From Cnuibacter physcomitrellae (GTDB taxonomy: Bacteria > Actinomycetota > Actinomycetes > Actinomycetales > Microbacteriaceae), in NCBI RefSeq assembly GCF_014640535.1, contig NZ_BMHD01000001.1:1490214-1554213 (forward strand): 64,000 bases of DNA. Direction: 5' to 3'. The notes beneath the pieces are model-generated. The model was given only the letters and a program-made list of their open reading frames with translations. It was not told where the DNA came from and ran no database searches. Position numbers and translations under genes: made by a program. This document shows positions 1 to 64,000 of this stretch, piece after piece (position 1 is the first letter of the stretch; the number at the start of each line of letters is the position of its first letter).

Positions 1-1
1 C

Positions 2-64
2 GAGCTCGTCGAGGCCATCAAGAAGGCCAACCGCCGCGAGACCGCCCGCGCCCGCCGCTCCTAG
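2..64 (+). CDS. 3' end of an unidentified gene (partial)
   Basis: Only the last 20 codons and the TAG stop are inside the window. The tail is very basic and helical (KKANRRETARARRS) and has no recognisable motif, so no function is proposed. It is read as coding because the frame is open from the window edge, has strong G/C third positions, and ends just before a palindromic intergenic region facing the convergent copper-binding gene. Confidence 0.5.
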   Translation, partial: ELVEAIKKANRRETARARRS

Positions 65-114
65 CCCGCCTCACTGCTCACTGCTCGTCGCTCGCCGCTC
101 GTCGCTCTGCCCGT

Positions 115-170
115 CGACTGCTCACTTTCGGCGCCATCCCTCGGGATCAGGCGCGGAAGGTGAGCAGTCG
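115..170. repeat. single GCTCACTTTC palindrome (array D family)
   Basis: The left arm CGACTGCTCACTTTC (115-129) pairs with GAAGGTGAGCAGTCG (156-170) at 14 of 15 positions. The GCTCA to TGAGC core spans 46 nt (120-165), the same as nearly all array D copies and one less than the B2 copies. It lies between two convergent genes and may act as a bidirectional terminator. Confidence 0.7.
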
Positions 171-186
171 AGGGACGACGGCTCGA

Positions 187-591
187 TCAGAACGCGGCGA
201 GGAGAGCGTCGCAGGCGCGCTGCGTGCGCCGACAGGCTTCCGCGCAGACGCGGCAGTGCGCGTGCATGTCGGCGTGCCGCTCGCACTCGTCGCCGCAGCG
301 CTCGCAGACGACACGGCAGGCCTCCACCACGGCGCGGATGATCGCCTCGTCGGTGGCGGTCTGCCGCGACAGCACCGACGCGGTCGCCGCGCAGACGTCG
401 GCGCAGTCGAGATCCGACCGGATGCACGCCACGAGCGAGTCGACCGACTCCTCCGACAGGCAGGCGTCGGCGCAGGCCGTGCACGCCTGAGCGCACTCCC
501 CCGCGGCCTCGATCACCTCGAGGATCAGCGCCCGATCGGGCCCTTCCTGATGCCCCGGGTGAGTGTCGAACATGTCAGCGGCTCGCGACAT
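187..591 (-). CDS. four-helix bundle copper-binding protein (DUF326-like)
   Basis: A 134-residue cytoplasmic protein with regularly spaced cysteines along predicted helices: CAQACTACADAC near residue 35, CADVC, CERCGDECERHADMHAHC and CRVCAEACRRTQRAC. This Cys/His lattice is the mark of the DUF326 / Csp-type copper storage four-helix bundle, in which thiolates line the bundle and bind Cu(I). The start chosen is ATG 589-591, because GAAGGGAG lies just upstream; an in-frame ATG at 639 would add 16 atypical residues. No copper pump or regulator is adjacent, so the metal is inferred from the family. Confidence 0.8.
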   Translation of the reverse strand: MSRAADMFDTHPGHQEGPDRALILEVIEAAGECAQACTACADACLSEESVDSLVACIRSDLDCADVCAATASVLSRQTATDEAIIRAVVEACRVVCERCGDECERHADMHAHCRVCAEACRRTQRACDALLAAF

Positions 592-639
592 CGTGCTCCC
601 TTCCCCTTCCTTTGTATTCGGTCGGGGGCTCCAGCGCAC

Positions 640-2847
640 TCATTTCGCCGAACGGCGCCGCCGGAGTCCGATCGTCCCGAGCGCGATCGCGGCGAGCGCG
701 AGCCCGGTCGAGACGAGGGCGGGCAGCGTGGCCGTCGATCCCGTCGCGGCGAGCTCCGCCGTCGCGACCGGGTTCACCGTCGGAGTGGGTGAAGGCGAGG
801 GCGTGTCGGCCAGGAGGGTGTCGAGGAAGGCGGCCGCGTCGATGAGCCCGGCTCCCGACAGGTCGGTCGCGCGGAATCCCGGCAGGGTCCCGTCGAGCGG
901 TCGCGCGGTCTCGAGCAGCGCCGAGCGGAGCGCGGCTGCGTCGGCGCCCGGCGCCGCCTGCCGTCCGAGCGCGATCACACCGGCAGCGGCGGGTGCAGCG
1001 GCACTCGTTCCGGAGAACACGTAGCGCCCCTCCGCGACCTGGTCGTCGAAGAAGTCGGTGTACCCGGCGTCCACGCTCGTCACATCCGGCTTGGGCCGCA
1101 GCTCGGGGACCGGCAACGGCACCGACGTGGGGATGCGCGTCGGGTCGTAGTCGGAGTACACCGTCGTCGGCCCGGTCGACGAGAACGGCTCCACCGCCGA
1201 GGGCGCCGATGCAGGCGCCGCCGCGACCGCGAGCGCACCCGCGGCGGCGGCGTGACCACCCAGCGTGGCGCCGACGACGTCGCCGCCCTGCGACAGGAAC
1301 CATTGCGCATCCTGCAGCTGAGTCCGTGCGTCATAGAGCAGCCGGACGCGCGGGGTCACCTCGGCCGTGGAGCCCGCCGAGGTGTCACGGATCACGAAGA
1401 ACCGCAGCTCGCCCTTCTGGACGACATCGGTCACGTAGACGATGGGGATCCCGGGCGTGCCCGCGGGGACGAGGTCCGCCTTTCCGTCCGGCGTGACCAC
1501 ACCGAACCGGAACGCCCCTCGGGCGCTCTGGTAGGGCTCGCTCCAGTTCATGATGAACGTGGCGTAGCGCTCCGGCGAGTCGGGTGCCGAGAACTGCAGG
1601 CGGTCGTAGGCGTCGGTGCCGTCACCGGGGTCGAAGTCCAGGCAGTCTCCCGAGCTGATGCCCTGGCCGGGGAACACCGCCGCGACCTCCGCCGGGCAGG
1701 GGGTGGGCCGGTAATCGCCCTCCCAGCTGCCGATGGAGTAGCCGGCGCTCGGGGTGCCTGCCGCGCCCGTGATGGTGTAGTTGCCGGCCGAGGAGAGATA
1801 GGTCACGCCCTGCGCCGCGAGACGGTCGACCGTCCAGCCGAGCGGACCGTTCTGGAACACCGGGTCGCCGAACTGCATCACGTCGTCGACGATGACGGTG
1901 GCCCCCGCCGCGGCGAGGTCGTTCATGGCCTGCGCGAAGGTCATCTCATCGGTCCCGTCCGTGGCGAACAGGACCGTGGCGCCCGGGGCGATCTGGTGCA
2001 CGAGCTGCACCATCGCCCGACCCTCGTCGGACCGAGGGGTCTTCGAGTCGGCGAGCACCCGCACGGGCTGCTCGTATCCACAGGGGTTGCCCGGGCCGGG
2101 GAGCACGCCGTTTCGCACGTCCTCCTCCGGGGTGGTGACGGCCGTCGTGCTGGTGGCGAAGGAGTCCGAGATCACGCCCACCACGACGCCGGTGCCGTCG
2201 ACGCCGTGCAGGCTCGCCGCCAGGTCGACGTTCAGCGGGGCGCGGAGGTTCGCCGGGACGCTGCGGCAGTCGGCGGCGGCAGCGGCTGCGGCTGCAGCTG
2301 CGGACTGCGCGGGCCCCGCGGTGAGCGGGGCCTCCGCGGGCCTCGCGGTGAGCGGGGCCTCCGTGGATCCCACATTCGCCTCGGGCGACTCGTCCACGCC
2401 CACCACACCCGGCAGGTCGGCCACGGCGCGGAGGTCGGAGGGCGCGACCAGCGCGCTCGCCAGACCGAACAGCGACGACGACGCCTGGACCTCGGCCAGT
2501 GCGCTGAGACGCTGGATGTCGGTGTCGCCGGGACCAGCGGAGTACCGCACGGTGACGGCGATCCGCCCGTCGATGACCTGCAGGCTGCCGGGCCCGTCGA
2601 CGGCGACCCCGAGGTCGTCCGCGTGCGCGTCGAGCTGCGTCTCCACGTCCGCCGCATCGGCCCCGTCGCCATCGGATGCGCGCGAGGCGAGCGGCAGCCC
2701 GGCGATGAGCTCCAACCGATCGGACAGGGCGTGTCCTGACCCCGTCTCGACAGCCTGCGCTCCGGCGGCGGGCAGGACGAGTCCTCCGACCACGCAGAGC
2801 ACGGCAACGAGCGCGACCCGGCCCTGTCGTCCCCGCATCCTGATCAT
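640..2847 (-). CDS. S8-like secreted serine peptidase, LAATG wall-anchored (paralogue 1)
   Basis: A 735-residue exported protein. It has a signal peptide (about 1-32), an N-terminal prodomain, a 10-residue polyalanine run near 183-192, the S8 catalytic fold, a Pro/Ser/Thr linker and a C-terminal LAATG sorting signal (699-703) followed by a hydrophobic segment and RRRRSAK. The visible active-site motifs are GVISDSF (Asp228), SAGN (oxyanion Asn356) and FSGTSAAAP (Ser615). Where S8 enzymes carry the catalytic His of HGT, this protein has DEGRAM with Glu275. Its ATG overlaps the TGA of the upstream paralogue, so the two are translationally coupled. It is probably exported by Sec and linked to the wall by a class E sortase encoded elsewhere. 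Its substrate is unknown. Confidence 0.85.
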   Translation of the reverse strand: MIRMRGRQGRVALVAVLCVVGGLVLPAAGAQAVETGSGHALSDRLELIAGLPLASRASDGDGADAADVETQLDAHADDLGVAVDGPGSLQVIDGRIAVTVRYSAGPGDTDIQRLSALAEVQASSSLFGLASALVAPSDLRAVADLPGVVGVDESPEANVGSTEAPLTARPAEAPLTAGPAQSAAAAAAAAAADCRSVPANLRAPLNVDLAASLHGVDGTGVVVGVISDSFATSTTAVTTPEEDVRNGVLPGPGNPCGYEQPVRVLADSKTPRSDEGRAMVQLVHQIAPGATVLFATDGTDEMTFAQAMNDLAAAGATVIVDDVMQFGDPVFQNGPLGWTVDRLAAQGVTYLSSAGNYTITGAAGTPSAGYSIGSWEGDYRPTPCPAEVAAVFPGQGISSGDCLDFDPGDGTDAYDRLQFSAPDSPERYATFIMNWSEPYQSARGAFRFGVVTPDGKADLVPAGTPGIPIVYVTDVVQKGELRFFVIRDTSAGSTAEVTPRVRLLYDARTQLQDAQWFLSQGGDVVGATLGGHAAAAGALAVAAAPASAPSAVEPFSSTGPTTVYSDYDPTRIPTSVPLPVPELRPKPDVTSVDAGYTDFFDDQVAEGRYVFSGTSAAAPAAAGVIALGRQAAPGADAAALRSALLETARPLDGTLPGFRATDLSGAGLIDAAAFLDTLLADTPSPSPTPTVNPVATAELAATGSTATLPALVSTGLALAAIALGTIGLRRRRSAK

Positions 2848-5069
2848 GAGTGGCGGCCCTTCCCGCGTCGCCTCACGACGACGCCGAGTCCCAACGAGGC
2901 CACGCCCAGCGCGATCAGCGCGAGGAAGGGCACCTCGCTCGCCCCCGTGGCCGCGAGCTGCGGGGACTGCGCGGTCGGCACGGAGGCCGGCACGGGCACC
3001 GGGACCGGGACCGGCTGGGGCGCCGGGGCGAGCGCGCCCACGAATGCCTGCGCATCGATCAGACCCGCGCCGGCGACCTGCTCGGGCGTCAGCGACACGG
3101 GCGAGATGCTGGGCAGCGGCGACGCCGTCGAGGACAGGGCCGACCGCACCTGGGCGGGCGTCGCGTCCGGGTTCCGCTGCAGCCCGAGCGCCACCACCGC
3201 GGCGGCCGAGGGTGCCGCGGCCGAGGTGCCGGCGAAGGAGTAGAGGCCGGTGGAGATCTCGCCTCCGAAGAAGTCCGTGTAGCCACGGTCGACACCGGCG
3301 ATGACCGGCCCCTCCGTCACGATCGGCGTCGTCCGAGGGGTCGCGATGGGCGACACGGTCGGGTCCCAGTCGAACCAGTACGAGGCGGGTCCGGCGGAGG
3401 TGAAGGTCTCCGGGGTGCTCGTGTCCTGGGCCGAGACGGCCGCGACCGCGATGGTCTGCGGGGCGCCCTCGTGGGCCGACAGCGTGTGACCGACGACATC
3501 GTCGCCCGCCGATCGGAAGTACTCGACGGCGACGGTGTCAGGTCCGTAGAACCAGGTCTTGATGCGAGGAGTCGAGTCACCCGAGCCGATGCGCGCGATG
3601 AAGTACTGGTAGTCGCCGCTCACCATGGGGACCGCCATCTCCTGACTAGGTATCCCCGGCGCTGGGGCGAGCGTCGTGGCGACGTTCCCGTTCGGCTCGA
3701 TCAGGCCGAAGCGGATGTCGGTGGTCGCCGCTCCGAACGGCTCCGCCCACTGGAGCGCGTAGGTGGTGGGCCTCGACGAGGGGGTGGGTCCGGCGTTGGA
3801 CACCATCTGATCGAGGGTGTCGACTCCCGTCCCGGGATCAAAGTCCATGCAGGAGATCTCGGCGGTGACACCCTGCGTCCTGAACTCGTCCTGCACGGCC
3901 TGAGGGCACTCGGCGGGCCGGTAGGCCGCCGTCTCCCATCCGCTGATCGAATACCCCGCGCTCGGGTAGCCGCGGGCCCCGATGGAGCTGAAGTTGCCTG
4001 CCGCCGCGAGGTACGGGATGCCCCGGTCGGTCACCTGCTGGACCTGATAGCTGATCGGCCCGTCCTGGAACCAGGGCTCGTTGCTCAGGACGTCGTCGAC
4101 GATGACGTCGGCGCCCGCATCCGTGAGCGCGGTGATCGACTCGGAGTACTCGAGCTGGCCCGCGCCCGCGGTCGCGAACATCAGCCGCGCACCGGGGGCG
4201 ATCTGGTGCACGAGCTGCGCCATCGCCCGGCCCTCGTCGCTGCCGGAGCGGAGGGTCGACTCGCGCAGCACCTCCACCGGGGTCTCGTAGCCGCAGGGGT
4301 TGCCGGCTCCGGGGAGGAGGCCGTGGGCGACGGAACCGGCGATCTGCGTCGCCGCGTCCGGGAGCCTCGCATACGAGTCGGAGATGATCCCCACGGTCAC
4401 TCCCATGCCGTCCACGCCGAAGGCGTCCCGGGCTCCCTCGACGTTCAGCGGAGCGAGCAGATTGGCGGGGATGCTGCGGCAGTCGTCGGCGTCGGCCGCC
4501 GGTGCGGCGGCGGAGGTGGTGGCGGCGGAGGTGGTGGCGGCGGCGGCCGCGGGCGTGGCGGCCGCTGCCGGCCACGAGCCGGTCGCGGCCGCGGGCGTGG
4601 CGGCCGCTGCCGGCCACGAGCCGGTCGTGCGCGGCACGATGTCCTCGCGCACGCTGCTCACACCGGGGACCGAGGCAAGCGCCTCGAGGTCTGCCGGAGC
4701 GACGCGGACGGTCGCCATCGAGAACAGCTCGCTCGCGGCCGTCACCTCGCCGTAGGCCCTGAGCGCGTCGAAGGCCGCCGCATCCGGGCGGGTCGCGAAG
4801 GTCACCGTGACGGAGAGGCGCCCACCCGACTCGGCGATGCTGCCCGGCCCGTCGGCCACCGTCCCGAGCACGTCGGATGCTGCGGCGATCTGCTCCGCCA
4901 CGTCACCCCCGTCGGGCAGCTCGGCGATGTACTGCAGCCGCCCCGAGAGGGCGCTGCCGTCCTCCTCGGCCCCGCCGTCGTCCGCTCGCGCGGAGGCCCC
5001 TGCCGCCAGCATCGCCGCCATCACCAGCGCGGCCACACCGGCAGCCGTCCACACCCTCGTCGTCCCCAC
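2844..5069 (-). CDS. S8-like secreted serine peptidase, LAATG wall-anchored (paralogue 2)
   Basis: A 741-residue paralogue of the downstream protease with the same plan: signal peptide, prodomain, Ala/Thr-rich linker containing two copies of TGSWPAAAATPAAA, S8 fold, and LAATG plus hydrophobic tail plus RRRGKGRHS. GIISDSY carries the Asp, AAAGN the oxyanion Asn and FAGTSAAAP the Ser. DEGRAM again replaces the His-bearing HGT motif. The start chosen is GTG 5067-5069 behind AGGGGGG. An upstream ATG at 5222 is rejected because the segment between would span a terminator hairpin (5133-5174) and a duplicated nrdF tail. It is the first gene of a two-gene operon. Confidence 0.82.
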   Translation of the reverse strand: MGTTRVWTAAGVAALVMAAMLAAGASARADDGGAEEDGSALSGRLQYIAELPDGGDVAEQIAAASDVLGTVADGPGSIAESGGRLSVTVTFATRPDAAAFDALRAYGEVTAASELFSMATVRVAPADLEALASVPGVSSVREDIVPRTTGSWPAAAATPAAATGSWPAAAATPAAAAATTSAATTSAAAPAADADDCRSIPANLLAPLNVEGARDAFGVDGMGVTVGIISDSYARLPDAATQIAGSVAHGLLPGAGNPCGYETPVEVLRESTLRSGSDEGRAMAQLVHQIAPGARLMFATAGAGQLEYSESITALTDAGADVIVDDVLSNEPWFQDGPISYQVQQVTDRGIPYLAAAGNFSSIGARGYPSAGYSISGWETAAYRPAECPQAVQDEFRTQGVTAEISCMDFDPGTGVDTLDQMVSNAGPTPSSRPTTYALQWAEPFGAATTDIRFGLIEPNGNVATTLAPAPGIPSQEMAVPMVSGDYQYFIARIGSGDSTPRIKTWFYGPDTVAVEYFRSAGDDVVGHTLSAHEGAPQTIAVAAVSAQDTSTPETFTSAGPASYWFDWDPTVSPIATPRTTPIVTEGPVIAGVDRGYTDFFGGEISTGLYSFAGTSAAAPSAAAVVALGLQRNPDATPAQVRSALSSTASPLPSISPVSLTPEQVAGAGLIDAQAFVGALAPAPQPVPVPVPVPASVPTAQSPQLAATGASEVPFLALIALGVASLGLGVVVRRRGKGRHS

Positions 5070-5132
5070 CACGGGCCCCCTCGCATCACGCGGCACGCGC
5101 CGCCGGGCAAGGCTATCGGCGCCGCGACCACG

Positions 5133-5174
5133 GAAGCGCCCCGCACGAGCACTTCTGCTCACGCGGGGCGCTTC
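5133..5174 (-). terminator. 12-bp hairpin downstream of the orphan membrane gene
   Basis: GAAGCGCCCCGC (5133-5144) pairs perfectly with GCGGGGCGCTTC (5163-5174) around an 18-nt loop. It lies directly after the duplicated nrdF tail on the minus strand, where an nrdF-type terminator would be expected, and before the protease operon start. No strong T-tract follows. Confidence 0.65.
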
Positions 5175-5177
5175 AGG

Positions 5178-5204
5178 AGGGATCCCTAGAACTCCCAGCC
5201 CTCG
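5178..5204. repeat. direct repeat copy 1: duplicated nrdF 3' end
   Basis: AGGGATCCCTAGAACTCCCAG (5178-5198) is identical over 21 bp to 6109-6129. After one mismatch, CCTCG also matches. On the minus strand it encodes EGWEF-stop, compared with EDWEF-stop in nrdF. It appears to be a remnant of an nrdF tail, or one half of an insertion-associated duplication. The remaining 5205-5332 holds no gene I can support. Confidence 0.75.
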
Positions 5205-5332
5205 GCACCGCGTGGACATCATGTTCGAGCGATCCGCGAAGACATCCAGGCACGCCGCGGAGACAGCCGGAACGCCTACCGACTGAGATGGCGTGGCGAG
5301 GCAGGTGGAGCCGCGGGATCGCAGCTGCTCGG

Positions 5333-5899
5333 CTAGTCGCTGAGCGTCAGGACGGCGTCGAGCCCTCGGTCAGGGTGGTAGGTGAACTGCATCTCGACGT
5401 CGTCCCACTCCTCGGTCTGGCGGCCGTCCATGGAGGTGGTCTGCTCGATGTGCGAGACGACGGCCTGGGGAGCGTGGAGAGCTTCGAGCAGGCAGGACAG
5501 CTCCGTATAGGAGACGCCGGCGAAGTCCTCTTCACCCTTGTTGTCGATGGTGAGGGTCTCACCCTGGTCAGAGACCTCTGCGGAACCGCGGTTGTTCCCA
5601 CTGACACAGGCCTTCACGGCGTTGTCGAACACGGCGGGATTGGCGGTCGAAGTGGGCGTCGCTGCTGCGTTCGTTCCACCGGCGGCGACGGCACCCATGA
5701 CACCGACTCCGATCGCCGCGCCGACGACCAGCCCGCCGACCCAGGTGAGGAGAGGGAGCAGCCAGGGTCGCGGGCGCGCGGTGGCCGAGAGCCGTGGCGT
5801 CGAGGCAGCAGCTCCATCCGTGACCGCGGGAGCATCTGGCGCAGCCGGGTCGGGTCCGGGCTGCGTCGGCTCAGGTGTGCCCGCATCGTCGATCGTCAT
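5333..5899 (-). CDS. single-pass membrane protein, hypothetical
   Basis: 188 residues: a cytoplasmic Pro/Ala/Thr-rich N-terminus (about 50 residues), one strong transmembrane helix (LLPLLTWVGGLVVGAAIGVGVMG), then an extracytoplasmic domain of about 110 residues with two cysteines (KACVSG and ELSCLLEAL) that could form a disulphide. I do not recognise the domain. The start chosen is ATG 5897-5899 behind GGGGGAAG. It lies alone between two copies of a 21-bp nrdF-tail repeat, so it may have entered this site by insertion or duplication. No partner gene suggests a function. Confidence 0.7.
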   Translation of the reverse strand: MTIDDAGTPEPTQPGPDPAAPDAPAVTDGAAASTPRLSATARPRPWLLPLLTWVGGLVVGAAIGVGVMGAVAAGGTNAAATPTSTANPAVFDNAVKACVSGNNRGSAEVSDQGETLTIDNKGEEDFAGVSYTELSCLLEALHAPQAVVSHIEQTTSMDGRQTEEWDDVEMQFTYHPDRGLDAVLTLSD

Positions 5900-6026
5900 G
5901 CTTCCCCCGTCTGTGCCGGTCGTGCTGCTCGTGATGAGCCCCACTGCGCACCCCCCGGTGCTCTGGGAACGAGTGTAGCGCCGCACTCCACGGCGAGACT
6001 TCACCGAGGCATGGGTGCACACGCAC

Positions 6027-6072
6027 GAGCCCCCGGTCTCGTCGCTCGGAGGAGCGACGGAGCCGGGGGCTC
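6027..6072 (-). terminator. nrd operon terminator
   Basis: An outer stem GAGCCCCCGG (6027-6036) with CCGGGGGCTC (6063-6072) encloses an inner stem CGTCGCTC (6040-6047) with GAGCGACG (6052-6059). It begins 45 bp past the nrdF stop on the minus strand. Confidence 0.75.
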
Positions 6073-6108
6073 GTCGGTTCAGGTCGTCGCTGCGATCAGC
6101 GCCCGACC

Positions 6109-7136
<1,028 letters not shown>

Positions 7137-9284
7137 TCACAGCATGCAGCTGACGCAGCCGTCGACCTCGGTACCCTCGAGGGCGAGCTGACGGAGGCGG
7201 ATGTAGTAGATCGTCTTGATGCCCTTCTTCCAGGCGTAGATCTGGGCCTTGTTGATGTCGCGCGTGGTGGCGGTGTCCTTGAAGAACAGCGTCAGCGACA
7301 GGCCCTGGTCGACGTGCTGGGTGGCAGCGGCGTAGGTGTCGATGATCTTCTCGGGGCCGATCTCGTACGCGTCCTCGTAGTACTCCAGGTTGTCGTTCGT
7401 CATGAACGGCGCCGGGTAGTAGACGCGGCCGATCTTGCCCTCCTTGCGGATCTCGATCTTCGACGCGATCGGGTGGATCGACGACGTCGAGTTGTTGATG
7501 TACGAGATCGACCCGGTCGGCGGCACGGCCTGCAGGTTCTGGTTGTAGATGCCGTGCTCCTGCACCGAGGCCTTCAGCGCACGCCAGTCGTCCTGCGTGG
7601 GGATGTGGACTCCCGCATCCTCGAACAGCGACGCGACGCGTGCCGTCGAGGGCACCCACTCCTGGTCGGTGTACTTGTCGAAGAACTCGCCCGACGCGTA
7701 GGTGGAGTCGGCGAAGCCCTCGAACGCCGAGCCCTGCTCGATCGCGATGAGGTTCGACGCACGGATCGCGTGGTAGAGCACCGTGTAGAAGTAGATGTTC
7801 GTGAAGTCGATGCCCTCCTCGCTGCCGTAGTGCACGCGCTCGCGTGCCAGGTAGCCGTGGAGGTTCATCTGGCCGAGGCCGATGGCGTGCGACTTGTCGT
7901 TGCCCTCCTCGATGGAGCGCACCGACGAGATGTGCGACTGCTGCGACACCGAGGTGAGTCCGCGGATGGCGGTCTCGACCGTACGGCCGAGGTCGGGCGA
8001 GTCCATCGTGAGGGCGATGTTCAGCGATCCGAGGTTGCAGCTGATGTCCTTGCCGATCTCCTTGTACGAGAGGTCCTCGTTGTAGGTGGTCGGCGTGTTC
8101 ACCTGCAGGATCTCGGAGCACAGGTTCGACATGTTGATGCGGCCCTTGATCGGGTTCGCCTTGTTGACGGTGTCCTCGTACACGATGTACGGGTAGCCCG
8201 ACTCGAACTGGATCTCTGCGAGCGTCTGGAAGAACTCGCGCGCGTCGATCTTGGTCTTGCGGATGCGCGGGTCGTCGACCATCTCGCGGTACTTCTCGCT
8301 GATCGAGATGTCGCCGAAGGGCACGCCGTAGACGCGCTCGACGTCGTACGGCGAGAAGAGGTACATGTCCTCCTTGTTCTTCGCCAGCTCGAACGTGATG
8401 TCGGGCACGACGACGCCGAGGGAGAGCGTCTTGATGCGGATCTTCTCGTCGGCGTTCTCGCGCTTGGTGTCGAGGAAGCGGAGGATGTCGGGGTGGTGCG
8501 CGCTGAGATACACCGCACCCGCGCCCTGGCGTGCGCCGAGCTGGTTGGCGTAGGAGAAGCTGTCCTCGAGGAGCTTCATCACGGGGATGACGCCGGAGGA
8601 CTGGTTCTCGATCTGCTTGATCGGCGCGCCGGCCTCGCGGATGTTCGACAGCGACAGCGCCACGCCGCCACCGCGCTTCGACAGCTGCAGCGCGGAGTTG
8701 ATGCCGCGGGCGATCGACTCCATGTTGTCCTCGATGCGGAGGAGGAAGCAGGAGACCAGCTCGCCGCGCTGCGCCTTGCCCGTGTTGAGGAAGGTGGGGG
8801 TCGCGGGCTGGAAGCGGCCGCCGATGATCTCCTCGACGAGGTTGATCGCGAGCTGCTCGTCGCCCTGCGCGAGACCGAGGGCGGTCATGACGACGCGGTC
8901 CTCGAAGCGCTCGAGGTAGCGCTTACCGTCGAAGGTCTTCAGCGTGTACGACGTGTAGTACTTGAACGCGCCGAGGAAGGTGTCGAAGCGGAACTTCTTC
9001 GAGTACGCCAGGTCGTTGAGCTTCTGGATGAACTCGAACGAGTACTGGTCGAGCACCTCGGGCTCGTAGTACTGCTTCTCGACCAGGTAGTCGAGGCGCT
9101 CCTTGAGGTTGTGGAAGAAGACCGTGTTCTGGTTGACGTGCTGCAGGAAGTACTGCTTCGCCGCCTCACGGTCCTTGTCGAACTGGATGTTCCCCTCGTC
9201 GTCGTAGAGGTTCAGCATCGCGTTCAGCGAGTGGTAGTCGAGCGCCGGGGCCGCCGTCGGCGCCTCGATCAGGGTTGCTTCCAC
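7137..9284 (-). CDS. nrdE: ribonucleoside-diphosphate reductase class Ib, alpha subunit
   Basis: A 715-residue catalytic subunit that reduces ribonucleoside diphosphates using thiyl-radical chemistry. Landmarks include [16 protein letters not shown] (substrate-site Cys), [26 protein letters not shown], and the C-terminal redox tail VDGCVSCML, which is re-reduced by NrdH. It lacks the long N-terminal ATP cone of class Ia enzymes, as usual for NrdE. Its ATG overlaps the end of nrdI by 16 bp, indicating translational coupling. It is controlled with the operon from the NrdR boxes near 10.05 kb. Confidence 0.96.
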
Positions 9285-9745
9285 AGTGTGTCCAATCCGT
9301 TCCGAACGGCCTCGAGGTCGTCCTGGGTTCCGAATATCTCGAATCGATAGAGGACGGGAGCGCCGGTCTTGCGCGCGACGATGTCGCCCGCGAGACAGTA
9401 CGCGTCTCCGAAATTGGTGTTGCCTGCGGCGATGACGCCGCGGAGGAGTGCACGGTTGGCCGGGTCGTTGAGGAAGGCGATGACCTGTTTGGGCACCGCT
9501 CCGCCGAGCCCTCCCCCGCCGTACGTCGGGAGCGTGAGCACGAAGGGCCGGGTGGCCCGCAGCCGCTCCCGCTTAGAGAAGAGCGGGATGCGGGCTGCGG
9601 GGCGACCCAGGCGTTCGATGAATCGGTGGGTGTTGCCGGATGCGCTCGAGAAGTAGATGAGGTCTGCAGACGTCGTCTCGACGATCGGGTCCGGCTCGGA
9701 CACCCCTGCCCGCGCACTCCCTGTCAGTGTGTCAGGAGCGGGCAT
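9269..9745 (-). CDS. nrdI: NrdI flavodoxin-like activator of ribonucleotide reductase
   Basis: 158 residues with the FMN-binding loop [14 protein letters not shown] near residue 33 and the family segment [17 protein letters not shown]. NrdI supplies the oxidant that assembles the dimanganese-tyrosyl cofactor of NrdF. The N-terminus carries about 25 extra residues that may overstate the true start. It lies between nrdH (6-bp gap) and nrdE (16-bp overlap). Confidence 0.93.
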
Positions 9746-9751
9746 CGGTGG

Positions 9752-9988
9752 TCAGCTCGCGGCGAGGCGGGCCAGCTCCTCGATCTTGTCGGGACGGAAG
9801 CCCGACCAGGAGTCGTTGTCGGTGATGACGACGGGAGCCTGCAGGTAGCCGAGCTCCTTGACCGTCTCGAGTGCCTTCTCGTCGACCGAGAGGTCGAAGA
9901 TCTCGTACTCGAGGCCCTTGTTCTCGAGGGCGCGGTACGTGGCGTTGCATTGAACGCAGGAGGGCTTCGTGTAGACCGTGATCGCCAT
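9752..9988 (-). CDS. nrdH: NrdH glutaredoxin-like electron donor
   Basis: A 78-residue thioredoxin-fold protein with the CVQC redox motif near residue 11 and the conserved tail segment WSGFRPDKI. NrdH passes electrons from thioredoxin reductase to the C-terminal cysteines of NrdE. The start at ATG 9986-9988 follows AGAAAGG; an ATG 30 nt upstream is not needed. It is the first gene of nrdHIEF. Confidence 0.95.
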   Translation of the reverse strand: MAITVYTKPSCVQCNATYRALENKGLEYEIFDLSVDEKALETVKELGYLQAPVVITDNDSWSGFRPDKIEELARLAAS

Positions 9989-10040
9989 GTCGGTGCGCCT
10001 TTCTCGTGGGGATATCATTCTACGTCGCTCAATGGCCCTG

Positions 10041-10056
10041 ACACAACATCTAGGGG
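10041..10056 (-). promoter_or_regulatory. NrdR box (weaker copy)
   Basis: ACACAACATCTAGGGG matches the NrdR consensus ACACWATATATWGTGT at 12 of 16 positions. It lies 16 bp from the second box (start-to-start 32 bp, about three helical turns), which is the usual arrangement for the ATP-cone repressor NrdR. Confidence 0.7.
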
Positions 10057-10072
10057 TGGCCTGTCGCGGAGA

Positions 10073-10088
10073 ACACTATATCAAGTGT
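10073..10088 (-). promoter_or_regulatory. NrdR box (strong copy)
   Basis: ACACTATATCAAGTGT matches the NrdR consensus at 14 of 16 positions. It is paired with the box at 10041-10056 upstream of nrdH, so repression of nrdHIEF when dATP is high is expected. A perfect 14-bp palindrome TTACACGCGTGTAA (10088-10101) abuts it. Confidence 0.85.
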
Positions 10089-10101
10089 TACACGCGTGTA
10101 A

Positions 10102-10232
10102 TTATCCACACGTCATCCACAACCCGAGCACATTCCACGGCGTGTCTCCACAGGTTCTCCCCATGCACTTCCGCGCCGTTCCGCGCAGGGGCCCGAAACT
10201 GTGGAGAACCGGCTTTCCACGGCTGAGGATAA
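10102..10232. promoter_or_regulatory. cluster of DnaA-box-like 9-mers in the nrdH / M1 peptidase divergent region
   Basis: TTATCCACA (10102-10110) is a perfect DnaA box and TCATCCACA (10113-10121) differs at one base. On the opposite strand TGTGGAGAA (10200-10208) and TGAGGATAA (10224-10232) each differ at one base. GTCTCCACA (10144-10152) differs at two. Five such sites in 131 bp suggest DnaA control of nrdHIEF or a DnaA-titrating locus. Neither dnaA nor dnaN is in the window. The rest of the 9989-10371 gap shows only promoter-like sequence. Confidence 0.6.
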
Positions 10233-10371
10233 CCTCGACCACCGACGTCGCCGAGCTCGAGATTGCCGCCGTGTTTCGACCAGATGTCCGGCTGGGTCAT
10301 CCCGCCGTCCCTCTAGTAGGGTCCAGGCAATCGTGCGGGGAACGGACCTCGCACACCGACCTGGGGGAAAC

Positions 10372-12069
10372 GTGGACACGACCTGCGTTCTCGCCGCGAC
10401 CGGATTCGACGCGGCACCGATCCTGGCCTCCGCCGGCCTCCTCGCCATCGGCGCGGGCACGGCATGGCTCTTCATCAGACGAGGGAGGAGAGGAGCGGCG
10501 ACCTTCGCGCTCATCCCGCTCCTCCTCATGGCGCTCGTGCTGTCCACCGCCTCCACGCCGACCGCGAGCTTCGCTGCCGAGCCGTGCCCGGCCGGCACCA
10601 CCGCATCCCCGGCCCCGATGCCGCAGCCCACGAGCAGCCCGACCACGACGCCCGTCGACTACCAGCCGGGCGCCGCCGGGATCGGCGACTCCTACTATCC
10701 GCTCGACGGCAACGGCGGCTACGACGTCCAGGACTACGCGCTCGATCTCGCCTACGACCCGGCGACCGACGTGCTCTCCGGCACGGCAACCATCACCGCC
10801 ACCGCGACGCAGAACCTGTCGACGTTCAACCTCGACTTCGACGTCATCGCGAACGACGGCAGCGAGGCCATCGACATCTCCGCCATCACCGTGAACGGCG
10901 CGGACGCCGACTGGAGCCTGGCCACCACTCCGGTGAGCCTGGACACGGCGCAGCCCGACCCCGCGCTCGACCCCGCAGACGGAGCCACCCCGCCCCGTAC
11001 GGAGCTCACCGTGATCCCCTCCGCCGGCCTCGACATCGGCACGACGATCACCACCACGGTCGCGTACTCCGGCGTCCCGATCACGATCGACGACGCATTC
11101 GGACCAGCGGGCGTCTTCCACACCGCCGACGGCATGGTCGTCGTCGGTGAGCCGCGCGTCGCCGCGACCTGGTTCCCGTCGAACGACCACCCGGCCGACA
11201 AGGCGACCATGACCCTGCGGATGACCGTCGCCGACGGGCTCGAGGTGGTCGGCAACGGCCGACTCGTCGGAGTCACCCCGGCGGCAGCGGGAACCTCGAC
11301 GTGGGAGTGGCGGATGGATCAGCCGATGGCGCCCTACCTCGCCACCGCGACCGTGGGCGCCTACACGACGACCACGACGACCGTCGACGGCATCACCTAC
11401 GTCGACGCGATCGCAGACTCGCTCGTGGGCACCCAGGCGGGGACTGATGCCGCCGCCGTGTTCGCGAAGGAGCCGGAGATCGTGTCCTACCTCTCGACGC
11501 TGTTCGGCCCCTACCCCTTCGCGGAGTCGGGCGGCCTGGCCGTGGACGTACCGAACCTCTACTTCGCGCTCGAGAACCAGACCAGACCGATCTACCCCGG
11601 AGCACCTGACGAGTCCACGGTCGTCCACGAGCTGGCACACCAGTGGTACGGCGATGACGTGTCTCTGTCCCGCTGGTCGGACATCTGGCTCAACGAGGGC
11701 TTCGCGACCTACGCGGAGTGGATGTGGAGCGAGCACACCGGCGGCTCCACCGCGCAGCAGCTGTTCGACCAGCAGTACTCGCGGTCGGCGAGCTCCTCCT
11801 TCTGGGCCCACGAGGTCGCCGACCCCGGTCCGGCAGGGATCTTCGACGGCTACACGTACAACCGCGGAGCCATGACGCTGCACGCGCTGCGCCTCGAGGT
11901 CGGTGACGACGCGTTCTTCGCCATCCTCCAGGGCTGGGCGTCGGGCAACGCGGGCGGCAACGGCACCACGGAGGAGTTCATCGCCTACGCGGAGCAGGTG
12001 TCGGGGCAGGACCTCGGCGACCTCTTCACCGCGTGGCTGTACACCCCGTCGAAGCCCGCCCTGGACTGA
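10372..12069 (+). CDS. M1-family zinc metallopeptidase, membrane-anchored or secreted
   Basis: 565 residues from GTG 10372-10374 behind GGGGGAA. The peptidase core shows the gluzincin motif HELAHQWYGD, then NEGFATYAEW with the third zinc-ligand Glu 18 residues on, and ALENQ in place of the usual GxMEN exopeptidase loop. An M1 beta-sandwich domain precedes it, and the large C-terminal helical domain of classical aminopeptidases N is missing. The N-terminus is odd: LAATG, a hydrophobic stretch and RRGRRG look like a C-terminal sortase signal placed at the front. A second hydrophobic segment and an AxA-type cleavage site (ASFAAEPC) follow. It probably trims peptides outside the membrane. Confidence 0.85.
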   Translation: MDTTCVLAATGFDAAPILASAGLLAIGAGTAWLFIRRGRRGAATFALIPLLLMALVLSTASTPTASFAAEPCPAGTTASPAPMPQPTSSPTTTPVDYQPGAAGIGDSYYPLDGNGGYDVQDYALDLAYDPATDVLSGTATITATATQNLSTFNLDFDVIANDGSEAIDISAITVNGADADWSLATTPVSLDTAQPDPALDPADGATPPRTELTVIPSAGLDIGTTITTTVAYSGVPITIDDAFGPAGVFHTADGMVVVGEPRVAATWFPSNDHPADKATMTLRMTVADGLEVVGNGRLVGVTPAAAGTSTWEWRMDQPMAPYLATATVGAYTTTTTTVDGITYVDAIADSLVGTQAGTDAAAVFAKEPEIVSYLSTLFGPYPFAESGGLAVDVPNLYFALENQTRPIYPGAPDESTVVHELAHQWYGDDVSLSRWSDIWLNEGFATYAEWMWSEHTGGSTAQQLFDQQYSRSASSSFWAHEVADPGPAGIFDGYTYNRGAMTLHALRLEVGDDAFFAILQGWASGNAGGNGTTEEFIAYAEQVSGQDLGDLFTAWLYTPSKPALD

Positions 12070-12085
12070 GTCGGCCGCGCTTCAT

Positions 12086-12138
12086 CACCGAATACGGCAA
12101 AGCCCCGCGTATATCGCGGGGCTTTGCCGTATTCGGTG
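12086..12138. terminator. 24-bp perfect bidirectional terminator
   Basis: A 24-bp perfect inverted repeat (12086-12109 with 12115-12138) encloses a 5-nt TATAT loop. It contains GGCAAAGCCCCGCG and its complement. It serves both the plus-strand M1 peptidase gene and the minus-strand metB gene. Confidence 0.9.
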
Positions 12139-12161
12139 TCGAAGCGACGACGATCGGCGCG

Positions 12162-13316
12162 TCAGCGGCGCGGGAGGGCTCGATCGAGGTCGGCGAGCAG
12201 GTCGGAGAGCGACTCGATGCCCACCGAGAGCCGCACCAGGTTCGCCGGCACCTCGAGCGGGGTGCCGACCACCGATGCGTGCGTCATCTCGGTCGGGTAG
12301 CCGATGAGCGACTCCACACCTCCGAGCGACTCGGCGAGCGAGAACAGCTCCGTCGACTCGGCGAACCGCCGGGCGGCCTTCGGGCCGCCGCGGAGCGCGA
12401 CCGAGATCATGCCGCCGAACGACCGCATCTGACGCGCGGCGAGCTCGTGTCCGGGATGCGTGGACAGGCCCGGGTAGTACACCGCCTCGACGGCGGGGTG
12501 GCCGACCAGGTGCTCTGCGATCGCCTGCGCGTTCTCGGAGTGGCGGTCCATGCGCACCGCGAGGGTCTTGATGCCGCGGGTGGTGAGCCAGGCGTCCATC
12601 GGCGACGACACCGCGCCCACCGCGAACTGCTGGAACGCCACGGCCTTCGCGAGCTCGTCGTCGTTCAGCACGATGGCTCCGCCGAGCACGTCGGAGTGAC
12701 CGCCCAGGTACTTCGTCGTCGAGTGCACCACCACGTCGGCGCCGAGCGCCAGCGGCTGCTGCAGGTACGGCGAGGCGAAGGTGTTGTCGACGACGACGAG
12801 CGCGCCCGCGGCGTGCCCGATCTCGGCGAGCTCGGCGATGTCGCTGATCTTCATCAGCGGGTTCGACGGCGTCTCGACCCAGAGCACCTTCGCGCTCGAG
12901 TCTGCCACCGCCTTCGCCACGGCCGAGAGGTCGCTCATCTCGACGGTCACGTTCTCGACGCCCCAGGCGCCGTGGACGCGCTCGATCAGCCGGTGGGTGC
13001 CGCCGTACGCGTCGTTGCCGAGCACGACACGGTCGCCGGGCTTCAGCGCGGAGCGGATCAGTGCATCCTCGGCCGCGAGGCCCGACGAGAAGCTGATGGC
13101 GTGCGCGGCGCCCTCGATCGCGGCGAGCTGCTGCTCGAGCGCCGTGCGCGTCGGGTTTCCGCTGCGGTTGTACTCGTATCCGCCGCGAAGGCCCCCGATT
13201 CCGTCCTGGACGAAGGTGGAGGTCTGGTAGATCGGCGGGATGATCGCGCCGGTGGTGGGGTCGAAGGCCTGTCCGGCGTGGATCGCCGCGGTCTCGAAGC
13301 CCTGGGGGGAAGCCAT
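12162..13316 (-). CDS. metB: cystathionine gamma-synthase / gamma-lyase family PLP enzyme
   Basis: 384 residues, full length for the Cys/Met metabolism PLP family. The PLP lysine lies in HSTTKYLGGHSD, and the substrate-pocket segments ETPSNPLMKISD and YEYNRSGNPTRTALE are intact. Alone, such a protein would be assigned to cystathionine synthesis from O-succinyl- or O-acetylhomoserine. Placed 41 bp after cbs it may instead, or also, cleave cystathionine to cysteine, since actinobacterial MetB enzymes can do both. The direction of flux cannot be read from sequence. Confidence 0.9.
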   Translation of the reverse strand: MASPQGFETAAIHAGQAFDPTTGAIIPPIYQTSTFVQDGIGGLRGGYEYNRSGNPTRTALEQQLAAIEGAAHAISFSSGLAAEDALIRSALKPGDRVVLGNDAYGGTHRLIERVHGAWGVENVTVEMSDLSAVAKAVADSSAKVLWVETPSNPLMKISDIAELAEIGHAAGALVVVDNTFASPYLQQPLALGADVVVHSTTKYLGGHSDVLGGAIVLNDDELAKAVAFQQFAVGAVSSPMDAWLTTRGIKTLAVRMDRHSENAQAIAEHLVGHPAVEAVYYPGLSTHPGHELAARQMRSFGGMISVALRGGPKAARRFAESTELFSLAESLGGVESLIGYPTEMTHASVVGTPLEVPANLVRLSVGIESLSDLLADLDRALPRR

Positions 13317-13357
13317 GGTCGTGCTCCTGGGTCTGAAGGTCGGAGAGTCGGGAGGGG

Positions 13358-14728
13358 TCAGGACGCTTCGCTGAGGAAGGTGAGGAGGTCCTGTCGGGTG
13401 ATGACGGTGACGGGCTTGCCGTCATCGGTGACGAGGAGCGCGCTGGCCTCGCCGAGCTGCTCCCAGGCCGACTGGACGGGCTCGTTGGCGCCGATCGTCG
13501 GGAACGCGGCGTCGACGAAGTCGCCCACCTTGTCGGACATCGACGCGCGGCCCGCGAACAGGTGTCCGAGCAGCGTGTCCTCCGAGAGCGCGCCGACGAC
13601 CTCGCCGAGCACGACGGGCGGCTCGGCCGAGAGCACGGGCAGCTGCGAGACGCCGTAGGTCGACATGATGCCGATCGCGTCGTGCACGGTCTCGCTCGGA
13701 TGCGTGTGCACCAGATCCGGGAGCGCCCCGTTCTTGCCCGCGAGGACGTCGCGCACGGTGGCGCCCTCGGAGGCGGGTGCGAAGCCGTAGGAGCGCATCC
13801 ACTTGTCGTTGAAGATCTTGCCGAGGTATCCGCGGCCGCCGTCGGGCAGCAGCACGACGACGATCGCGTCGGCGGGGAGGTCGGCAGCCGCCTTGAGCGC
13901 GACGGAGACCGCGAGGCCCGAGGATCCGCCGACGAGGAGGCCCTCCTCGCGGGCGAGCCGGCGGGTCATCTCGAACGACTCGGCGTCGCTGGAGGCGATG
14001 ACCTGGTCGACGACGCTCGGGTCGTAGGCGCTCGGCCAGAAGTCCTCGCCCACGCCCTCGGTGAGGTACGGGCGCCCGGTGCCGCCGGAGTAGACGGAGC
14101 CCTCCGGGTCGGCGCCGATGATCTGGACGCGTCCGTCGGACACCTCCTTGAGGTACCGACCGGTACCGCTGATGGTGCCGCCCGTGCCGACGCCCGCCAC
14201 GAAGTGGGTGACGCGGCCGTCGGTGTCGCGCCAGATCTCGGGACCGGTGGTCTCGTAGTGGCTGAGCGGCCCGTTCTGGTTGGCGTACTGGTTGGGCTTG
14301 AACGCGCCGGGGATCTCCCGCGCGAGGCGGTCGGACACCGAGTAGTAGGAGTCCGGGTCCTCGGGCGCGACGGCGGTCGGGGTGACCACGATCTCGGCGC
14401 CGTAGGCGGTGAGCACGTTGCGCTTGTCCTCGCCCACCTTGTCGGGGAGGACGAACACGCAGCGGTAGCCGCGCTGCTGCGCGACGAGCGCGAGGCCCAC
14501 CCCGGTGTTGCCCGAGGTGGGCTCGACGATCGTCCCGCCGGGCTTCAGCTTGCCCTCCCGCTCAGCGGCGTCGATGATGCGGGTCGCGATGCGGTCCTTG
14601 GACGAGCCTCCCGGGTTCAGGTACTCGACCTTCACGAGCACGGTGGCGGCGATCCCGTCCGTGACGCGGTTCAGTTTGACCAGGGGGGTGTTGCCCACCA
14701 GGTCGATGACGCTCTCTGCGTATTCCAT
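13358..14728 (-). CDS. cbs: cystathionine beta-synthase
   Basis: 456 residues: an N-terminal PLP fold-type II domain with the Schiff-base lysine in GGSSKDRIA and the PLP-phosphate loop (GVGTGGTISG), then two C-terminal CBS (Bateman) repeats from about residue 330, which often bind adenosyl ligands. It condenses homocysteine with serine to give cystathionine in reverse transsulfuration. It is first in an operon with metB. Upstream lies a 10-codon ORF with tandem Cys codons, so the operon is probably tuned to cysteine supply. Confidence 0.93.
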   Translation of the reverse strand: MEYAESVIDLVGNTPLVKLNRVTDGIAATVLVKVEYLNPGGSSKDRIATRIIDAAEREGKLKPGGTIVEPTSGNTGVGLALVAQQRGYRCVFVLPDKVGEDKRNVLTAYGAEIVVTPTAVAPEDPDSYYSVSDRLAREIPGAFKPNQYANQNGPLSHYETTGPEIWRDTDGRVTHFVAGVGTGGTISGTGRYLKEVSDGRVQIIGADPEGSVYSGGTGRPYLTEGVGEDFWPSAYDPSVVDQVIASSDAESFEMTRRLAREEGLLVGGSSGLAVSVALKAAADLPADAIVVVLLPDGGRGYLGKIFNDKWMRSYGFAPASEGATVRDVLAGKNGALPDLVHTHPSETVHDAIGIMSTYGVSQLPVLSAEPPVVLGEVVGALSEDTLLGHLFAGRASMSDKVGDFVDAAFPTIGANEPVQSAWEQLGEASALLVTDDGKPVTVITRQDLLTFLSEAS

Positions 14729-14826
14729 GATGTCCTTCGGTGCACGCAGCCGCGGCGACGCTCAAGCGGCGTCGAAGGCTGCGAGGCGGCGGCTGGTCGT
14801 GACGGGGTCGTCGGAGTGGTCGTCGC

Positions 14827-14859
14827 TCAGCGACGACAACACCGGAACCCTGCGAACAT
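14827..14859 (-). CDS. leaderless Cys-Cys leader peptide (uORF) of cbs-metB
   Basis: A 10-codon ORF, MFAGFRCCRR-stop, starts at ATG 14857-14859, 98 bp before the cbs start. It has no Shine-Dalgarno. A TAGACT hexamer ends 7 nt before the ATG, so the transcript would begin at the A of the ATG. Adjacent Cys codons (TGT TGT) just before the stop fit the cysteine-responsive attenuator ORFs described upstream of sulphur genes in mycobacteria: slow decoding at low Cys-tRNA would change the downstream RNA fold. A hairpin (GTCGTCGCTGAGCGACGAC) overlaps its stop. Confidence 0.6.
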   Translation of the reverse strand: MFAGFRCCRR

Positions 14860-14872
14860 GACGTCGAGTCTA
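14860..14872 (-). promoter_or_regulatory. promoter -10 element for the leaderless uORF / cbs-metB
   Basis: On the minus strand TAGACT (14872-14867) fits the actinobacterial TANNNT -10 element and is followed by 7 nt to the uORF ATG. It overlaps the stop codon of the upstream ABC exporter gene. No convincing -35 is visible, as is common for this promoter class. Confidence 0.5.
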
Positions 14873-16792
14873 GCGGACGGCGGGCGAGACCACATCGAGC
14901 TGCTGCGCATACAGCGCCGCGTAGGCGCCGCCTCGCTCCAGGAGCTCGCCGTGCGTGCCGCTCTCGACGATGCGGCCGCCGTCGACGACGAAGATCACGT
15001 CGGCCCCGACGATGGTCGAGAGCCGGTGGGCGATCGCGATGGTCGTGCGGCCGTGGCTGGCGTTGTCGAGCGCATCCTGCACCACCCGCTCGGAGATCGA
15101 GTCGAGGGCGCTGGTCGCCTCGTCGAGGATGAGGATGGCCGGGTCCTTCAGCAGCACCCGCGCGATCGCGATCCGCTGCTTCTCGCCGCCGGAGAGCCGG
15201 TAGCCGCGCTCCCCCACCACGGTGTCGTACCCGTCGGGGAAGCTCATGATGCGCTCGTGGATGTTCGCCCGCGTCGCCGCGTCGATCAGCTCGGCGTCGG
15301 TGGCGTCGGGCCGGGCGTACCGCAGGTTCTCGCCGATGGTCGCGTGGAAGAGGTACGTCTCCTGGCTCACCACCCCGAGCTGCGCGATGAGCGACTCGTG
15401 CGTGACGTCGCGGACGTCCTCGCCGTCGACGAGCACCGCCCCCTCGGTCACGTCGTACAGGCGGGGCACGAGGTAGGAGACGGTGGTCTTCCCCGCCCCC
15501 GACGGACCGACGAACGCGGCGAACTGCCCGGGCTCGATGGTGAGCGAGACGCGGTCGAGGGTGGGATGCTCGCGCTCGCCGTCGGGGTACACGAACGTGA
15601 CGTCGCGGAGCTCCACGCGCCCGGCGTCGGCTGGCGGCAGGGCGCGCGCGTCGGGCTTGTCGACGATCGCCGGTCGGAGGTCGAGGTACTCGAAGATGCG
15701 GGCGAAGAGCGCCCCGGACGTCTGGAGGTCGAGCCCCACGCGCATCAGGCCGAGCAGCGGCCACATCAGCCGCGCCTGCACCGTGGTGAACGCGACGATG
15801 GTGCCCGCGGTGATGTCGACGCCGCCGACGATGAGGTAGGCCGACACCACGTAGACGATGGCGGGCACGATGCTGAGGATGATCTGCACCATCGCGAAGA
15901 ACCACTGGCCCGTCATCTGCTGACGGATGGCCAGCCCGATCTGATTGCGGTTCTCGTCGGCGTAGCGGCCGATCTCGGCGCTCTGCCGGTTGAAGCTCTT
16001 GGCCAGGAGGATGCCCGAGACGCTCAGCGTCTCCTGCGTGATCGCCGTCATCTCCGACAGCGACTCCTGCGTCTGCCCGGCGATGCGAGCGCGCACCTGA
16101 CCGACGCGGCGCTGCACCCAGACCAGCAGCGGCATCAGGATCACGGCCACGAGCGTGAGCTGCCAGCTGAGGAGGAGCATGGCGACCAGGGCCGCGATCA
16201 CGGTGACGGTGTTGCCGAGGACGCTCGCGACCGTGTTGGTGAGCACGTTGGCCACGCCGCCCACGTCGTTCTGCAGGCGCGACTGGATGACACCCGTCTT
16301 CGTGCGGGTGAAGAAGGCGAGCTCCATCCGCTGCAGGTGGGTGAACAGACGCACGCGGAGGTCGCCCATCACGTGGTTGCCGACCTTCGCGGTGAGGAAG
16401 GTCTGCCACACACCGAGCGCGGCCCCGACGATCCAGATGAGGACCATGAGACCCACGAGCTCGAGCAGGACGGGCAGGTTGGGACCGCCCTCCGCGGGGA
16501 AGAGCCCCACGTCGAAGGCCTGCTCGGTCAGGAGCGGCGGGATCACCGTGAGCCCGGCGGTGACGAGCACGAGGATGCCCGTGACGATGAGCTCGCCGCG
16601 GTAGGGGGTGAAGAGCTCGGAGATCCGGCGGAAGAGATGCGGGATGTGCGGGGCGTCGGCGTTCGCGGCGCGCTGAGCAGCCGCGTCGCCGCTCGACACA
16701 CGGCCTCCGCCGCCACCACCGGCGCCACCGCCTGCGGGGCGCGATCCGCCGCGCATCCCGCCCGCGGCGGCGATGTCGCCCATCCGTCCCAT
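14870..16792 (-). CDS. ABC exporter, fused permease-ATPase half-transporter
   Basis: About 640 residues: a Gly/Arg-rich N-terminus, six transmembrane helices of the type 1 exporter fold (about 75-380), and a nucleotide-binding domain with Walker A GPSGAGKTT, signature LSGGEKQR, Walker B ILILDEATSALD and the H-loop IAIAHRLST. It likely works as a homodimer exporting a lipid or drug-like substrate; sequence alone does not tell which. The start is uncertain: ATG 16790-16792 is used, GTG at 16810 is an alternative, and longer versions would run into the palindrome at 16884-16922. Confidence 0.88.
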   Translation of the reverse strand: MGRMGDIAAAGGMRGGSRPAGGGAGGGGGGRVSSGDAAAQRAANADAPHIPHLFRRISELFTPYRGELIVTGILVLVTAGLTVIPPLLTEQAFDVGLFPAEGGPNLPVLLELVGLMVLIWIVGAALGVWQTFLTAKVGNHVMGDLRVRLFTHLQRMELAFFTRTKTGVIQSRLQNDVGGVANVLTNTVASVLGNTVTVIAALVAMLLLSWQLTLVAVILMPLLVWVQRRVGQVRARIAGQTQESLSEMTAITQETLSVSGILLAKSFNRQSAEIGRYADENRNQIGLAIRQQMTGQWFFAMVQIILSIVPAIVYVVSAYLIVGGVDITAGTIVAFTTVQARLMWPLLGLMRVGLDLQTSGALFARIFEYLDLRPAIVDKPDARALPPADAGRVELRDVTFVYPDGEREHPTLDRVSLTIEPGQFAAFVGPSGAGKTTVSYLVPRLYDVTEGAVLVDGEDVRDVTHESLIAQLGVVSQETYLFHATIGENLRYARPDATDAELIDAATRANIHERIMSFPDGYDTVVGERGYRLSGGEKQRIAIARVLLKDPAILILDEATSALDSISERVVQDALDNASHGRTTIAIAHRLSTIVGADVIFVVDGGRIVESGTHGELLERGGAYAALYAQQLDVVSPAVR

Positions 16793-16883
16793 GCCACTCA
16801 CGCCGCTCACCCTACGCCGCGCCGCCGACGGCCCGGCCCCTGTCCGCCGAGGGCTGACAGGCCCCCGCGCTTTCGCGGCCTTT

Positions 16884-16922
16884 CTGACCTTTCGCGCGTC
16901 CACTGACCGCGCGAAAGGTCAG
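16884..16922 (-). terminator. 15-bp perfect hairpin after the DUF4232 gene
   Basis: CTGACCTTTCGCGCG (16884-16898) pairs perfectly with CGCGCGAAAGGTCAG (16908-16922) across a 9-nt loop. It lies 25 bp past the DUF4232 stop on the minus strand. The arm core CCTTTCGC recurs in the hairpin at 50288-50347. Confidence 0.75.
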
Positions 16923-16946
16923 AGAGGCAGCGAAACCCGGGGGGGG

Positions 16947-17603
16947 TCAGTTCTGCTGCACGGCTCCGACGCGGAGCTGCTGGATGCCGGACTCGGCGCA
17001 GGCGCCGTAGGAGGCGTCGGGGAGGTAGAGGGCGCCGGAGGCGTCGGGCGGGTAGACGCGGAAGCCGTCGACGACGGTCGGGGTGCATCCGTCGTAGTTG
17101 CCCGCCTCGCCGATCGTGAGCAGCGAGTACGCCGAGTCGCCGGGGTTCAGCGTGAGGGTCTCGACCCGGACGGTCGGGTCGGGGATCGCCGCGGCGCCGA
17201 TCTGGGTGCCGTTCTGGTCGCCGACGAACATGACCTGAGGGTATCCGCTCATGGTGCACGTCGTGGAGGACGTGTTGGAGAAGACCAGCTGCAGCACGGT
17301 CGACCCCGCCGTGCCCTGCGGGTCGGAGGCGCGCACCGCCAACTGCTCCGGCGTGCAGGCCCCGCCCGCCGTGGGGGTCGAGGTCGGCGTCGGAGTCGGG
17401 GTCGGTGTCGGCGTCGCGGACGGCGTCGGAGTCGCGGTCGTGGGCGCCGGCGTGGGAGCCGCGGACCCGCCCTGGAGGGAGACCACGACGAGCCCCACGG
17501 CGGCGACCACGATCCCCAGGCCGACGACGATCGCGAGGACGATCGTGGCGATCCGCCACCCGTTGCCCTGTGGCATGGACCCGGATGTGCGCGGATCGGT
17601 CAC
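16947..17603 (-). CDS. membrane-anchored DUF4232 protein
   Basis: 218 residues: a short cytoplasmic tail, one transmembrane helix (about 18-43), a Pro/Thr linker made of TPTP repeats (about 50-78), then a DUF4232 beta-sandwich domain. Three of the domain's four cysteines lie in ACTPEQ, TTCTMSGYP and YDGCTP, and the fourth in GACAES, probably giving two disulphides. The DUF4232 domain is common in actinobacterial lipoproteins and has no established activity. It lies between the sugar-uptake operon and the ABC exporter with no evident partner. Confidence 0.8.
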   Translation of the reverse strand: MTDPRTSGSMPQGNGWRIATIVLAIVVGLGIVVAAVGLVVVSLQGGSAAPTPAPTTATPTPSATPTPTPTPTPTSTPTAGGACTPEQLAVRASDPQGTAGSTVLQLVFSNTSSTTCTMSGYPQVMFVGDQNGTQIGAAAIPDPTVRVETLTLNPGDSAYSLLTIGEAGNYDGCTPTVVDGFRVYPPDASGALYLPDASYGACAESGIQQLRVGAVQQN

Positions 17604-17650
17604 GATCGTCCCCCTGCGTCAGATGAAGATGCGGCGTCGGCCGAGGAGCA

Positions 17651-18634
17651 TCAGCCCTTCGTCGAACCGGCGAGGAGCCCTCGCACGAAGAACCGCTGCA
17701 GCGCGAAGAACACGATGAGCGGGACGATGATGGCGACGAACGCACCGGCGGTGAGAAGGTACCATTCCTGCCCGCGCGACCCGGTGATCTCCGCGAGGAG
17801 TTTCGTGATCGGAGCGATCGAGCCGTCGGCGAAGATCAGCGCCACCAGCAGGTCGTTCCAGACCCACAGGAACTGGAAGATCGCGAACGACGCCAGGGCC
17901 GGCATGGTCAGCGGCAGGATGATGCGGAAGAAGATCTGCCCGTGACCGGCGCCGTCGACGCGTGCCGCCTCGATGACCTCGCGCGGGATCTCCGAGACGA
18001 AGTTGTGCAGCAGGAAGATCGCCAGCGGGAGCGCGAAGATCGAGTGCGCGATCCACACCTGCGAGAACGTCCCGTTGGAGGGCACGCCCGCGAAGATGAA
18101 GTCGTTGCCGACGACCACACCGCGCGAGAACAGGCTGAGCAGCGGCACCAGCGCCATCTGGATCGGCACGATCTGCAGCGCGAAGACGCCGATGAACAGC
18201 CAGTCCTTGCCCTTGAAGTCGATCCAGGCGAAGGCGTAGGCGGCCAGCGAGGCGATGGCCAGCGGGATGAGCGTGGCCGGGATGGTGATCGCGATCGAGT
18301 TGATGAACGACGAGGCGATCGTGACCTGCGAGTTGCCCGCCCCGAGCACGGCCGAGTAGTTGTCGAGCGTGAAGCCCCAGTTCGAGAAGATCGTCCACCA
18401 GCCGCTGGTCTGGATGTCCTGGTTGGGCCGGAACGACGAGACGAGCAGTCCGAAGGTGGGGATCGTCCACAGCACGGCGATGATGAGCGCCGCGATGGTG
18501 GCCCCGCGCGAGGTCAGGCGGCGCTTGGTGCGCTTCGCCATCGTCTCCTCGCGCTCGATCTCCGCCTCTCCCCCGCGGAGCTGGCTGCGGGTGGACGGGT
18601 CGACCGGCAGGTCGATCGGCTGGACGGCGCTCAT
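17651..18634 (-). CDS. sugar ABC transporter permease (MalG-type)
   Basis: 327 residues with six predicted transmembrane helices and the EAA loop that contacts the ATPase (EVIEAARVDGAGHGQIFFRI). This is the second permease of a carbohydrate uptake system. Its ATG overlaps the TGA of the preceding permease (ATGA at 18631-18634), showing tight coupling. The N-terminal 35 residues are hydrophilic. The substrate is probably an oligosaccharide or alpha-glucoside, inferred from similarity to AglG/MalG proteins. Confidence 0.9.
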   Translation of the reverse strand: MSAVQPIDLPVDPSTRSQLRGGEAEIEREETMAKRTKRRLTSRGATIAALIIAVLWTIPTFGLLVSSFRPNQDIQTSGWWTIFSNWGFTLDNYSAVLGAGNSQVTIASSFINSIAITIPATLIPLAIASLAAYAFAWIDFKGKDWLFIGVFALQIVPIQMALVPLLSLFSRGVVVGNDFIFAGVPSNGTFSQVWIAHSIFALPLAIFLLHNFVSEIPREVIEAARVDGAGHGQIFFRIILPLTMPALASFAIFQFLWVWNDLLVALIFADGSIAPITKLLAEITGSRGQEWYLLTAGAFVAIIVPLIVFFALQRFFVRGLLAGSTKG

Positions 18635-19761
18635 CGGATCTCCCTCTGCTTCTTGATCTGCCTGGCGTTGTAGATGACGATCGGCAGCACGAGCAGGAAC
18701 AGCACGACCGCGAAGGCCGCCGACCGCCCGTACTCGAAGTTCTTGAACTGGCTGTACATCTCGTTCGCGATGACGCTGGTGTCGTTGGCGCCGGCGGTCA
18801 TCGTGCGCACGATGTCGAACACCTTCAGCGAGGCGATCGAGATCGTGGTGATCACGACGATGAGCGAGGCGCGGATGCCGGGCACCGTCACGTTGATGAA
18901 CCGCTGCCAGGCGTTGGCGCCGTCGAGCTGCGCGGCCTCGATGTGCTCGGTGGGCACGCCCTTGATGGCGGCGGAGAGGACGACCATCGCGAATCCGGTC
19001 TGGATCCAGATGAGCACGACGATGAGGAAGAACGTGTTCCACGGATCCTCCTGCAGCCACTGCACGGGCTGCCCGCCGAGCCAGACGACGACCTGGTTGA
19101 GCAGGCCGATCTGGTTCTCCTCCACGGGACGGTACGTGTACACGAACCGCCAGATGATCGAGGCGCCGACGAATGAGATCGCCATCGGCATGAAGACGAG
19201 GATCTTGAAGAACTTCTCACCGCGGCTCTTGTCGATGAACACCGCGTAGGCGAGTCCGAAGATCGTGGACGCGACGGGCACGACCAGCACCCAGATGATC
19301 GTGTTGATCACGGTGCGAAGGCCCTGCGGCTGCGTGAAGATCCAGATGTAGTTGTCGATGGCGACGAACGAGCCGCGGCTCGAGAAGAAGGAGTCGATGA
19401 AGGTCTTGACCGTGGGGTAGACCAGGCCGACGATCAGCAGGATCAGCGCCGGGGCGAGGAAGCCCACCAGCTGGAAGAGGTAGCCCTGCCCCTGCCTGGA
19501 CCGGAAGTCGAGGATGAAGAACAGGCCGCCCAGGACCGCGGCGATGATGATCGCCCACCACACCGATCCGATGAGGTAGAAGGCGAGCGCCGGGAACACG
19601 ACGCACGCCGCGAGGCGGATGATCGTGTACTTCCGACCCGAGCGCGGGGCGATCTCGATGAAGAAGAGGATGAGGGCGACGACGATCGCGAACGCCACCA
19701 CGACGATCGGGATCTGTGCCAGCGGCGGCAGCTTGCCCACCCACAGGAGGAAATCCGACAT
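18631..19761 (-). CDS. sugar ABC transporter permease (MalF-type)
   Basis: 376 residues with about eight or nine transmembrane helices: two or three extra N-terminal helices precede the standard six. The EAA loop reads EHIEAAQLDGANAWQRFINV. It is the first permease of the operon, after the substrate-binding protein, from which it is separated by a hairpin (19841-19886) that probably lowers downstream transcription. No ATPase gene is in the cluster, so a shared MsiK-like ATPase is presumably used. Confidence 0.9.
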   Translation of the reverse strand: MSDFLLWVGKLPPLAQIPIVVVAFAIVVALILFFIEIAPRSGRKYTIIRLAACVVFPALAFYLIGSVWWAIIIAAVLGGLFFILDFRSRQGQGYLFQLVGFLAPALILLIVGLVYPTVKTFIDSFFSSRGSFVAIDNYIWIFTQPQGLRTVINTIIWVLVVPVASTIFGLAYAVFIDKSRGEKFFKILVFMPMAISFVGASIIWRFVYTYRPVEENQIGLLNQVVVWLGGQPVQWLQEDPWNTFFLIVVLIWIQTGFAMVVLSAAIKGVPTEHIEAAQLDGANAWQRFINVTVPGIRASLIVVITTISIASLKVFDIVRTMTAGANDTSVIANEMYSQFKNFEYGRSAAFAVVLFLLVLPIVIYNARQIKKQREIR

Positions 19762-19840
19762 GACAACCTTTCGAGTGCTTCGTTGAACTCAACCGGCCCG
19801 ACGCGTCGGCGTCGTAGGGAGAACCTAGCAGGCCGTGAGA

Positions 19841-19886
19841 CTGAAGCGGAGGCCGCCCGGTGATTCCGGACGGCCTCCGCCTTCAG
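19841..19886 (-). terminator. intercistronic hairpin between binding protein and permeases
   Basis: CTGAAG-CGGAGGCCG-C-CCGG pairs with CCGG-A-CGGCCTCCG-C-CTTCAG around a TGATT loop, with one mismatch and one bulge. It lies 14 bp after the binding-protein stop inside the operon, a position typical of partial terminators or RNA-stabilising hairpins that keep binding-protein levels above permease levels. Confidence 0.7.
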
Positions 19887-19899
19887 CGGCGGGCTCGAC

Positions 19900-21231
19900 C
19901 TACTCGGTCGGCCAACCGCCCTCGATCTGCTCGAGCACCTGCGGCTGCGGGGTGCCGTTGATCCAGTCGACCATGCCCTTCCAGAAGGTGCCGGCGCCGA
20001 CAGCACCGGGCATCAGGTCGGAGGCGTCGAACCGGAACGTGGTGTTCGGGTCCTGGAGGATGCCGATGGCCTGCTGCAGGATCGGGCTCTTCGCGTTCGC
20101 GGGGTCGAGGCCCTTGTTCGCGGAGATGACACCACCGAGCGAGACGCGGCTGTTGGCCCAGTCGGCGCTCGAGAGGTACTCCTGCACCTTGACGGTGTCG
20201 GCGTCGTTCGAGAACGCGCCGACGATCTCGCCACCACCGGTGACAGCGGTCTCACCGGACGTCACCGGCGGGGTCACGAAGGCCCAGATGTCGGCGTCGG
20301 GGCCGACGGTGGCGCCGGCGTCGGTGAGGAAGCCGTCGAAGAACGAGGCCTGGTGCGTCAGCGAGCACTTGCCCTGCGCCATCGCGGTGGCCACGTCGCC
20401 GAAGGCGGTGGAGTTGATCGACGAGACATCGCCGTAGCCCGCGTTCACGTACTGCGGGTTGAGGAGGATGTCGCCCACCGAGGTGAACGCGTCGGAGATG
20501 GGCTGGTCGGTGAACTTGACCTCGTTCTTGACCCACTGGTCGTACACGTCGGGGCCGGACTGGCGGAGCACCAGGTCCTCGACCCAGTCGGTGCCCGGCC
20601 AGCCGGTGGCGTCACCGGAGCCGAAGCCGGCGCACCAGGGGGCGCTGCCGGTCTTGGCCTGCATGTCCTTGGTCAGGGTCAGCATCTCGTCCCAGGTCTC
20701 CGGGACCTTCCAGCCGTTGTCGGCGAACTGCTTGGGCGAGTACCAGACGAAGCCCTTGACGCTCGCCATCAGCGGCGCGCCGTAGAGGGTGTCGTCGACG
20801 GTGCCGTACGCCTTCCAGTCGCTCGACCAGTTGTCGTCGACGTTCTTCGCGACGCCCTCGGGTGCCGGCTGCAGGAAGCCGCGCGAGGCGAGGTCGGAGA
20901 GGAGGCCGGGCTGCGGGAAGATCGCGAGGTCCGGCGGGTTGCCACCCTGAGCCCGGATGCCGATCTGCGACTCGAACTCCTTCGACGACTCGTACTGGAT
21001 GTCGATGTTGTTGGCCTTCTCCCAGTCGGCCCACGACTGCTCGAGAAGCTCGGCCTCGGTGTCGGCGATGGTGCCGTAGACCGTGACGACGCCGTCGGCC
21101 TCGCCGACGGTGTTGCCGCCGCCACTGGCGTTGCCGCCACCGGCGTTGCCGGAGCAGCCGGCGAGAGCGAGTCCGAGTCCCGCAGCGATCGCGATCGGGA
21201 CTCCGATTCGGCGAGGCAGTGTTGCCCGCAT
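19900..21231 (-). CDS. sugar ABC transporter substrate-binding lipoprotein
   Basis: 443 residues with a lipoprotein signal peptide ending in LALAGC (lipobox Cys at about residue 26), a Gly/Asn/Ser-rich tether and a family 1 extracellular solute-binding fold. Motifs include NPPDLAIFPQPGLLSDLA and the hinge-region GFVWYSPKQFADNGWKVP. It captures a sugar, probably an oligosaccharide, for the two permeases downstream. It is controlled from the divergent intergenic region, which carries two identical LacI-type operators. Confidence 0.92.
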   Translation of the reverse strand: MRATLPRRIGVPIAIAAGLGLALAGCSGNAGGGNASGGGNTVGEADGVVTVYGTIADTEAELLEQSWADWEKANNIDIQYESSKEFESQIGIRAQGGNPPDLAIFPQPGLLSDLASRGFLQPAPEGVAKNVDDNWSSDWKAYGTVDDTLYGAPLMASVKGFVWYSPKQFADNGWKVPETWDEMLTLTKDMQAKTGSAPWCAGFGSGDATGWPGTDWVEDLVLRQSGPDVYDQWVKNEVKFTDQPISDAFTSVGDILLNPQYVNAGYGDVSSINSTAFGDVATAMAQGKCSLTHQASFFDGFLTDAGATVGPDADIWAFVTPPVTSGETAVTGGGEIVGAFSNDADTVKVQEYLSSADWANSRVSLGGVISANKGLDPANAKSPILQQAIGILQDPNTTFRFDASDLMPGAVGAGTFWKGMVDWINGTPQPQVLEQIEGGWPTE

Positions 21232-21361
21232 TTCTCCTCCTCATTGAGTGAATGTGATCTCTCGCAACGTGGTGCCGTGCGAGCTTTAGGGAAACCTTTC
21301 CATAAGTCTCAGGAGAGCACAAGAACTCTGTGCATCGGTATCCGATCGTGATGAACCACGC

Positions 21362-21379
21362 CGAGAGAGCGCTCCCACG
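21362..21379. promoter_or_regulatory. LacI-family operator 1
   Basis: CGAGAGAGCGCTCCCACG, centred on AGCGCT, resembles the CebR-type box TGGGAGCGCTCCCA. It is repeated without change at 21408-21425, 46 bp away, between the divergent binding-protein and lacI-type genes. Confidence 0.8.
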
Positions 21380-21407
21380 GATTTTCGGGCATCCGACCGG
21401 GTGATCA

Positions 21408-21425
21408 CGAGAGAGCGCTCCCACG
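21408..21425. promoter_or_regulatory. LacI-family operator 2
   Basis: This is an exact second copy of CGAGAGAGCGCTCCCACG. Two identical sites in one divergent promoter region suggest cooperative binding or looping by the LacI-type protein encoded next to them. Confidence 0.8.
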
Positions 21426-21446
21426 ACCGTTACGAAATCGTGATTG

Positions 21447-21460
21447 TGCAAGCGTTTCCA
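21447..21460. promoter_or_regulatory. third LacI-type half-palindromic site, near the regulator start
   Basis: TGCAAGCGTTTCCA fits the general LacI/GalR operator form with a central CG. It lies 54 bp before the regulator GTG, suggesting autoregulation or a site for a second LacI-family protein. Confidence 0.6.
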
Positions 21461-21513
21461 CATTGGGTAGCCTGGCGAGCGCGAGCGACGAGGCTCGGCT
21501 TGAGGAGGCTGTG

Positions 21514-22533
21514 GTGACGGGCATCGAGGACGTCGCGGCGCTCGCCGGGGTCTCGAAGGCGACCGTGTCGAGGGCGCTGAGCGGACGAGGCTACGTGTCC
21601 CCCGCCACGCGGGACCGGGTCTCCGAGGCCGCCGCGAGCCTGGGCTACGTCGTGTCGTCGAGCGCCTCGAGCCTGGTCACCGGCAGATCCAACAACGTCG
21701 GGGTGATCATCCCGATCATCAACCAGTGGTTCTTCGGCAGCATCCTCGACGGGGTCGAACGGGCCCTCCTCGAACGCGGCTACGACCTGATGCTCTACAA
21801 CGTCTCCAAGAGCGGCGAGGAGCGCAGCCGCGTCTTCGAGTACTTCCTGGTGCGCAAGCGCGTGGACGCGATCATCGCGGTCACGCTCGAGATCACGCCC
21901 GAGGAGGCCAGGTCGCTGCTCGCCCTGGGCAAGCCGATCGCGGGCATCGGCGGCCCGCTGGAGGGCATCCCGACGATCAGCATCGACGACGTGGCCGCGG
22001 CCCGGCTCGCGACCGAGCACCTGCTGATGCTCGGGCACCGCGACATCCTCCACGTCGGCGGCGACCTCGCCGAGCAGATGGACTTCCACGTCCACTCCAA
22101 GCGCCTGACCGGCTATCTCGAGGCGATGGAGGCGGCGGGCATCCCCGCCGCGGAGACGACGTTCGTGGCGACCGCGTTCGACATCCCCGGCGGATACCAC
22201 GTGGGCAAGCAGGTGTTGGGCGACCCCCGACGACGGCCGACGGCGATCTTCGCCGCCGCCGACGAGATCGCGATCGGGATCATCCTCGCCGCGCGGGAGC
22301 TCGGCATCTCGGTGCCCGACGACCTCTCCGTCATCGGCATCGACGACCATCCGCTGGCCGAGCTGTTCGGGCTCACCTCGATCCGGCAGCGTCCCGGGGA
22401 GCAGGGGGCTCAGGCGGTGGAGTTCGTCATCCGTCAGCTCGAGGAGCCGGGGTGGGCCCCTCCCCCGCGCCACACCGACGTGCCCGCGTCGCTCGTGACG
22501 CGCTCCTCGACCGCCCGCCCGCGCGTCCGCTGA
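21514..22533 (+). CDS. LacI-family transcriptional regulator of the sugar operon
   Basis: 339 residues: an N-terminal helix-turn-helix with hinge (IEDVAALAGVSKATVSRALS), then a periplasmic-binding-like sensor domain ending with VPDDLSVIGIDDHP. It is divergent from the sugar uptake operon with two operators between. GTG 21514 is chosen because GAGGAGG lies 5 nt upstream; an ATG at 21463 would overlap the third operator. It is expected to repress uptake until the sugar, or a breakdown product, binds. Confidence 0.9.
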   Translation: MTGIEDVAALAGVSKATVSRALSGRGYVSPATRDRVSEAAASLGYVVSSSASSLVTGRSNNVGVIIPIINQWFFGSILDGVERALLERGYDLMLYNVSKSGEERSRVFEYFLVRKRVDAIIAVTLEITPEEARSLLALGKPIAGIGGPLEGIPTISIDDVAAARLATEHLLMLGHRDILHVGGDLAEQMDFHVHSKRLTGYLEAMEAAGIPAAETTFVATAFDIPGGYHVGKQVLGDPRRRPTAIFAAADEIAIGIILAARELGISVPDDLSVIGIDDHPLAELFGLTSIRQRPGEQGAQAVEFVIRQLEEPGWAPPPRHTDVPASLVTRSSTARPRVR

Positions 22534-22591
22534 CGCGGCCACCCGCGCGTCCGCTGACGCCCCCGCCCGCCGTTCGCGGACCGTGGACGCA

Positions 22592-22625
22592 GGAAGCCCC
22601 GGGCCCGCAGGGGCCCGGGGCTTCC
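22592..22625. terminator. 15-bp perfect terminator of rplJ-rplL (bidirectional)
   Basis: GGAAGCCCCGGGCCC (22592-22606) pairs with its exact complement at 22611-22625 around a GCAG tetraloop. It lies between the convergent lacI-type gene and rplL. Confidence 0.88.
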
Positions 22626-22646
22626 GGAATTCAGCGGAAGCTGAGA

Positions 22647-23036
22647 CTACTTGAGGGTGACGGTCGCGCCGGCCTCTTCGAGCTGGGCCTTGGCCTTCTC
22701 GGCGGTCTCCTTGTTGGCACCCTCGAGGACGGGCTTGGGGGCGCCGTCGACGAGAGCCTTCGCTTCACCGAGGCCGAGGCTGGTGAGCGCGCGCACCTCC
22801 TTGATGACCTGGATCTTCTTGTCGCCGGCAGCCTCGAGGATGACGTCGAACGAGTCCTTCTCCTCGACCTCCTCGGCGGCAGCGCCACCGCCGACAGCGG
22901 CGGGGCCGGCGACGGCGACGGGAGCGGCGGCGGTGACCTCGAAGGTCTCCTCGAACGCCTTGACGAACTCGCTCAGCTCGATGAGCGTGAGCTCCTTGAA
23001 CGCCTCAAGCAGTTCCTCGGTGGAAAGCTTTGCCAT
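22647..23036 (-). CDS. rplL: 50S ribosomal protein L7/L12
   Basis: A 129-residue stalk protein with an N-terminal dimerisation helix ([20 protein letters not shown]), an Ala/Gly hinge ([19 protein letters not shown]) and a C-terminal factor-binding domain ([19 protein letters not shown]). It recruits translation GTPases. ATG 23034-23036 is preceded by AAGGAGAA. It follows rplJ by 41 bp, and the terminator at 22592-22625 ends the unit. rpoB does not follow. Confidence 0.97.
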
Positions 23037-23077
23037 GATGTTCTCCTTGTGTGTGGTTTCTGATCTCACCGCGAACG

Positions 23078-23593
23078 TCAGTTCGCGGACTCCTGCTTCT
23101 CACGCAGCGCCTCGACCGTGCGAACGGCCTTCGAGAGCGGAGCGTTGAAGAGATAGGCGGCACCGAACAGCGAAGCCTTGAAGGCGCCTGCCAGCTTGGC
23201 AAGCAGGACCTCACGGCTCTCGAGGTCGGCCAGCTTGGTGACCTCTTCGGGCGAGAGCGGGTTACCGTCGAAGTACCCGCCCTTCACCACGAGAAGAGGG
23301 TTTGCCTTGGCGAAGTCACGCAGCGACTTGGCGACGGCCACGGGGTCACCGTGGACGAAGGCGATCGCGGAGGGACCGGCGAGCTCGTCGTCGAAGACGG
23401 TGATGCCCGCGTTGTTGGCCGCGATCTTGGTCAGCGTGTTCTTCACCACGGCGTACGTCGCGTCTGCACTGATCGACTTGCGCAGCTGCTTGAGCTGAGC
23501 AACAGTGAGACCGCGGTACTCGGTCAGCAGTACGGCGGTCGAGCTCTGGAACTTGTCCGTGAGCTCGGCGACCGAAGCTTCCTTGTTCGCCAT
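23078..23593 (-). CDS. rplJ: 50S ribosomal protein L10
   Basis: 171 residues, normal for L10, anchoring L7/L12 dimers to the ribosome through its C-terminal helix. The N-terminal domain includes [18 protein letters not shown] and [10 protein letters not shown]. The start at ATG 23591-23593 fits the family; the 35 upstream in-frame codons lie in the structured leader. Excess L10 is expected to bind its own leader RNA (about 23600-23760) and promote attenuation. Confidence 0.97.
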
Positions 23594-23599
23594 GGCGCT

Positions 23600-23760
23600 C
23601 CTCATTAGTGGTTGTCGCCGCAGGCCCCGCCCCTCGCGGAGCGGCCAGGTCGCATGAAAAAAGCTCCGGCGCAGATGCCGGAGCTTGTCAGAACACACGC
23701 ACGGAGGCGCTTGGTCTTCACTTCGTCACCTGCGCAGGTCGTCGTTCTCACGAACCTTCG
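23600..23760 (-). ncRNA. L10 leader RNA (autoregulatory leader of rplJ-rplL)
   Basis: The 300-nt untranslated region before rplJ holds, in order of transcription, a structured region (23690-23760) and a strong intrinsic terminator (23656-23685), then about 60 nt to the start codon. This order of structured leader and attenuator before rplJ is that of the known L10 leader, which L10 or the L10-L12 complex binds. The class is assigned by position and architecture. Confidence 0.7.
23656..23685 (-). terminator. attenuator terminator in the rplJ leader
   Basis: AGCTCCGGC (23662-23670) pairs with GCCGGAGCT (23677-23685) around a 6-nt loop. On the minus strand the stem is followed directly by TTTTTT (23661-23656). 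It is a textbook intrinsic terminator placed 63 bp before the rplJ start. Confidence 0.9.
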
Positions 23761-23901
23761 ATCGGTGCTTCCTTCGGGACGGATCCTTCTGGGCACACCG
23801 ATGACCGGCGGTCTTTGGCTCAGACAAGACTAGGCGGTCGCCGCCTCCGATGCAAACCGGAGGCGGCGACCGCCTGTCGAGGGCTCTGCCGAGAGGCCGC
23901 G

Positions 23902-24066
23902 TCAGACGCGGCGGCTCCCGGTGAGCAGTCGCACGAGGAACACGATGACGGCGAGGACCAGGAGGATCAGGCCCACCCACAGCAGGAAGTTCAGCGAGCT
24001 CACGAAGCCGCCGGTGAACAGGAGGATCACCGCGATGACGGCGATGATGATCAGCAGGATGTTCAT
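23902..24066 (-). CDS. 54-residue two-helix membrane protein
   Basis: The small protein starts MNILLIIIAVIAVILLFTG and ends RLLTGSRRV. It has two hydrophobic helices (about 2-18 and 27-47) joined by a short GGFVSSLN turn, with a basic C-terminus. It has a good ribosome site (GAGGAGAA) and strong G/C third positions. It resembles the tiny lmo0937-type or DUF-type hydrophobic proteins of Gram-positive bacteria; no function is known. It stands alone between the L10 leader and the sensor kinase. Confidence 0.75.
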   Translation of the reverse strand: MNILLIIIAVIAVILLFTGGFVSSLNFLLWVGLILLVLAVIVFLVRLLTGSRRV

Positions 24067-24149
24067 GGTGTCGTTCTCCTCACTCAGGGATCGGGTGATC
24101 CTGGCAGGACGCCACTCGGATTGCGTGGCGGTCCCGACCGCCCTCGAAC

Positions 24150-25640
24150 CTACGCCGGGCCGTCACCCTCGGCGAGGGGTCGTCCCGATTGCTCAACCGG
24201 AGTAGAGTGATCGCCCGCAAGCGGGAGGGTGAGGGTGAACACCGTGCTGCCGGGCGCGGACTCCACCGAGACGGTGCCCTCGTGCGCCTCCGTCACCGCC
24301 TTGACGATCGCGAGCCCCAGGCCGGTGCTCCCCGCGTGCCGCGAGCGCGACGCGTCGCCGCGCACGAAGCGCTCGAACAGCGTCGGCAGCATGTCCGGTT
24401 CGATGCCGGGGCCGTCGTCTCCGATGGTCACAACCGCGTGGCGCGAGCCGTCGTCGGCGCGCCCCTCCCGCGCGGCCACGGTCACGGTCGTCCCCGGGGG
24501 CGTGTGCACCCGGGCGTTCGCGAGCAGGTTCGCGAACACCTGGTGCAACCGGTGGCGGTCGGCGGAGACCTCGAGCGGCTCCTCCGGGAGGTCGAGGTCC
24601 CAGTGGTGATCGGGACCGGCCGCGTGGGCGTCGCTCACCGCGTCCACCAGCACGAGCGAGAGGTCGACGTCGCTCATCGCCAGCTCGGGCCTGGAGTCGA
24701 GGCGGGCGAGCAGCAGGAGGTCCTCGACCAGCGTCGTCATCCTCGTCGCCTCCGACTCGATGCGTCCGAGGGAGTAGCGGATGTCGTCGGGCAGCTCCAC
24801 GTCGGCCCGCCGGGTGAGCTCGGCGTAGCCGCGGATGGAGGCCAGCGGCGTCCGCAGCTCGTGGCTGGCGTCGGCCACGAACTGGCGCACCTTGTTCTCG
24901 CTGCGCTGACGCGAGGTGAGCGCGGCGGCGACGTGCTCGAGCATCCCGTTGAGGGCCGCGCCCACGCGCCCCACCTCGGTGCGCGTGTCGGTGTCGCGGG
25001 AGGGGACGCGCTCAGCGAGCGCGACCTCGCCGCGGTCGAGCCGCATCCGGGCGACCCGCGACGCGGTGGCGGCCATCCGCTCGAGCGGTCTCGTGCTCAG
25101 ACGCACCACGACGAGGCCGATCAGGCCGGCGACCACCATCGCGGCCGCCGTCACGATCACGATCACCACCACGAGCTGCGTGACGGTGGCGTTCACGTCG
25201 TCGAGCGGGAGGCCGATGATCACCGCACTGTCGCCGACGATGGTGCGGCTGAGCACCCGGTACTCGCCGATCCCCGGGATGTCGACGCTCTCCGCGTCGA
25301 CGGAGGAGATCGTGGCGTCGAGCGCCGCGAGCTGGGGCGCGGAGAGGTACTGATAGCGGCCGTCCGCGGTCAGGACGAGCCCGTTATCGACCACGCCGCC
25401 CGCGGCGATGGCCGCGAGGGTGCCCTCGCCCTGCCCGAGCGGGATGCCCGGGGCCGGGCCGCCGTTGCCGTCCTGACCGCGGATGAACTGCTCGGTGCGC
25501 ACCGCGCTGTCACTGAGCTGGCTGTCGAGCCGGTCGACGAGGAAGTCGTTGAGCACGAGGGTGCTCGTGACGCCGATGATCACGCCCGCGAGCGCGATCA
25601 GCCCGAGCACGCTCAGGATCAGCGTGCGCCGGAGGGTCAC
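24150..25640 (-). CDS. two-component sensor histidine kinase
   Basis: 496 residues: transmembrane helix near 5-27, an extracytoplasmic sensor region of about 115 residues, a second helix, a HAMP domain, then the kinase core with H-box DASHELRTPLASIRGYAEL, N-box NLLANARVHT, and G-boxes DDGPGI and GSTGLGLAIV. Start GTG 25638-25640 overlaps the response-regulator stop (GTGA). It phosphorylates the OmpR-type regulator encoded just before it. The signal is unknown; the layout resembles the MprB/TcrY/PrrB-type envelope sensors of actinobacteria. Confidence 0.93.
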   Translation of the reverse strand: MTLRRTLILSVLGLIALAGVIIGVTSTLVLNDFLVDRLDSQLSDSAVRTEQFIRGQDGNGGPAPGIPLGQGEGTLAAIAAGGVVDNGLVLTADGRYQYLSAPQLAALDATISSVDAESVDIPGIGEYRVLSRTIVGDSAVIIGLPLDDVNATVTQLVVVIVIVTAAAMVVAGLIGLVVVRLSTRPLERMAATASRVARMRLDRGEVALAERVPSRDTDTRTEVGRVGAALNGMLEHVAAALTSRQRSENKVRQFVADASHELRTPLASIRGYAELTRRADVELPDDIRYSLGRIESEATRMTTLVEDLLLLARLDSRPELAMSDVDLSLVLVDAVSDAHAAGPDHHWDLDLPEEPLEVSADRHRLHQVFANLLANARVHTPPGTTVTVAAREGRADDGSRHAVVTIGDDGPGIEPDMLPTLFERFVRGDASRSRHAGSTGLGLAIVKAVTEAHEGTVSVESAPGSTVFTLTLPLAGDHSTPVEQSGRPLAEGDGPA

Positions 25641-26404
25641 AGGGAGGCGGGCTTCAGCATGTAGCCGGCGCCGCGCACCGTGTGGATCATGGGCGGCCGG
25701 CCCGCATCGATCTTCTTGCGCAGGTAGGAGATGTAGATCTCGACGACGCTCGACTTGCCCCCGAAGTCGTAGCTCCACACCCGGTCGAGGATCTGCGCCT
25801 TGCTCAGCACACGCCGCGGGTTGCGCATGAGGTAGCGCAGGAGCTCGAACTCGGTGGCCGTGAGCTCGATCGAGACGCCGTCGCGGAACACCTCGTGGCT
25901 GTCCTCGTCGAGCTGGAGGTCGCCCACGGTGACGACGGGGTCATCGGCGTCGGCGACCACGAGGGTCGATCGGCGGATGAGGCCGCGCAGACGCGCCACG
26001 AGCTCCTCGAGGCTGAACGGCTTGGTGACGTAGTCGTCGCCGCCCGCCGTGAGCCCGGCGATCCGGTCGTCGAGCGCATCCTTCGCCGTGAGGAACAGCA
26101 CAGGCGTCTCGTGCCCGTCGTTGCGGACCCGCTGCAGCACCTGGAGACCGTCGATGTCGGGGAGCATCACGTCGAGCACGATGACGTCGGGCCGGAACTC
26201 GCGGGCGACCTGGATGGCCGCGCGCCCCTCGGAGGCGGTGCGCACCTCCCAGCCCTCGTAGCGGAGCGCCATGGACAGCAGGTCGGTGAGGGTGCTCTCG
26301 TCGTCGACGACGAGGGCGCGCACGGCGGTGCCGTCGGCCCGGCGGAGCTTGGGCTGCTTCACCGTGGTGCCGGAGGCGGCGAGGAGATCGCGGTTGAGGG
26401 TCAC
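25637..26404 (-). CDS. OmpR-family response regulator
   Basis: 255 residues. The receiver domain has the phospho-acceptor in VIVLDVMLPD, the switch Thr in LFLTAKD and the Lys in VTKPFS. The C-terminal winged helix carries ELTATEFELLRYL and VVEIYISYLRKKID. There are about 28 extra N-terminal residues before the receiver. It is first in an operon with the kinase, overlapping by 4 bp. Its targets cannot be read from the window. Confidence 0.94.
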   Translation of the reverse strand: MTLNRDLLAASGTTVKQPKLRRADGTAVRALVVDDESTLTDLLSMALRYEGWEVRTASEGRAAIQVAREFRPDVIVLDVMLPDIDGLQVLQRVRNDGHETPVLFLTAKDALDDRIAGLTAGGDDYVTKPFSLEELVARLRGLIRRSTLVVADADDPVVTVGDLQLDEDSHEVFRDGVSIELTATEFELLRYLMRNPRRVLSKAQILDRVWSYDFGGKSSVVEIYISYLRKKIDAGRPPMIHTVRGAGYMLKPASL

Positions 26405-26480
26405 GACTACGAGTATCCGCGCTCTGCTATGAGAAGCCTATGAACGCGCCACACGTCCGCCGTGCGTGCTCTGAGCCGCG

Positions 26481-27167
26481 TCAGCGGCGGCGCACCCACG
26501 TCTCGCGCATGGCGGCGAGCAGCTCGTCGGCGCGGCGGACCAGCACCTCGATCTCCGACTCGTCGCGCTCGACCCAGCGGCACATCGGCACCGCACCCAC
26601 CGGCACGAACGCCTCGTGCTGCTCCCACACCACGAGCGTGCGCTCGGCGCCCAGCACGTACTGCTGCCACCACACCTGACGGAGGTAGCTGCGCGGGATG
26701 CTGCGCCAGGACTTGCTGGTCGTCTTGATCTCGCAGAGGGAGAGGGCCCCATCCGGGTCGACCCGGATGCCGTCGGGCGTCGCGAGGTGCCGCGCGTCGC
26801 GCTCGGCGTGGAAGAGCCCGTCGCTCGCCGCGATGCCGTGCTCCTGAAGCACCCAGGCCGCGATCTCGGGCTCCCGCGCCTTCCCGTGCTCGGTGAACAC
26901 GTTGCCCGAGAAGCCGGTGCCGTTGAGCTTCTCGTACGCCACCGAGTTCACGGCGTCGCGGCTCGAGAGGCGGGCGACGTCGGTGCCCGTCACGCCGCGA
27001 GCGCGAGCACGCAGCCAGCCGCGGCGGTCGGAGCTGCGTGCCACGAGCCGCGTGAGGTGCGGGGGCACGTCGGGCGCGGTGGTCGCCGGCTCGGCCTCCT
27101 CCTCCCACGGGAAGGAGAGCATCAGCGACGTGTTCACATCTGACATTGTCGTCGATGCCGACGACAT
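26481..27167 (-). CDS. YqaJ-type (lambda exonuclease-like) nuclease
   Basis: 228 residues with the PD-(D/E)XK core of YqaJ-like exonucleases: FTEHGKAREPEIA, then LATPDGIRVDPDGALSLCEIKTT, holding the catalytic Asp and Glu-x-Lys. This family is best known from phage recombination (alkaline exonuclease), but single chromosomal copies occur in actinobacteria. No single-strand annealing partner or other phage gene is nearby, so it is probably a domesticated host gene. Start uncertain: ATG 27165-27167 is used and ATG 27146 is possible. Confidence 0.8.
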   Translation of the reverse strand: MSSASTTMSDVNTSLMLSFPWEEEAEPATTAPDVPPHLTRLVARSSDRRGWLRARARGVTGTDVARLSSRDAVNSVAYEKLNGTGFSGNVFTEHGKAREPEIAAWVLQEHGIAASDGLFHAERDARHLATPDGIRVDPDGALSLCEIKTTSKSWRSIPRSYLRQVWWQQYVLGAERTLVVWEQHEAFVPVGAVPMCRWVERDESEIEVLVRRADELLAAMRETWVRRR

Positions 27168-27205
27168 GAGGGGCGCGGTGGACGGAGAGTCGGCTCGGTC
27201 TGCCG

Positions 27206-27925
27206 TCAGTCGAACACGGCGGGCGGGATGTCGCGGCGGGTGACCGTCGTCCTCCGGTCGGTCACCGGTCCTCGCGCCTCGGCATCCGGGATGACCTCGC
27301 GAGCGGGCGCGCGGGCCAGGAGCACGGCGAGCCCCACCAGCCAGAGGAGAGCGATCGTGGTGGCGATCAGCTCCAGCACCCCGCCGAGCTCCACGGCGAA
27401 GCGGGCCAGCGACAGCAGCCCCCCGGTCGCGGCGATGGCGCCCACCGCGACCGCGGACGCGATCGAGAACCGCGCGAGCGTGCGGTGCGCGCGGTCGACC
27501 GCGACCTGGAGCATCACGAAGCACCCGGCGGCGAAGCCCACGACCGCGAAGGAGGTGTGAGTGAAGTCCTGCCAGGTGAAGGACGGTCCGTACGGGATCG
27601 GGCAGTACCTCGTGCACGTCACCTGCGAGGCCACGCCGAAGCTCACCGCGGCGACGGCAAGCACGACGGGCGGAGCCACCGAGGCCATCCAGCGCACCCC
27701 GGGCCGGATGCTGCCCGCCCAGACGGCCGTGATCGCCGCCGAGGCCGCGACCAGCGTCATCGCCCAGCGGAAGACGACCGCCGTGGGCTCGCCGTCGGCG
27801 CCGAGCTCGCTGACGTAGAGGAACCGGGTCGCGCTGAGTCGCGCCACCCAGATGAGCACGAGCCCGGTCAGCGCGGCCCCCGCCGCGATCACGAGCGCCG
27901 CGGTACGGAGGCTCGTGCGGGTCAT
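27206..27925 (-). CDS. DUF998-type multipass membrane protein
   Basis: 239 residues with about seven hydrophobic helices and a charged C-terminal tail. The layout fits DUF998 membrane proteins of unknown role. Two cysteines in TCTRYC lie in an external loop before PIPYGPSFTWQDFTH, which contains a possible metal-ligand His. A TAGCCT hexamer 7 nt before the ATG suggests a leaderless transcript. The gene diverges from the oxidoreductase at 28065. Confidence 0.75.
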   Translation of the reverse strand: MTRTSLRTAALVIAAGAALTGLVLIWVARLSATRFLYVSELGADGEPTAVVFRWAMTLVAASAAITAVWAGSIRPGVRWMASVAPPVVLAVAAVSFGVASQVTCTRYCPIPYGPSFTWQDFTHTSFAVVGFAAGCFVMLQVAVDRAHRTLARFSIASAVAVGAIAATGGLLSLARFAVELGGVLELIATTIALLWLVGLAVLLARAPAREVIPDAEARGPVTDRRTTVTRRDIPPAVFD

Positions 27926-28064
27926 CGGGCCAGGCTATCGAGTTTCCACCGCAGTGACATCGGTGTAACACCGGCGAATCATTGGCCGGTTACGGTGGCC
28001 TTCAACGCAGCGACGCGGGTCGCCCGAGCCCCATCGCGCCACCGCTCGACCAGAAAGGCACCAC

Positions 28065-29093
28065 ATGCTCGACCAGTGGACCGCATCGGGAACACTCGCC
28101 CCGAGCCCTGCCCCGGAAGTCCCCACCACCATGCGCGCCGCCGTCATGCCGCATGCGGGCGACGCCGAGGTGCTCGAGGTCGCCGAGGTCGCCGTCCCGC
28201 TGCGGATCAACTCCGAGGTGCTGGTGCACGTCGCCGCCGCGGGCGTGAACCCGATCGACGCCAAGACGCGGTCGGGGCGCGGAGTGTCCGCCGCGATCGA
28301 GGGCTACCCGTACGTGCTCGGCTACGACTTCGCGGGCGTGGTCGTCGAGACGCCCTACGCCGCGCATCCGCTCAGCGTGGGCGATGAGGTCTTCGGCGTG
28401 ATGTCGGTGCCGCGAGGTCAGGGGTCCTACGCCGAGTACGTGTCCGTGCCCTCGCTGCAGGTGACGAAGGCGCCGAAGGCGCTGACCCTCGTCGAGGCGG
28501 CGGGGGTGCCGCTCGCGGCGCTCACCGCGTGGGGCATGGTCGTCGACGTCGCGAAGGCCCACGAGGGCCAGCGGATGCTCGTGCACGCGGGCGCCGGGGG
28601 CGTCGGGCACTTCGCGGTCCAGTTCGCCGCGTACTTCGGAGCCCACGTCATCGCGACGGGGTCGCCGCGGAACCTCTCGTTCCTCCGCGGGCTGGGCGCC
28701 GCGGAGGTCATCGACCACACCAGCACCCGGTTCGACGAGGTGCTGTCCGGCATCGACGTGGTGATCGACCTCATCGGCAACGTGCACGACGAGACCGGCA
28801 CCCGGTCGCTCACCGTGCTGCGTCCCGGCGGGCTCCTGGTCAACGCGCCCACGGGGAGCTGGGACACGCTCGCCGCGGACGCGGCGGCCGCCGGGGTGCG
28901 CTCGTCCACCTACAAGTTCATCCCGGATGCGTCGACGCTCGCCGTGATCGCCCGGCTGCTCGACTCCGGAGACGTGCGAGTGCACGTCGAGGAGGTCTTC
29001 CCGCTCGACCGGGCCGCGGACGCGCACCGGGCGATCGAGTCGGGTCACACGCGCGGCAAGGTCGTGTTGCAGGTCGGCGCCCTGCCCCTCTAG
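28065..29093 (+). CDS. MDR-family NADPH-dependent quinone oxidoreductase-like protein
   Basis: 342 residues: a GroES-like N-terminal catalytic domain (AAAGVNPIDAKTRSG, YDFAGVV) followed by a Rossmann domain with the nucleotide loop VHAGAGGVGHFAVQFA. It lacks the zinc-binding residues of alcohol dehydrogenases and so belongs with the quinone oxidoreductase / zeta-crystallin side of the family. The ribosome site AGAAAGG precedes the ATG. It is a monocistronic gene and the substrate is unknown. Confidence 0.88.
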   Translation: MLDQWTASGTLAPSPAPEVPTTMRAAVMPHAGDAEVLEVAEVAVPLRINSEVLVHVAAAGVNPIDAKTRSGRGVSAAIEGYPYVLGYDFAGVVVETPYAAHPLSVGDEVFGVMSVPRGQGSYAEYVSVPSLQVTKAPKALTLVEAAGVPLAALTAWGMVVDVAKAHEGQRMLVHAGAGGVGHFAVQFAAYFGAHVIATGSPRNLSFLRGLGAAEVIDHTSTRFDEVLSGIDVVIDLIGNVHDETGTRSLTVLRPGGLLVNAPTGSWDTLAADAAAAGVRSSTYKFIPDASTLAVIARLLDSGDVRVHVEEVFPLDRAADAHRAIESGHTRGKVVLQVGALPL

Positions 29094-29185
29094 GGGCGGG
29101 CTGCGGCCGTCCCGGGGCTTCGCGCCGCTCGCGCCGCCGCGGGCCGCTCGCGCCGCCGCCGTGGGCCGCTCGCCGCCGGCCTGGT

Positions 29186-29259
29186 GCGGGTTGCGCCCGC
29201 TCCGAGCGGGGAGGACGGCGTGAGCGCAGTCGTTCGTGCTCGCGGCGGGCGGAACCCGC
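29186..29259. terminator. long imperfect hairpin in a convergent junction
   Basis: GCGGGTTGCGCCCGC (29186-29200) pairs with GCGGGCGGAACCCGC (29245-29259) at 14 of 15 positions across a 44-nt loop. The rest of the 29094-29368 gap is low-complexity and GC-rich, with three GGGCCGCTCGC repeats; I see no gene in it. Confidence 0.5.
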
Positions 29260-29368
29260 GGAGCTCAGGCGCTCGCGGCGTCTCCGCGGCCTCCGCGCTG
29301 ACCGCGATGCCCCCGCCGCTCGCGCTGCCCGTGCCGCGCGGGCTGCCCGTGCCGCTCGGACGGCCGGG

Positions 29369-29905
29369 TCAGAGCGGGCGCTCCATCACGAAGTCGCTCT
29401 CCAGGGTGGAGCCGAGCCGGAAGGTCTTGCGGCCGACCCGCTCGAACCCCGACTTCTCGTAGAAGCGCACCGCGCGGGCGTTCCGGTCGTTCACCCCGAG
29501 CCAGACGCCCTTCGCGGTCGTGTCGAGGGCGGCGGCGATCGTCGCGTCGACGAGCCGCCGGGACACCCCGGCCCCGTGGTACTGCTCGCGTACGTACACC
29601 TTGCTCAGCTCGATCGTGGGTCGCAGGCGCAGCGCGGACGCGACATCCGCATCCGACGGATCACCCTCGACGAGCATCGTGTAGCCCGCGAACTCGGAGC
29701 GATCGGCCTCCCCCTCGGCGACCGTGATGACCCTGGCCGGGTCGGCGAGGTACTCGGCGAAGCGCTCCTCCGTGAGGTTCGCGGCGATGAAGTCGGCGAT
29801 GTCGGCGGGGTCGGATCCGGGCGGGCAGGCCAGCGGGAACGTGGCGGCCGCCACCCTCGCCAGAGCCGCTGAATCGTTCGCCACCGCACGCCTGACCTCG
29901 ACCAC
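29369..29905 (-). CDS. GNAT-family N-acetyltransferase
   Basis: 178 residues with the GNAT fold. The acetyl-CoA pyrophosphate loop is at EQYHGAGVSRRLVDATI (R/Q-x-x-G-x-G/A type), and the later strand-helix WLGVNDRNARAVRFYEKSGFERVG is the classic motif B. It transfers an acetyl group to an amine, which may be a small molecule, peptide or protein N-terminus. The gene diverges from the glycine riboswitch leader. The substrate cannot be inferred from context. Confidence 0.88.
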   Translation of the reverse strand: MVEVRRAVANDSAALARVAAATFPLACPPGSDPADIADFIAANLTEERFAEYLADPARVITVAEGEADRSEFAGYTMLVEGDPSDADVASALRLRPTIELSKVYVREQYHGAGVSRRLVDATIAAALDTTAKGVWLGVNDRNARAVRFYEKSGFERVGRKTFRLGSTLESDFVMERPL

Positions 29906-29983
29906 CTCTCCACCCTAGCGGCGCGCATCCGACCCCTCGTCACGCCGGACGGCGGAGTAAGCTGAGAGCGCTGACGACCTGCC

Positions 29984-30164
29984 GCGGGAGATCCTTCTCC
30001 CGAGAAGGTGCCGTAGGAGCAAACCCTCCCCGGGAATCTCTCAGGCCCCACACCGCGGCGGCGAGGCGACTCTGGAGAACAGCGGCGTTCGACACGGCGC
30101 TTACCGAAGGTGGAAGGAGCCCCCGGGCTCCGGGGCTCTCAGGTCACAGGACAGAGCGGGGAGG
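29984..30164 (+). ncRNA. tandem glycine riboswitch upstream of L-serine dehydratase
   Basis: Two consecutive aptamers are recognisable. The first (about 29984-30079) has GCGGGAGA, then GAAGGTGCCGTAGGAGCAAA and AATCTCTCAGGCCCC, ending GACTCTGGAGA. The second (about 30085-30164) has CCGAAGGTGGAAGGAGC, GGCTCTCAGGTCACAGGAC and AGAGCGGGG. A short linker joins them, as in cooperative glycine switches. A small GCCCGG/CCGGGC stem (30172-30188) sits just before the AAGGAG ribosome site and may be the expression platform. Confidence 0.92.
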
Positions 30165-30205
30165 CGACGACGCCCGGCCACACCGGGCCCGATCAAGGAG
30201 CCTCC

Positions 30206-31591
<1,386 letters not shown>

Positions 31592-31634
31592 CCCCCTCCG
31601 CGGCCCGCGGGCGCGGTCCGCGGGCGCGAGTGCC

Positions 31635-32597
31635 GATCTGACACTCGTGGCGGCCTCGCGCTGGCGGAGGCCACCACAACTGTCATATCCGCGGCCTGAG
31701 TGGCACCCCCTGCGCTCTCTCGCACGAGAGCAGCAACGGATCTGGCACGCGTGGTGACCTCCCGCCCGACGACCCCACCACAACTGCCAGATCCAACAGC
31801 CCGATCCCACGCGGCCACCTCTCGACGCGCCTCACCAGGGCAGGCCATGGATCTGACACTCGTGGCGACCTCACACTCAAGGAGGCCACCACTACTGTCA
31901 GATCAGCGGCCCGGCTGGCGCCGCCTGCGCCCTGACCGACTAGGGCACGGATATGACACTGGTGGCGACCTTGCGCTCAAAGAGGCCACCACGACTGTCA
32001 GATCCACTGTCCGACTGGCGCCGCGTGCGCCCTCTCGGACGATGGCAGCTCACGAATCTGACACTCGTGGCGACCTACCGCCCCGTGAACCCGCCACAAC
32101 TGCCAGATCCACGAAGTCGCTCCGGCCCGACCACCCCAGGACGCACTCCCCCACCAGGGCAGCCCACGGATCTGACACTCGTGACGACTCCCGGCCCATG
32201 AACCCACCACAACTGCCAAAGCCACGAAGGCGGGCCAGCCGATCACCTCACGACGCGCTCCCCCACCAGCTAAGCCCACGGATCTGACACTCGTGACGAC
32301 CTCCCGGCCCATGAACCCACCACAACTGTCAGATCTAAGAGGCCGGCCCAGCCGATCACCTCACGATGCGCTTCCCACCAGCGCAGGCCACGGATCTGAC
32401 ACTCGTGGCGACGTCCCCGCCCATGAACCCACCACAACTGTCAGATCCGCCAGCCCGGTAACCTCGCGACACCCACCCTCACCAGAACACCCCACCGATC
32501 TGACACTCGTGGCGACCTGCCGACCGATGGACCCACCACGACTGTCAGATTTACTCGCCCCCATGGCGCCCGGCCACCTCACTCGTGGCGACCTTCC
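31635..32597. repeat. hairpin array A: nine 55-nt palindromes plus one partial
   Basis: Consensus: GATCTGACACTCGTGGCGACC, about 14 variable nt, then CCACCACAACTGTCAGATC. Copies start at 31635, 31739, 31850, 31950, 32055, 32169, 32281, 32393 and 32497; almost all are exactly 55 nt. A left-arm fragment follows at about 32578-32597. The period is 100-114 bp, and the linkers vary more than the arms. The inner arms carry fixed mismatches (CTC opposite CAAC), so the element has a direction. Copy 2 has a paired change (CTGGCA with TGCCAG). It fills the convergent gap 31592-32622, which has no gene. Confidence 0.9.
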
Positions 32598-32622
32598 GAG
32601 ACCCGGCGCAGGGCGGGGGTGG

Positions 32623-33528
32623 TCAGCGGGGCGGGAGGCGGAGGGTGGGGAGAGGGCAGCCGCGGCGGCGGAGGTGCAGGGCGAGCTGGGCGAGGAGGTC
32701 GCGAGGGCTCGGGGTGAGGTCGGCGGTCGTGACACGGAGGGCGATCCAGTCGAGCGACTCGAGCTCGCGGTAGCGGGCGACGTCACGGAACCACTGACGG
32801 CGGTCGGTGCGGTGGTGGTCGCCCTCGTACTCGATCGCCACCCGGTACCGGGGATAGGAGAGGTCGGCCTTCGCCACGATGAAGCCCTCGGCCGACTGGA
32901 CGTACCCGTTCACGACCGGCTCGGGGAACCCGGCATCGACGATGGCGAGCCGCAGCGCGGTCTCGCGGGGCGAGTCGACACCGGGACGCGCCTCGGCGAG
33001 CGCACGGGCGAGCCGTGCAGCCTGGGGATGCGGATGCGCGGCGATGGACTCCGACAGGTCGGCGGCGGTGCGCGTGCTCAGCAGGTGGTCGACGACGCTC
33101 ACGAGCTGCACCCGGTCGAGGTCGGGTGCGGAGTCGCAGATCGTGCGTCCGGGAGTGCTGACCCAGAGGCCCGCGGGTACCCGCACGCGCTCGACCGCGC
33201 GCGACTGATGCCCGACGACACCGCGGATGCGCGGGGCGCGGACCGGTGCAGGCACCGTCACGTGCAGGTCGTCGCCGTCGGAGGCGGGCATCGGCAACCC
33301 CCAGAGGAGCGCCGCGGTACGGTGGCTGAAGCACGCACCCTCGGGGAGGACCGTCGAGAGCGCGACACAGCGCATCAGCAGGTCGTCGGCGAGTGCGGCC
33401 GGCACACGGACGTCGCGGTGGGGCGCCGCGAGATCGGAAGCGCGGAGCCGGCTGCGCGACAACCCCGACGTCGAGGCGCGGAACGGCCGGGCGGCGAGCC
33501 GCCGAGGGAGGGCGAGGTACCGGGTCAT
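32623..33528 (-). CDS. DUF559-type endonuclease-fold protein
   Basis: 301 residues: an N-terminal region resembling the AbiEi-type domain fold of actinobacterial orphan proteins, and a C-terminal Vsr-like DUF559 domain with VAIEYEGDHHRTDRRQWFRD followed by ESLDWIALRVT, which keeps the acidic and His positions of the PD-(D/E)XK core. Such genes occur in many unlinked copies in Microbacteriaceae, and their role is not established. ATG 33526-33528 is used. It is the first gene beyond hairpin array A and faces sdaA. Confidence 0.75.
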   Translation of the reverse strand: MTRYLALPRRLAARPFRASTSGLSRSRLRASDLAAPHRDVRVPAALADDLLMRCVALSTVLPEGACFSHRTAALLWGLPMPASDGDDLHVTVPAPVRAPRIRGVVGHQSRAVERVRVPAGLWVSTPGRTICDSAPDLDRVQLVSVVDHLLSTRTAADLSESIAAHPHPQAARLARALAEARPGVDSPRETALRLAIVDAGFPEPVVNGYVQSAEGFIVAKADLSYPRYRVAIEYEGDHHRTDRRQWFRDVARYRELESLDWIALRVTTADLTPSPRDLLAQLALHLRRRGCPLPTLRLPPR

Positions 33529-33654
33529 GAGCCCATGGTCGACGACCGGTGGTGTCCTCGGGTGGTGGTGAGCGCATCCGTGGACCGGGCCGGCCGACGT
33601 GCGGCTTGTGCAGGACAAGTGCCCAACACGGATGTGACAGCACTCCGAGAACGG

Positions 33655-33690
33655 GAAAGGGCCCGGCTCCCGGAGGATTCGAGCCCTTTC
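33655..33690 (-). terminator. rplK-rplA terminator
   Basis: GAAAGGGC (33655-33662) pairs with GCCCTTTC (33683-33690), with extra CCGG-type pairing inside the loop. It begins 28 bp past the rplA stop. Confidence 0.75.
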
Positions 33691-33717
33691 GGCGCGAGTG
33701 CGCGAGTGGCGCGTGCG

Positions 33718-34407
33718 TCAGATCGCGTTGACGTCGAGCGGGATGCCCGGGCCGAACGTGGTCGAGACCGCGCCCTTCTGGATGTAGCGGCCCTTGGCGG
33801 CGCTCGGCTTCTGGCGGAGGATCTCCTCCAGCGCGGCCTTCATGTTCTCGTCGAGCTGCTCCTGCGAGAAGCCCGCCTTGCCGACCACGAAGTGGACGTT
33901 GGCGTGCTTGTCGACGCGGAACTCGATCTTGCCGCCCTTGATGTCCTCGACCGCCTTCGCGACGTTCGGGGTGACGGTGCCGGTCTTCGGGTTGGGCATG
34001 AGGCCGCGGGGGCCGAGCACCTTTCCGAGACGACCGACCTTGCCCATGAGCTCGGGGGTCGAGACGGCGGCGTCGAACGAGGTGTACCCGCCCGCGACCT
34101 TCTCGATGAGCTCGTCGCCGCCGACCTCGTCGGCGCCCGCGGCGATCGCGGCCTCAGCGGCCGGGCCGGTCGCGAACACGATGACGCGCGCGGTCTTGCC
34201 GGTGCCGTGGGGCAGGATGACGGTGCCGCGCACCATCTGGTCCGCCTTGCGGGGGTCGACGCCGAGCTTCAGCGCGACCTCGACGGTGCTGTCGAACTTC
34301 TTGGAGCCGGTCTCGCGAGCGAGCTCGACGGCCTCGGTGGGCGTGTAGTACTTGCCGGCTTCGATCTTCTCGGCCGCGGCGCGGTAGGCCTTCGACTTCT
34401 GTGCCAT
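33718..34407 (-). CDS. rplA: 50S ribosomal protein L1
   Basis: 229 residues, standard for L1, with the family signature [16 protein letters not shown] and the rRNA-contact segment [24 protein letters not shown]. It binds 23S rRNA at the L1 stalk and often represses its own operon. ATG 34405-34407 follows GGAGGAGG; upstream in-frame codons overlap rplK in another frame. It lies 13 bp after rplK. Confidence 0.97.
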
Positions 34408-34420
34408 GTCAGCCTCCTCC

Positions 34421-34852
34421 TTATGCCTCGACCGTGATGCCCATGGAACGGGCGGTACCGGCGATGATCTTCTCTGCGGCCTCGATGTCGTTCGCGTTGA
34501 GGTCGACCTGCTTCTGCTCGGCGATGGCGCGGACCTGCTCACGGGTGAGCTTCGCGACCTTCACCGTGTGCGGGGTCGACGACCCCTTCTGCACGCCCGC
34601 GGCCTTCTTGATGAGCTCGGCGGCCGGCGGGGTCTTGAGGATGAACGTGAACGAACGGTCCTCGTAGACGGTGATCTCGACCGGGATGACGTTGCCGCGC
34701 TGCGACTCGGTCGCGGCGTTGTACGCCTTGCAGAACTCCATGATGTTGACGCCGTGCTGACCCAGCGCCGGGCCGATGGGCGGGGCGGGGTTGGCGGCGC
34801 CGGCCTGGATCTGAAGCTTGATCAGACCTGTGACCTTCTTCTTCGGTGCCAT
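34421..34852 (-). CDS. rplK: 50S ribosomal protein L11
   Basis: 143 residues, standard for L11: the N-terminal Pro-rich segment [20 protein letters not shown] and the C-terminal rRNA-binding domain ([20 protein letters not shown]). It forms part of the GTPase-associated centre. It is the first gene of rplK-rplA, separated from nusG by a hairpin (34971-35000), so it probably has its own promoter in 34853-34970. Confidence 0.97.
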
Positions 34853-34970
34853 GTTCTCTTCTCTCTTCGAGCCGCCCGGATGGACAGCGCTCCCGACGCA
34901 GGGCTGATCCCTGAATCGGTGTGTGGGGCACGTCGCCTGAAAGGCAACCGCACTAGCTTACCAAACGGAA

Positions 34971-35000
34971 GCGGACCCGCACCCGAAGGTGGGGGTCCGC
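34971..35000 (-). terminator. terminator between nusG and rplK
   Basis: GCGGACCC (34971-34978) and CACC pair with GGTG and GGGTCCGC (34993-35000) around a CGAA tetraloop with one G-G mismatch. It lies downstream of nusG on the minus strand. Confidence 0.75.
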
Positions 35001-35125
35001 ATCCGGTTGGCAGTGCGACCGAGCCGATGACGTGTCTCGTCAAGCCGTTGCCGGGCTGGGCCGCGACCGCGTCGTGGTCCAGCACGGACGACCCGCGCCG
35101 CAGAGGCGGCGGCGCGGCAGAAAGG

Positions 35126-35968
35126 TCAGAGCTTCGTGACCTGGTCGAACGACAGCTCGACGGGGGTCTCGCGCTCGAAGAGGGAGACGAGGACCGTGAG
35201 CTTGCCGCTCTCGGGCTTGATCTCGCTGATCGAGCCGGGCAGGCCCGCGAACGAGCCCTCCTTGATGGTGATGGTCTCGCCGATCTCGAAGTCGACCTCG
35301 GCAGGAAGCGAGCGCGCCACGGCCTTGCCGCCCTTGGCGGCTCCGCCCTTCGCGGCAGCCGGAGCCTCGGGCACCTCGACCAGGCTCTTCAGCATGTTGA
35401 ACGCCTCGTCGAAGCGCAGCGGCGTGGGGTTGTGGGCGTTGCCCACGAAGCCCGTCACGCCGGGCGTGTGGCGCACGACCGACCAGCTGTCCTCGTTGAG
35501 GAACATGCGCACGAGCACGTAACCCGGGATGCGCACGCGGGTGACGAGCTTGCGCTGGCCGTTCTTGATCTCGACGACGTCCTCCATCGGGACCTCGACC
35601 TGGAAGATGAAGTCCTCCATGCCCATCGAGACCTTGCGGCTCTCGATGTTCGACTTCACACGCTTCTCGAACCCGGCGTAGGAGTGGATGACGTACCACT
35701 TGCCCGGGAGGGCGCGGAGCTCCTTGCGGAACGCGTCGTACGGGTCGACCTCCGCCTCGGCCTCGTCGGCGTCGAGGGGCTCGTTCGCCTTGTCTGCGTC
35801 GGGGTCCTCGATCACGTCGAGCACGGCGGCGGCCTCATCGAAGTCGTCGATGGTGAGCGCCTCGTCGATGACGGCGTCGGCCTCGGGGTCGGCGGGCGCG
35901 TCGATCGCGTCGAGCAGCGCGTCGAGGTCGGCGGGAGCGCCGGCCTGGTCGGGCTTGGGGTCAGACAC
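35126..35968 (-). CDS. nusG: transcription termination/antitermination factor NusG
   Basis: 280 residues, longer than the roughly 180 of E. coli NusG. An acidic Asp/Ala-rich N-terminal extension (about 1-85) precedes the NGN domain (KWYVIHSYAGFEKRVKSNIE, PGYVLVRMFLNEDSW). An Ala/Gly/Lys insert (AAAKGGAAKGGKAVA) precedes the C-terminal KOW domain (VDFEIGETITIKEGSFAG). Acidic extensions are usual in actinobacterial NusG. GTG 35966-35968 follows AGAAGGA. It is cotranscribed after secE. Confidence 0.96.
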   Translation of the reverse strand: MSDPKPDQAGAPADLDALLDAIDAPADPEADAVIDEALTIDDFDEAAAVLDVIEDPDADKANEPLDADEAEAEVDPYDAFRKELRALPGKWYVIHSYAGFEKRVKSNIESRKVSMGMEDFIFQVEVPMEDVVEIKNGQRKLVTRVRIPGYVLVRMFLNEDSWSVVRHTPGVTGFVGNAHNPTPLRFDEAFNMLKSLVEVPEAPAAAKGGAAKGGKAVARSLPAEVDFEIGETITIKEGSFAGLPGSISEIKPESGKLTVLVSLFERETPVELSFDQVTKL

Positions 35969-36030
35969 GGGATGGATTCCTTCTTCTGGGGGTGTCGGCG
36001 TTCGTCGGCCGGGAGGTGAGCCCGCGGCCG

Positions 36031-36309
36031 CTATGAACCGCTCGCGTCTCCGAAGACGAGGAGGGCGAGCCATCCGAACAGCTGGTCGAGGCCGACCACG
36101 ATGGCCATCACGATGACCACGAAGACCAGCACGACGAGCGAGTAGTTGATCAGCTCGCGCCTGGTCGGCGTGACGACCTTCCGGAGCTCGGTGAAGACCT
36201 GCTTGATGAAGAGCACGATCCGCGCGAACGGGTTGCGCCGAGCGGCGCGCTCCTTCTTCGCATTCTCGACGACGTCCTCGGAGGGCTCGTCGATCACTTT
36301 TCGTGCCAC
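36031..36309 (-). CDS. secE: preprotein translocase subunit SecE
   Basis: 92 residues with the single essential C-terminal transmembrane helix (SLVVLVFVVIVMAIVVGLDQ) and the amphipathic family segment FIKQVFTELRKVVTPTRREL. It stabilises SecY in the translocon. GTG 36307-36309 follows GAAAGG. The order tRNA-Trp, secE, nusG is widely conserved in actinobacteria. Confidence 0.95.
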   Translation of the reverse strand: MARKVIDEPSEDVVENAKKERAARRNPFARIVLFIKQVFTELRKVVTPTRRELINYSLVVLVFVVIVMAIVVGLDQLFGWLALLVFGDASGS

Positions 36310-36336
36310 GGGATCGTACCTTTCACAAAGCCGGCG

Positions 36337-36409
36337 CAGGGCGGACAGGACTCGAACCTGCAACCTGCGGTTTTGGAGACCGCTGCTCTACCACTTGAGC
36401 CACCGCCCT
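36337..36409 (-). tRNA. tRNA-Trp (CCA)
   Basis: The 73-nt cloverleaf reads AGGGCGG...CCGCCCT for the acceptor stem, with anticodon loop CTCCAAA (CCA) and the T-arm GGTTCGAGTCC. The discriminator is G and no CCA end is encoded. It lies just upstream of secE-nusG. Confidence 0.97.
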
Positions 36410-36557
36410 ATGGATCGCGAATCACACGGCTTCGCTACACTCACTTCACAGAGGACGTGCCCTATCGACGGGCATAGAAAAGCTTGGCGGATTCGACCAC
36501 CGTGAGACAGTGTAGGTCACATCCCAGGACACCGCAAAGGACGAGGGGGCTCACACG

Positions 36558-37592
36558 ATGCGCGGTCACCCCTTTCGGATCGGGTTCCTGGCCACGCTGG
36601 GCGGCCTGCTCGCCATAGCCCTCGGCTTCGCCTTCACGCAGCTGTCGACCGTGATGATCTGCATCCTGGCCTCGCTGTTCCTGGCCCTCGGCCTCGATCC
36701 GCTCGTCCGATGGCTGGAGCGCAGGCGCATCCCCCGGGGCTGGGCGATCGTCATCACGTTCGTGCTCGTCATCGCCTTCGCGGTCGGCGTCTTCTTCCTC
36801 ATCATCCCCGCCGTGGTCGACCAGACCAGCCAGCTGGTGGCGAACATCCCGCAGTTCGCGCGGACCATCACGCAGCAGGAGTGGTTCACGCGGCTCACGG
36901 GCGGCTCGGTCGACACCAAGGCGCTGGTGGCGAACCTCGAGAGCTTCCTGTCGGATCCGAGCAACATCGCCACCATCAGCGGCGGGGTGCTCAAGGTGGG
37001 CATCGCCATCGTGAACGGGCTCTCCGGAGGCCTCCTGGTGGTGATCCTCACGCTGTTCTTCCTCGGCTCGCTGGATCAGGTCAAGCGCAGCCTGTACGTG
37101 CTCGTCCCCGCCTCGCGCCGCGAGGGGGTCGAGTCGATCTCGGAGCAGATCGTCCGCTCGATCGGCAAGTACGTGAGCGGGCAGGTGATCCTCGCGGGGA
37201 CGAACGGTGTGTTCGGCTTCATCGCGATGCTCATCGCCGGCGTCCCCTACGCAGGAGCGCTGGCGGTGATGGCGTTCCTGCTCGCGCTCATCCCGCTGAT
37301 CGGCACGGTGATCAGCGCGATCATCATCACCATCGTCGCGCTGACGGTGAGCCCGGCGGCGGCGATCGGCATCGGCATCTACTACCTCGTGTACATGCAG
37401 GTCGAGGCCTACGTCTTCAGCCCGCGGATCATGAGCAAGGCGGTGGACGTGCCGGGCCTCCTGGTCGTGATCGGCGCGCTCGTGGGCGGGACGCTCCTCG
37501 GGGTGTTGGGCGCCCTCATCGCCGTGCCCGTCGTGGCGTCGGTGCTCATCGTGGTCAAGCAGGTCGTCGTGCCGAGGCAGCAGCAGCTGTGA
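36558..37592 (+). CDS. AI-2E family transporter (TqsA/YdiK-like)
   Basis: 344 residues with about seven or eight transmembrane helices. The long hydrophilic loop between the second and third helices and the conserved C-terminal signature (GVLGALIAVPVVASVL) are typical. Members have been linked to export of autoinducer-2 or to ion antiport; the substrate here is unknown. ATG follows GAGGGGG. Its stop overlaps the start of the marC-like gene by 4 bp. Confidence 0.88.
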   Translation: MRGHPFRIGFLATLGGLLAIALGFAFTQLSTVMICILASLFLALGLDPLVRWLERRRIPRGWAIVITFVLVIAFAVGVFFLIIPAVVDQTSQLVANIPQFARTITQQEWFTRLTGGSVDTKALVANLESFLSDPSNIATISGGVLKVGIAIVNGLSGGLLVVILTLFFLGSLDQVKRSLYVLVPASRREGVESISEQIVRSIGKYVSGQVILAGTNGVFGFIAMLIAGVPYAGALAVMAFLLALIPLIGTVISAIIITIVALTVSPAAAIGIGIYYLVYMQVEAYVFSPRIMSKAVDVPGLLVVIGALVGGTLLGVLGALIAVPVVASVLIVVKQVVVPRQQQL

Positions 37593-38221
37593 GCGACATC
37601 TCGACCCCCGCCTTGGTCGCCAGCGGCATCGCGCTGCTCACCATCACCAACCCGATCGGCAGCCTGCCGATCTTCCTCAACCTCACCAAGGACCTCCCGG
37701 CGCAGCGGCAGCGCCGCATCGGGATCTGGGTCGGCGTCGCCGTGTTCGCGGTGCTCGTGGTGTCGCTGTTCGCCGGGAAGTACATCCTGCAGGCCTTCGG
37801 CATCGACATCACCTCGTTCCGCATCGCGGGCAACCTCCTCGTCGCCAGCATCGGGTGGGCGATGCTCACCGCCAAGCAGAACATCGTCACGACGGATGCG
37901 TCCTCCTCCCCCGTCGTCGTGCCGCTCGCGATTCCGATCATCGCCGGACCCGGGGCGATCAGCCTGATCATCACGTTCTCCGAGTCCTACTCGAGCCTCG
38001 TCGACCTGCTGATGGGGGTGGTCATGATCCTCGTGGTCTCACTCGCCATCGCGGTGGTGCTGTACTTCTCGCCCGAGGTCACGAAGGTCGTGAAGCCGAC
38101 GGCGATGAGCATCGTCACCCGCGTGTTCGGGCTGCTGCTGCTCTCGATCGCGATCCAGTCGATCCTCTCCGCCCTCGGCGATGCGTTCCCCGTCCTCACC
38201 GGGACGCCCGCGGCCTCCTGA
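37589..38221 (+). CDS. MarC-family integral membrane protein
   Basis: 210 residues with six transmembrane helices. The family signature TITNPIGSLPIFLNLT opens the protein and PLAIPIIAGPGAISLIIT lies midway. MarC proteins were once linked to multiple antibiotic resistance in E. coli, but that role has been withdrawn and the transported substrate is unknown. GTG 37589-37591 overlaps the upstream stop, so the two membrane proteins are translationally coupled. Confidence 0.9.
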   Translation: MSDISTPALVASGIALLTITNPIGSLPIFLNLTKDLPAQRQRRIGIWVGVAVFAVLVVSLFAGKYILQAFGIDITSFRIAGNLLVASIGWAMLTAKQNIVTTDASSSPVVVPLAIPIIAGPGAISLIITFSESYSSLVDLLMGVVMILVVSLAIAVVLYFSPEVTKVVKPTAMSIVTRVFGLLLLSIAIQSILSALGDAFPVLTGTPAAS

Positions 38222-38310
38222 TCCGACCTCGTCGCGAGCTCGGTGCCGTGATCGCAGCCGCGCCCGCATCCGCAGCCTGGCGCACAGCATCCGCTCGCTA
38301 GGGTGGAGGC

Positions 38311-39510
38311 GTGACCGAGCACTCCAGGATCTCCCACCGCATCGCCTCCATCGCCGAGTCGGCGACCCTCAAGGTCGACGCGAAGGCGAAGTCGCTCCAG
38401 GCCGCCGGACGCCCCGTGATCAGCTTCGCGGCGGGCGAGCCCGACTTCCCGACGCCTCCGCACATCGTGGAGGCCGCGGCGGAGGCCGTGCACGATCCGA
38501 AGAACCACCGCTACACGCCGGCCGCCGGGCTCCCCGAGCTGCGCGAGGCGATCGCCGCGAAGACGCTGCGCGACTCGGGCCTCGAGGTCTCCCCCGCGCA
38601 GATCATCGTGACCAACGGCGGCAAGCAGGCGGTCTACCAGTCGTTCGCGACCCTGCTCGACCCGGGCGACGAGGTCCTGGTGCCCACCCCCTACTGGACC
38701 ACGTACCCCGAGGCCATCCGCCTCGCCGGCGGCGTGCCCGTCGACGTGTTCGCGGGCGCCGACCAGGGGTACCTGGTCACGGTCGAGCAGCTCGAGGCGG
38801 CGCGCACCGAGCGCACCAAGGTGCTGCTGTTCGTCTCGCCCTCGAACCCGACCGGTGCCGTCTACTCCCCCGAGCAGACCGCGGAGATCGGCGCCTGGGC
38901 CGAGGAGCACGGGCTCTGGGTCATCACCGACGAGATCTACCAGAACCTCGTCTACGACGGCGTGCGCGCGGTGTCGATCGTCGAGGCGGTCCCCGCGCTC
39001 GCCGACCGCACCATCCTGGTGAACGGCGTGGCCAAGACCTACGCCATGACCGGATGGCGGGTGGGCTGGATGGTCGGCCCCGCCGACGCGATCAAGGGCG
39101 CCGCGAACCTGCAGTCGCACCTGTCGTCGAACGTGTCGAACGTGTCGCAGCGGGCGGCCATCGCCGCGCTGAACGGCCCCCAGGACACGGTCGAGACGAT
39201 GCGTCAGACGTACGCGCGGCGTCGCGACGAGATCGTCGCGGGCCTCAACGCGATCGACGGGGTCGTCACCCCCACGCCGCAGGGCGCCTTCTACGTGTAC
39301 CCCGACGTGTCGGGCCTGCTCGGGCGCACCTGGGGCGGCGTGACCCCGACGACCTCGTTGGAGCTGGCCGACCTCATCCTCGACCAGGCCGAGGTCGCGG
39401 CCGTGCCCGGTGAGGCGTTCGGGCCGAGCGGGTTCCTGCGCTTCTCGTACGCGCTGAGCGACGAGAACCTCGCCGCGGGCGTGGCTCGGCTGCAGCAGCT
39501 GTTCGCCTGA
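38311..39510 (+). CDS. aspartate aminotransferase family PLP enzyme
   Basis: 399 residues, fold-type I subgroup I aminotransferase. PLP contacts include [13 protein letters not shown] (Asn-Pro-x-Gly), [15 protein letters not shown] (Asp/Tyr) and the Schiff-base Lys in [16 protein letters not shown]; the substrate carboxylate Arg is in FLRFSYALS. It transfers amino groups between aspartate (or another amino acid) and 2-oxoglutarate. GTG 38311 follows GGTGGAGG. The gene stands alone. Confidence 0.92.
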
Positions 39511-39562
39511 TCCGTTCCTGAGGATCCTTCACAGAAGGGCCGTTCTCGCGTAGCATTCCGCC

Positions 39563-41743
39563 ATGCGAGGAAGGCTCAGGTCGTCGCCGCTCCGTCCGGG
39601 GTGGTCCGGCGGCGCGGCCGCGCCGTCACTGGGCGCGCCGCTGCTGGCCGCGCTGCTGCTCTGCGCGGGTGTCGTGGCGGCGATCGGCGTCGGGGCGGTC
39701 CCGGCCGCGGCCGCCGCTCCTCCGACGAGCGCCGGTCCTATCGACGGGACCGTGCTGGTACGCGGGTCGGACGGGTCGGTCCCGCTGACGCTGACCGGCA
39801 CCGCCGAACCGGGCGACGTGATCGACGCGAGCCTGACATGGCCGGGCGGCGAACTCGAGCTGTGCGCGGTGTTCGCCGCGCCCGACGGCACCTGGGCGTG
39901 CGATGACCTCCCCGCCCTCCCCGACCTGGTCGGGACGCTCGAGCTCTCGGCCGACGGCGGCGTCTTCGGCAGCGTCACGATTGGCGTGATCTCGTCACCG
40001 TCCCTGCTCGCCGACGCCGACGATCCGTCGAGGCTGACGATCGATCCTCTCGCCCCCTGGGTGAGCGGATCGGGCACCCCTGGTGCGACCGTGGTCGTCG
40101 ACGTGAGCGATGGCGACGGATGCGCGACCGCCGTCGACGCATCCGGCGCCTGGGGGTGCGACCTCGCCACGGGTGCGGCGCCTGCGGGCCGGACCGTGCG
40201 GGCGGGACAGAGCTGGGCGCTCGACCCCGCGACGATCGCGTGGGGTACGCCGGTGTCGCTGGTGAGCGGGGTGAGCACCGTGGTCGGTGCGCCGGGCGAC
40301 CCGGAGACGCCTGGCCCTGCCGGGACTGGGGGCGATCCCGGGGTGGGTTCGGCGACCGGTGGGGATGCGGGTGCCGTGGGAGGTCTCGGCGGGGTCTCGG
40401 ACGGAGGGGAGTCCGGAGCGGCCGATGAGGGGAGCCCGGCCGCCGGGCCCGGAGCGGAGGGTGCGCCCTCCTCGGGGGTCTCCGACAGCGGCGATGCTGT
40501 TCGGCTCACGCCTGTCCCGGCCGCCGATGTGCCTCCACCCGCCTCGGCGACAGGGGGCGCAGCGGGTGATCGGATCGCGGGTGCGGGTTCGAATGCGGGG
40601 GCCTTCGGGGCGGGGGCGTCCGGGGCGCGGACGTCCGCATCCACTCCCTCGTCGGTCGCGAACCCCGTGCAGAGCCCCTTCTCCGCGGAATCCGGAGGTG
40701 CGACGACCTTCGGCTCCTCGCTCCACGGCCCCGCTGCGTTCGTCGAGGCCGGCGGACCGGCCTTCGTGTTCACCGGAGCGGCGGCGCTGGGCCTCGTCCT
40801 CCTGGTCATGGTGCCCGCGGGGATGCTGGAGTCCACTCTGGAGGCGAACTCCGAGCGCCTCCGCCGCAGTGCCGCGCTGCGCTGGCTGAAGCGCCTCCCC
40901 CGCGTCCCCCGCCTGCCGTCGCGAGGGCGCGCCGGGACGGTGGTCTCGGTCGCTCTGGTCGTGACGGCGACAGCCGCGTTGGGCGCGTTCGTGGCTCCCG
41001 ACGCCGGGAGCGAGGGCGGCTTCCTGCGCCTCGCCGGCGCCTTCGTCCTGGCCTCGCTCGGGGTGAACGGGCTGGCGCTCGGCCTGATGGCGGCGGCGGC
41101 CCGGGCGAGCGGGAGCCGCCTGGAGGTGACGGCGAACGGCCGCTCCGTGTTCGTGACGGCGCTGACGGTGCTCCTCTCGCGAGCCGCGCTGCTGCAGCCG
41201 GGCTTCGTCTTCGGGGTCGCGATCGGAGCAGAGGCGACCGACCGGCGCCCGCGCACGTCGAGGCTCGTCGCCGCCGCTGGGGTCGTGGGGCTGCTCGTGG
41301 CCGGAGTGGGAGCGTGGTTCGCGCACGCCGCGCTCCTGGCGGCGGTGGGTGCGGGTGAGTCCGCGGATCCCGCCGGGAGCGCCGCTGGCGGATGGGGCTC
41401 GTTCGGAGTCGACGTGCTCACGGCGATGACAATCGAGGCCCTGACGGGAGCGGTCGTCGCGATGATCCCGCTGCGGTTCTTCGCCGGAGCGGAGCTCTGG
41501 CGCGGGGCGCGCACGGCGTGGGCGGCGCTGGCCGCGCTCACCGCTGCGGCCGCGATGGCGGCGCTGGCGCCCCTGCCCTCCGCCTGGAACGCGGTGGGCG
41601 GCGACACCGCGCGCTGGCTCCTCGCGTTCGCCGCCGTCACCGCGCTCACCGCCGCGGTGTGGTGCTGGTTCCGCTTCGTCCCGGAGCGCACCACCGCTCC
41701 CGCGGGCCGCCACCGCACCCCGCGCCACCGCCCCGCCCACTGA
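39563..41743 (+). CDS. large secreted/multipass membrane protein of unknown function
   Basis: 726 residues in three parts: a signal-peptide-like N-terminus and two Ig-like modules of about 80 residues, each with a paired C...WxC motif (LELCAVFAAPDGTWACD and GDGCATAVDASGAWGCD); a Gly/Ala/Ser/Pro-rich linker (about 245-400); and about seven hydrophobic helices to the C-terminus. I do not recognise the membrane domain. TAGCAT lies 6 nt before the ATG, which suggests a leaderless transcript. Codon use matches its neighbours. It could display the Ig-like modules outside the cell. Confidence 0.75.
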   Translation: MRGRLRSSPLRPGWSGGAAAPSLGAPLLAALLLCAGVVAAIGVGAVPAAAAAPPTSAGPIDGTVLVRGSDGSVPLTLTGTAEPGDVIDASLTWPGGELELCAVFAAPDGTWACDDLPALPDLVGTLELSADGGVFGSVTIGVISSPSLLADADDPSRLTIDPLAPWVSGSGTPGATVVVDVSDGDGCATAVDASGAWGCDLATGAAPAGRTVRAGQSWALDPATIAWGTPVSLVSGVSTVVGAPGDPETPGPAGTGGDPGVGSATGGDAGAVGGLGGVSDGGESGAADEGSPAAGPGAEGAPSSGVSDSGDAVRLTPVPAADVPPPASATGGAAGDRIAGAGSNAGAFGAGASGARTSASTPSSVANPVQSPFSAESGGATTFGSSLHGPAAFVEAGGPAFVFTGAAALGLVLLVMVPAGMLESTLEANSERLRRSAALRWLKRLPRVPRLPSRGRAGTVVSVALVVTATAALGAFVAPDAGSEGGFLRLAGAFVLASLGVNGLALGLMAAAARASGSRLEVTANGRSVFVTALTVLLSRAALLQPGFVFGVAIGAEATDRRPRTSRLVAAAGVVGLLVAGVGAWFAHAALLAAVGAGESADPAGSAAGGWGSFGVDVLTAMTIEALTGAVVAMIPLRFFAGAELWRGARTAWAALAALTAAAAMAALAPLPSAWNAVGGDTARWLLAFAAVTALTAAVWCWFRFVPERTTAPAGRHRTPRHRPAH

Positions 41744-41749
41744 CCCGAC

Positions 41750-42543
41750 CTCGAGTGGCGGGTTTCCGCCCTGAGATGCGCCGAGGAAGGGCGGGATCTC
41801 GCGACTCGAGGGTCCCACCCGCGCCTAGGGGTGGCGGGATCGAGAGCTCACTTTCAGCACACGTTCGCGCGCAGATCGCGCCGAAAGTGAGCACAGGATG
41901 CTGCAACGACGTGGACCACGCCCCCTCCGTCCTCGCGTGGCGAGATCCAGCCCTGAAATGCGCCATGGAGGGGCCAAATCTCGCTACTCGGGGGATACAT
42001 GTCCGCACCCAGGCTCGCGGGCTCGAACGCTCACTTTCGTTATTCATCCGCGCCAAGATCGCGCCGAAAGTGAGCACAGGATGCAGCGACGACGAGGACC
42101 ACGCCCCGTACGTGCCCGCGAGTCGCGAGGATCCGCCCTGAGATGCGCCCCCGAAGGGCAGGATCCCGCGACTCGTGGGGGACCTCCGCACGCGGGGGGC
42201 GCGGGATCGAGAGCTCACTTTCGGCACACGGTCGCGCGCAGATCGCGCCGAAAGTGGGCACAGGATGCAGGGACGACGAGGGCCACGCAGCGTACGCGCC
42301 CTCGAGTCGCGAGGATCTGCCCTGAGATGGGCCCTCGAAGGGCAGGATCCCGCGACTCGAGGGGGCACCTGCGCACGCGGGGGCGCGGGATCGAGAGCTC
42401 ACGTTCGGCGCGCGTTCGCTGGCAGACCGCGCCGAAAGTGAGCTCAGGATGTCGCCTCGACGAGGGCCTCGATGGGGACGACCTCGAGTCGAGAGAATGC
42501 GCCCTGAGATGCGCCGCGGGAGGGCGGGATCTCGCCGCTCGAG
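41750..42543. repeat. hairpin array B: alternating 61-nt (B1) and 47-nt (B2) palindromes
   Basis: B1 (CTCGAGTCGCGAGGATCTGCC ... complement) starts at 41750, 41932, 42117, 42301 and 42483; every copy is exactly 61 nt. B2 (GCTCACTTTC, 27 nt, GAAAGTGAGC) starts at 41846, 42029, 42213 and 42397; every copy is exactly 47 nt. They alternate strictly B1-B2 with a 182-185 bp period, and the array begins and ends with B1. The B2 arms match array D and the singleton at 115-170. It fills the convergent gap 41744-42573, which has no gene. Confidence 0.92.
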
Positions 42544-42573
42544 GAAGGACGACCACACCGCGGAGCGCGAGCG

Positions 42574-43356
42574 TCAGCGGACGAGGCGGGCGATCTCGCG
42601 GGCGAGGGGTGGACGCACGAAGTGGTCGGCGCCGCGGACCTCGTGGAGGGTGACGTGGTGCATCACGCCCAGCGCCTGGACCGGTCCGGGGACGATGACC
42701 TGGTCGCGCGAGCCGTAGACGATCTCCACCGGCACGGCGACCTGGGCGACGTCGGTCATCGTCGTCTGCTGCTCGATGCAGTTCTGCATCGAGAGCGCGA
42801 ACGCCTGCCACGTGACGTCGTCGAGCTGCGGGCCCCGCACGTGGAGCAGCTCGCGCACCCGCCCCAGCGTGCCGAGCGCGCGACCCTTGTCCTCCCGCAC
42901 GTAGCGGTAGAACGCCAGGTAGCCGCCTACGCGCATCCGCGCGACCCTCTCCTGGATGTAGCGGGCGTGCGGGTAGATGGGCGGCGAGGCGAGGATGAGG
43001 TGCTCGACGGAACGCCGGTGCACGGCCGCATAGCGGGCCGAGATCAGCGCTCCCAGGCTGTGACCGATGAGGGTGAAGCGCCCTGGCAGGTGGAGGCCGA
43101 CCAGGGTGCGATGCAGGGCCGCGACATGCTCGTCGAGGGTGAACATCGTCTCGGGGCGGGCGACCGACGCGCCGAACCCGAGGACGTCGATGGCGATCAC
43201 GCGATAGAGCGGGGTGAGCAGCGGGATCGTCGCCTCCCAGCTGGCCGACGAGGACGCGATGCCGTGGACGAGCACCACGACCGGCCCCTCCCCCTCGTCG
43301 ACCGCGACGTGCAGCCGGGGAGCGGCGTCGCGCAGGGTCCGCCCGAACAGCCTCAT
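42574..43356 (-). CDS. alpha/beta-fold hydrolase
   Basis: 260 residues with oxyanion HG motif VLVHGIASSSASWE, the nucleophile elbow GHSLGA (Ser near 111), an acidic residue in IVYGSRDQVIVPG and the catalytic His in RGADHFVRPP. The substrate is unknown; the fold includes esterases, lactonases and C-C hydrolases. The start is ATG 43354-43356, as the upstream in-frame stretch overlaps the divergent ABC promoter. It faces hairpin array B. Confidence 0.88.
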   Translation of the reverse strand: MRLFGRTLRDAAPRLHVAVDEGEGPVVVLVHGIASSSASWEATIPLLTPLYRVIAIDVLGFGASVARPETMFTLDEHVAALHRTLVGLHLPGRFTLIGHSLGALISARYAAVHRRSVEHLILASPPIYPHARYIQERVARMRVGGYLAFYRYVREDKGRALGTLGRVRELLHVRGPQLDDVTWQAFALSMQNCIEQQTTMTDVAQVAVPVEIVYGSRDQVIVPGPVQALGVMHHVTLHEVRGADHFVRPPLAREIARLVR

Positions 43357-43469
43357 GACGACAGTATCGCAGAACCGAGGATCACTCATCCAGCGCAGAC
43401 CCATCGAAGCGCCGGAGACCAGGCAAACTCCCCGTCGCGCCAACGCCTCGGGACTGAGACCATGGACCC

Positions 43470-44408
43470 ATGGGGGCATCCGACACCGCAGTGTCCGTGC
43501 GCGGTCTGGTGAAGGGCTACGGCTCCTTCACCGCCGTCGACGGGATCGACTTCGACATCGAGCGCGGGGAGACCTTCGCGCTCCTCGGGCCGAACGGCGC
43601 GGGCAAGAGCACGACGGTCGAGATCCTGGAGGGCTACCGCGATCGCACCGCGGGCGAGGTCTCGGTCCTCGGGGAGGATCCGCACCACGGCAGGCTCGAA
43701 TGGAAGGCGCGCCTCGGCATCGTGCTGCAGCAGACCGGGGAGAGCGGCAACGTCACCGTCCGGGAGCAGCTGCGCCACTTCGCCGGCTTCTACCCGAACC
43801 CCCGCGACGTCGACGAGGTGATCGCCGCCGTGGGCCTCACCGAGAAGGCCGACACTCGCATCCGCGCCCTCTCCGGCGGGCAGCGCCGCCGCGTCGACGT
43901 GGCGCTCGGCGTGATCGGGCGCCCTGAGCTGCTGTTCCTCGACGAGCCCACCACCGGCTTCGACCCGGAGGCGCGGCGCCAGTTCTGGGAGCTCATCCGC
44001 TCGCTGGCGAAGGAGGGCACCACGATCCTCCTCACCACGCACTACCTCGACGAGGCGGCGCAGCTCAGCGACCGCGCCGCGGTGATCGCCCGCGGCCGTG
44101 TGATCGACATGGGCCCCGTCGACAGGCTCGGGCCGCCGGATGCGCGGGTGCCGATCGTGCGCTGGCGCGACGCCTCGGGGGCGCACGAGGAACGCACCAC
44201 GGAGCCGGGGACGCTCGTGGCGAGGCTCGCCGCGGCCGGCGAGCCGGAGGATCTCGAGGTGATCCGGCCGTCGCTCGAGGACATCTACCTCGACCTCGTC
44301 GAGAAGGCCGAGGCCGACGACGCCGAGCGGTCGGCCGACGACGCGGCCGACTCGGGAGCAGGACGCGCCCATCGGCATCACCACGGCCCCGAGGAGACGC
44401 GCTCGTGA
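43470..44408 (+). CDS. ABC-2 exporter ATPase (DrrA-like), system 1
   Basis: 312 residues: Walker A GPNGAGKSTT, Q-loop IVLQQTGES, signature LSGGQRRRVDVALGV, Walker B LLFLDEPTTGFDPE, and switch His in LTTHYLDEAAQ. A His/Glu-rich tail (RAHRHHHGPEETRS) is unusual. It drives efflux with the permease that overlaps its end by 4 bp. The family exports antibiotics and lipids; the substrate here is unknown. Confidence 0.92.
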   Translation: MGASDTAVSVRGLVKGYGSFTAVDGIDFDIERGETFALLGPNGAGKSTTVEILEGYRDRTAGEVSVLGEDPHHGRLEWKARLGIVLQQTGESGNVTVREQLRHFAGFYPNPRDVDEVIAAVGLTEKADTRIRALSGGQRRRVDVALGVIGRPELLFLDEPTTGFDPEARRQFWELIRSLAKEGTTILLTTHYLDEAAQLSDRAAVIARGRVIDMGPVDRLGPPDARVPIVRWRDASGAHEERTTEPGTLVARLAAAGEPEDLEVIRPSLEDIYLDLVEKAEADDAERSADDAADSGAGRAHRHHHGPEETRS

Positions 44409-45313
44409 GCACGACGAACACGAACGGCGCCGACGTCCGGAACGCCCGCGAGCCCGGCGCACGAGCCACCGCCCCCGTGAAGCGCGGGTCGTTCGGGCTC
44501 GGCTACGCACTCCGACTCGGCGCCTCCCGCATCGCCTACGAGACGCGGGTGTACTTCCGCCAGGGCGACACCATCTTCTTCACCTTCCTGTTCCCTGTGG
44601 TGCTGCTCGGGATCTTCTCCGTCGCCTTCCAGGGCATGGGGAACGTCGGCGCCGGGCCCGACGGGTCGGGCGGCATCAGCCAGGCGGCGTACTACCTGCC
44701 CGGCATGATCTCGGCGGGCATCCTGCTGAGCGGCGTGCAGAACCTCGGCGTCGACATCGCGGTCGAGCGCGGGGACGGCACCCTCAAGCGACTGGGAGGC
44801 ACACCGCTCCCCGTGCTGTCGTACTTCATCGGGAAGATGGGACAGGTGCTCGTCACCTCGGCGGCGCAGATCCTCATCCTGCTGCTGCTGGCGCGCTTCG
44901 CGTTCGGCGTCGAGCTGCCGACCACGGCGGAGGCGTGGCTCACCTTCGCCTGGATCTACCTCCTCGGCATCGTCACGTCGGCGATCCTCGGCATCGCGAT
45001 CTCGCGGCTCCCCCGCTCCGGGAAGAGCGCCACCGCGGTGGTCATCCCACCGCTGCTCGTGCTGCAGTTCATCTCGGGCGTCTACCTGCCCTTCAACAAC
45101 CTGCCCGACTGGCTGCAGACCGTCGCGAGTGTCTTCCCGCTCAAGTGGATCGCCCAGGGGATGCGCGCCGTCTTCCTCCCGGAGACGTTCGAGTCGGCCG
45201 AGGCGGGCGGGTCGTGGAACCTGGCGGGCGTGGCCATCGCACTCGGCATCTGGCTGGTGGCCGGCCTCGTCGTCAGCCGCCTCACGTTCCGATGGATCCG
45301 CAAGGACGGCTGA
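44405..45313 (+). CDS. ABC-2 exporter permease (DrrB-like), system 1
   Basis: 302 residues with six transmembrane helices of the ABC-2 type, beginning after a hydrophilic N-terminus of about 45 residues. The family segment PLKWIAQGMRAVFLPE lies before the last helix. GTG 44405-44407 overlaps the ATPase stop. It is convergent with the second ABC-2 system, whose end is only 40 bp away; this is the one convergent junction in the window without a palindrome. Confidence 0.92.
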   Translation: MSTTNTNGADVRNAREPGARATAPVKRGSFGLGYALRLGASRIAYETRVYFRQGDTIFFTFLFPVVLLGIFSVAFQGMGNVGAGPDGSGGISQAAYYLPGMISAGILLSGVQNLGVDIAVERGDGTLKRLGGTPLPVLSYFIGKMGQVLVTSAAQILILLLLARFAFGVELPTTAEAWLTFAWIYLLGIVTSAILGIAISRLPRSGKSATAVVIPPLLVLQFISGVYLPFNNLPDWLQTVASVFPLKWIAQGMRAVFLPETFESAEAGGSWNLAGVAIALGIWLVAGLVVSRLTFRWIRKDG

Positions 45314-45353
45314 CGACGAAGCGCCGCCGAGCGCAACGAGCCCGAGCGGGCCG

Positions 45354-46106
45354 CTAGGCGTTCTCCTTGCGGAACGTCCGCGTGCCCACCCAGAGCCCGA
45401 GCACGACCAGGATCACCGTCCACACCACACCCCACAGCGTGGTCAGCGTGAAGACGTCGCCCACGAACAGGGAGCGCACGGCATCGACGATGTACTTGGT
45501 GGGGATGAAGTCGCTGACCGTCTGCAGCCACTGCGGCCCGATCGTCATCGGCAGGAGGATGCCCGACAGCAGCAGCACGGGCAGGGCGATGCTGTTGAGC
45601 AGCGGGGCCATCACATCCTCGCTCTTGGTGGTGAGAGCGAGCGCGTTCGATGCCGCCGCGCACGCGCCGCCGAGCAGCACCGCCAGGATGAGCCCGACGA
45701 TCATGCCCGGCACCGACCCGGTGAGCCCGAACGCGAACGCGAGCGCGACCAGCACGACCGACTGCACGAGCAGCTGCAGCACATCGCGCAGGATGCGCCC
45801 GAGCAGCAGCGCGGTACGCGAGGCGGGCGTGACGCGTTCCGCCTCGATCACCCCGGAGCGCCACTCCGAGATGAGGCTGAAGCCCGCGAACAGCGACCCG
45901 AAGATGCTCAGCTGCACCAGCAGCCCCGGCACGAAGAGCGTGTAGGCGTTCTGCGTGCCGAGCGTACCGGCGAGGGGCTCGAGCAGGGGGCCGAACAGGA
46001 CCAGGTAGAGGATGGGCTGCATCAGCCCGATGATCACCCAGGCCGGGTTGCGCACCGCCATGCGGAGCTGACGACGGAAGACGATGAAGGTGTCTCTCCA
46101 GAACAT
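45354..46106 (-). CDS. ABC-2 exporter permease (DrrB-like), system 2
   Basis: 250 residues with six transmembrane helices. Family markers include VIIGLMQPILYLVLFGPLL, the ISEWRSGVIEAERVTPASR coupling region, and LPMTIGPQWLQTVSDFIPTK. The start ATG 46104-46106 lies two bases after the ATPase stop. With that ATPase it forms a complete drug- or lipid-exporter pair. Confidence 0.92.
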   Translation of the reverse strand: MFWRDTFIVFRRQLRMAVRNPAWVIIGLMQPILYLVLFGPLLEPLAGTLGTQNAYTLFVPGLLVQLSIFGSLFAGFSLISEWRSGVIEAERVTPASRTALLLGRILRDVLQLLVQSVVLVALAFAFGLTGSVPGMIVGLILAVLLGGACAAASNALALTTKSEDVMAPLLNSIALPVLLLSGILLPMTIGPQWLQTVSDFIPTKYIVDAVRSLFVGDVFTLTTLWGVVWTVILVVLGLWVGTRTFRKENA

Positions 46107-46108
46107 GA

Positions 46109-47104
46109 CTACGAGTTCTCCTCTCGGAGGGATCGACCGGTGAGGGAGAGGAAGACGTCGTCGAGGGTCGGCCGCTTGACCTCGATCGACTCCAGGGCGA
46201 TGCCGGCGGCGTCGAGCGCGCGGAGCAGCCCGGGCACCTGGTGGCCCGCGTCGCGCACGCGGCCGCTGACGTGCGTACCGCCCTGCACCCCGGCGACCTC
46301 GACCTCGCCGTCGGCGACGGCGTCGATGAGCGCCGCGACCTCCGCCGCGCGGCCCGGATCGGTGGGGGCGAGCACCACCAGATCGCCCGAGACCTGCCGC
46401 TTCAACGCATCCGGGGTGTCGCTGGCCACGATCGCGCCGTGGTCGATCACGAGGATGCGGTCGCAGAGCGCGTCGGCTTCGTCGAGGTAGTGGGTGGTGA
46501 GGAACACGGTGGACCCGCGCTCGGTGCGGAGTGCGGAGATGTGCGTCCACAGGTTGGCCCGCGCCTGCGGGTCGAGCCCGGTCGTGGGCTCGTCGAGGAA
46601 CACCAGGCGGGGGTCGTGCACGAGCCCCATCGCGATGTCGAGGCGACGCCGCTGGCCGCCCGACATGGCGCGCGGCTGGCGATCCCAGAGCCCCTCGAGG
46701 TCGAGCTGATCGAAGAGCTCGCGCCCCCGCGCCTCCGCCTGCCTCTGGCTGATGCCGTAGAGCATGCCGTGGTCGACGACCTCCTCGCCGGCTCGCGCCT
46801 CGGGCGAGGTGGAGCCGCTCTGCGAGACGTAGCCGATGCTGCGGCGCACCTGGTGCGATTGCGTGGCGACGTCGTAGCCCGCCACCGTCGCCGTGCCCGC
46901 GGTGGGCTTCAGCAGCGTGGTGAGCATGCGCAGCGTGGTGGTCTTCCCCGCCCCGTTCGGGCCGAGGAAGCCGACGATCTCGCCGTCGGCGACGTCGAGA
47001 TCGACCCCCACGACGGCCTGGACCGGCGTCTTGTCCTTCCCCCGACCCGCGAAGGTGCGGGCGAGGCCTCTAGCACTGATCATCCCCGTGGATGCGGACG
47101 TCAT
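46109..47104 (-). CDS. ABC-2 exporter ATPase (DrrA-like), system 2
   Basis: 331 residues: Walker A GPNGAGKTTT, signature MSGGQRRRLDIAMGL, Walker B LVFLDEPTTGLDPQ, H-loop LTTHYLDEAD, and the DrrA-type C-terminal domain with VKRPTLDDVFLSLTGR. ATG 47102-47104 follows GAGGAG. An inverted repeat at 47129-47148 just upstream may be an operator for a repressor encoded outside the neighbourhood. Confidence 0.92.
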   Translation of the reverse strand: MTSASTGMISARGLARTFAGRGKDKTPVQAVVGVDLDVADGEIVGFLGPNGAGKTTTLRMLTTLLKPTAGTATVAGYDVATQSHQVRRSIGYVSQSGSTSPEARAGEEVVDHGMLYGISQRQAEARGRELFDQLDLEGLWDRQPRAMSGGQRRRLDIAMGLVHDPRLVFLDEPTTGLDPQARANLWTHISALRTERGSTVFLTTHYLDEADALCDRILVIDHGAIVASDTPDALKRQVSGDLVVLAPTDPGRAAEVAALIDAVADGEVEVAGVQGGTHVSGRVRDAGHQVPGLLRALDAAGIALESIEVKRPTLDDVFLSLTGRSLREENS

Positions 47105-47128
47105 GGCGCTCCTCTCATCGTCGACATC

Positions 47129-47148
47129 ATGTCGGTCTCCGCCGACAT
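47129..47148 (-). promoter_or_regulatory. inverted repeat, candidate operator of exporter system 2
   Basis: ATGTCGG (47129-47135) and CCGACAT (47142-47148) form a 20-bp near-palindrome 25 bp before the ATPase start. Further GACAT motifs flank it on both sides. TetR, MarR or PadR repressors often control DrrAB-type exporters from such sites, but none is adjacent. Confidence 0.45.
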
Positions 47149-47220
47149 CCGACATCCTGTCGCGCCAACAGGTCCGTTTCGGTCCTGATGGTGCGAACGT
47201 GAGAGCGAGGGAGAGGACGC

Positions 47221-48363
47221 TTAGAGCGAGTGCCCCACGAACAGCGGCTCCGGCTGCAGCAGCACGCCGAACTCGGCGAGCACCCGGCCCTGCACGTACC
47301 GCGCCAGCTGTCCGATCTCGTCCCCGCTCGCACCGCCGCGGTTCACCAGGGCGAGGGTGTGCTTCGACGAGACGGCCGCACGCGACCCCGGGAGCGAGAA
47401 GCCGCGGCGGATGCCGGCGTGCTCGATCAGCCACGCGGCGCTGAGCTTGACGTGGTACTCCGCCGGTGGCGGTGCGGCGGAGCGGTCGTCGACGGAGGGG
47501 ATCTCCATCCCGTCGACGAGCTCGCCGAGCGGGACCACCACCGCGGGCTCCTCGGGCTCGACCTGCCAGCGCGGGGCGTCGCCGGGGAGGGTCCGGGCGA
47601 ACCGCTCGGTCACGATGGGGTTCGTGAAGAACGAGCCCGCGCTGACGGAGTCGGGGTCGGAGGCATCGAGCACCATCCCCTTCGACGCACGCAGGGCCAG
47701 CACGGCCGCACGCACCTCGGACAGCGGCGCCCGGTCGCCCACCTGCACGCCGAGCGCCGACGCCAGCTGCGCGTACTGCACCGGGCCGGAGAGGCCGTCG
47801 CCCGCATCCGCCACCTCGAAGGTGACCGAGAGGACCACGCCCTCGAGCCCGCGCTTGAACACGCTGGATCGGTACGAGAGCTCGAGCTCGTCGCGCTGCA
47901 TGCGTCGCACCGCGCCGGTCGCAGCGTCGAGGAAGTCGAGCGAGACGATGGACGACTCGACCTCCTGGCCGTACGCGCCGATGTTCTGGATGGGCGAGGC
48001 GCCCACCGATCCCGGGATGCCCGAGAGCGCCTCCATGCCGGCCAGGCCCTGCTCGACGGTGTGACGGACGAGGTCGTCCCACGAGTGGCCGGCCTGCACC
48101 CGGAGGCGGACAGAGCCGACCTTCGACATCACCGGGGCGATGCCGGTCGTCGCCACCCGGATGACCGTGCCGTCGAACCCGTCGTCGCCCGCGACGACGT
48201 TCGAGCCGCCGCCGAGCACGAACCAGTCGAGCCCCGTGTCCCAGACCTCGCGCGCCGCGTCGAGCAGCTCCTGCTCGGTCTCGGGCTCGAGGAGACGAGC
48301 GGCGGGCCCACCGACCCGCATCGTGGTCAGAGGAGCGAGAGGGGCGTCGTCGGCCGACCGCAT
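47221..48363 (-). CDS. murB: UDP-N-acetylenolpyruvoylglucosamine reductase
   Basis: 380 residues. The FAD-binding N-terminal domain has FVLGGGSNVVAGDDGFDG and GIPGSVGASPIQNIGAYGQE. The proton-donor Ser is in SVSAGSFFTNP, and the C-terminal Glu region is at EFGVLLQPEPLFVG. It reduces UDP-GlcNAc-enolpyruvate to UDP-MurNAc in peptidoglycan synthesis. Its ATG shares one base with the TGA of the upstream hydratase gene, so all three minus-strand genes form one operon. Confidence 0.95.
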   Translation of the reverse strand: MRSADDAPLAPLTTMRVGGPAARLLEPETEQELLDAAREVWDTGLDWFVLGGGSNVVAGDDGFDGTVIRVATTGIAPVMSKVGSVRLRVQAGHSWDDLVRHTVEQGLAGMEALSGIPGSVGASPIQNIGAYGQEVESSIVSLDFLDAATGAVRRMQRDELELSYRSSVFKRGLEGVVLSVTFEVADAGDGLSGPVQYAQLASALGVQVGDRAPLSEVRAAVLALRASKGMVLDASDPDSVSAGSFFTNPIVTERFARTLPGDAPRWQVEPEEPAVVVPLGELVDGMEIPSVDDRSAAPPPAEYHVKLSAAWLIEHAGIRRGFSLPGSRAAVSSKHTLALVNRGGASGDEIGQLARYVQGRVLAEFGVLLQPEPLFVGHSL

Positions 48364-48815
48364 CAGGACAGGGACGGCCCGACGGGGAGCACGACACGCA
48401 CCTGCGCCTTGCCCAGCACGGTGGCGGAGTCGAACGTCGTGGTGAGGTCGACCCGGGCGGTGCCCGCGGCCTCGTCGATCTCCTTGATGGTCGCGACGAC
48501 CTCCACGATCGCCGCGCCCTCGGCAGGCACGACCACGGGCCGGGTGAACCGCACCTGGTAGTCGGTCACCTTCGCGGGGTCGCCGAGCCAGTCGACGACG
48601 GGCTGGATGCTGATCCCCATCGTGAGCATGCCCTGCGCGATCACGCCCGGCAGCCCGACGCGCTCGGCGACGTCGTCGCGGTAGTGGATGTCGTTGAAGT
48701 CGCCCGAGGCGCCCGCGTACCGCACCAGGGAGTCGCGGGTGAGCTCGTACGTCGCCTGCGCGACGACGTCTCCCACGCCGTACGGGTGCACGATGATCTC
48801 GTCGGCCACAGTCAC
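48363..48815 (-). CDS. MaoC-like (R)-hydratase, HadB-type
   Basis: 150 residues, single hot-dog fold. The hydratase 2 motif is complete: ASGDFNDIHYRDDVAERVG (catalytic Asp and His), then GVIAQGMLTMG. With the upstream partner it probably forms a heterodimer like mycobacterial HadAB that dehydrates (R)-3-hydroxyacyl chains. It overlaps the partner by 4 bp and murB by 1 bp. Confidence 0.85.
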   Translation of the reverse strand: MTVADEIIVHPYGVGDVVAQATYELTRDSLVRYAGASGDFNDIHYRDDVAERVGLPGVIAQGMLTMGISIQPVVDWLGDPAKVTDYQVRFTRPVVVPAEGAAIVEVVATIKEIDEAAGTARVDLTTTFDSATVLGKAQVRVVLPVGPSLS

Positions 48816-49255
48816 TCCCCTCGCACCACGAGCGTCGAGATCGCGGTCACGACGTGCTCGCCGTCGGCGTCGCGGATCTCGGACTCGCTCGTCACCATCG
48901 CGTTGCCGCCGAGCGTCTTGACGCTCGTCACGGCCAGCGTCGCCGTCAGCTCGTCGCCGGCGACGATCGGCCGGGTCGAGGTGAAGCGCTGCTCGCCGTG
49001 CACGACGCGCTCGAAGTCGATGCCGGTGTCGTCGCTCGCGAGCAGCTGGTCGAGCGTGAGCTGCTGCAGCACCACGGCGAACGTCGGCGGTGCGACCAGG
49101 TCGCGGTAGCCCGCATCCTGGGCCGCGACGACGTCGTCATGAACGGGGTTCGACGCGAACACGGCGCGAGCGAACTCCCGCACCTTCTCGCGTCCGACGA
49201 GGTAGGGGCCGACCGGCTCGAAGGCGCGACCGACCAGATCGGGGTTCACTGGCAC
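48812..49255 (-). CDS. FAS1-type dehydratase-fold protein, HadA-like
   Basis: 147 residues, N-terminal-MaoC (FAS1_DH_region) fold: PYLVGREKVREFARAV, DLVAPPTFAVVLQQLTLDQL and HGEQRFTSTRPIVAGDELTA. These subunits lack the catalytic Asp-His pair and bind the acyl chain while the HadB-type partner does the chemistry. It is first in the three-gene hadA-hadB-murB order common in actinobacteria. Confidence 0.85.
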   Translation of the reverse strand: MPVNPDLVGRAFEPVGPYLVGREKVREFARAVFASNPVHDDVVAAQDAGYRDLVAPPTFAVVLQQLTLDQLLASDDTGIDFERVVHGEQRFTSTRPIVAGDELTATLAVTSVKTLGGNAMVTSESEIRDADGEHVVTAISTLVVRGE

Positions 49256-49295
49256 GGGTCCAGTCTACGGATGCGCGCTGCGGTACGGTCGGAGC

Positions 49296-50222
49296 GTGCG
49301 CCTCGGAGTCCTCGACGTCGGATCCAACACCGTCCACCTCATCGTGGTCGACGCCCATCCCGGAGCCCGGCCCGTCCCGGCGGCGGAGCACAAGTCCGTG
49401 CTGCGACTCATGCGGTACCTGCAGCCCGACGGCGCGATCAGCGAGGAGGGCGTCGCCGCCATCGTCGCGGCGATCGCCGACGCGGTCGCGGTCGCGGAGC
49501 GCGAGGGCATCGAGGAGCTGCTGCCCATGGCGACGTCCGCGCTGCGCGAGGCGGCGAACGGGGAGTCCGTGCTGGCGCGCATCCAGGAGGAGACCGGCGT
49601 GGAGCTGCGGGTGCTCTCGGGCGCCGACGAGGGGCGACTGACGTTCCTGGCCATCCGCCGCTGGTTCGGCTGGTCGAGCGGCAACATCCTGCTCTTCGAC
49701 ATCGGCGGCGGATCGCTCGAGATCGCCGCCGGACGCGACGAGATCCCCGAGGTCGCGGTGTCGCTGCCGCTCGGCGCCGGGCGCACGACCGTGCAGTTCT
49801 TCCCCACCGACCCGCCGACGCCGGAGCAGATGCTCGAGCTGCGGGCGCACTCGCGGCAGGTCATGCGAGCGGATGCGCTCCCGCTGTTCGAGGGCACAGG
49901 GCCCTACGACCACGTCGTCGGGTCGTCGAAGACCATCCGCTCGCTGGCTCGCCTCGCCGGGTCGACGTCCGTCGGGGCGGCCGGCGAGGAGCGGATGACG
50001 CTGAAGCGCGCCGAGCTGAAGGACTGGATCCCGCGGCTCGGGCAGCTCGACGCCTCCGCCCGTCAGCTGCTGCCGGGCATCACGCCTGACCGCACGTTCC
50101 AGATCGTGGGCGGCGCGATCGTGCTGCACTCCGTGATGAAGCTGTACGACGTCGAGGAGCTCGAGGTCAGCCCCTGGGCCCTCCGCGAGGGCATCCTCCT
50201 CCGCTACCTCGACTCGCTGTAG
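49296..50222 (+). CDS. Ppx/GppA exopolyphosphatase family protein
   Basis: 308 residues of the ASKHA fold. Phosphate loop 1 is VLDVGSNTVHLIVVD at the N-terminus and phosphate loop 2 is LLFDIGGGSLEIAAG; the catalytic Glu is in LSGADEGRLTF. It hydrolyses polyphosphate or (p)ppGpp, and sequence alone cannot separate the two. The short form without the C-terminal HD domain is the common actinobacterial type. GTG start at 49296. Confidence 0.88.
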   Translation: MRLGVLDVGSNTVHLIVVDAHPGARPVPAAEHKSVLRLMRYLQPDGAISEEGVAAIVAAIADAVAVAEREGIEELLPMATSALREAANGESVLARIQEETGVELRVLSGADEGRLTFLAIRRWFGWSSGNILLFDIGGGSLEIAAGRDEIPEVAVSLPLGAGRTTVQFFPTDPPTPEQMLELRAHSRQVMRADALPLFEGTGPYDHVVGSSKTIRSLARLAGSTSVGAAGEERMTLKRAELKDWIPRLGQLDASARQLLPGITPDRTFQIVGGAIVLHSVMKLYDVEELEVSPWALREGILLRYLDSL

Positions 50223-50287
50223 CGGCTCGCGGCACGCGGCTCGCGGCCCCCGCACCCCGCCCGCGCCGCCTCGCGCGCCCTGCGTTC

Positions 50288-50347
50288 CGCCATGCTGTTG
50301 GCCTTTCGCCACCCGCATGCACGTGGCGAAAGGTCACGAGCATGGCG
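50288..50347. terminator. 60-nt two-part hairpin, bidirectional terminator
   Basis: The outer stem CGCCATGCT (50288-50296) pairs with AGCATGGCG (50339-50347). The inner stem CCTTTCGCCAC (50302-50312) pairs perfectly with GTGGCGAAAGG (50323-50333). It lies between the convergent ppx-type and LigD-type genes. Confidence 0.8.
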
Positions 50348-50376
50348 AAAGGGAGGGAAGGGGTGGCGGGGGCGGG

Positions 50377-51603
50377 TCAGGAGGGGGTGCGGCCGGCCCA
50401 GGGGTCGTAGTCCGCGAGCAGGGGCTCCTGCGAGGGGCGAAGCTCCTCGGGGACGTGCTGCAGGTTCACGCGCACGCGGTACCAGAGCGAGGACGAGCCG
50501 CGCATCCCGTCCACCAGCACGTCGGCGGGGTGCAGGGCCGCGTCGGCGTCCGGATGGCGCGAGCGCCACTCGTCGAGCGCGGCGAGGGCCTCGGGCTTGG
50601 TCTTCGTGCGCGCCACCTCGATGAGAGGCATCGTCGAGGTGCGTCGCCCGTCGCGCGAGGTGCCGCGCGGTGGCTTCTCGGCGGGGCCGAGCTCCTCCGC
50701 GAGCGCGAGCAGCGCATCCAACGACCCGACGGCGCCGTCGATGCCCGCGTGCGGGTCGCCGATGTCGGCGTAGCGCTCGGCGACCGTGCGGACGGTGAAG
50801 AGCTCGGGGCGGCTCACCCGGACCTCGTCCCACGTCAGCGGCGTGGAGACGCGGGCATCGGGCAGGGCACGGATCGAGTACGCCGACGCCACCGTACGAT
50901 CCTTGGCGTTCTGGTTGAAGTCGACGAAGACGCTCTCACCGCGCTCCTCCTTCCACCACCGGGCGGTGGCGAGCCCCGGTGCACGGTTCTCGACCTCGCG
51001 AGCCAGGGTCTCGGCCGCCAGGCGCACCGCCGCGAAGTCGCAGTCGGGGGCGATCCTGACGAGGACGTGGAGTCCGCGCGATCCGCTCGTCTTCGGCCAG
51101 CCGACGAGCCCGACGTCGTCGAGCACGTCACGCGCGATCAGGGCGACGTCGACGATCTGCGACCACTCGACACCCGGCATGGGGTCGAGGTCGACCCGGA
51201 GCTCGTCGGGATGGTCGAGGTCCTCGGCGCGCACCGGATGCGGGTTGAGGTCGAGGCAGCCGAGGTTCACGACCCAGGCGAGCCCGGCGGCGTCGCGGAT
51301 GACGGCCTCCTCCGCCGAGGTTCCGCGGGCGTAGTGGAGGGTCGCGGTCCCGACGTAGTCGGGGTGGTTCTCGGGCACCCGCTTCTGGAAGAACGGCTCG
51401 ACGTCGATGCCCTTCGGGTAGCGCTTCAGCACCATCGGACGCCCGCCCGCCCCGCGGAGGGCGCCGTCGGACACGGCGAGGTAGTAGCGGACGAGGTCGA
51501 GCTTCGTCAGGCCCGCGTCGGGGAAGACCACCTTCGTCGGGCTCGAGATCCGCACCTCGCGCCCCTCGACCTCGAGGATCTCGGCCGGCGTCGTGGAGGG
51601 CAT
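50377..51603 (-). CDS. stand-alone LigD-type primase-polymerase domain protein
   Basis: 408 residues of the archaeo-eukaryotic primase fold as in the polymerase domain of bacterial LigD. The DxD metal site is in RVDLDPMPG, the nucleotide-binding motif is SGSRGLH, and the third acidic residue is in VFVDFNQNAKDRT. A C-terminal extension of about 110 residues follows. Neither ligase nor phosphoesterase domain is present, and no ku gene is nearby. It likely adds nucleotides during double-strand break repair with partners encoded elsewhere. ATG 51601-51603. Confidence 0.9.
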   Translation of the reverse strand: MPSTTPAEILEVEGREVRISSPTKVVFPDAGLTKLDLVRYYLAVSDGALRGAGGRPMVLKRYPKGIDVEPFFQKRVPENHPDYVGTATLHYARGTSAEEAVIRDAAGLAWVVNLGCLDLNPHPVRAEDLDHPDELRVDLDPMPGVEWSQIVDVALIARDVLDDVGLVGWPKTSGSRGLHVLVRIAPDCDFAAVRLAAETLAREVENRAPGLATARWWKEERGESVFVDFNQNAKDRTVASAYSIRALPDARVSTPLTWDEVRVSRPELFTVRTVAERYADIGDPHAGIDGAVGSLDALLALAEELGPAEKPPRGTSRDGRRTSTMPLIEVARTKTKPEALAALDEWRSRHPDADAALHPADVLVDGMRGSSSLWYRVRVNLQHVPEELRPSQEPLLADYDPWAGRTPS

Positions 51604-51680
51604 GCCGTCACCGTAGTCCGACTCGCCCTCGGGGGCGAGGGCGTCGCGTCGCGTGGTCGGGGCGGGTCGGCGGATGCGCG

Positions 51681-52490
51681 TCAGCCGCTGACCGCCCACA
51701 TCGCGACGGCGGAGGCGGCGGCGACGTTGAGGGAGTCGATGCCGTGCAGCATCGGGATCTGCACCCGCACATCCGATGCGGCGAGCGCCTCGGGCGTCAG
51801 CCCCTCGCCCTCGGTGCCGAGCACCAGCGCCACCCGGGCGGGTGGGCTGTACTCGCGCAGGCTCACCGCATCCGGGGTGAGGGCGAGCGCCGCCACCTCG
51901 AAGCCGCGCGCGTGCAGGGTGTGCTCGAGCTGCGGCCAGTCGTCCGTGCGGGTCCACGGCACCTGCAGCACGGTGCCCATGCTCACCCGGATGGCGCGGC
52001 GGTAGAACGGGTCGCTGCACCGTGGCGTGACCAGCACCGCATCCGCCCCGATCGACCCGGCGGAGCGGAAGATCGCGCCGACGTTCGTGGGGTCGACGAC
52101 GTTCTCGACCACGACGATCCGCTGCGCCTCCGTGCGGTCGAGGAGCTCGTCGGCGGTGGGCAGCGCGGGGCGGTTCATCGACGCGATGAGGCCGCGGTGG
52201 AGGAGGTACCCGGTCAGCTCGGCGAGAAGCTCGCCGGGTCCGACGAAGACGGGCACGTCGGGGTGTCCGGATGCGCGGAGCGCCTCGAGCGCCTCGGTCC
52301 CGCTGGTGCCGAGCGCGAGCACGCTGCGCGGGACGTGGCCCGCCGCGAGGGCGCGCTGCATGACGAGCAGCGACTCCGCGAGGTACAGCCCGTGCTCGGT
52401 GCCCCGCGCCTTCTTCAGCGCGACGTCGGTCGCGTGGGCGTAGTCGGCGAGCCGCGGGTCGTCCAGCGAGGTGACGGGGACGACGGGCAC
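51681..52490 (-). CDS. SpoU/TrmH-family RNA 2'-O-methyltransferase
   Basis: 269 residues: an N-terminal substrate-binding domain, then the knotted SPOUT domain with motif 1 VVDPTNVGAIFRSAGSIGAD, motif 2 LVLGTEGEGLTP and motif 3 SLNVAAASAVAMW. It methylates a ribose in rRNA or tRNA from SAM; the site is unknown. GTG 52488-52490 is preferred over GTG 52547, because the longer start would lie inside an array D family palindrome (52537-52593). Confidence 0.88.
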   Translation of the reverse strand: MPVVPVTSLDDPRLADYAHATDVALKKARGTEHGLYLAESLLVMQRALAAGHVPRSVLALGTSGTEALEALRASGHPDVPVFVGPGELLAELTGYLLHRGLIASMNRPALPTADELLDRTEAQRIVVVENVVDPTNVGAIFRSAGSIGADAVLVTPRCSDPFYRRAIRVSMGTVLQVPWTRTDDWPQLEHTLHARGFEVAALALTPDAVSLREYSPPARVALVLGTEGEGLTPEALAASDVRVQIPMLHGIDSLNVAAASAVAMWAVSG

Positions 52491-52536
52491 CCGCTCATCG
52501 TACGCAGCCTCGGGCCCCGGCGTCGCAGTGCGGCGT

Positions 52537-52593
52537 CGAGTGCTCACGTCCCGCGTGATCCTGGCGCGGATGCCGCCAGGAATGAGCGCTCGA
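52537..52593. repeat. single GCTCA palindrome (array D family)
   Basis: TCGAGTGCTCACGTCC on the left and GGAATGAGCGCTCGA on the right. GCTCA (52542) to TGAGC (52587) spans 46 nt, the array D length. An inner stem CTGGCG/CGCCAG adds pairing. It lies between tRNA-Met and the TrmH-type gene, a tandem rather than convergent junction. Confidence 0.7.
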
Positions 52594-52632
52594 TATGGCG
52601 CGGTGGGCGTGGCGGGGGCCGCAGGGGCAAGG

Positions 52633-52664
52633 AAAAAACCCCCGAGATGGCGAGATCTCGGGGG
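52633..52664 (-). terminator. terminator of the tRNA-Thr/tRNA-Met unit
   Basis: CCCCCGAGAT (52639-52648) pairs with ATCTCGGGGG (52655-52664). On the minus strand six T residues follow (52638-52633). Confidence 0.92.
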
Positions 52665-52669
52665 TTTTG

Positions 52670-52743
52670 TAGCGGGAGCGGGACTTGAACCCGCGACCCC
52701 ACGATTATGAGCCGTGTGCTCTAACCAACTGAGCTATCCCGCC
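52670..52743 (-). tRNA. tRNA-Met (CAU), elongator type
   Basis: The 74-nt cloverleaf has acceptor GGCGGGA with TCCCGCT, D-arm GCTCAGTTGGTTAGAGC, anticodon loop CTCATAA (CAT) and T-arm GGGTTCAAGTCCC. The body matches elongator Met rather than initiator, which would have GGG/CCC in the anticodon stem. A lysidine-modified Ile tRNA is a less likely reading. Confidence 0.92.
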
Positions 52744-52772
52744 ACGGTCGTCTTCGGCGAACCGGAGACCGG

Positions 52773-52844
<72 letters not shown>

Positions 52845-53048
52845 GCACTGCACGCGCCGGATCGACCGACCCGCCCGCAGGCACCAGTAGAGGATAGCAC
52901 CTCCCGCGGGCCCGTCTCGACGACCTCGACCTGCGCTCGCCTCACCGCTCTCCTGGGGGCATCCGACTCACCGATGCCGCCGCGATCCCTGTCCACAGGG
53001 AGCCGTGCGCGGAGGGCTCGCACACGCCCAGCCAGTAGGGTCTTCTGC

Positions 53049-54848
53049 ATGACCATCGCGAACACCCCGGAATCCGGAGCGCCCGCATCCGACGACATCG
53101 TCGAGGTGACGACGGGCGACCCCGCCGTCTCGGCCGAGCCCGCCGCCACGCTCGTCGGCACGGGCGGCGAGTGGTGGCGGTCCGCGGTGATCTACCAGAT
53201 CTACCCGCGCTCGTTCAGCGACAGCGACGGCGACGGGATCGGCGACCTGCCCGGGATCACGCGCCGGCTGCCCGCCCTCGGCGAGCTGGGGATCGACGCG
53301 ATCTGGCTGTCGCCCTTCATGACCTCGCCCCAGCACGACGCCGGATACGACGTCGCCGACTACTGCGACGTCGATCCGCTGTTCGGCACGCTCGCCGACT
53401 TCGACGCACTGCTCGCCACGGCGCACGGCCTCGGCATCAGGGTGATCGTCGACCTCGTCCCGAACCACACGTCGTGGGACCACGCGTGGTTCCGCGAGGC
53501 ACTCGCCGCGGCGCCCGGCAGCGCCGAGCGGGCGCGGTACCTGTTCCGCGACGGCAAGGGTCCGAACGGCGACCTCCCGCCCAACAACTGGCAGTCGGTG
53601 TTCGGCGGGCCGGCCTGGGAGCGCACGACGAACCCCGACGGGACCCCCGGCCAGTGGTACCTGCACCTGTTCGACCGCAGCCAGCCCGACCTCGACTGGG
53701 AGAACCCGTGGGTGCGAGCCCAGTTCGAGGACATCCTGCGCTTCTGGCTCGACCGCGGTGTCGACGGGTTCCGCGTCGACGTGGCACACGGCATGGTGAA
53801 GGCGCACGGCCTTCCCGACTACACCCCACCCGCCGACGCCGGCAGCATGGGCGGCGGCGTGGTCGGGCTCGAGCCCGAGATCGACGCGAACGCCGCGCTC
53901 GATCCGCCGACCCCGCCGTACTGGGCGCAGGAGGGTGTGCACGAGATCTTCCGCGCCTGGCACTCGGTGCTGTCGGAGTACGAGGGCGACCGCGTGCTCT
54001 GCGCCGAGGCCTGGGTCGAGCCGCTGACGAAGCTCGCCCTCTGGGTGCGGCCCGACGAGATGCAGCAGGCCTTCAACTTCACGTACCTGAGCGCCGGGTG
54101 GGATGCGGCCGAGCTGCGCCTGGTCATCGACCGGTCGATCGCGGCGTTCGCCACGGTCGGCGCGCCGTCGACCTGGGTGCTCTCGAACCACGACGTCGTG
54201 CGGCACGCCTCGCGCCTCGCGCTCACCGCCGAGAACCCGCAGGGGCACGGCATCGGCCCCGACTCCCCCGGCCTGCCGGATCCGGTCGTCGGTCTGCGCC
54301 GCGCGCGGGCCGCATCCGCCCTGATGCTCGCCCTGCCGGGCAGCGCCTACGTCTACCAGGGCGAGGAGCTGGGCCTTCCGGAGGTCATCGACCTGCCCGA
54401 CGAGGCCCGGCAGGACCCCACCTGGTTCCGCACGAACCACGAGCGCTACGGGCGCGACGGATGCCGCGTGCCGATCCCGTGGGAGCCGGGCGAGGCGACC
54501 TACGGCTTCGGGCCGGCGGGCTCCGCCGCGAGCTGGCTCCCGCAGCCGCGGGACTGGGATGGCTACGCCCGCGCATCCCAGGAGGACGACCCCGAGTCGA
54601 CGCTGTCGCTGTACAAGCTCGCCCTCGCCCTGCGGTCGTCGCAAGCGCTCGGCACGGGCGAGCTCGCCTGGCTGCCCGGCTACGGCGACGACGTGCTGGC
54701 GTTCACGAACGGCGGTGTGACGGTGATCGCGAACCTCGGCGGCACTCCCGTCGAGCTGCCCGTGGGCGACCTCCTCCTCGCGAGCGAGCCGCTCTCCGAG
54801 GCGGCTCTCCCCGCCGACACCACGGTCTGGATCCGCACGGCCGCGTAG
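53049..54848 (+). CDS. GH13 alpha-glucosidase
   Basis: 599 residues of the alpha-amylase superfamily (oligo-1,6-glucosidase / alpha-glucosidase type). Region I is DLVPNHTSWDH, region II GFRVDVAHGM (nucleophile Asp), region III LCAEAWVEP (acid/base Glu) and region IV VLSNHDVVRH (Asp). IYPRSFSDSDGDGIGDLPG marks the oligosaccharide-acting side. There is no signal peptide, so it splits imported oligosaccharides in the cytoplasm, perhaps those brought in by the 17.6-21.2 kb transporter. ATG 53049. Confidence 0.92.
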   Translation: MTIANTPESGAPASDDIVEVTTGDPAVSAEPAATLVGTGGEWWRSAVIYQIYPRSFSDSDGDGIGDLPGITRRLPALGELGIDAIWLSPFMTSPQHDAGYDVADYCDVDPLFGTLADFDALLATAHGLGIRVIVDLVPNHTSWDHAWFREALAAAPGSAERARYLFRDGKGPNGDLPPNNWQSVFGGPAWERTTNPDGTPGQWYLHLFDRSQPDLDWENPWVRAQFEDILRFWLDRGVDGFRVDVAHGMVKAHGLPDYTPPADAGSMGGGVVGLEPEIDANAALDPPTPPYWAQEGVHEIFRAWHSVLSEYEGDRVLCAEAWVEPLTKLALWVRPDEMQQAFNFTYLSAGWDAAELRLVIDRSIAAFATVGAPSTWVLSNHDVVRHASRLALTAENPQGHGIGPDSPGLPDPVVGLRRARAASALMLALPGSAYVYQGEELGLPEVIDLPDEARQDPTWFRTNHERYGRDGCRVPIPWEPGEATYGFGPAGSAASWLPQPRDWDGYARASQEDDPESTLSLYKLALALRSSQALGTGELAWLPGYGDDVLAFTNGGVTVIANLGGTPVELPVGDLLLASEPLSEAALPADTTVWIRTAA

Positions 54849-54966
54849 CGCGCGCGTCGCGCTCCCCCGCGCGTGCGTGTGCGTGTGCGTGCGGGGGAGC
54901 GCGGCTGTTCACGTGAGGGCGGTGCGTCGTGCGCGGGTGGGGCGCACCCGCCCGTCGGGCGAGCCC

Positions 54967-55800
54967 GAGCACACCCGGAACCCGCGGCGTCCGACGCGGC
55001 CCGGCCGCGCTTCCTGGGTGTGCTCACTCCCGCACCGCTCCGGTGAACCGCGCCGCACGGCCGCCGGGTGCGTCAGCCCGGCGGAGGAGCCCGGGCACAC
55101 CCACAAGCCGCGGCTCCCGAGGCCGCCGGGCCGCGCTTCCCGGGTGTGCTCGATCCCGATCCGCTCCGGTAGACCGCGACGCGCCGTACCGCACGGCCGT
55201 CCGGGTGCGTCAGCCCGTCGGACGAGCCTGAGCGCACCGAGAACCGGCGGCTTCCGGAGCTGCCCGGCCGCGCTTCCCGGGTGTGCTCGATCCTGATTCG
55301 CTCCGGCAGATCGCGCCGCACGGCCGCCCGGGCGCGTCAGCCGGCGGACCCGCCCGAGCACACCCAGAACCCGCGGCTTCCGAGGCCGCCCGGCCGCGCT
55401 TCCTGGGTGTGCTCGATCCCGATCCGTTCCAGTGGAACGCGCCGCACCGCGCCGCGCGGCCGGCCGGGTGCGTCAGCCCGTCGGACGAATCTGAGCGCAC
55501 CCGGAAGCCGCGGCTTCCTAGGCCGCCCGGCCACGCATCCCGGGTGTGCTCGATCCCGCCCCGCTCCGACGGACCGCGCCACGCCGCACGGCCGCCCGGG
55601 TACTTCAGCCCGGCGGACCCGCCCGAGCACACCCAGAAGCCACGGCTTCCAAGGCTCCCGTGCCGCGGTTCCTGGGTGTGCTCGATCCGGCCGCGCCGTG
55701 CCGCATGGCCGCCGGCGTGCGTCAGCCCGGCGGATGCGGCCGAGCACACCCAGAAGCCGCGGGACGCGGGGACGCTCAGCCGCGCTTTCCGGGTGCACTC
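54967..55800. repeat. hairpin array C: seven 59-nt palindromes
   Basis: Consensus: GAGCACACCCAGAAGCCGCG, about 19 nt, then CGCTTCCTGGGTGTGCTC. Copies start at 54967, 55093, 55230, 55356, 55493, 55625 and 55742; every one is exactly 59 nt. The period is 117-137 bp. The linkers also share GATCCCGATCCGCTCC and GTGCGTCAGCCCG. Copies 4 and 6 have a CAG/CTG pair where copy 5 has CGG/CCG, a covariation; several other changes give G-T pairs. It fills the convergent gap 54849-55851, which has no gene. Confidence 0.92.
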
Positions 55801-55851
55801 GCACCCGAAGAGCCGCACGCGCACGCACCTGCGCTGTACGCGGGGGCGGGG

Positions 55852-57726
55852 TCAGGCGCCGACGTGGGCTTCGAGGAAGGCGTACGGGTCGACGGGGGTG
55901 GTGCCGTTGAGGCGGATCTCGAGGTGCAGGTGCGCGCCCGTCGAGGTGCCCGTGTTGCCCACGCGGCCGATCTGCTGGCCGACCTTCACGGCCTGGCCCA
56001 CCTCGACCTCGATGGAGCCGGTGAGCATGTGGCCGTAGACGCTCGTGACCTTCTGGCCGTCGATCACGTGGTCGATCATCACGTAGACACCCAGCCCGCC
56101 GCCGTCGTAGGGCACGACCGTCGAGACGACGCCGTCGGCGATGGAGCCGATCGCGGTGCCCTGGCCCGGGGTGAAGTCGACCCCCTTGTGGTCGGTGCTG
56201 CCGATGCCGCCCGGCGACTCGCGGGGCCCGAAGCCGTCGCTGATCGGCACGCCGACGGGGAACGGCCACTGCACGGCGCTCGTGGGGTCGTTGACGAAGG
56301 TGTTCGCCATCCGGATGCCGGACGCCGCGGCCACCTGCTTGAGGTCGGTGACGCTGTAGCCGTCTCGGGCGACGGAGGCCGCGCCGGCGTCGGCGGCGGT
56401 CGTCAACGCCTGCCCCTCGAGTCCGGGCGCCACGTCGGCGATCGTCATGCCCGAGTCGAGCGCCGACGCGCTGAACACGGAGGCGGGGAGCGACGTGCCG
56501 ACGGCGAGCCCGGCGGCGAACAGCATGCCGAGCGTCGAGACGCCCACGCGGACGATCGTGGAGCGGCGCGCACGGCGGCTCAGCGGCGGCTGGTCGGCGG
56601 GGTTCTGGTCGGCTCCCGGGGGCGGCCCGGCGGGGGCGGAGGCACGTCGACGACCGGACTTCGAGCGCTTCGCCTGGACGACCGGGTCGGGCTCGGCAGG
56701 GATCGGCGGGTCGACGATGACGTTGCCCTCGGCGTCCGTCCGGGCACGGCGGGCGCGGCGCACCGGCGTGGTCGCGGGCAGGGCGGGGGCCGTGCCGCCC
56801 GCATCCGCACCGGACGGAAGGTCGGGCACGAGGGGCGTCTGCGGCGCCGCGGGCGCAGCCACGTCGGGAACGCGGACGACCTCGACGTCGTCGAGCGGGG
56901 TGATGGTGATCCGAGCCGGGGTCTTCGCCGCGGCGGCCTGCTCGGGGGTGATGATCGGGATCGCGGTCGTCGGCGTCGACACGACGGCGCGGCGGCCGCC
57001 CGCGGGACGCTCGATGTCGTCGGTCGACGAGCCGGATGCGCGTCGGCCGCCGGACCGCCGCGGCGTCGAGGGCTCGGCCGTCGGGGTCTGTGCGGCCGTC
57101 CGCGGGCCGGCGGCCCTCGGCGACGTGGCCGTGGAGGCGTCGTCCTTCTGGGCGGCGACGGATGCGCCGCGCTCCGAGCTGGGCTGCGTGTGCGGGCGGG
57201 TCGCCGCGATCAGGGACGCCGCGACCTCGTCGCGCTCCGGCTGACGAGCCGTCTGCCGCGCCTCGCGACGCGACCGACGCGAGGCCGGGGACCCGCCTGC
57301 GGACGCGGGAGCGGCGCCGGACACGGAAGGACCCGCCGACGACGAAGGAGCCCCCGCAGAAACACCCTCCGACGACGCGCTCCCCGCCGGAGCGGAAGCA
57401 CCCGCCGACGTCGAAGCGGCCCCACCAGCACGAGCGCCCGCGGCCGCCGAAGCACCGGCCCCCGCAGACGCACCCGCGGGATCGGACACGGGCACCTCGG
57501 CGCTCGCCGGCGCCTGCTGGCCCGCATCCGGGACCTCACCGAGGACGGTGTCGACGGTGCGCACACGCCGACCGGCGCGGCGCAGCGTCACCTCGCTGGG
57601 CGCGAGGTCGGTGTCAGCGTCTCGGGCGAGCGCACGGAGGGAACGGCGGGACGGGAAGGGGTGGGTACGGGCGGTCGACTCGGGGTCGGGCGACGACTCG
57701 CCCGGGCGTGGAGTCTTGTGCGGCAC
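55852..57726 (-). CDS. M23-family peptidoglycan endopeptidase with long cytoplasmic N-terminus
   Basis: 624 residues. A low-complexity Ala/Ser/Pro/Arg-rich region (about 1-390) lacks hydrophobic stretches and so stays inside. One transmembrane helix follows (VRVGVSTLGMLFAAGLAVGT), then an external linker and a C-terminal LytM/M23 domain with zinc motifs STDHKGVDF (HxxxD) and TGAHLHLEI (HxH). It probably cuts peptidoglycan cross-bridges, or activates another hydrolase, at the membrane surface. A LacI-type operator-like site lies at 57863-57876 upstream. Confidence 0.9.
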   Translation of the reverse strand: MPHKTPRPGESSPDPESTARTHPFPSRRSLRALARDADTDLAPSEVTLRRAGRRVRTVDTVLGEVPDAGQQAPASAEVPVSDPAGASAGAGASAAAGARAGGAASTSAGASAPAGSASSEGVSAGAPSSSAGPSVSGAAPASAGGSPASRRSRREARQTARQPERDEVAASLIAATRPHTQPSSERGASVAAQKDDASTATSPRAAGPRTAAQTPTAEPSTPRRSGGRRASGSSTDDIERPAGGRRAVVSTPTTAIPIITPEQAAAAKTPARITITPLDDVEVVRVPDVAAPAAPQTPLVPDLPSGADAGGTAPALPATTPVRRARRARTDAEGNVIVDPPIPAEPDPVVQAKRSKSGRRRASAPAGPPPGADQNPADQPPLSRRARRSTIVRVGVSTLGMLFAAGLAVGTSLPASVFSASALDSGMTIADVAPGLEGQALTTAADAGAASVARDGYSVTDLKQVAAASGIRMANTFVNDPTSAVQWPFPVGVPISDGFGPRESPGGIGSTDHKGVDFTPGQGTAIGSIADGVVSTVVPYDGGGLGVYVMIDHVIDGQKVTSVYGHMLTGSIEVEVGQAVKVGQQIGRVGNTGTSTGAHLHLEIRLNGTTPVDPYAFLEAHVGA

Positions 57727-57862
57727 TGTTGGAGTAGCTTCCGGTTCTCGTCATTCCGGACGGCAGCGCAGCGCGCTTCGGGGATGCCGCCGGAGGGATT
57801 ACACAAGGCTACATAGGCCCTGTCGAGAATGCGAGGCGAGGCGAAGGCTCCCTGCGTTTTCA

Positions 57863-57876
57863 TGGAAACGCTCCCA
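57863..57876. promoter_or_regulatory. LacI-type operator-like site upstream of the M23 gene
   Basis: TGGAAACGCTCCCA differs from the palindrome TGGGAGCGCTCCCA at two positions and shares CGCTCCCA with the two operators at 21.4 kb. It lies 137 bp before the M23 start and just beyond the phosphatase stop. The rest of 57727-57893 also holds a GC-rich stem, CCGGCGGCA with TGCCGTCCGG. Confidence 0.5.
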
Positions 57877-57893
57877 CGCCCTCGCGGGCGGCC

Positions 57894-58733
57894 TCAGATG
57901 CTGCCGAGCCCGGCCCGGTCGTAGTGCTCGCGGATGGTCGGCTCGAGCTGGCCGAGCAGCTCGGGATCGGCGGCCATGATCCAGGTCCCGCTCTCCGGCG
58001 CGCCGTCGAACCCGCCGACCCAGGCCCCGGCCTCGCGGGCGATCAGCGACCCCGCCGCGTAGTCCCACGGGTTGAGCCCGCGCTCGGCGTAGGCGTCGAG
58101 ACGACCCGCGGCCACGGAGCACAGGTCGAGGGCCGCGGCGCCCGCCCGCCGGATGTCGCGGACGATCGGCAGCATCCCCGCGACGAACTGGCCCTGCCGC
58201 GCGCGCACCTCGGCGGTGTACGAGAACCCCGTGCCGAGGAGGGCCTGCGAGGGCTCCACGGAGGTGTTGCAGTGCAGACGCCGGTCGCCCAGGTACGCCC
58301 CACCGCCGAGCGAGGCGCTGAACACCTCACCGAGCGCGGGGTTGACCACCACTCCGGCGAGCACGCGCCAGGAGTCGGCATCGATCCCGCCCTCGACGGC
58401 GGCGATGCTCACGGCGTAGGCGGGGATCCCGTAGAGGTAGTTCACCGTGCCGTCGATCGGGTCGACGACCCAGGTGATGCCGGAGCTCCCCTCCGCTCCC
58501 CCGGACTCCTCGCCGAAGAACGCGTCGTCGGGACGCGCCTCGGCCAGCGCGGTGCGGATGAGGGTCTCCGACTCGCGGTCGGCGAACGTCACGACGTCCT
58601 CCTGCGAGGACTTGCTCGCGGCGATCGAGACGCCCTCCGCGCGTCGCCGGGCGACCAGCTCTGCGGCGTCGAGCGCGATGGTCCGCGCGAGGTCGAGCAG
58701 CTCTTCGGGGGACGGGGTGGGGGCGTCGGTCAT
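57894..58733 (-). CDS. inositol monophosphatase family protein
   Basis: 279 residues of the FIG/IMPase fold: metal-site Glu-Glu in FFGEESGG, the signature WVVDPIDGTVNYLYGIPAYA, and the third metal Asp in LNPWDYAAG. It removes phosphate from inositol-1-phosphate, histidinol phosphate, fructose-1,6-bisphosphate or PAP; members cannot be told apart by sequence alone. ATG 58731-58733 follows AGGAG. Confidence 0.9.
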   Translation of the reverse strand: MTDAPTPSPEELLDLARTIALDAAELVARRRAEGVSIAASKSSQEDVVTFADRESETLIRTALAEARPDDAFFGEESGGAEGSSGITWVVDPIDGTVNYLYGIPAYAVSIAAVEGGIDADSWRVLAGVVVNPALGEVFSASLGGGAYLGDRRLHCNTSVEPSQALLGTGFSYTAEVRARQGQFVAGMLPIVRDIRRAGAAALDLCSVAAGRLDAYAERGLNPWDYAAGSLIAREAGAWVGGFDGAPESGTWIMAADPELLGQLEPTIREHYDRAGLGSI

Positions 58734-58814
58734 GACGTGCTCCTGACGGCTCAGCGGGTGACTCGAGTCCTTCGAGCGTATAGCGGGGCGTCGCGGAACC
58801 GCCGCGAGACGAGA

Positions 58815-58853
58815 AACGGCCCCCGCCATGGTGCTCCATGGCTGGGGGCCGTT
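58815..58853 (-). terminator. tRNA-Tyr terminator
   Basis: AACGGCCCCC (58815-58824) pairs with GGGGGCCGTT (58844-58853), and an inner CCATGG/CCATGG stem extends it. It lies 20 bp past the 3' end of tRNA-Tyr on the minus strand. Confidence 0.85.
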
Positions 58854-58872
58854 CGCGGTCGAACTCGACGCG

Positions 58873-58954
58873 TGGCGAGTGAGGGATTCGAACCCCCGAA
58901 GGCTACGCCGGCTGATTTACAGTCAGATCCCTTTGGCCGCTTGGGTAACTCGCC
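58873..58954 (-). tRNA. tRNA-Tyr (GUA)
   Basis: An 82-nt class II tRNA with a long variable arm (CCGGCGTAGCCTTCGG region), acceptor GGCGAGT with ACTCGCC, anticodon loop CTGTAAA (GTA) and T-arm GGGTTCGAATCCC. The discriminator is A. Confidence 0.96.
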
Positions 58955-59027
58955 AATGCGCTCCCCGGATCAGGACCCGGAGCGATTGCGCTGGTCAAGG
59001 ATACCCGGACGATGCGGATGTGCGAAA

Positions 59028-59798
59028 TCAGCCCTGGTCTGCCGCCTGCGCGTAGCGGATGGCGTAGTCGAGCACCTCGTCGAGGTAGGCCGGCGACTCG
59101 TTGTAGCCCGCGATCGCGTCGCGCCATCCGGCCTCGGTCGAGAGGTCGCCGCCGGTGTAGCAGAGGTAGTCGGCGGCGGTGAGGGATGCATCGTCGATGC
59201 TGTGGATGTCGGGCACGCCGTCCCCGTTCGCCTCGGCGGCCCAGGCGGCCCACGTGGCGGGCACGATCTGCATCGGTCCGACAGCGCGGTCCCACTCGGT
59301 GTCGCCGTCGACCGCGCCGCCGTCGGTGTCGGGGATCTCCTGGAAGCCGCCGCCGTTCAGCTGCACGCCGAAGATGGGCGCCGTGGTCCGGCCGTCGGGC
59401 CCGATCTCGCCGTCGAAGATGGTGCCGTGGTGCGACTCGACCCAGCCGATGGCCGCCAGGGTGTTCCACCCCAGGTGGCACCCGGCATCCGTGTCGGCCA
59501 CCGCGAGCGCGGCGCCGGCGTACCCCTCCAGGGCACGACGCGGGATGCCCGTCGCGGTGGCTGTCGCGTCGAGCCAGGCGGGGTCGACGAGGTCGGTCGT
59601 GAGCGGACCGCCGTCGGAGACGGTGTCGGGGTCGAAGGCGGCGACATCGGTGCGGGTCGCCTCCGCGACGGGCGGATGCGTCTCCCCCGTCGTCGCGTCG
59701 CTCGAGCCGCCCCCATCCGAGCCGGCGCATCCGGCGAGGCCCAGGGCCGCCCCGATGAGCGCGCCCACGACCACCACGACCCGACGACTCCGCTGCAC
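59028..59798 (-). CDS. lytic transglycosylase lipoprotein (SLT/MltB-like)
   Basis: 256 residues with a lipobox LGLAGC (Cys near residue 24), a Ser/Thr/Gly tether, and a lysozyme-fold domain in which the catalytic Glu is in AAIGWVESHHG; RAVGPMQIVPATWAAW and IAGYNESPAYLDEV are the matching substrate-cleft motifs. It cleaves MurNAc-GlcNAc bonds in peptidoglycan with formation of 1,6-anhydro ends. It is membrane-tethered outside the cell. Confidence 0.9.
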   Translation of the reverse strand: MQRSRRVVVVVGALIGAALGLAGCAGSDGGGSSDATTGETHPPVAEATRTDVAAFDPDTVSDGGPLTTDLVDPAWLDATATATGIPRRALEGYAGAALAVADTDAGCHLGWNTLAAIGWVESHHGTIFDGEIGPDGRTTAPIFGVQLNGGGFQEIPDTDGGAVDGDTEWDRAVGPMQIVPATWAAWAAEANGDGVPDIHSIDDASLTAADYLCYTGGDLSTEAGWRDAIAGYNESPAYLDEVLDYAIRYAQAADQG

Positions 59799-59836
59799 CC
59801 GTCCATCCCATCAGGCGCCCCTGACAGTCCCCCGAC

Positions 59837-60232
59837 TCAGCCGTCGAACATCTGGAACCTCATGGCTCCCACCACGGAGTTGAGCTGCCGATCGGATGTC
59901 CAGAACGCGACGCAGCGATGCACCTGCGCCGCGGCCACGTGAAGGGCATCGGGGGTCTTCAGACCGAAGCGGGCACGGATGTCGGCAGCGACCCTGTAGA
60001 CGTCGGAATCCAGCGTCAGCTGCTCGAACTCGTCGAGGATCCTGTCGAACTCGGTCGCCAGAGCGAAGTCACCCTCGCGGATCGGCCTCACCCGGCACTC
60101 CAGCCTGACCAGGTCGCTCGTCGCGGGGATCTCCGCTGTGGCCGCCAGCGCCTCGCGCACCGTCCTCCCGAGGCTTCCGGCGTCCTGCAGGGCGCTGATC
60201 ACGATGCTGCTGTCGAGGTAGATCAGTCCCAC
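59837..60232 (-). CDS. vapC: PIN-domain toxin (VapC-like)
   Basis: 131 residues. PIN nuclease acidic residues are in IYLDSSIVISAL, VRLECRVRP, TPDALHVAAA and WTSDRQLN. VapC toxins cut tRNA or rRNA when freed from antitoxin. GTG 60230-60232 overlaps the antitoxin stop by 10 bp, the typical antitoxin-toxin coupling. It is a complete pair with the Phd-family gene upstream. Confidence 0.92.
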   Translation of the reverse strand: MGLIYLDSSIVISALQDAGSLGRTVREALAATAEIPATSDLVRLECRVRPIREGDFALATEFDRILDEFEQLTLDSDVYRVAADIRARFGLKTPDALHVAAAQVHRCVAFWTSDRQLNSVVGAMRFQMFDG

Positions 60233-60477
60233 GCTTCCCGCTCTCCGTGGATGTAGTCGCGGATCTCGTCCGCCGTCATCGTGCCGCGGAACCTCCCGCC
60301 CTCCTCGAGGTAGGCGGCCAGGTCCTTGCCGTTCCATCGCCGAGGGGACTCCTCCCTCACGGGGACCAGCCTCACGGCGGGCCTGCCGCGGCGTGTGATC
60401 GTCACGTCCTCCCCCGCCTCGGCAGCGGCAATGAGCCGCGACAGGTTGTCGCGCGCCTGCTGGACATTCATCTCCAT
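60223..60477 (-). CDS. Phd/YefM-family antitoxin
   Basis: 84 residues. The N-terminal DNA-binding fold (VQQARDNLSRLIAAAEAGED followed by VTITRRGRPAVRLVPV) is the Phd/YefM type, and the acidic C-terminal part (TADEIRDYIHGEREAWD) would wrap the toxin. It neutralises the PIN toxin and represses the operon. ATG 60475-60477 follows GGGAGG. Confidence 0.92.
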   Translation of the reverse strand: MEMNVQQARDNLSRLIAAAEAGEDVTITRRGRPAVRLVPVREESPRRWNGKDLAAYLEEGGRFRGTMTADEIRDYIHGEREAWD

Positions 60478-60550
60478 CTCGCATCCTCCCGCCTACCTGG
60501 CTAGATGATAACGCCAGGATGAGCATCACTCGACGGGTAGGATCGAGGGC

Positions 60551-61039
60551 ATGGCAGATTCATCGTTCGACGTGGTCAGCAAGGTGGACAAGATGGAGGC
60601 CGACAACGCCCTCAATCAGGCCCACAAGGAGGTCGAGCAGCGCTACGACTTCAAGAACGTCGGCGCCTCGATCGGCTGGTCCGGCGACACGGTGCTGATG
60701 AAGGCGAACAGCGAGGAGCGGGTCAAGGCCATCCTCGACGTGTTCGAGTCGAAGCTCATCAAGCGCGGCATCTCGCTGAAGAGCCTGGATGCGGGCGAGC
60801 CGTTCGCGAGCGGCAAGGAGTACCGCATCGAGGCGAAGCTCAAGGAGGGCATCGACCAGGAGAACGCGAAGAAGGTGACCAAGCTCATCCGCGACGAGGC
60901 GCCGAAGAGCGTCAAGGCGCAGATCCAGGGCGACGAGGTGCGCGTGTCGTCGAAGAGCCGCGACGACCTGCAGGCCACCATCGCGCTGCTCAAGGGCGCC
61001 GACCTCGAGGTCGACCTGCAGTTCCTCAACTTCCGGTGA
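60551..61039 (+). CDS. YajQ-family nucleotide-binding protein
   Basis: 162 residues, full length: [52 protein letters not shown] and [20 protein letters not shown]. The two RRM-like domains are typical of YajQ. A Xanthomonas member binds cyclic di-GMP and affects transcription; whether this applies in actinobacteria is not known. Its stop overlaps the Nudix gene start by 4 bp. Confidence 0.92.
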
Positions 61040-61746
61040 CGGAGGCGGACGGCGCCGCACGCGCGGGCGCCGGCAGCACCGCGCCGGGTACGCCGGGTGC
61101 GGACGTGCCCGACAGACGCGGGCGCACCGGGCTCGACCGCACGGGCCTCGACCTCGAGGGCAACCCGCGGGTGCGGATGCGCGAGGTCACGCTGCTCAGC
61201 GCCAACTGGTACGTCGAGCGGCGCGCCGTCTTCGACTTCCAGCACAGCGACGGGCACTGGAGCACCGAGGAGCGCGAGACCCACGACCGCGGCGACGGGG
61301 CCACCGTGCTGCTGTACGACGCCGAGCGGCGCACGGTGCTGCTCATCCGTCAGTTCCGGTACCCGGCCTACGTGAACGAGCATCCCGACGGCATGCTGCT
61401 CGAGGTGCCCGGCGGGCTGCTCGACGACGACGATCCCGAGACCGCGATCCGGCGCGAAGCGCAGGAGGAGACGGGCTACGAGATCGGGCAGCCGGAGTTC
61501 CTGTTCACCGCCTACATGAGCCCGGGCTCGGTGACGGAGAAGCTGTTCTTCTACGCGGCGCCCTACGCGTCCGACTCGGCGGTCTCCGCCAGCGCGGGCC
61601 TGGCCGACGAGGGCGAGGACACCGAGGTCGTCGAGGTCGACGTCGACGACGCGATCCGGCGCATCGGCGTCGACGTGATCGACGCGAAGACCATCATGCT
61701 CCTGCAGTGGTCCGTGCTCTCGGGCCCCTTCGCCCCCGCCCGCTGA
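61036..61746 (+). CDS. Nudix hydrolase, ADP-ribose/GDP-mannose pyrophosphatase-like
   Basis: 236 residues. The Nudix box [20 protein letters not shown] follows VPGG and keeps REAQEETGY, but the first Glu of the consensus is Asp. [20 protein letters not shown] and the [21 protein letters not shown] stretch place it with the NudK/ADP-ribose pyrophosphatase branch. The N-terminus (about 1-35) is Gly/Ala-rich and may be overlong. GTG 61036 overlaps the yajQ stop. Confidence 0.88.
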
Positions 61747-61773
61747 CCCCGCCCGCCCGCCCGTCCCGGGCCG

Positions 61774-62310
61774 CGAGAGCTCACTTCCGGCGCCACGTCT
61801 CGCGCGATGGCGCGGAAAGTGAGCACTCGAGGAGTTGGGGGGGGGTTCCCTCGAGGGCCGCACGCACCTCACGGGTCCATCGAGCGCTCAGTATTGGCGC
61901 CACCTCTCGCGCGGAGGCGCGGGAAGTGAGCACTCGAGCAATCGCGCGGGATTAGCCCGGGCACGGCACGCACGCCATGGGGGTGTCGAGTGCTCAATAA
62001 CGGCACCAACTCCCCCACAAAGGTGCAGGAACTGAGCACTCGAGAAATGGCCGGGTTACCCCGCGCACCGCACGCACCCCATCGGGCAGCGAGTGCTCAG
62101 TAAAAGCACCAGCTCCCCGGGAAGGTGCAGAAAGTGAGCGCTCAAGAAATCTCCGGGGCATTTGAGCGCCGCGCGTACGCCGCGGGGGCATCGAACGCTC
62201 AGTAATGGCGCCACCTCCCCCGCGAAGGCGTGGAAAGTGAGCACTCGAGGAATCGCGCGGTCAGCTGGCGCGCCGCGTTTCTCGCGCGAAGGCTCGGGAG
62301 GTGAGCACCC
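61774..62310. repeat. hairpin array D: five 45-46-nt palindromes plus one partial
   Basis: Consensus: CGAGTGCTCAGTAATGGCGCC ... GGAAAGTGAGCACTCGAG. GCTCA-to-TGAGC cores start at 61779, 61886, 61992, 62095 and 62197 and span 46, 46, 46, 45 and 46 nt. The period is 102-107 bp. A right-hand fragment lies at about 62268-62310. Copies 2-5 share a left-arm GTAAT-type block that does not pair with the right-arm AAAGT, so the mismatch is conserved. It fills the convergent gap 61747-62349, which has no gene. Confidence 0.9.
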
Positions 62311-62349
62311 GAGCGCAGGGCGCAGAGCGCAGGGCGCAGGGCGGGGCGG

Positions 62350-63720
62350 TCACGGGGAGGGGGCGAAGGGGAAGAGGCCCGCGGGGTCGTAGTCGGCGCG
62401 GATGGCGGCGAGCCGCTCGCGGGTGTCCGCCGGCCACGACGCCTCGAACGTGCCCGGCACGCCGAAGCCGCCGGCCCAGTTCGGCGTGGTGACCGCCGAG
62501 ACCCACGGCGCGAGCGCGGCGGTGAGGCCGTCGGCCACGGACGGCAGCACGGCGTCGAAGAGTGCGGGATCCGGCGCCCCGATGAGCACCAGGGCGTACC
62601 CGGCACCGCGGCCGCCCACGGCGCTTCCGCCCGGGACGTCGCGCTCGGTCGCACCCCCGACGCGCCGCACCTCGCACGCCATGATGGGCGTGTGCGTCCC
62701 AGGCCCGATGGCTCCGAGCAGCGTGTCGACGAAGGCGCCGTCGACGCGGTCGAGCATCATGCCCCTGTCCCACGAGGGGCCGGGATCGGCGGGATCGCTG
62801 TGGATCTCGGCGACGTCGGCGGGGCTCATGACCCGCACTCCGTCGAGATACACAGGAGCGGCCGACCTGATGGGCTCGAACAGCCGCTCGCCCTCGGCGG
62901 CATCTCCGATGAACGCGTACCGCACGGCGAGCAGCGTCTTGCCGCGCATCGGCTCGGGGACGGCCTCGATCGGCGGGAAGCTCGCGAGCGCCACCGCCGT
63001 GGTGACCGTCTCGGGCAGGTCGCTGCTCCAGTCGGCCCAGCGCTTGTACACGGCCTCGATGTGCGGGGCGTCGAACAGGACCGAACCCGCGTAGAGCGTC
63101 GTGAGCGGCACGAGTTCGACCGTCATCTCGGTCACCACGCCGAAGCCGCCCTTGCCGCCGCGGAGCGCCCAGAACAGGTCGGCGTTCTCGAACTCGTTCG
63201 CGACGACGACCTGGCCCTCGCCGGACACCACGCGGAAGCCCCTGGCCCAGTCGGAGGAGAACCCGAACGTCCGGGCGAGGGGCCCGAGGCCGCCGCCCAG
63301 CGTGTAGCCGATCGCGCCGACGGTCGCGGACGATCCGGTGATGGGCGCGAGCCCGTGCAGTGCCGCGGCCTCGATCACCTCGCCCCACCGGGTGCCGCCG
63401 CGGAGGACGGCGATCCGCGCATCCGGGTCGATCGAGACGCCGTGGAAGCGACGCAGGGAGACGAGCACGCCGTCGACGATCGGCGTCGGCGACCCGTGCC
63501 CGGTGGACACCGTGCGCACGGCGAGGTCGTTCTCGAGCGCGAACCTGACCGCGGCGACGACGTCGCCCTCCGACTCGGCCGCGACCAGCACCTCGGGATT
63601 ATGAGCGGGGAAGGTGTTGAAGGCCCCGATCTCGGCGGGGATGCCGGGGTCGCCCTGGAACAGGACCGGCCCGGTGACGGCAGCGGTGAGCGCCTCGACG
63701 GCGGCAGGAGCGAGTGCCAT
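62350..63720 (-). CDS. FAD-binding oxidoreductase (berberine bridge enzyme-like)
   Basis: 456 residues of the VAO/PCMH flavoprotein fold. The FAD domain has VRTVSTGHGSPTP (His, a likely 8-alpha covalent site) and VGAIGYTLGGGLGPLARTFG. The Cys that would give a second covalent FAD link is missing, so attachment is probably single. The C-terminal BBE segment ends NWAGGFGVPGTFEASWPADT. It likely oxidises a sugar or secondary metabolite with oxygen. ATG 63718-63720. It faces hairpin array D. Confidence 0.88.
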   Translation of the reverse strand: MALAPAAVEALTAAVTGPVLFQGDPGIPAEIGAFNTFPAHNPEVLVAAESEGDVVAAVRFALENDLAVRTVSTGHGSPTPIVDGVLVSLRRFHGVSIDPDARIAVLRGGTRWGEVIEAAALHGLAPITGSSATVGAIGYTLGGGLGPLARTFGFSSDWARGFRVVSGEGQVVVANEFENADLFWALRGGKGGFGVVTEMTVELVPLTTLYAGSVLFDAPHIEAVYKRWADWSSDLPETVTTAVALASFPPIEAVPEPMRGKTLLAVRYAFIGDAAEGERLFEPIRSAAPVYLDGVRVMSPADVAEIHSDPADPGPSWDRGMMLDRVDGAFVDTLLGAIGPGTHTPIMACEVRRVGGATERDVPGGSAVGGRGAGYALVLIGAPDPALFDAVLPSVADGLTAALAPWVSAVTTPNWAGGFGVPGTFEASWPADTRERLAAIRADYDPAGLFPFAPSP

Positions 63721-63856
63721 GCACGAACGGTAGCGAACGCGGCCGACGCGGCGACAGCCCCCGAACGCACCCCACCGCGACAGCACGGCCCGAACCCAGG
63801 GACAGCCACGCACACCCGAACGCGCCCCCACCGCGAGGGCGCGACCGACGCTGGGA

Positions 63857-64000
63857 TCAGGCCTTGGAGATCTCCACCATCTCGTCGCGCGGGACGACCT
63901 TGATGCGCGTGCGCCCCTCGGCCTCGCCGAGCGCGAGCTCGTGCTGGTCGAGGCGGTGCCATCCCTCGATGTCGGTCCAGACCACTCCGCGCGAGCGCAG
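63857..64000 (-). CDS. C-terminus of a probable FAD-dependent oxidoreductase (partial)
   Basis: Only 47 codons and the TGA stop are inside the window. The tail reads SRGVVWTDIEGWHRLDQHEL and then EGRTRIKVVPRDEMVEISKA. It resembles the C-terminal segment (W-x-x-I/L, R-x-K) of actinobacterial ferredoxin-NADP reductases of the FprA type, from memory of the family only. The segment 63721-63856 before the oxidoreductase start contains two CCGAACGC...CCACCGCGA repeats and no gene. Confidence 0.45.
   Translation of the reverse strand: MRSRGVVWTDIEGWHRLDQHELALGEAEGRTRIKVVPRDEMVEISKA

Follow-up and report, generated by a model that had tools for sequence, protein, structure and literature searches.

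REP/REPIN-RAYT systems and BIMEs are described in the accounts of PMC3733652 and PMC3116915 as short dispersed palindromes that are genome-specific, mostly located 3′ of genes, in gaps of convergent or co-directional gene pairs, and grouped in clusters or tandem runs, with a cognate gene that is itself flanked by the repeats. CGTC-tagged REPs, which are also dispersed palindromes, have stems of 8-9 bp, loops of 4-5 nt and an unpaired CGTC tag, and as far as the former account goes they apparently have no dedicated transposase (PMC3733652). Among homing endonucleases, I-Bth0305I is presented in a review as a dimer whose target is nearly 60 bp long (PMC3943268). The repeats analysed here, from the actinobacterium Cnuibacter physcomitrellae, resemble REPs and BIMEs with their RAYT in having many dispersed extragenic copies, mainly at the 3′ ends of genes. 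A gene is flanked by the repeats here too, but it encodes a nuclease of another family, with a putative role in mobility. The repeats differ in size (57-63 nt as against 20-40), in carrying paired YGAG...CTCR ends in place of an unpaired GTAG tag, and in their partner, a Vsr/EDxHD-type nuclease. No unpaired GTAG or CGTC tag was found at the ends of the two palindrome families described below, the conserved ends being paired, and arms of up to ~24 nt with paired ends further distinguish them from CGTC REPs. An earlier note on this DNA had likened the locus to BIMEs and suggested looking for a RAYT (TnpA-REP) gene. The likeness holds for the kind of repeat (dispersed extragenic palindromes) but not for the family, the ends being paired, with no unpaired tag, and PF01797 (Y1 transposase, RAYT) having no match genome-wide in a search that was positive in 5 of 14 control genomes, E. 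coli included. Since PF01797 is absent from the genome, a RAYT-mediated BIME was ruled out. To ask for a cognate mobility gene was nonetheless the right question, although the linked gene is the nuclease and not a RAYT.

The locus, array B, lies in a 64,000-nt stretch (the window) of a genome of six contigs and 4.35 Mb in total, whose closest named relatives, as judged from NusG, are for the most part Herbiconiux (73-80% identity). It occupies the whole gap between two convergent genes, has no called gene between its palindromes, and consists of five type-1 and four type-2 palindromes in strict alternation (Table 1). Nine palindromes scoring at least 11 lie within it, whereas 100 dinucleotide shuffles contained 0.47 on average and never more than 2, and Tandem Repeats Finder reports a period of 184 with 4.3 copies; the array is thus real. 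The start spacings (182, 185, 184 and 182 for type 1; 183, 184 and 184 for type 2) agree with the strict alternation, with type 1 first and last, and with the period of 182-185 bp that had been read from the sequence, the start-to-start distances of the 57-nt cores alternating between 89-90 and 93-95 bp. The unit length of 61 nt originally given for type 1 had to be corrected to 63 nt, that is, a 57-nt core with three conserved bases per side; the 47 nt given for type 2 is accurate for the palindrome, which, however, forms the interior of a 57-nt element. Pairwise identity between units is 71-92% for type 1 and 72-94% for type 2. A coding repeat is unlikely because none of the spacings of 182, 184 and 185 is divisible by 3, and the frame is lost from unit to unit. 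Within the array no Rfam match reached gathering level, those below cut-off being to microRNA hairpin models only, and no related array was found among 72,556 plasmid records. Matches to array-B DNA in 6 other genomes, among 150 of the family, were short and weak; those inspected lay in or beside coding sequence and were taken as chance.

Table 1. Positions of the main features; coordinates are those of the window except where prefixed with C1.
Feature	Coordinates	Strand	Remarks
Left flanking gene, ends at array B	39563..41743	+	726 aa; Big_6 match below cut-off
Array B, five type-1 and four type-2 palindromes	41744..42573	.	
Type-1 palindrome unit 1	41749..41811	.	57-nt core 41752-41808
Type-2 element unit 1	41841..41897	.	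47-nt palindrome 41846-41892
Type-1 palindrome unit 2	41931..41993	.	
Type-2 element unit 2	42024..42080	.	palindrome 42029-42075
Type-1 palindrome unit 3	42116..42178	.	
Type-2 element unit 3	42208..42264	.	palindrome 42213-42259
Type-1 palindrome unit 4	42300..42362	.	
Type-2 element unit 4	42392..42448	.	palindrome 42397-42443
Type-1 palindrome unit 5	42482..42544	.	
Right flanking gene, ends at array B	42574..43380	-	alpha/beta hydrolase
Array A, GGATCTGACACTCGTGG palindromes	31632..32550	.	called 53-69 nt; 3′ of nuclease 32623-33528, between convergent genes
Window nuclease, adjoins array A	32623..33528	-	predicted AbiEi-like and Vsr/EDxHD-like domains
Array D, five type-2 elements	61774..62247	.	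102-110 bp apart, between convergent genes
Single type-2 element	115..170	.	
Single type-2 element	52537..52592	.	downstream of minus-strand tRNA genes 52670-52844
Type-2-linked nuclease gene	C1:1767188-1768189		type-2 array upstream, two type-2 elements downstream

Many further copies of both families came to light when the window was searched with a profile together with 20 stretches of this genome, the majority of which had been chosen around weak matches. Covariance models were then available from 24 type-1 copies (R1) and 31 type-2 copies (R2), and on both strands they matched at least 102 times for type 1 and at least 139 times for type 2 genome-wide, the best 150 first-look candidates being scored. 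When matches with E below 0.001 are merged across strands and array B is counted once per type, type 1 occupies at least 49 sites at 30 loci (best E 7e-17) and type 2 at least 68 sites at 29 loci (best E 2e-13), with more than one unit at six type-1 and 17 type-2 loci. As judged with a simple gene caller, the type-1 loci are 18 convergent, 9 tandem, 1 divergent and 2 apparently coding, and the type-2 loci 11 convergent, 14 tandem, 1 divergent, 2 apparently coding and 1 at an edge. With one copy per locus aligned in register, columns within the 57 nt carry on average 0.89 bits of information in type 1 (30 loci) and 0.67 in type 2 (29 loci), as compared with 0.11-0.16 bits in the 30-nt flanks, and conservation extends no more than 1-3 bases outside the elements. 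Because information falls so sharply at the 57-nt ends, type 1 and type 2 are discrete, sharp-ended elements in unrelated surroundings. Strict alternation is no general rule: the two types occur mostly at separate loci, array B being counted in both the 30 and the 29. Since type 1 and type 2 mostly occur apart, array B appears to stem from a single neighbouring type-1/type-2 pair, which would have been duplicated in tandem. A second alternating array, of type 1 with a GCGGGTTGCGCCCGC palindrome at ~190 bp, lies between convergent genes at L020:8762-9592 (C1:86761-87591).

The outer three base pairs of type 1 are intact in 19-22 of 21-23 copies. Compensatory change in the arms of both types within the genome is weak, only slightly above that in shuffles; within-family conservation therefore looks like that of conserved half-sites and not of pairing, and selection for an RNA hairpin within this genome was set aside as an explanation.

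The length of 57 nt recurs well beyond this genome. In 104 loci of Microbacteriaceae chosen irrespective of repeats (80 around nusG and 24 at fixed positions), the non-coding palindromes contain 97 symmetric YGAG/CTCR pairs, of which 31 have a span of exactly 57 nt, the next most frequent span occurring 6 times; when all 64 trinucleotides were compared, none of the others gave a peak above 10. Some of these YGAG 57-mers are common to sister species, so that the cases are partly non-independent. A 57-nt peak in raw palindrome lengths owes part of its height to a 122-bp Cryobacterium array of a different type (GGTTGAGC.../GGTCGAAACC), which leaves the YGAG/CTCR test unaffected. Across genera the palindrome arms vary, while the length and the YGAG...CTCR ends are constant.

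The partner gene emerged from pairs of similar 57-mers separated by ~1.0 kb. Six loci from five genera have such a pair (Planctomonas L092, Lacisediminihabitans L103, Cryobacterium luteum L104, Rhodoglobus L121, and Glaciihabitans L130 and L153), and the ORFs enclosed there are homologous, ~300 residues long where intact, and of the same nuclease family in all six. At L103:383-521 long C/G runs with N lie near the element, probably an assembly gap. A tblastn search with these ORFs over the fetched loci returned 30 rows, or 26 distinct genes (L158, L163 and L173 repeat L016, and L193 repeats L225), among them the window gene 32623-33528 and C1:1767188-1768189. The nuclease profile is positive in 109 of 150 genomes of the family and in 64 of 85 genera, with 1-11 matches each. 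Of 29 loci picked by protein match alone, 21 have a palindrome (score at least 12, within 350 bp) on each side of the gene and 28 have one on at least one side, as compared with 27 and 155 of 400 control genes under the same criteria. Seven of the 29 repeat earlier loci (L242, L243, L244, L245, L249, L252 and L255), L245 being moreover cut short, with one palindrome counted twice; among the remaining 22, both sides carry a palindrome in 15 and either side in 21, and in 15 of 19 the left-right match exceeds the 95th percentile for cross-locus pairs. The 77 complete nuclease genes, a set that includes the six seed loci, have at a score of at least 11 (controls having been scored at 12 and above only) a palindrome on the left in 61 cases, on the right in 54, on both sides in 46 and on either side in 69, leaving eight with none. 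Around nuclease genes, symmetric YGA...TCR spans are most often 57 nt (40 times), then 58 (14) and 67 (7).

The two palindromes of a gene are moreover related to each other. Left and right copies match (score at least 20) in 33 of the 46 genes flanked on both sides, as compared with 15 of 2070 cross-gene pairs, and no left-right match was seen in the other 13; the matched pairs are 14 direct, 7 inverted and 12 undecided. The whole palindrome-gene-palindrome element has a median length of 1110 bp. In eight genes the stop codon is the TGA of the opening TGAG. The more similar two of the nucleases are, the more similar are the arms of their palindromes (Mantel r 0.32, with 0 of 300 permutations as high, for 59 genes), a correlation to which shared ancestry may add, the association samples being unthinned by clade. 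At the level of the phylum, the nuclease protein is present in 59 of 296 genomes at E<=1e-20. Left-right matches scoring at least 15 occurred, as raw counts over 29 phylum loci, in 2 of 3 loci from the family, 2 of 4 from the order, 5 of 6 from the class and 5 of 16 from the wider phylum, with exact 57-mers at three class-level loci (L280, L281 and L283). The association of nuclease and palindrome is strong; action of the nuclease on the palindrome is inferred.

The fold of the protein was predicted with AlphaFold from 16 window and related-locus sequences (pLDDT 83, the first 45 residues being of low confidence); a single-sequence model, with pLDDT 41.7, was not used. Domains were assigned by VIA-align Z-scores, Foldseek having returned no match at E<=0.001. 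In the predicted model residues ~184-292 resemble the catalytic domain of I-Bth0305I, an EDxHD homing endonuclease and the best structural match of this domain (Z 12.0, 96 aligned residues, 2.6 A), and the fold is common with Vsr over ~100 residues (Z 10.4); the same domain also matches two mitoribosome proteins from Toxoplasma, at Z 9.8-10. Residues ~48-181 resemble the AbiEi antitoxin 6y8q (Z 11.7) and MenT1 nucleotidyltransferase toxins (Z 8.5-9.1). In sequence profiles the match to I-Bth0305I (PDB name 'Mobile intron protein') is weak at E 0.005, NCBIfam returned no family name for the protein, and of 19 members searched in Pfam at E<=0.01, 12 matched DUF559 and 10 MTES_1575, mostly below cut-off; in ten proteins scanned against the cut-offs, DUF559 was exceeded by three and MTES_1575 by none. 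In the 19 members E189, D222 and D249 are invariant and H239 is found in at least 90%; these may correspond to the EDxHD active-site residues. The protein is thus predicted to combine an AbiEi-like middle domain with a Vsr/EDxHD homing-type nuclease domain, the former being an antitoxin domain that would here be fused to a nuclease. The predicted nuclease fold is that of Vsr mismatch endonucleases, DUF559 and MTES_1575, with weak Pfam scores, and we know of no link of any of these families to palindromes. Open-access PMC text yielded, among the matches listed, no description of these palindromes or of a DUF559/Vsr-like link, and no paper joining DUF559, repeats and transposition.

I-Bth0305I comes from a group I intron of a phage. 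The gene studied here is, by contrast, free-standing, often lies between two complete palindromes and encodes the additional AbiEi-like domain. It also departs from homing endonuclease genes in that it does not interrupt its own putative target: wherever both sides are occupied (46 of 77), each side has its own palindrome, and the gene splits none. The target of I-Bth0305I, near 60 bp, is a striking parallel to the 57-bp palindrome, though not a proof.

Six homologs of the nuclease are present in the genome of C. physcomitrellae. The type-2 family flanks its own nuclease gene (C1:1767188-1768189), while the window homolog has palindromes on one side only (Table 1). The homologs at C1:1093445 and 3473447 (L334 and L335) lie between their own matched, near-perfect palindromes (TTTGTCCAGGTTTCCGTCGCG; TTTCGCCACACTCAGGTGG), which run to 60-86 nt; not every family therefore keeps to 57 nt. 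These four homologs are 32-43% mutually identical and carry four different palindrome families. The two weakest, at 1318782 and 146848, have one nearby palindrome at most. Type-1 palindromes were found beside none of the six. However, R1, which was built from type-1 copies of this genome only, matches 42 places in 20 other genomes of the family, and at least nine of these places, in at least eight genomes, have a nuclease gene no more than 350 bp away; R2 has matches in only four other genomes. Because R1 places elsewhere adjoin nuclease genes, type 1 belongs to the same class of palindromes, and here it is most likely an orphan whose own nuclease has been lost or goes unrecognised. R1 matches inside nusG of relatives fall within coding sequence and were taken as chance.

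A comparison of Cryobacterium species bears on mobility. In six of them (L094, L098, L099, L109, L111 and L156) two convergent coding ends, stop codons included, are 28 bp apart; in C. luteum the same gap measures 1274 bp and contains three flanking palindromes and an interrupted nuclease gene (homology 4785-5728, open frame 5132-5680). The gap is 121 bp in L113, 8 bp in L157 and 1.9-2.0 kb in L097, L127 and L137, and no flank pair was found within 4 kb in L100 and L145. The C. luteum junctions differ from those of its relatives by extra bases, and no precise empty site was found. This shows that the gene-bearing element is present or absent between Cryobacterium species, without indicating a mechanism. 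Classical IS and MITEs have terminal inverted repeats with a target-site duplication; here palindromes lie at both ends of elements of ~1.1 kb, and no target-site duplication was seen by eye in the flanks, a transposon that duplicates its target being set aside on that inspection. No case of movement of a solo palindrome was caught. In a separate comparison of two close Cryobacterium species, one convergent gap holds six 122-bp units in the one (L137:17509-18176) and a single unit in the other (L145:17661-17717); these are of the GGTTGAGC...GGTCGAAACC type, not of the YGAG class, and the unit number of such an array thus varies between species.

Array B is probably a tandem expansion of a neighbouring REP-like pair, its palindromes being part of a two-part nuclease/palindrome mobile system. 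Such a system would comprise a nuclease gene between two copies of its own palindrome (~1.1 kb) and many gene-free solo palindromes. A nuclease dimer would recognise both half-sites of the 57-bp palindrome, a fixed distance apart, and break the DNA; repair may then carry copies of the palindrome to new sites, either alone or together with the gene. Such copies would persist mainly downstream of genes, where a hairpin may be harmless or may aid the ending of transcripts: long gene-end hairpins may assist termination and would therefore be tolerable or useful. Local arrays could then expand by slippage or unequal exchange. More tentatively, one may go further and see in these elements a new class of mobile DNA, in which a free-standing homing-type nuclease spreads a 57-bp palindrome that is both its target and the transposing unit; this class would be an independently arisen analogue of REP/RAYT, with representatives in other actinobacteria besides most of the Microbacteriaceae sampled, and would have given rise to array B as a by-product.

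Alternatively, the palindromes could be the ends or recombination sites of a cassette moved by another enzyme (a tyrosine or serine recombinase, or a transposase acting in trans), the nuclease being cargo with, for instance, a role in defence or addiction. The palindrome-gene-palindrome layout is indeed cassette-like, and PADLOC models of AbiEi, the antitoxin of the AbiE defence system, match three of the four members tested. Integron attC sites, too, are imperfect palindromes of similar size with variable middles that occur in arrays; no attC core motif was noticed here, and array B has no called genes between its palindromes. We consider a cassette of this sort unlikely: the enclosed gene is this very nuclease in 6/6 loci that were found via palindrome pairs, and the sequence of the palindrome tracks that of the nuclease, which suits direct recognition.

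Less likely still, the palindromes would be bidirectional terminators or 3′-end stabilisers of the host, with arrays that insulate more, spread by ordinary recombination and having the nuclease as a frequent neighbour. This would be in keeping with their location, since palindrome density in 80 named loci around nusG is highest in convergent gaps (2.42 per kb, as compared with 0.92 in tandem gaps, 0.14 in divergent gaps and 0.095 in coding sequence) and 29 of the 59 type-1 and type-2 loci are convergent; RNA folding of the units also gave z of -2.4 to -7.0 in seven foldings. A 3′-end location is as much to be expected of harmless terminators as of mobile elements, which counts against the nuclease-driven reading. 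Terminators, however, need neither an exact span of 57 nt nor sharp ends common to ~30 loci, the 3′ arms of type 2 as read from the sequence have A-runs and not T-runs, and both the matched pairs around one protein family and the tracking of palindrome by nuclease would be left unexplained.

It is improbable, on the other hand, that the AbiEi-like domain binds the palindromes simply to regulate its own gene, solo copies being decoys or targets of a regulon, with no movement driven by the nuclease. AbiEi proteins do autoregulate by binding inverted repeats, and palindromes are found close to the gene both upstream and downstream. However, only 2 of the 59 type-1 and type-2 loci are divergent, and in 31 of 54 genes the stop codon lies inside the right palindrome or within 8 nt of it, an odd position for an operator. 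That slippage merely produced a locus-specific satellite, with resemblances elsewhere due to chance in a GC-rich genome, is hardly credible: array B is a clear tandem repeat with no relative in the plasmid records, but copies of both types at 30 and 29 loci, at E values down to 7e-17 and 2e-13, contradict it.

The two-part nuclease/palindrome system that we favour would bear on a wider problem, as no mobilising enzyme has been known for REP-like repeats outside the GTAG/RAYT group. Here such repeats are paired, across a large bacterial group, with a single nuclease family that is positive in 109 of 150 genomes, and the occurrence of palindromes beside one predicted nuclease family in many related bacteria suggests that these are mobile DNA of a new and very small kind. 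If the nuclease does spread the palindromes, homing endonucleases would also drive dispersed repeats, thereby linking homing and transposition. The 57-nt rule and the many nuclease-palindrome pairs point to readers of long DNA targets whose recognition might be decoded by comparison, and a candidate function is offered for many unnamed DUF559-type genes.

The window contains several other features. Array C (54950-55795), which lies between convergent genes, consists of GAGCACACCC...GGGTGTGCTC palindromes of ~61 nt at a spacing of ~117-138 bp and has a single relative, at L027:18303-18399. Intergenic palindromes of further types, long and near-perfect (CACCGAATACGGCAAAGCCCCGC; AAAGGTC/GACCTTT), are found at 12071-12153, 16862-16944 and 50266-50369, and similar ones recur in other sampled stretches. 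Finally, a glycine riboswitch aptamer (Rfam, 52.7 bits) is located at 29975-30065, upstream of the gene starting at 30206.
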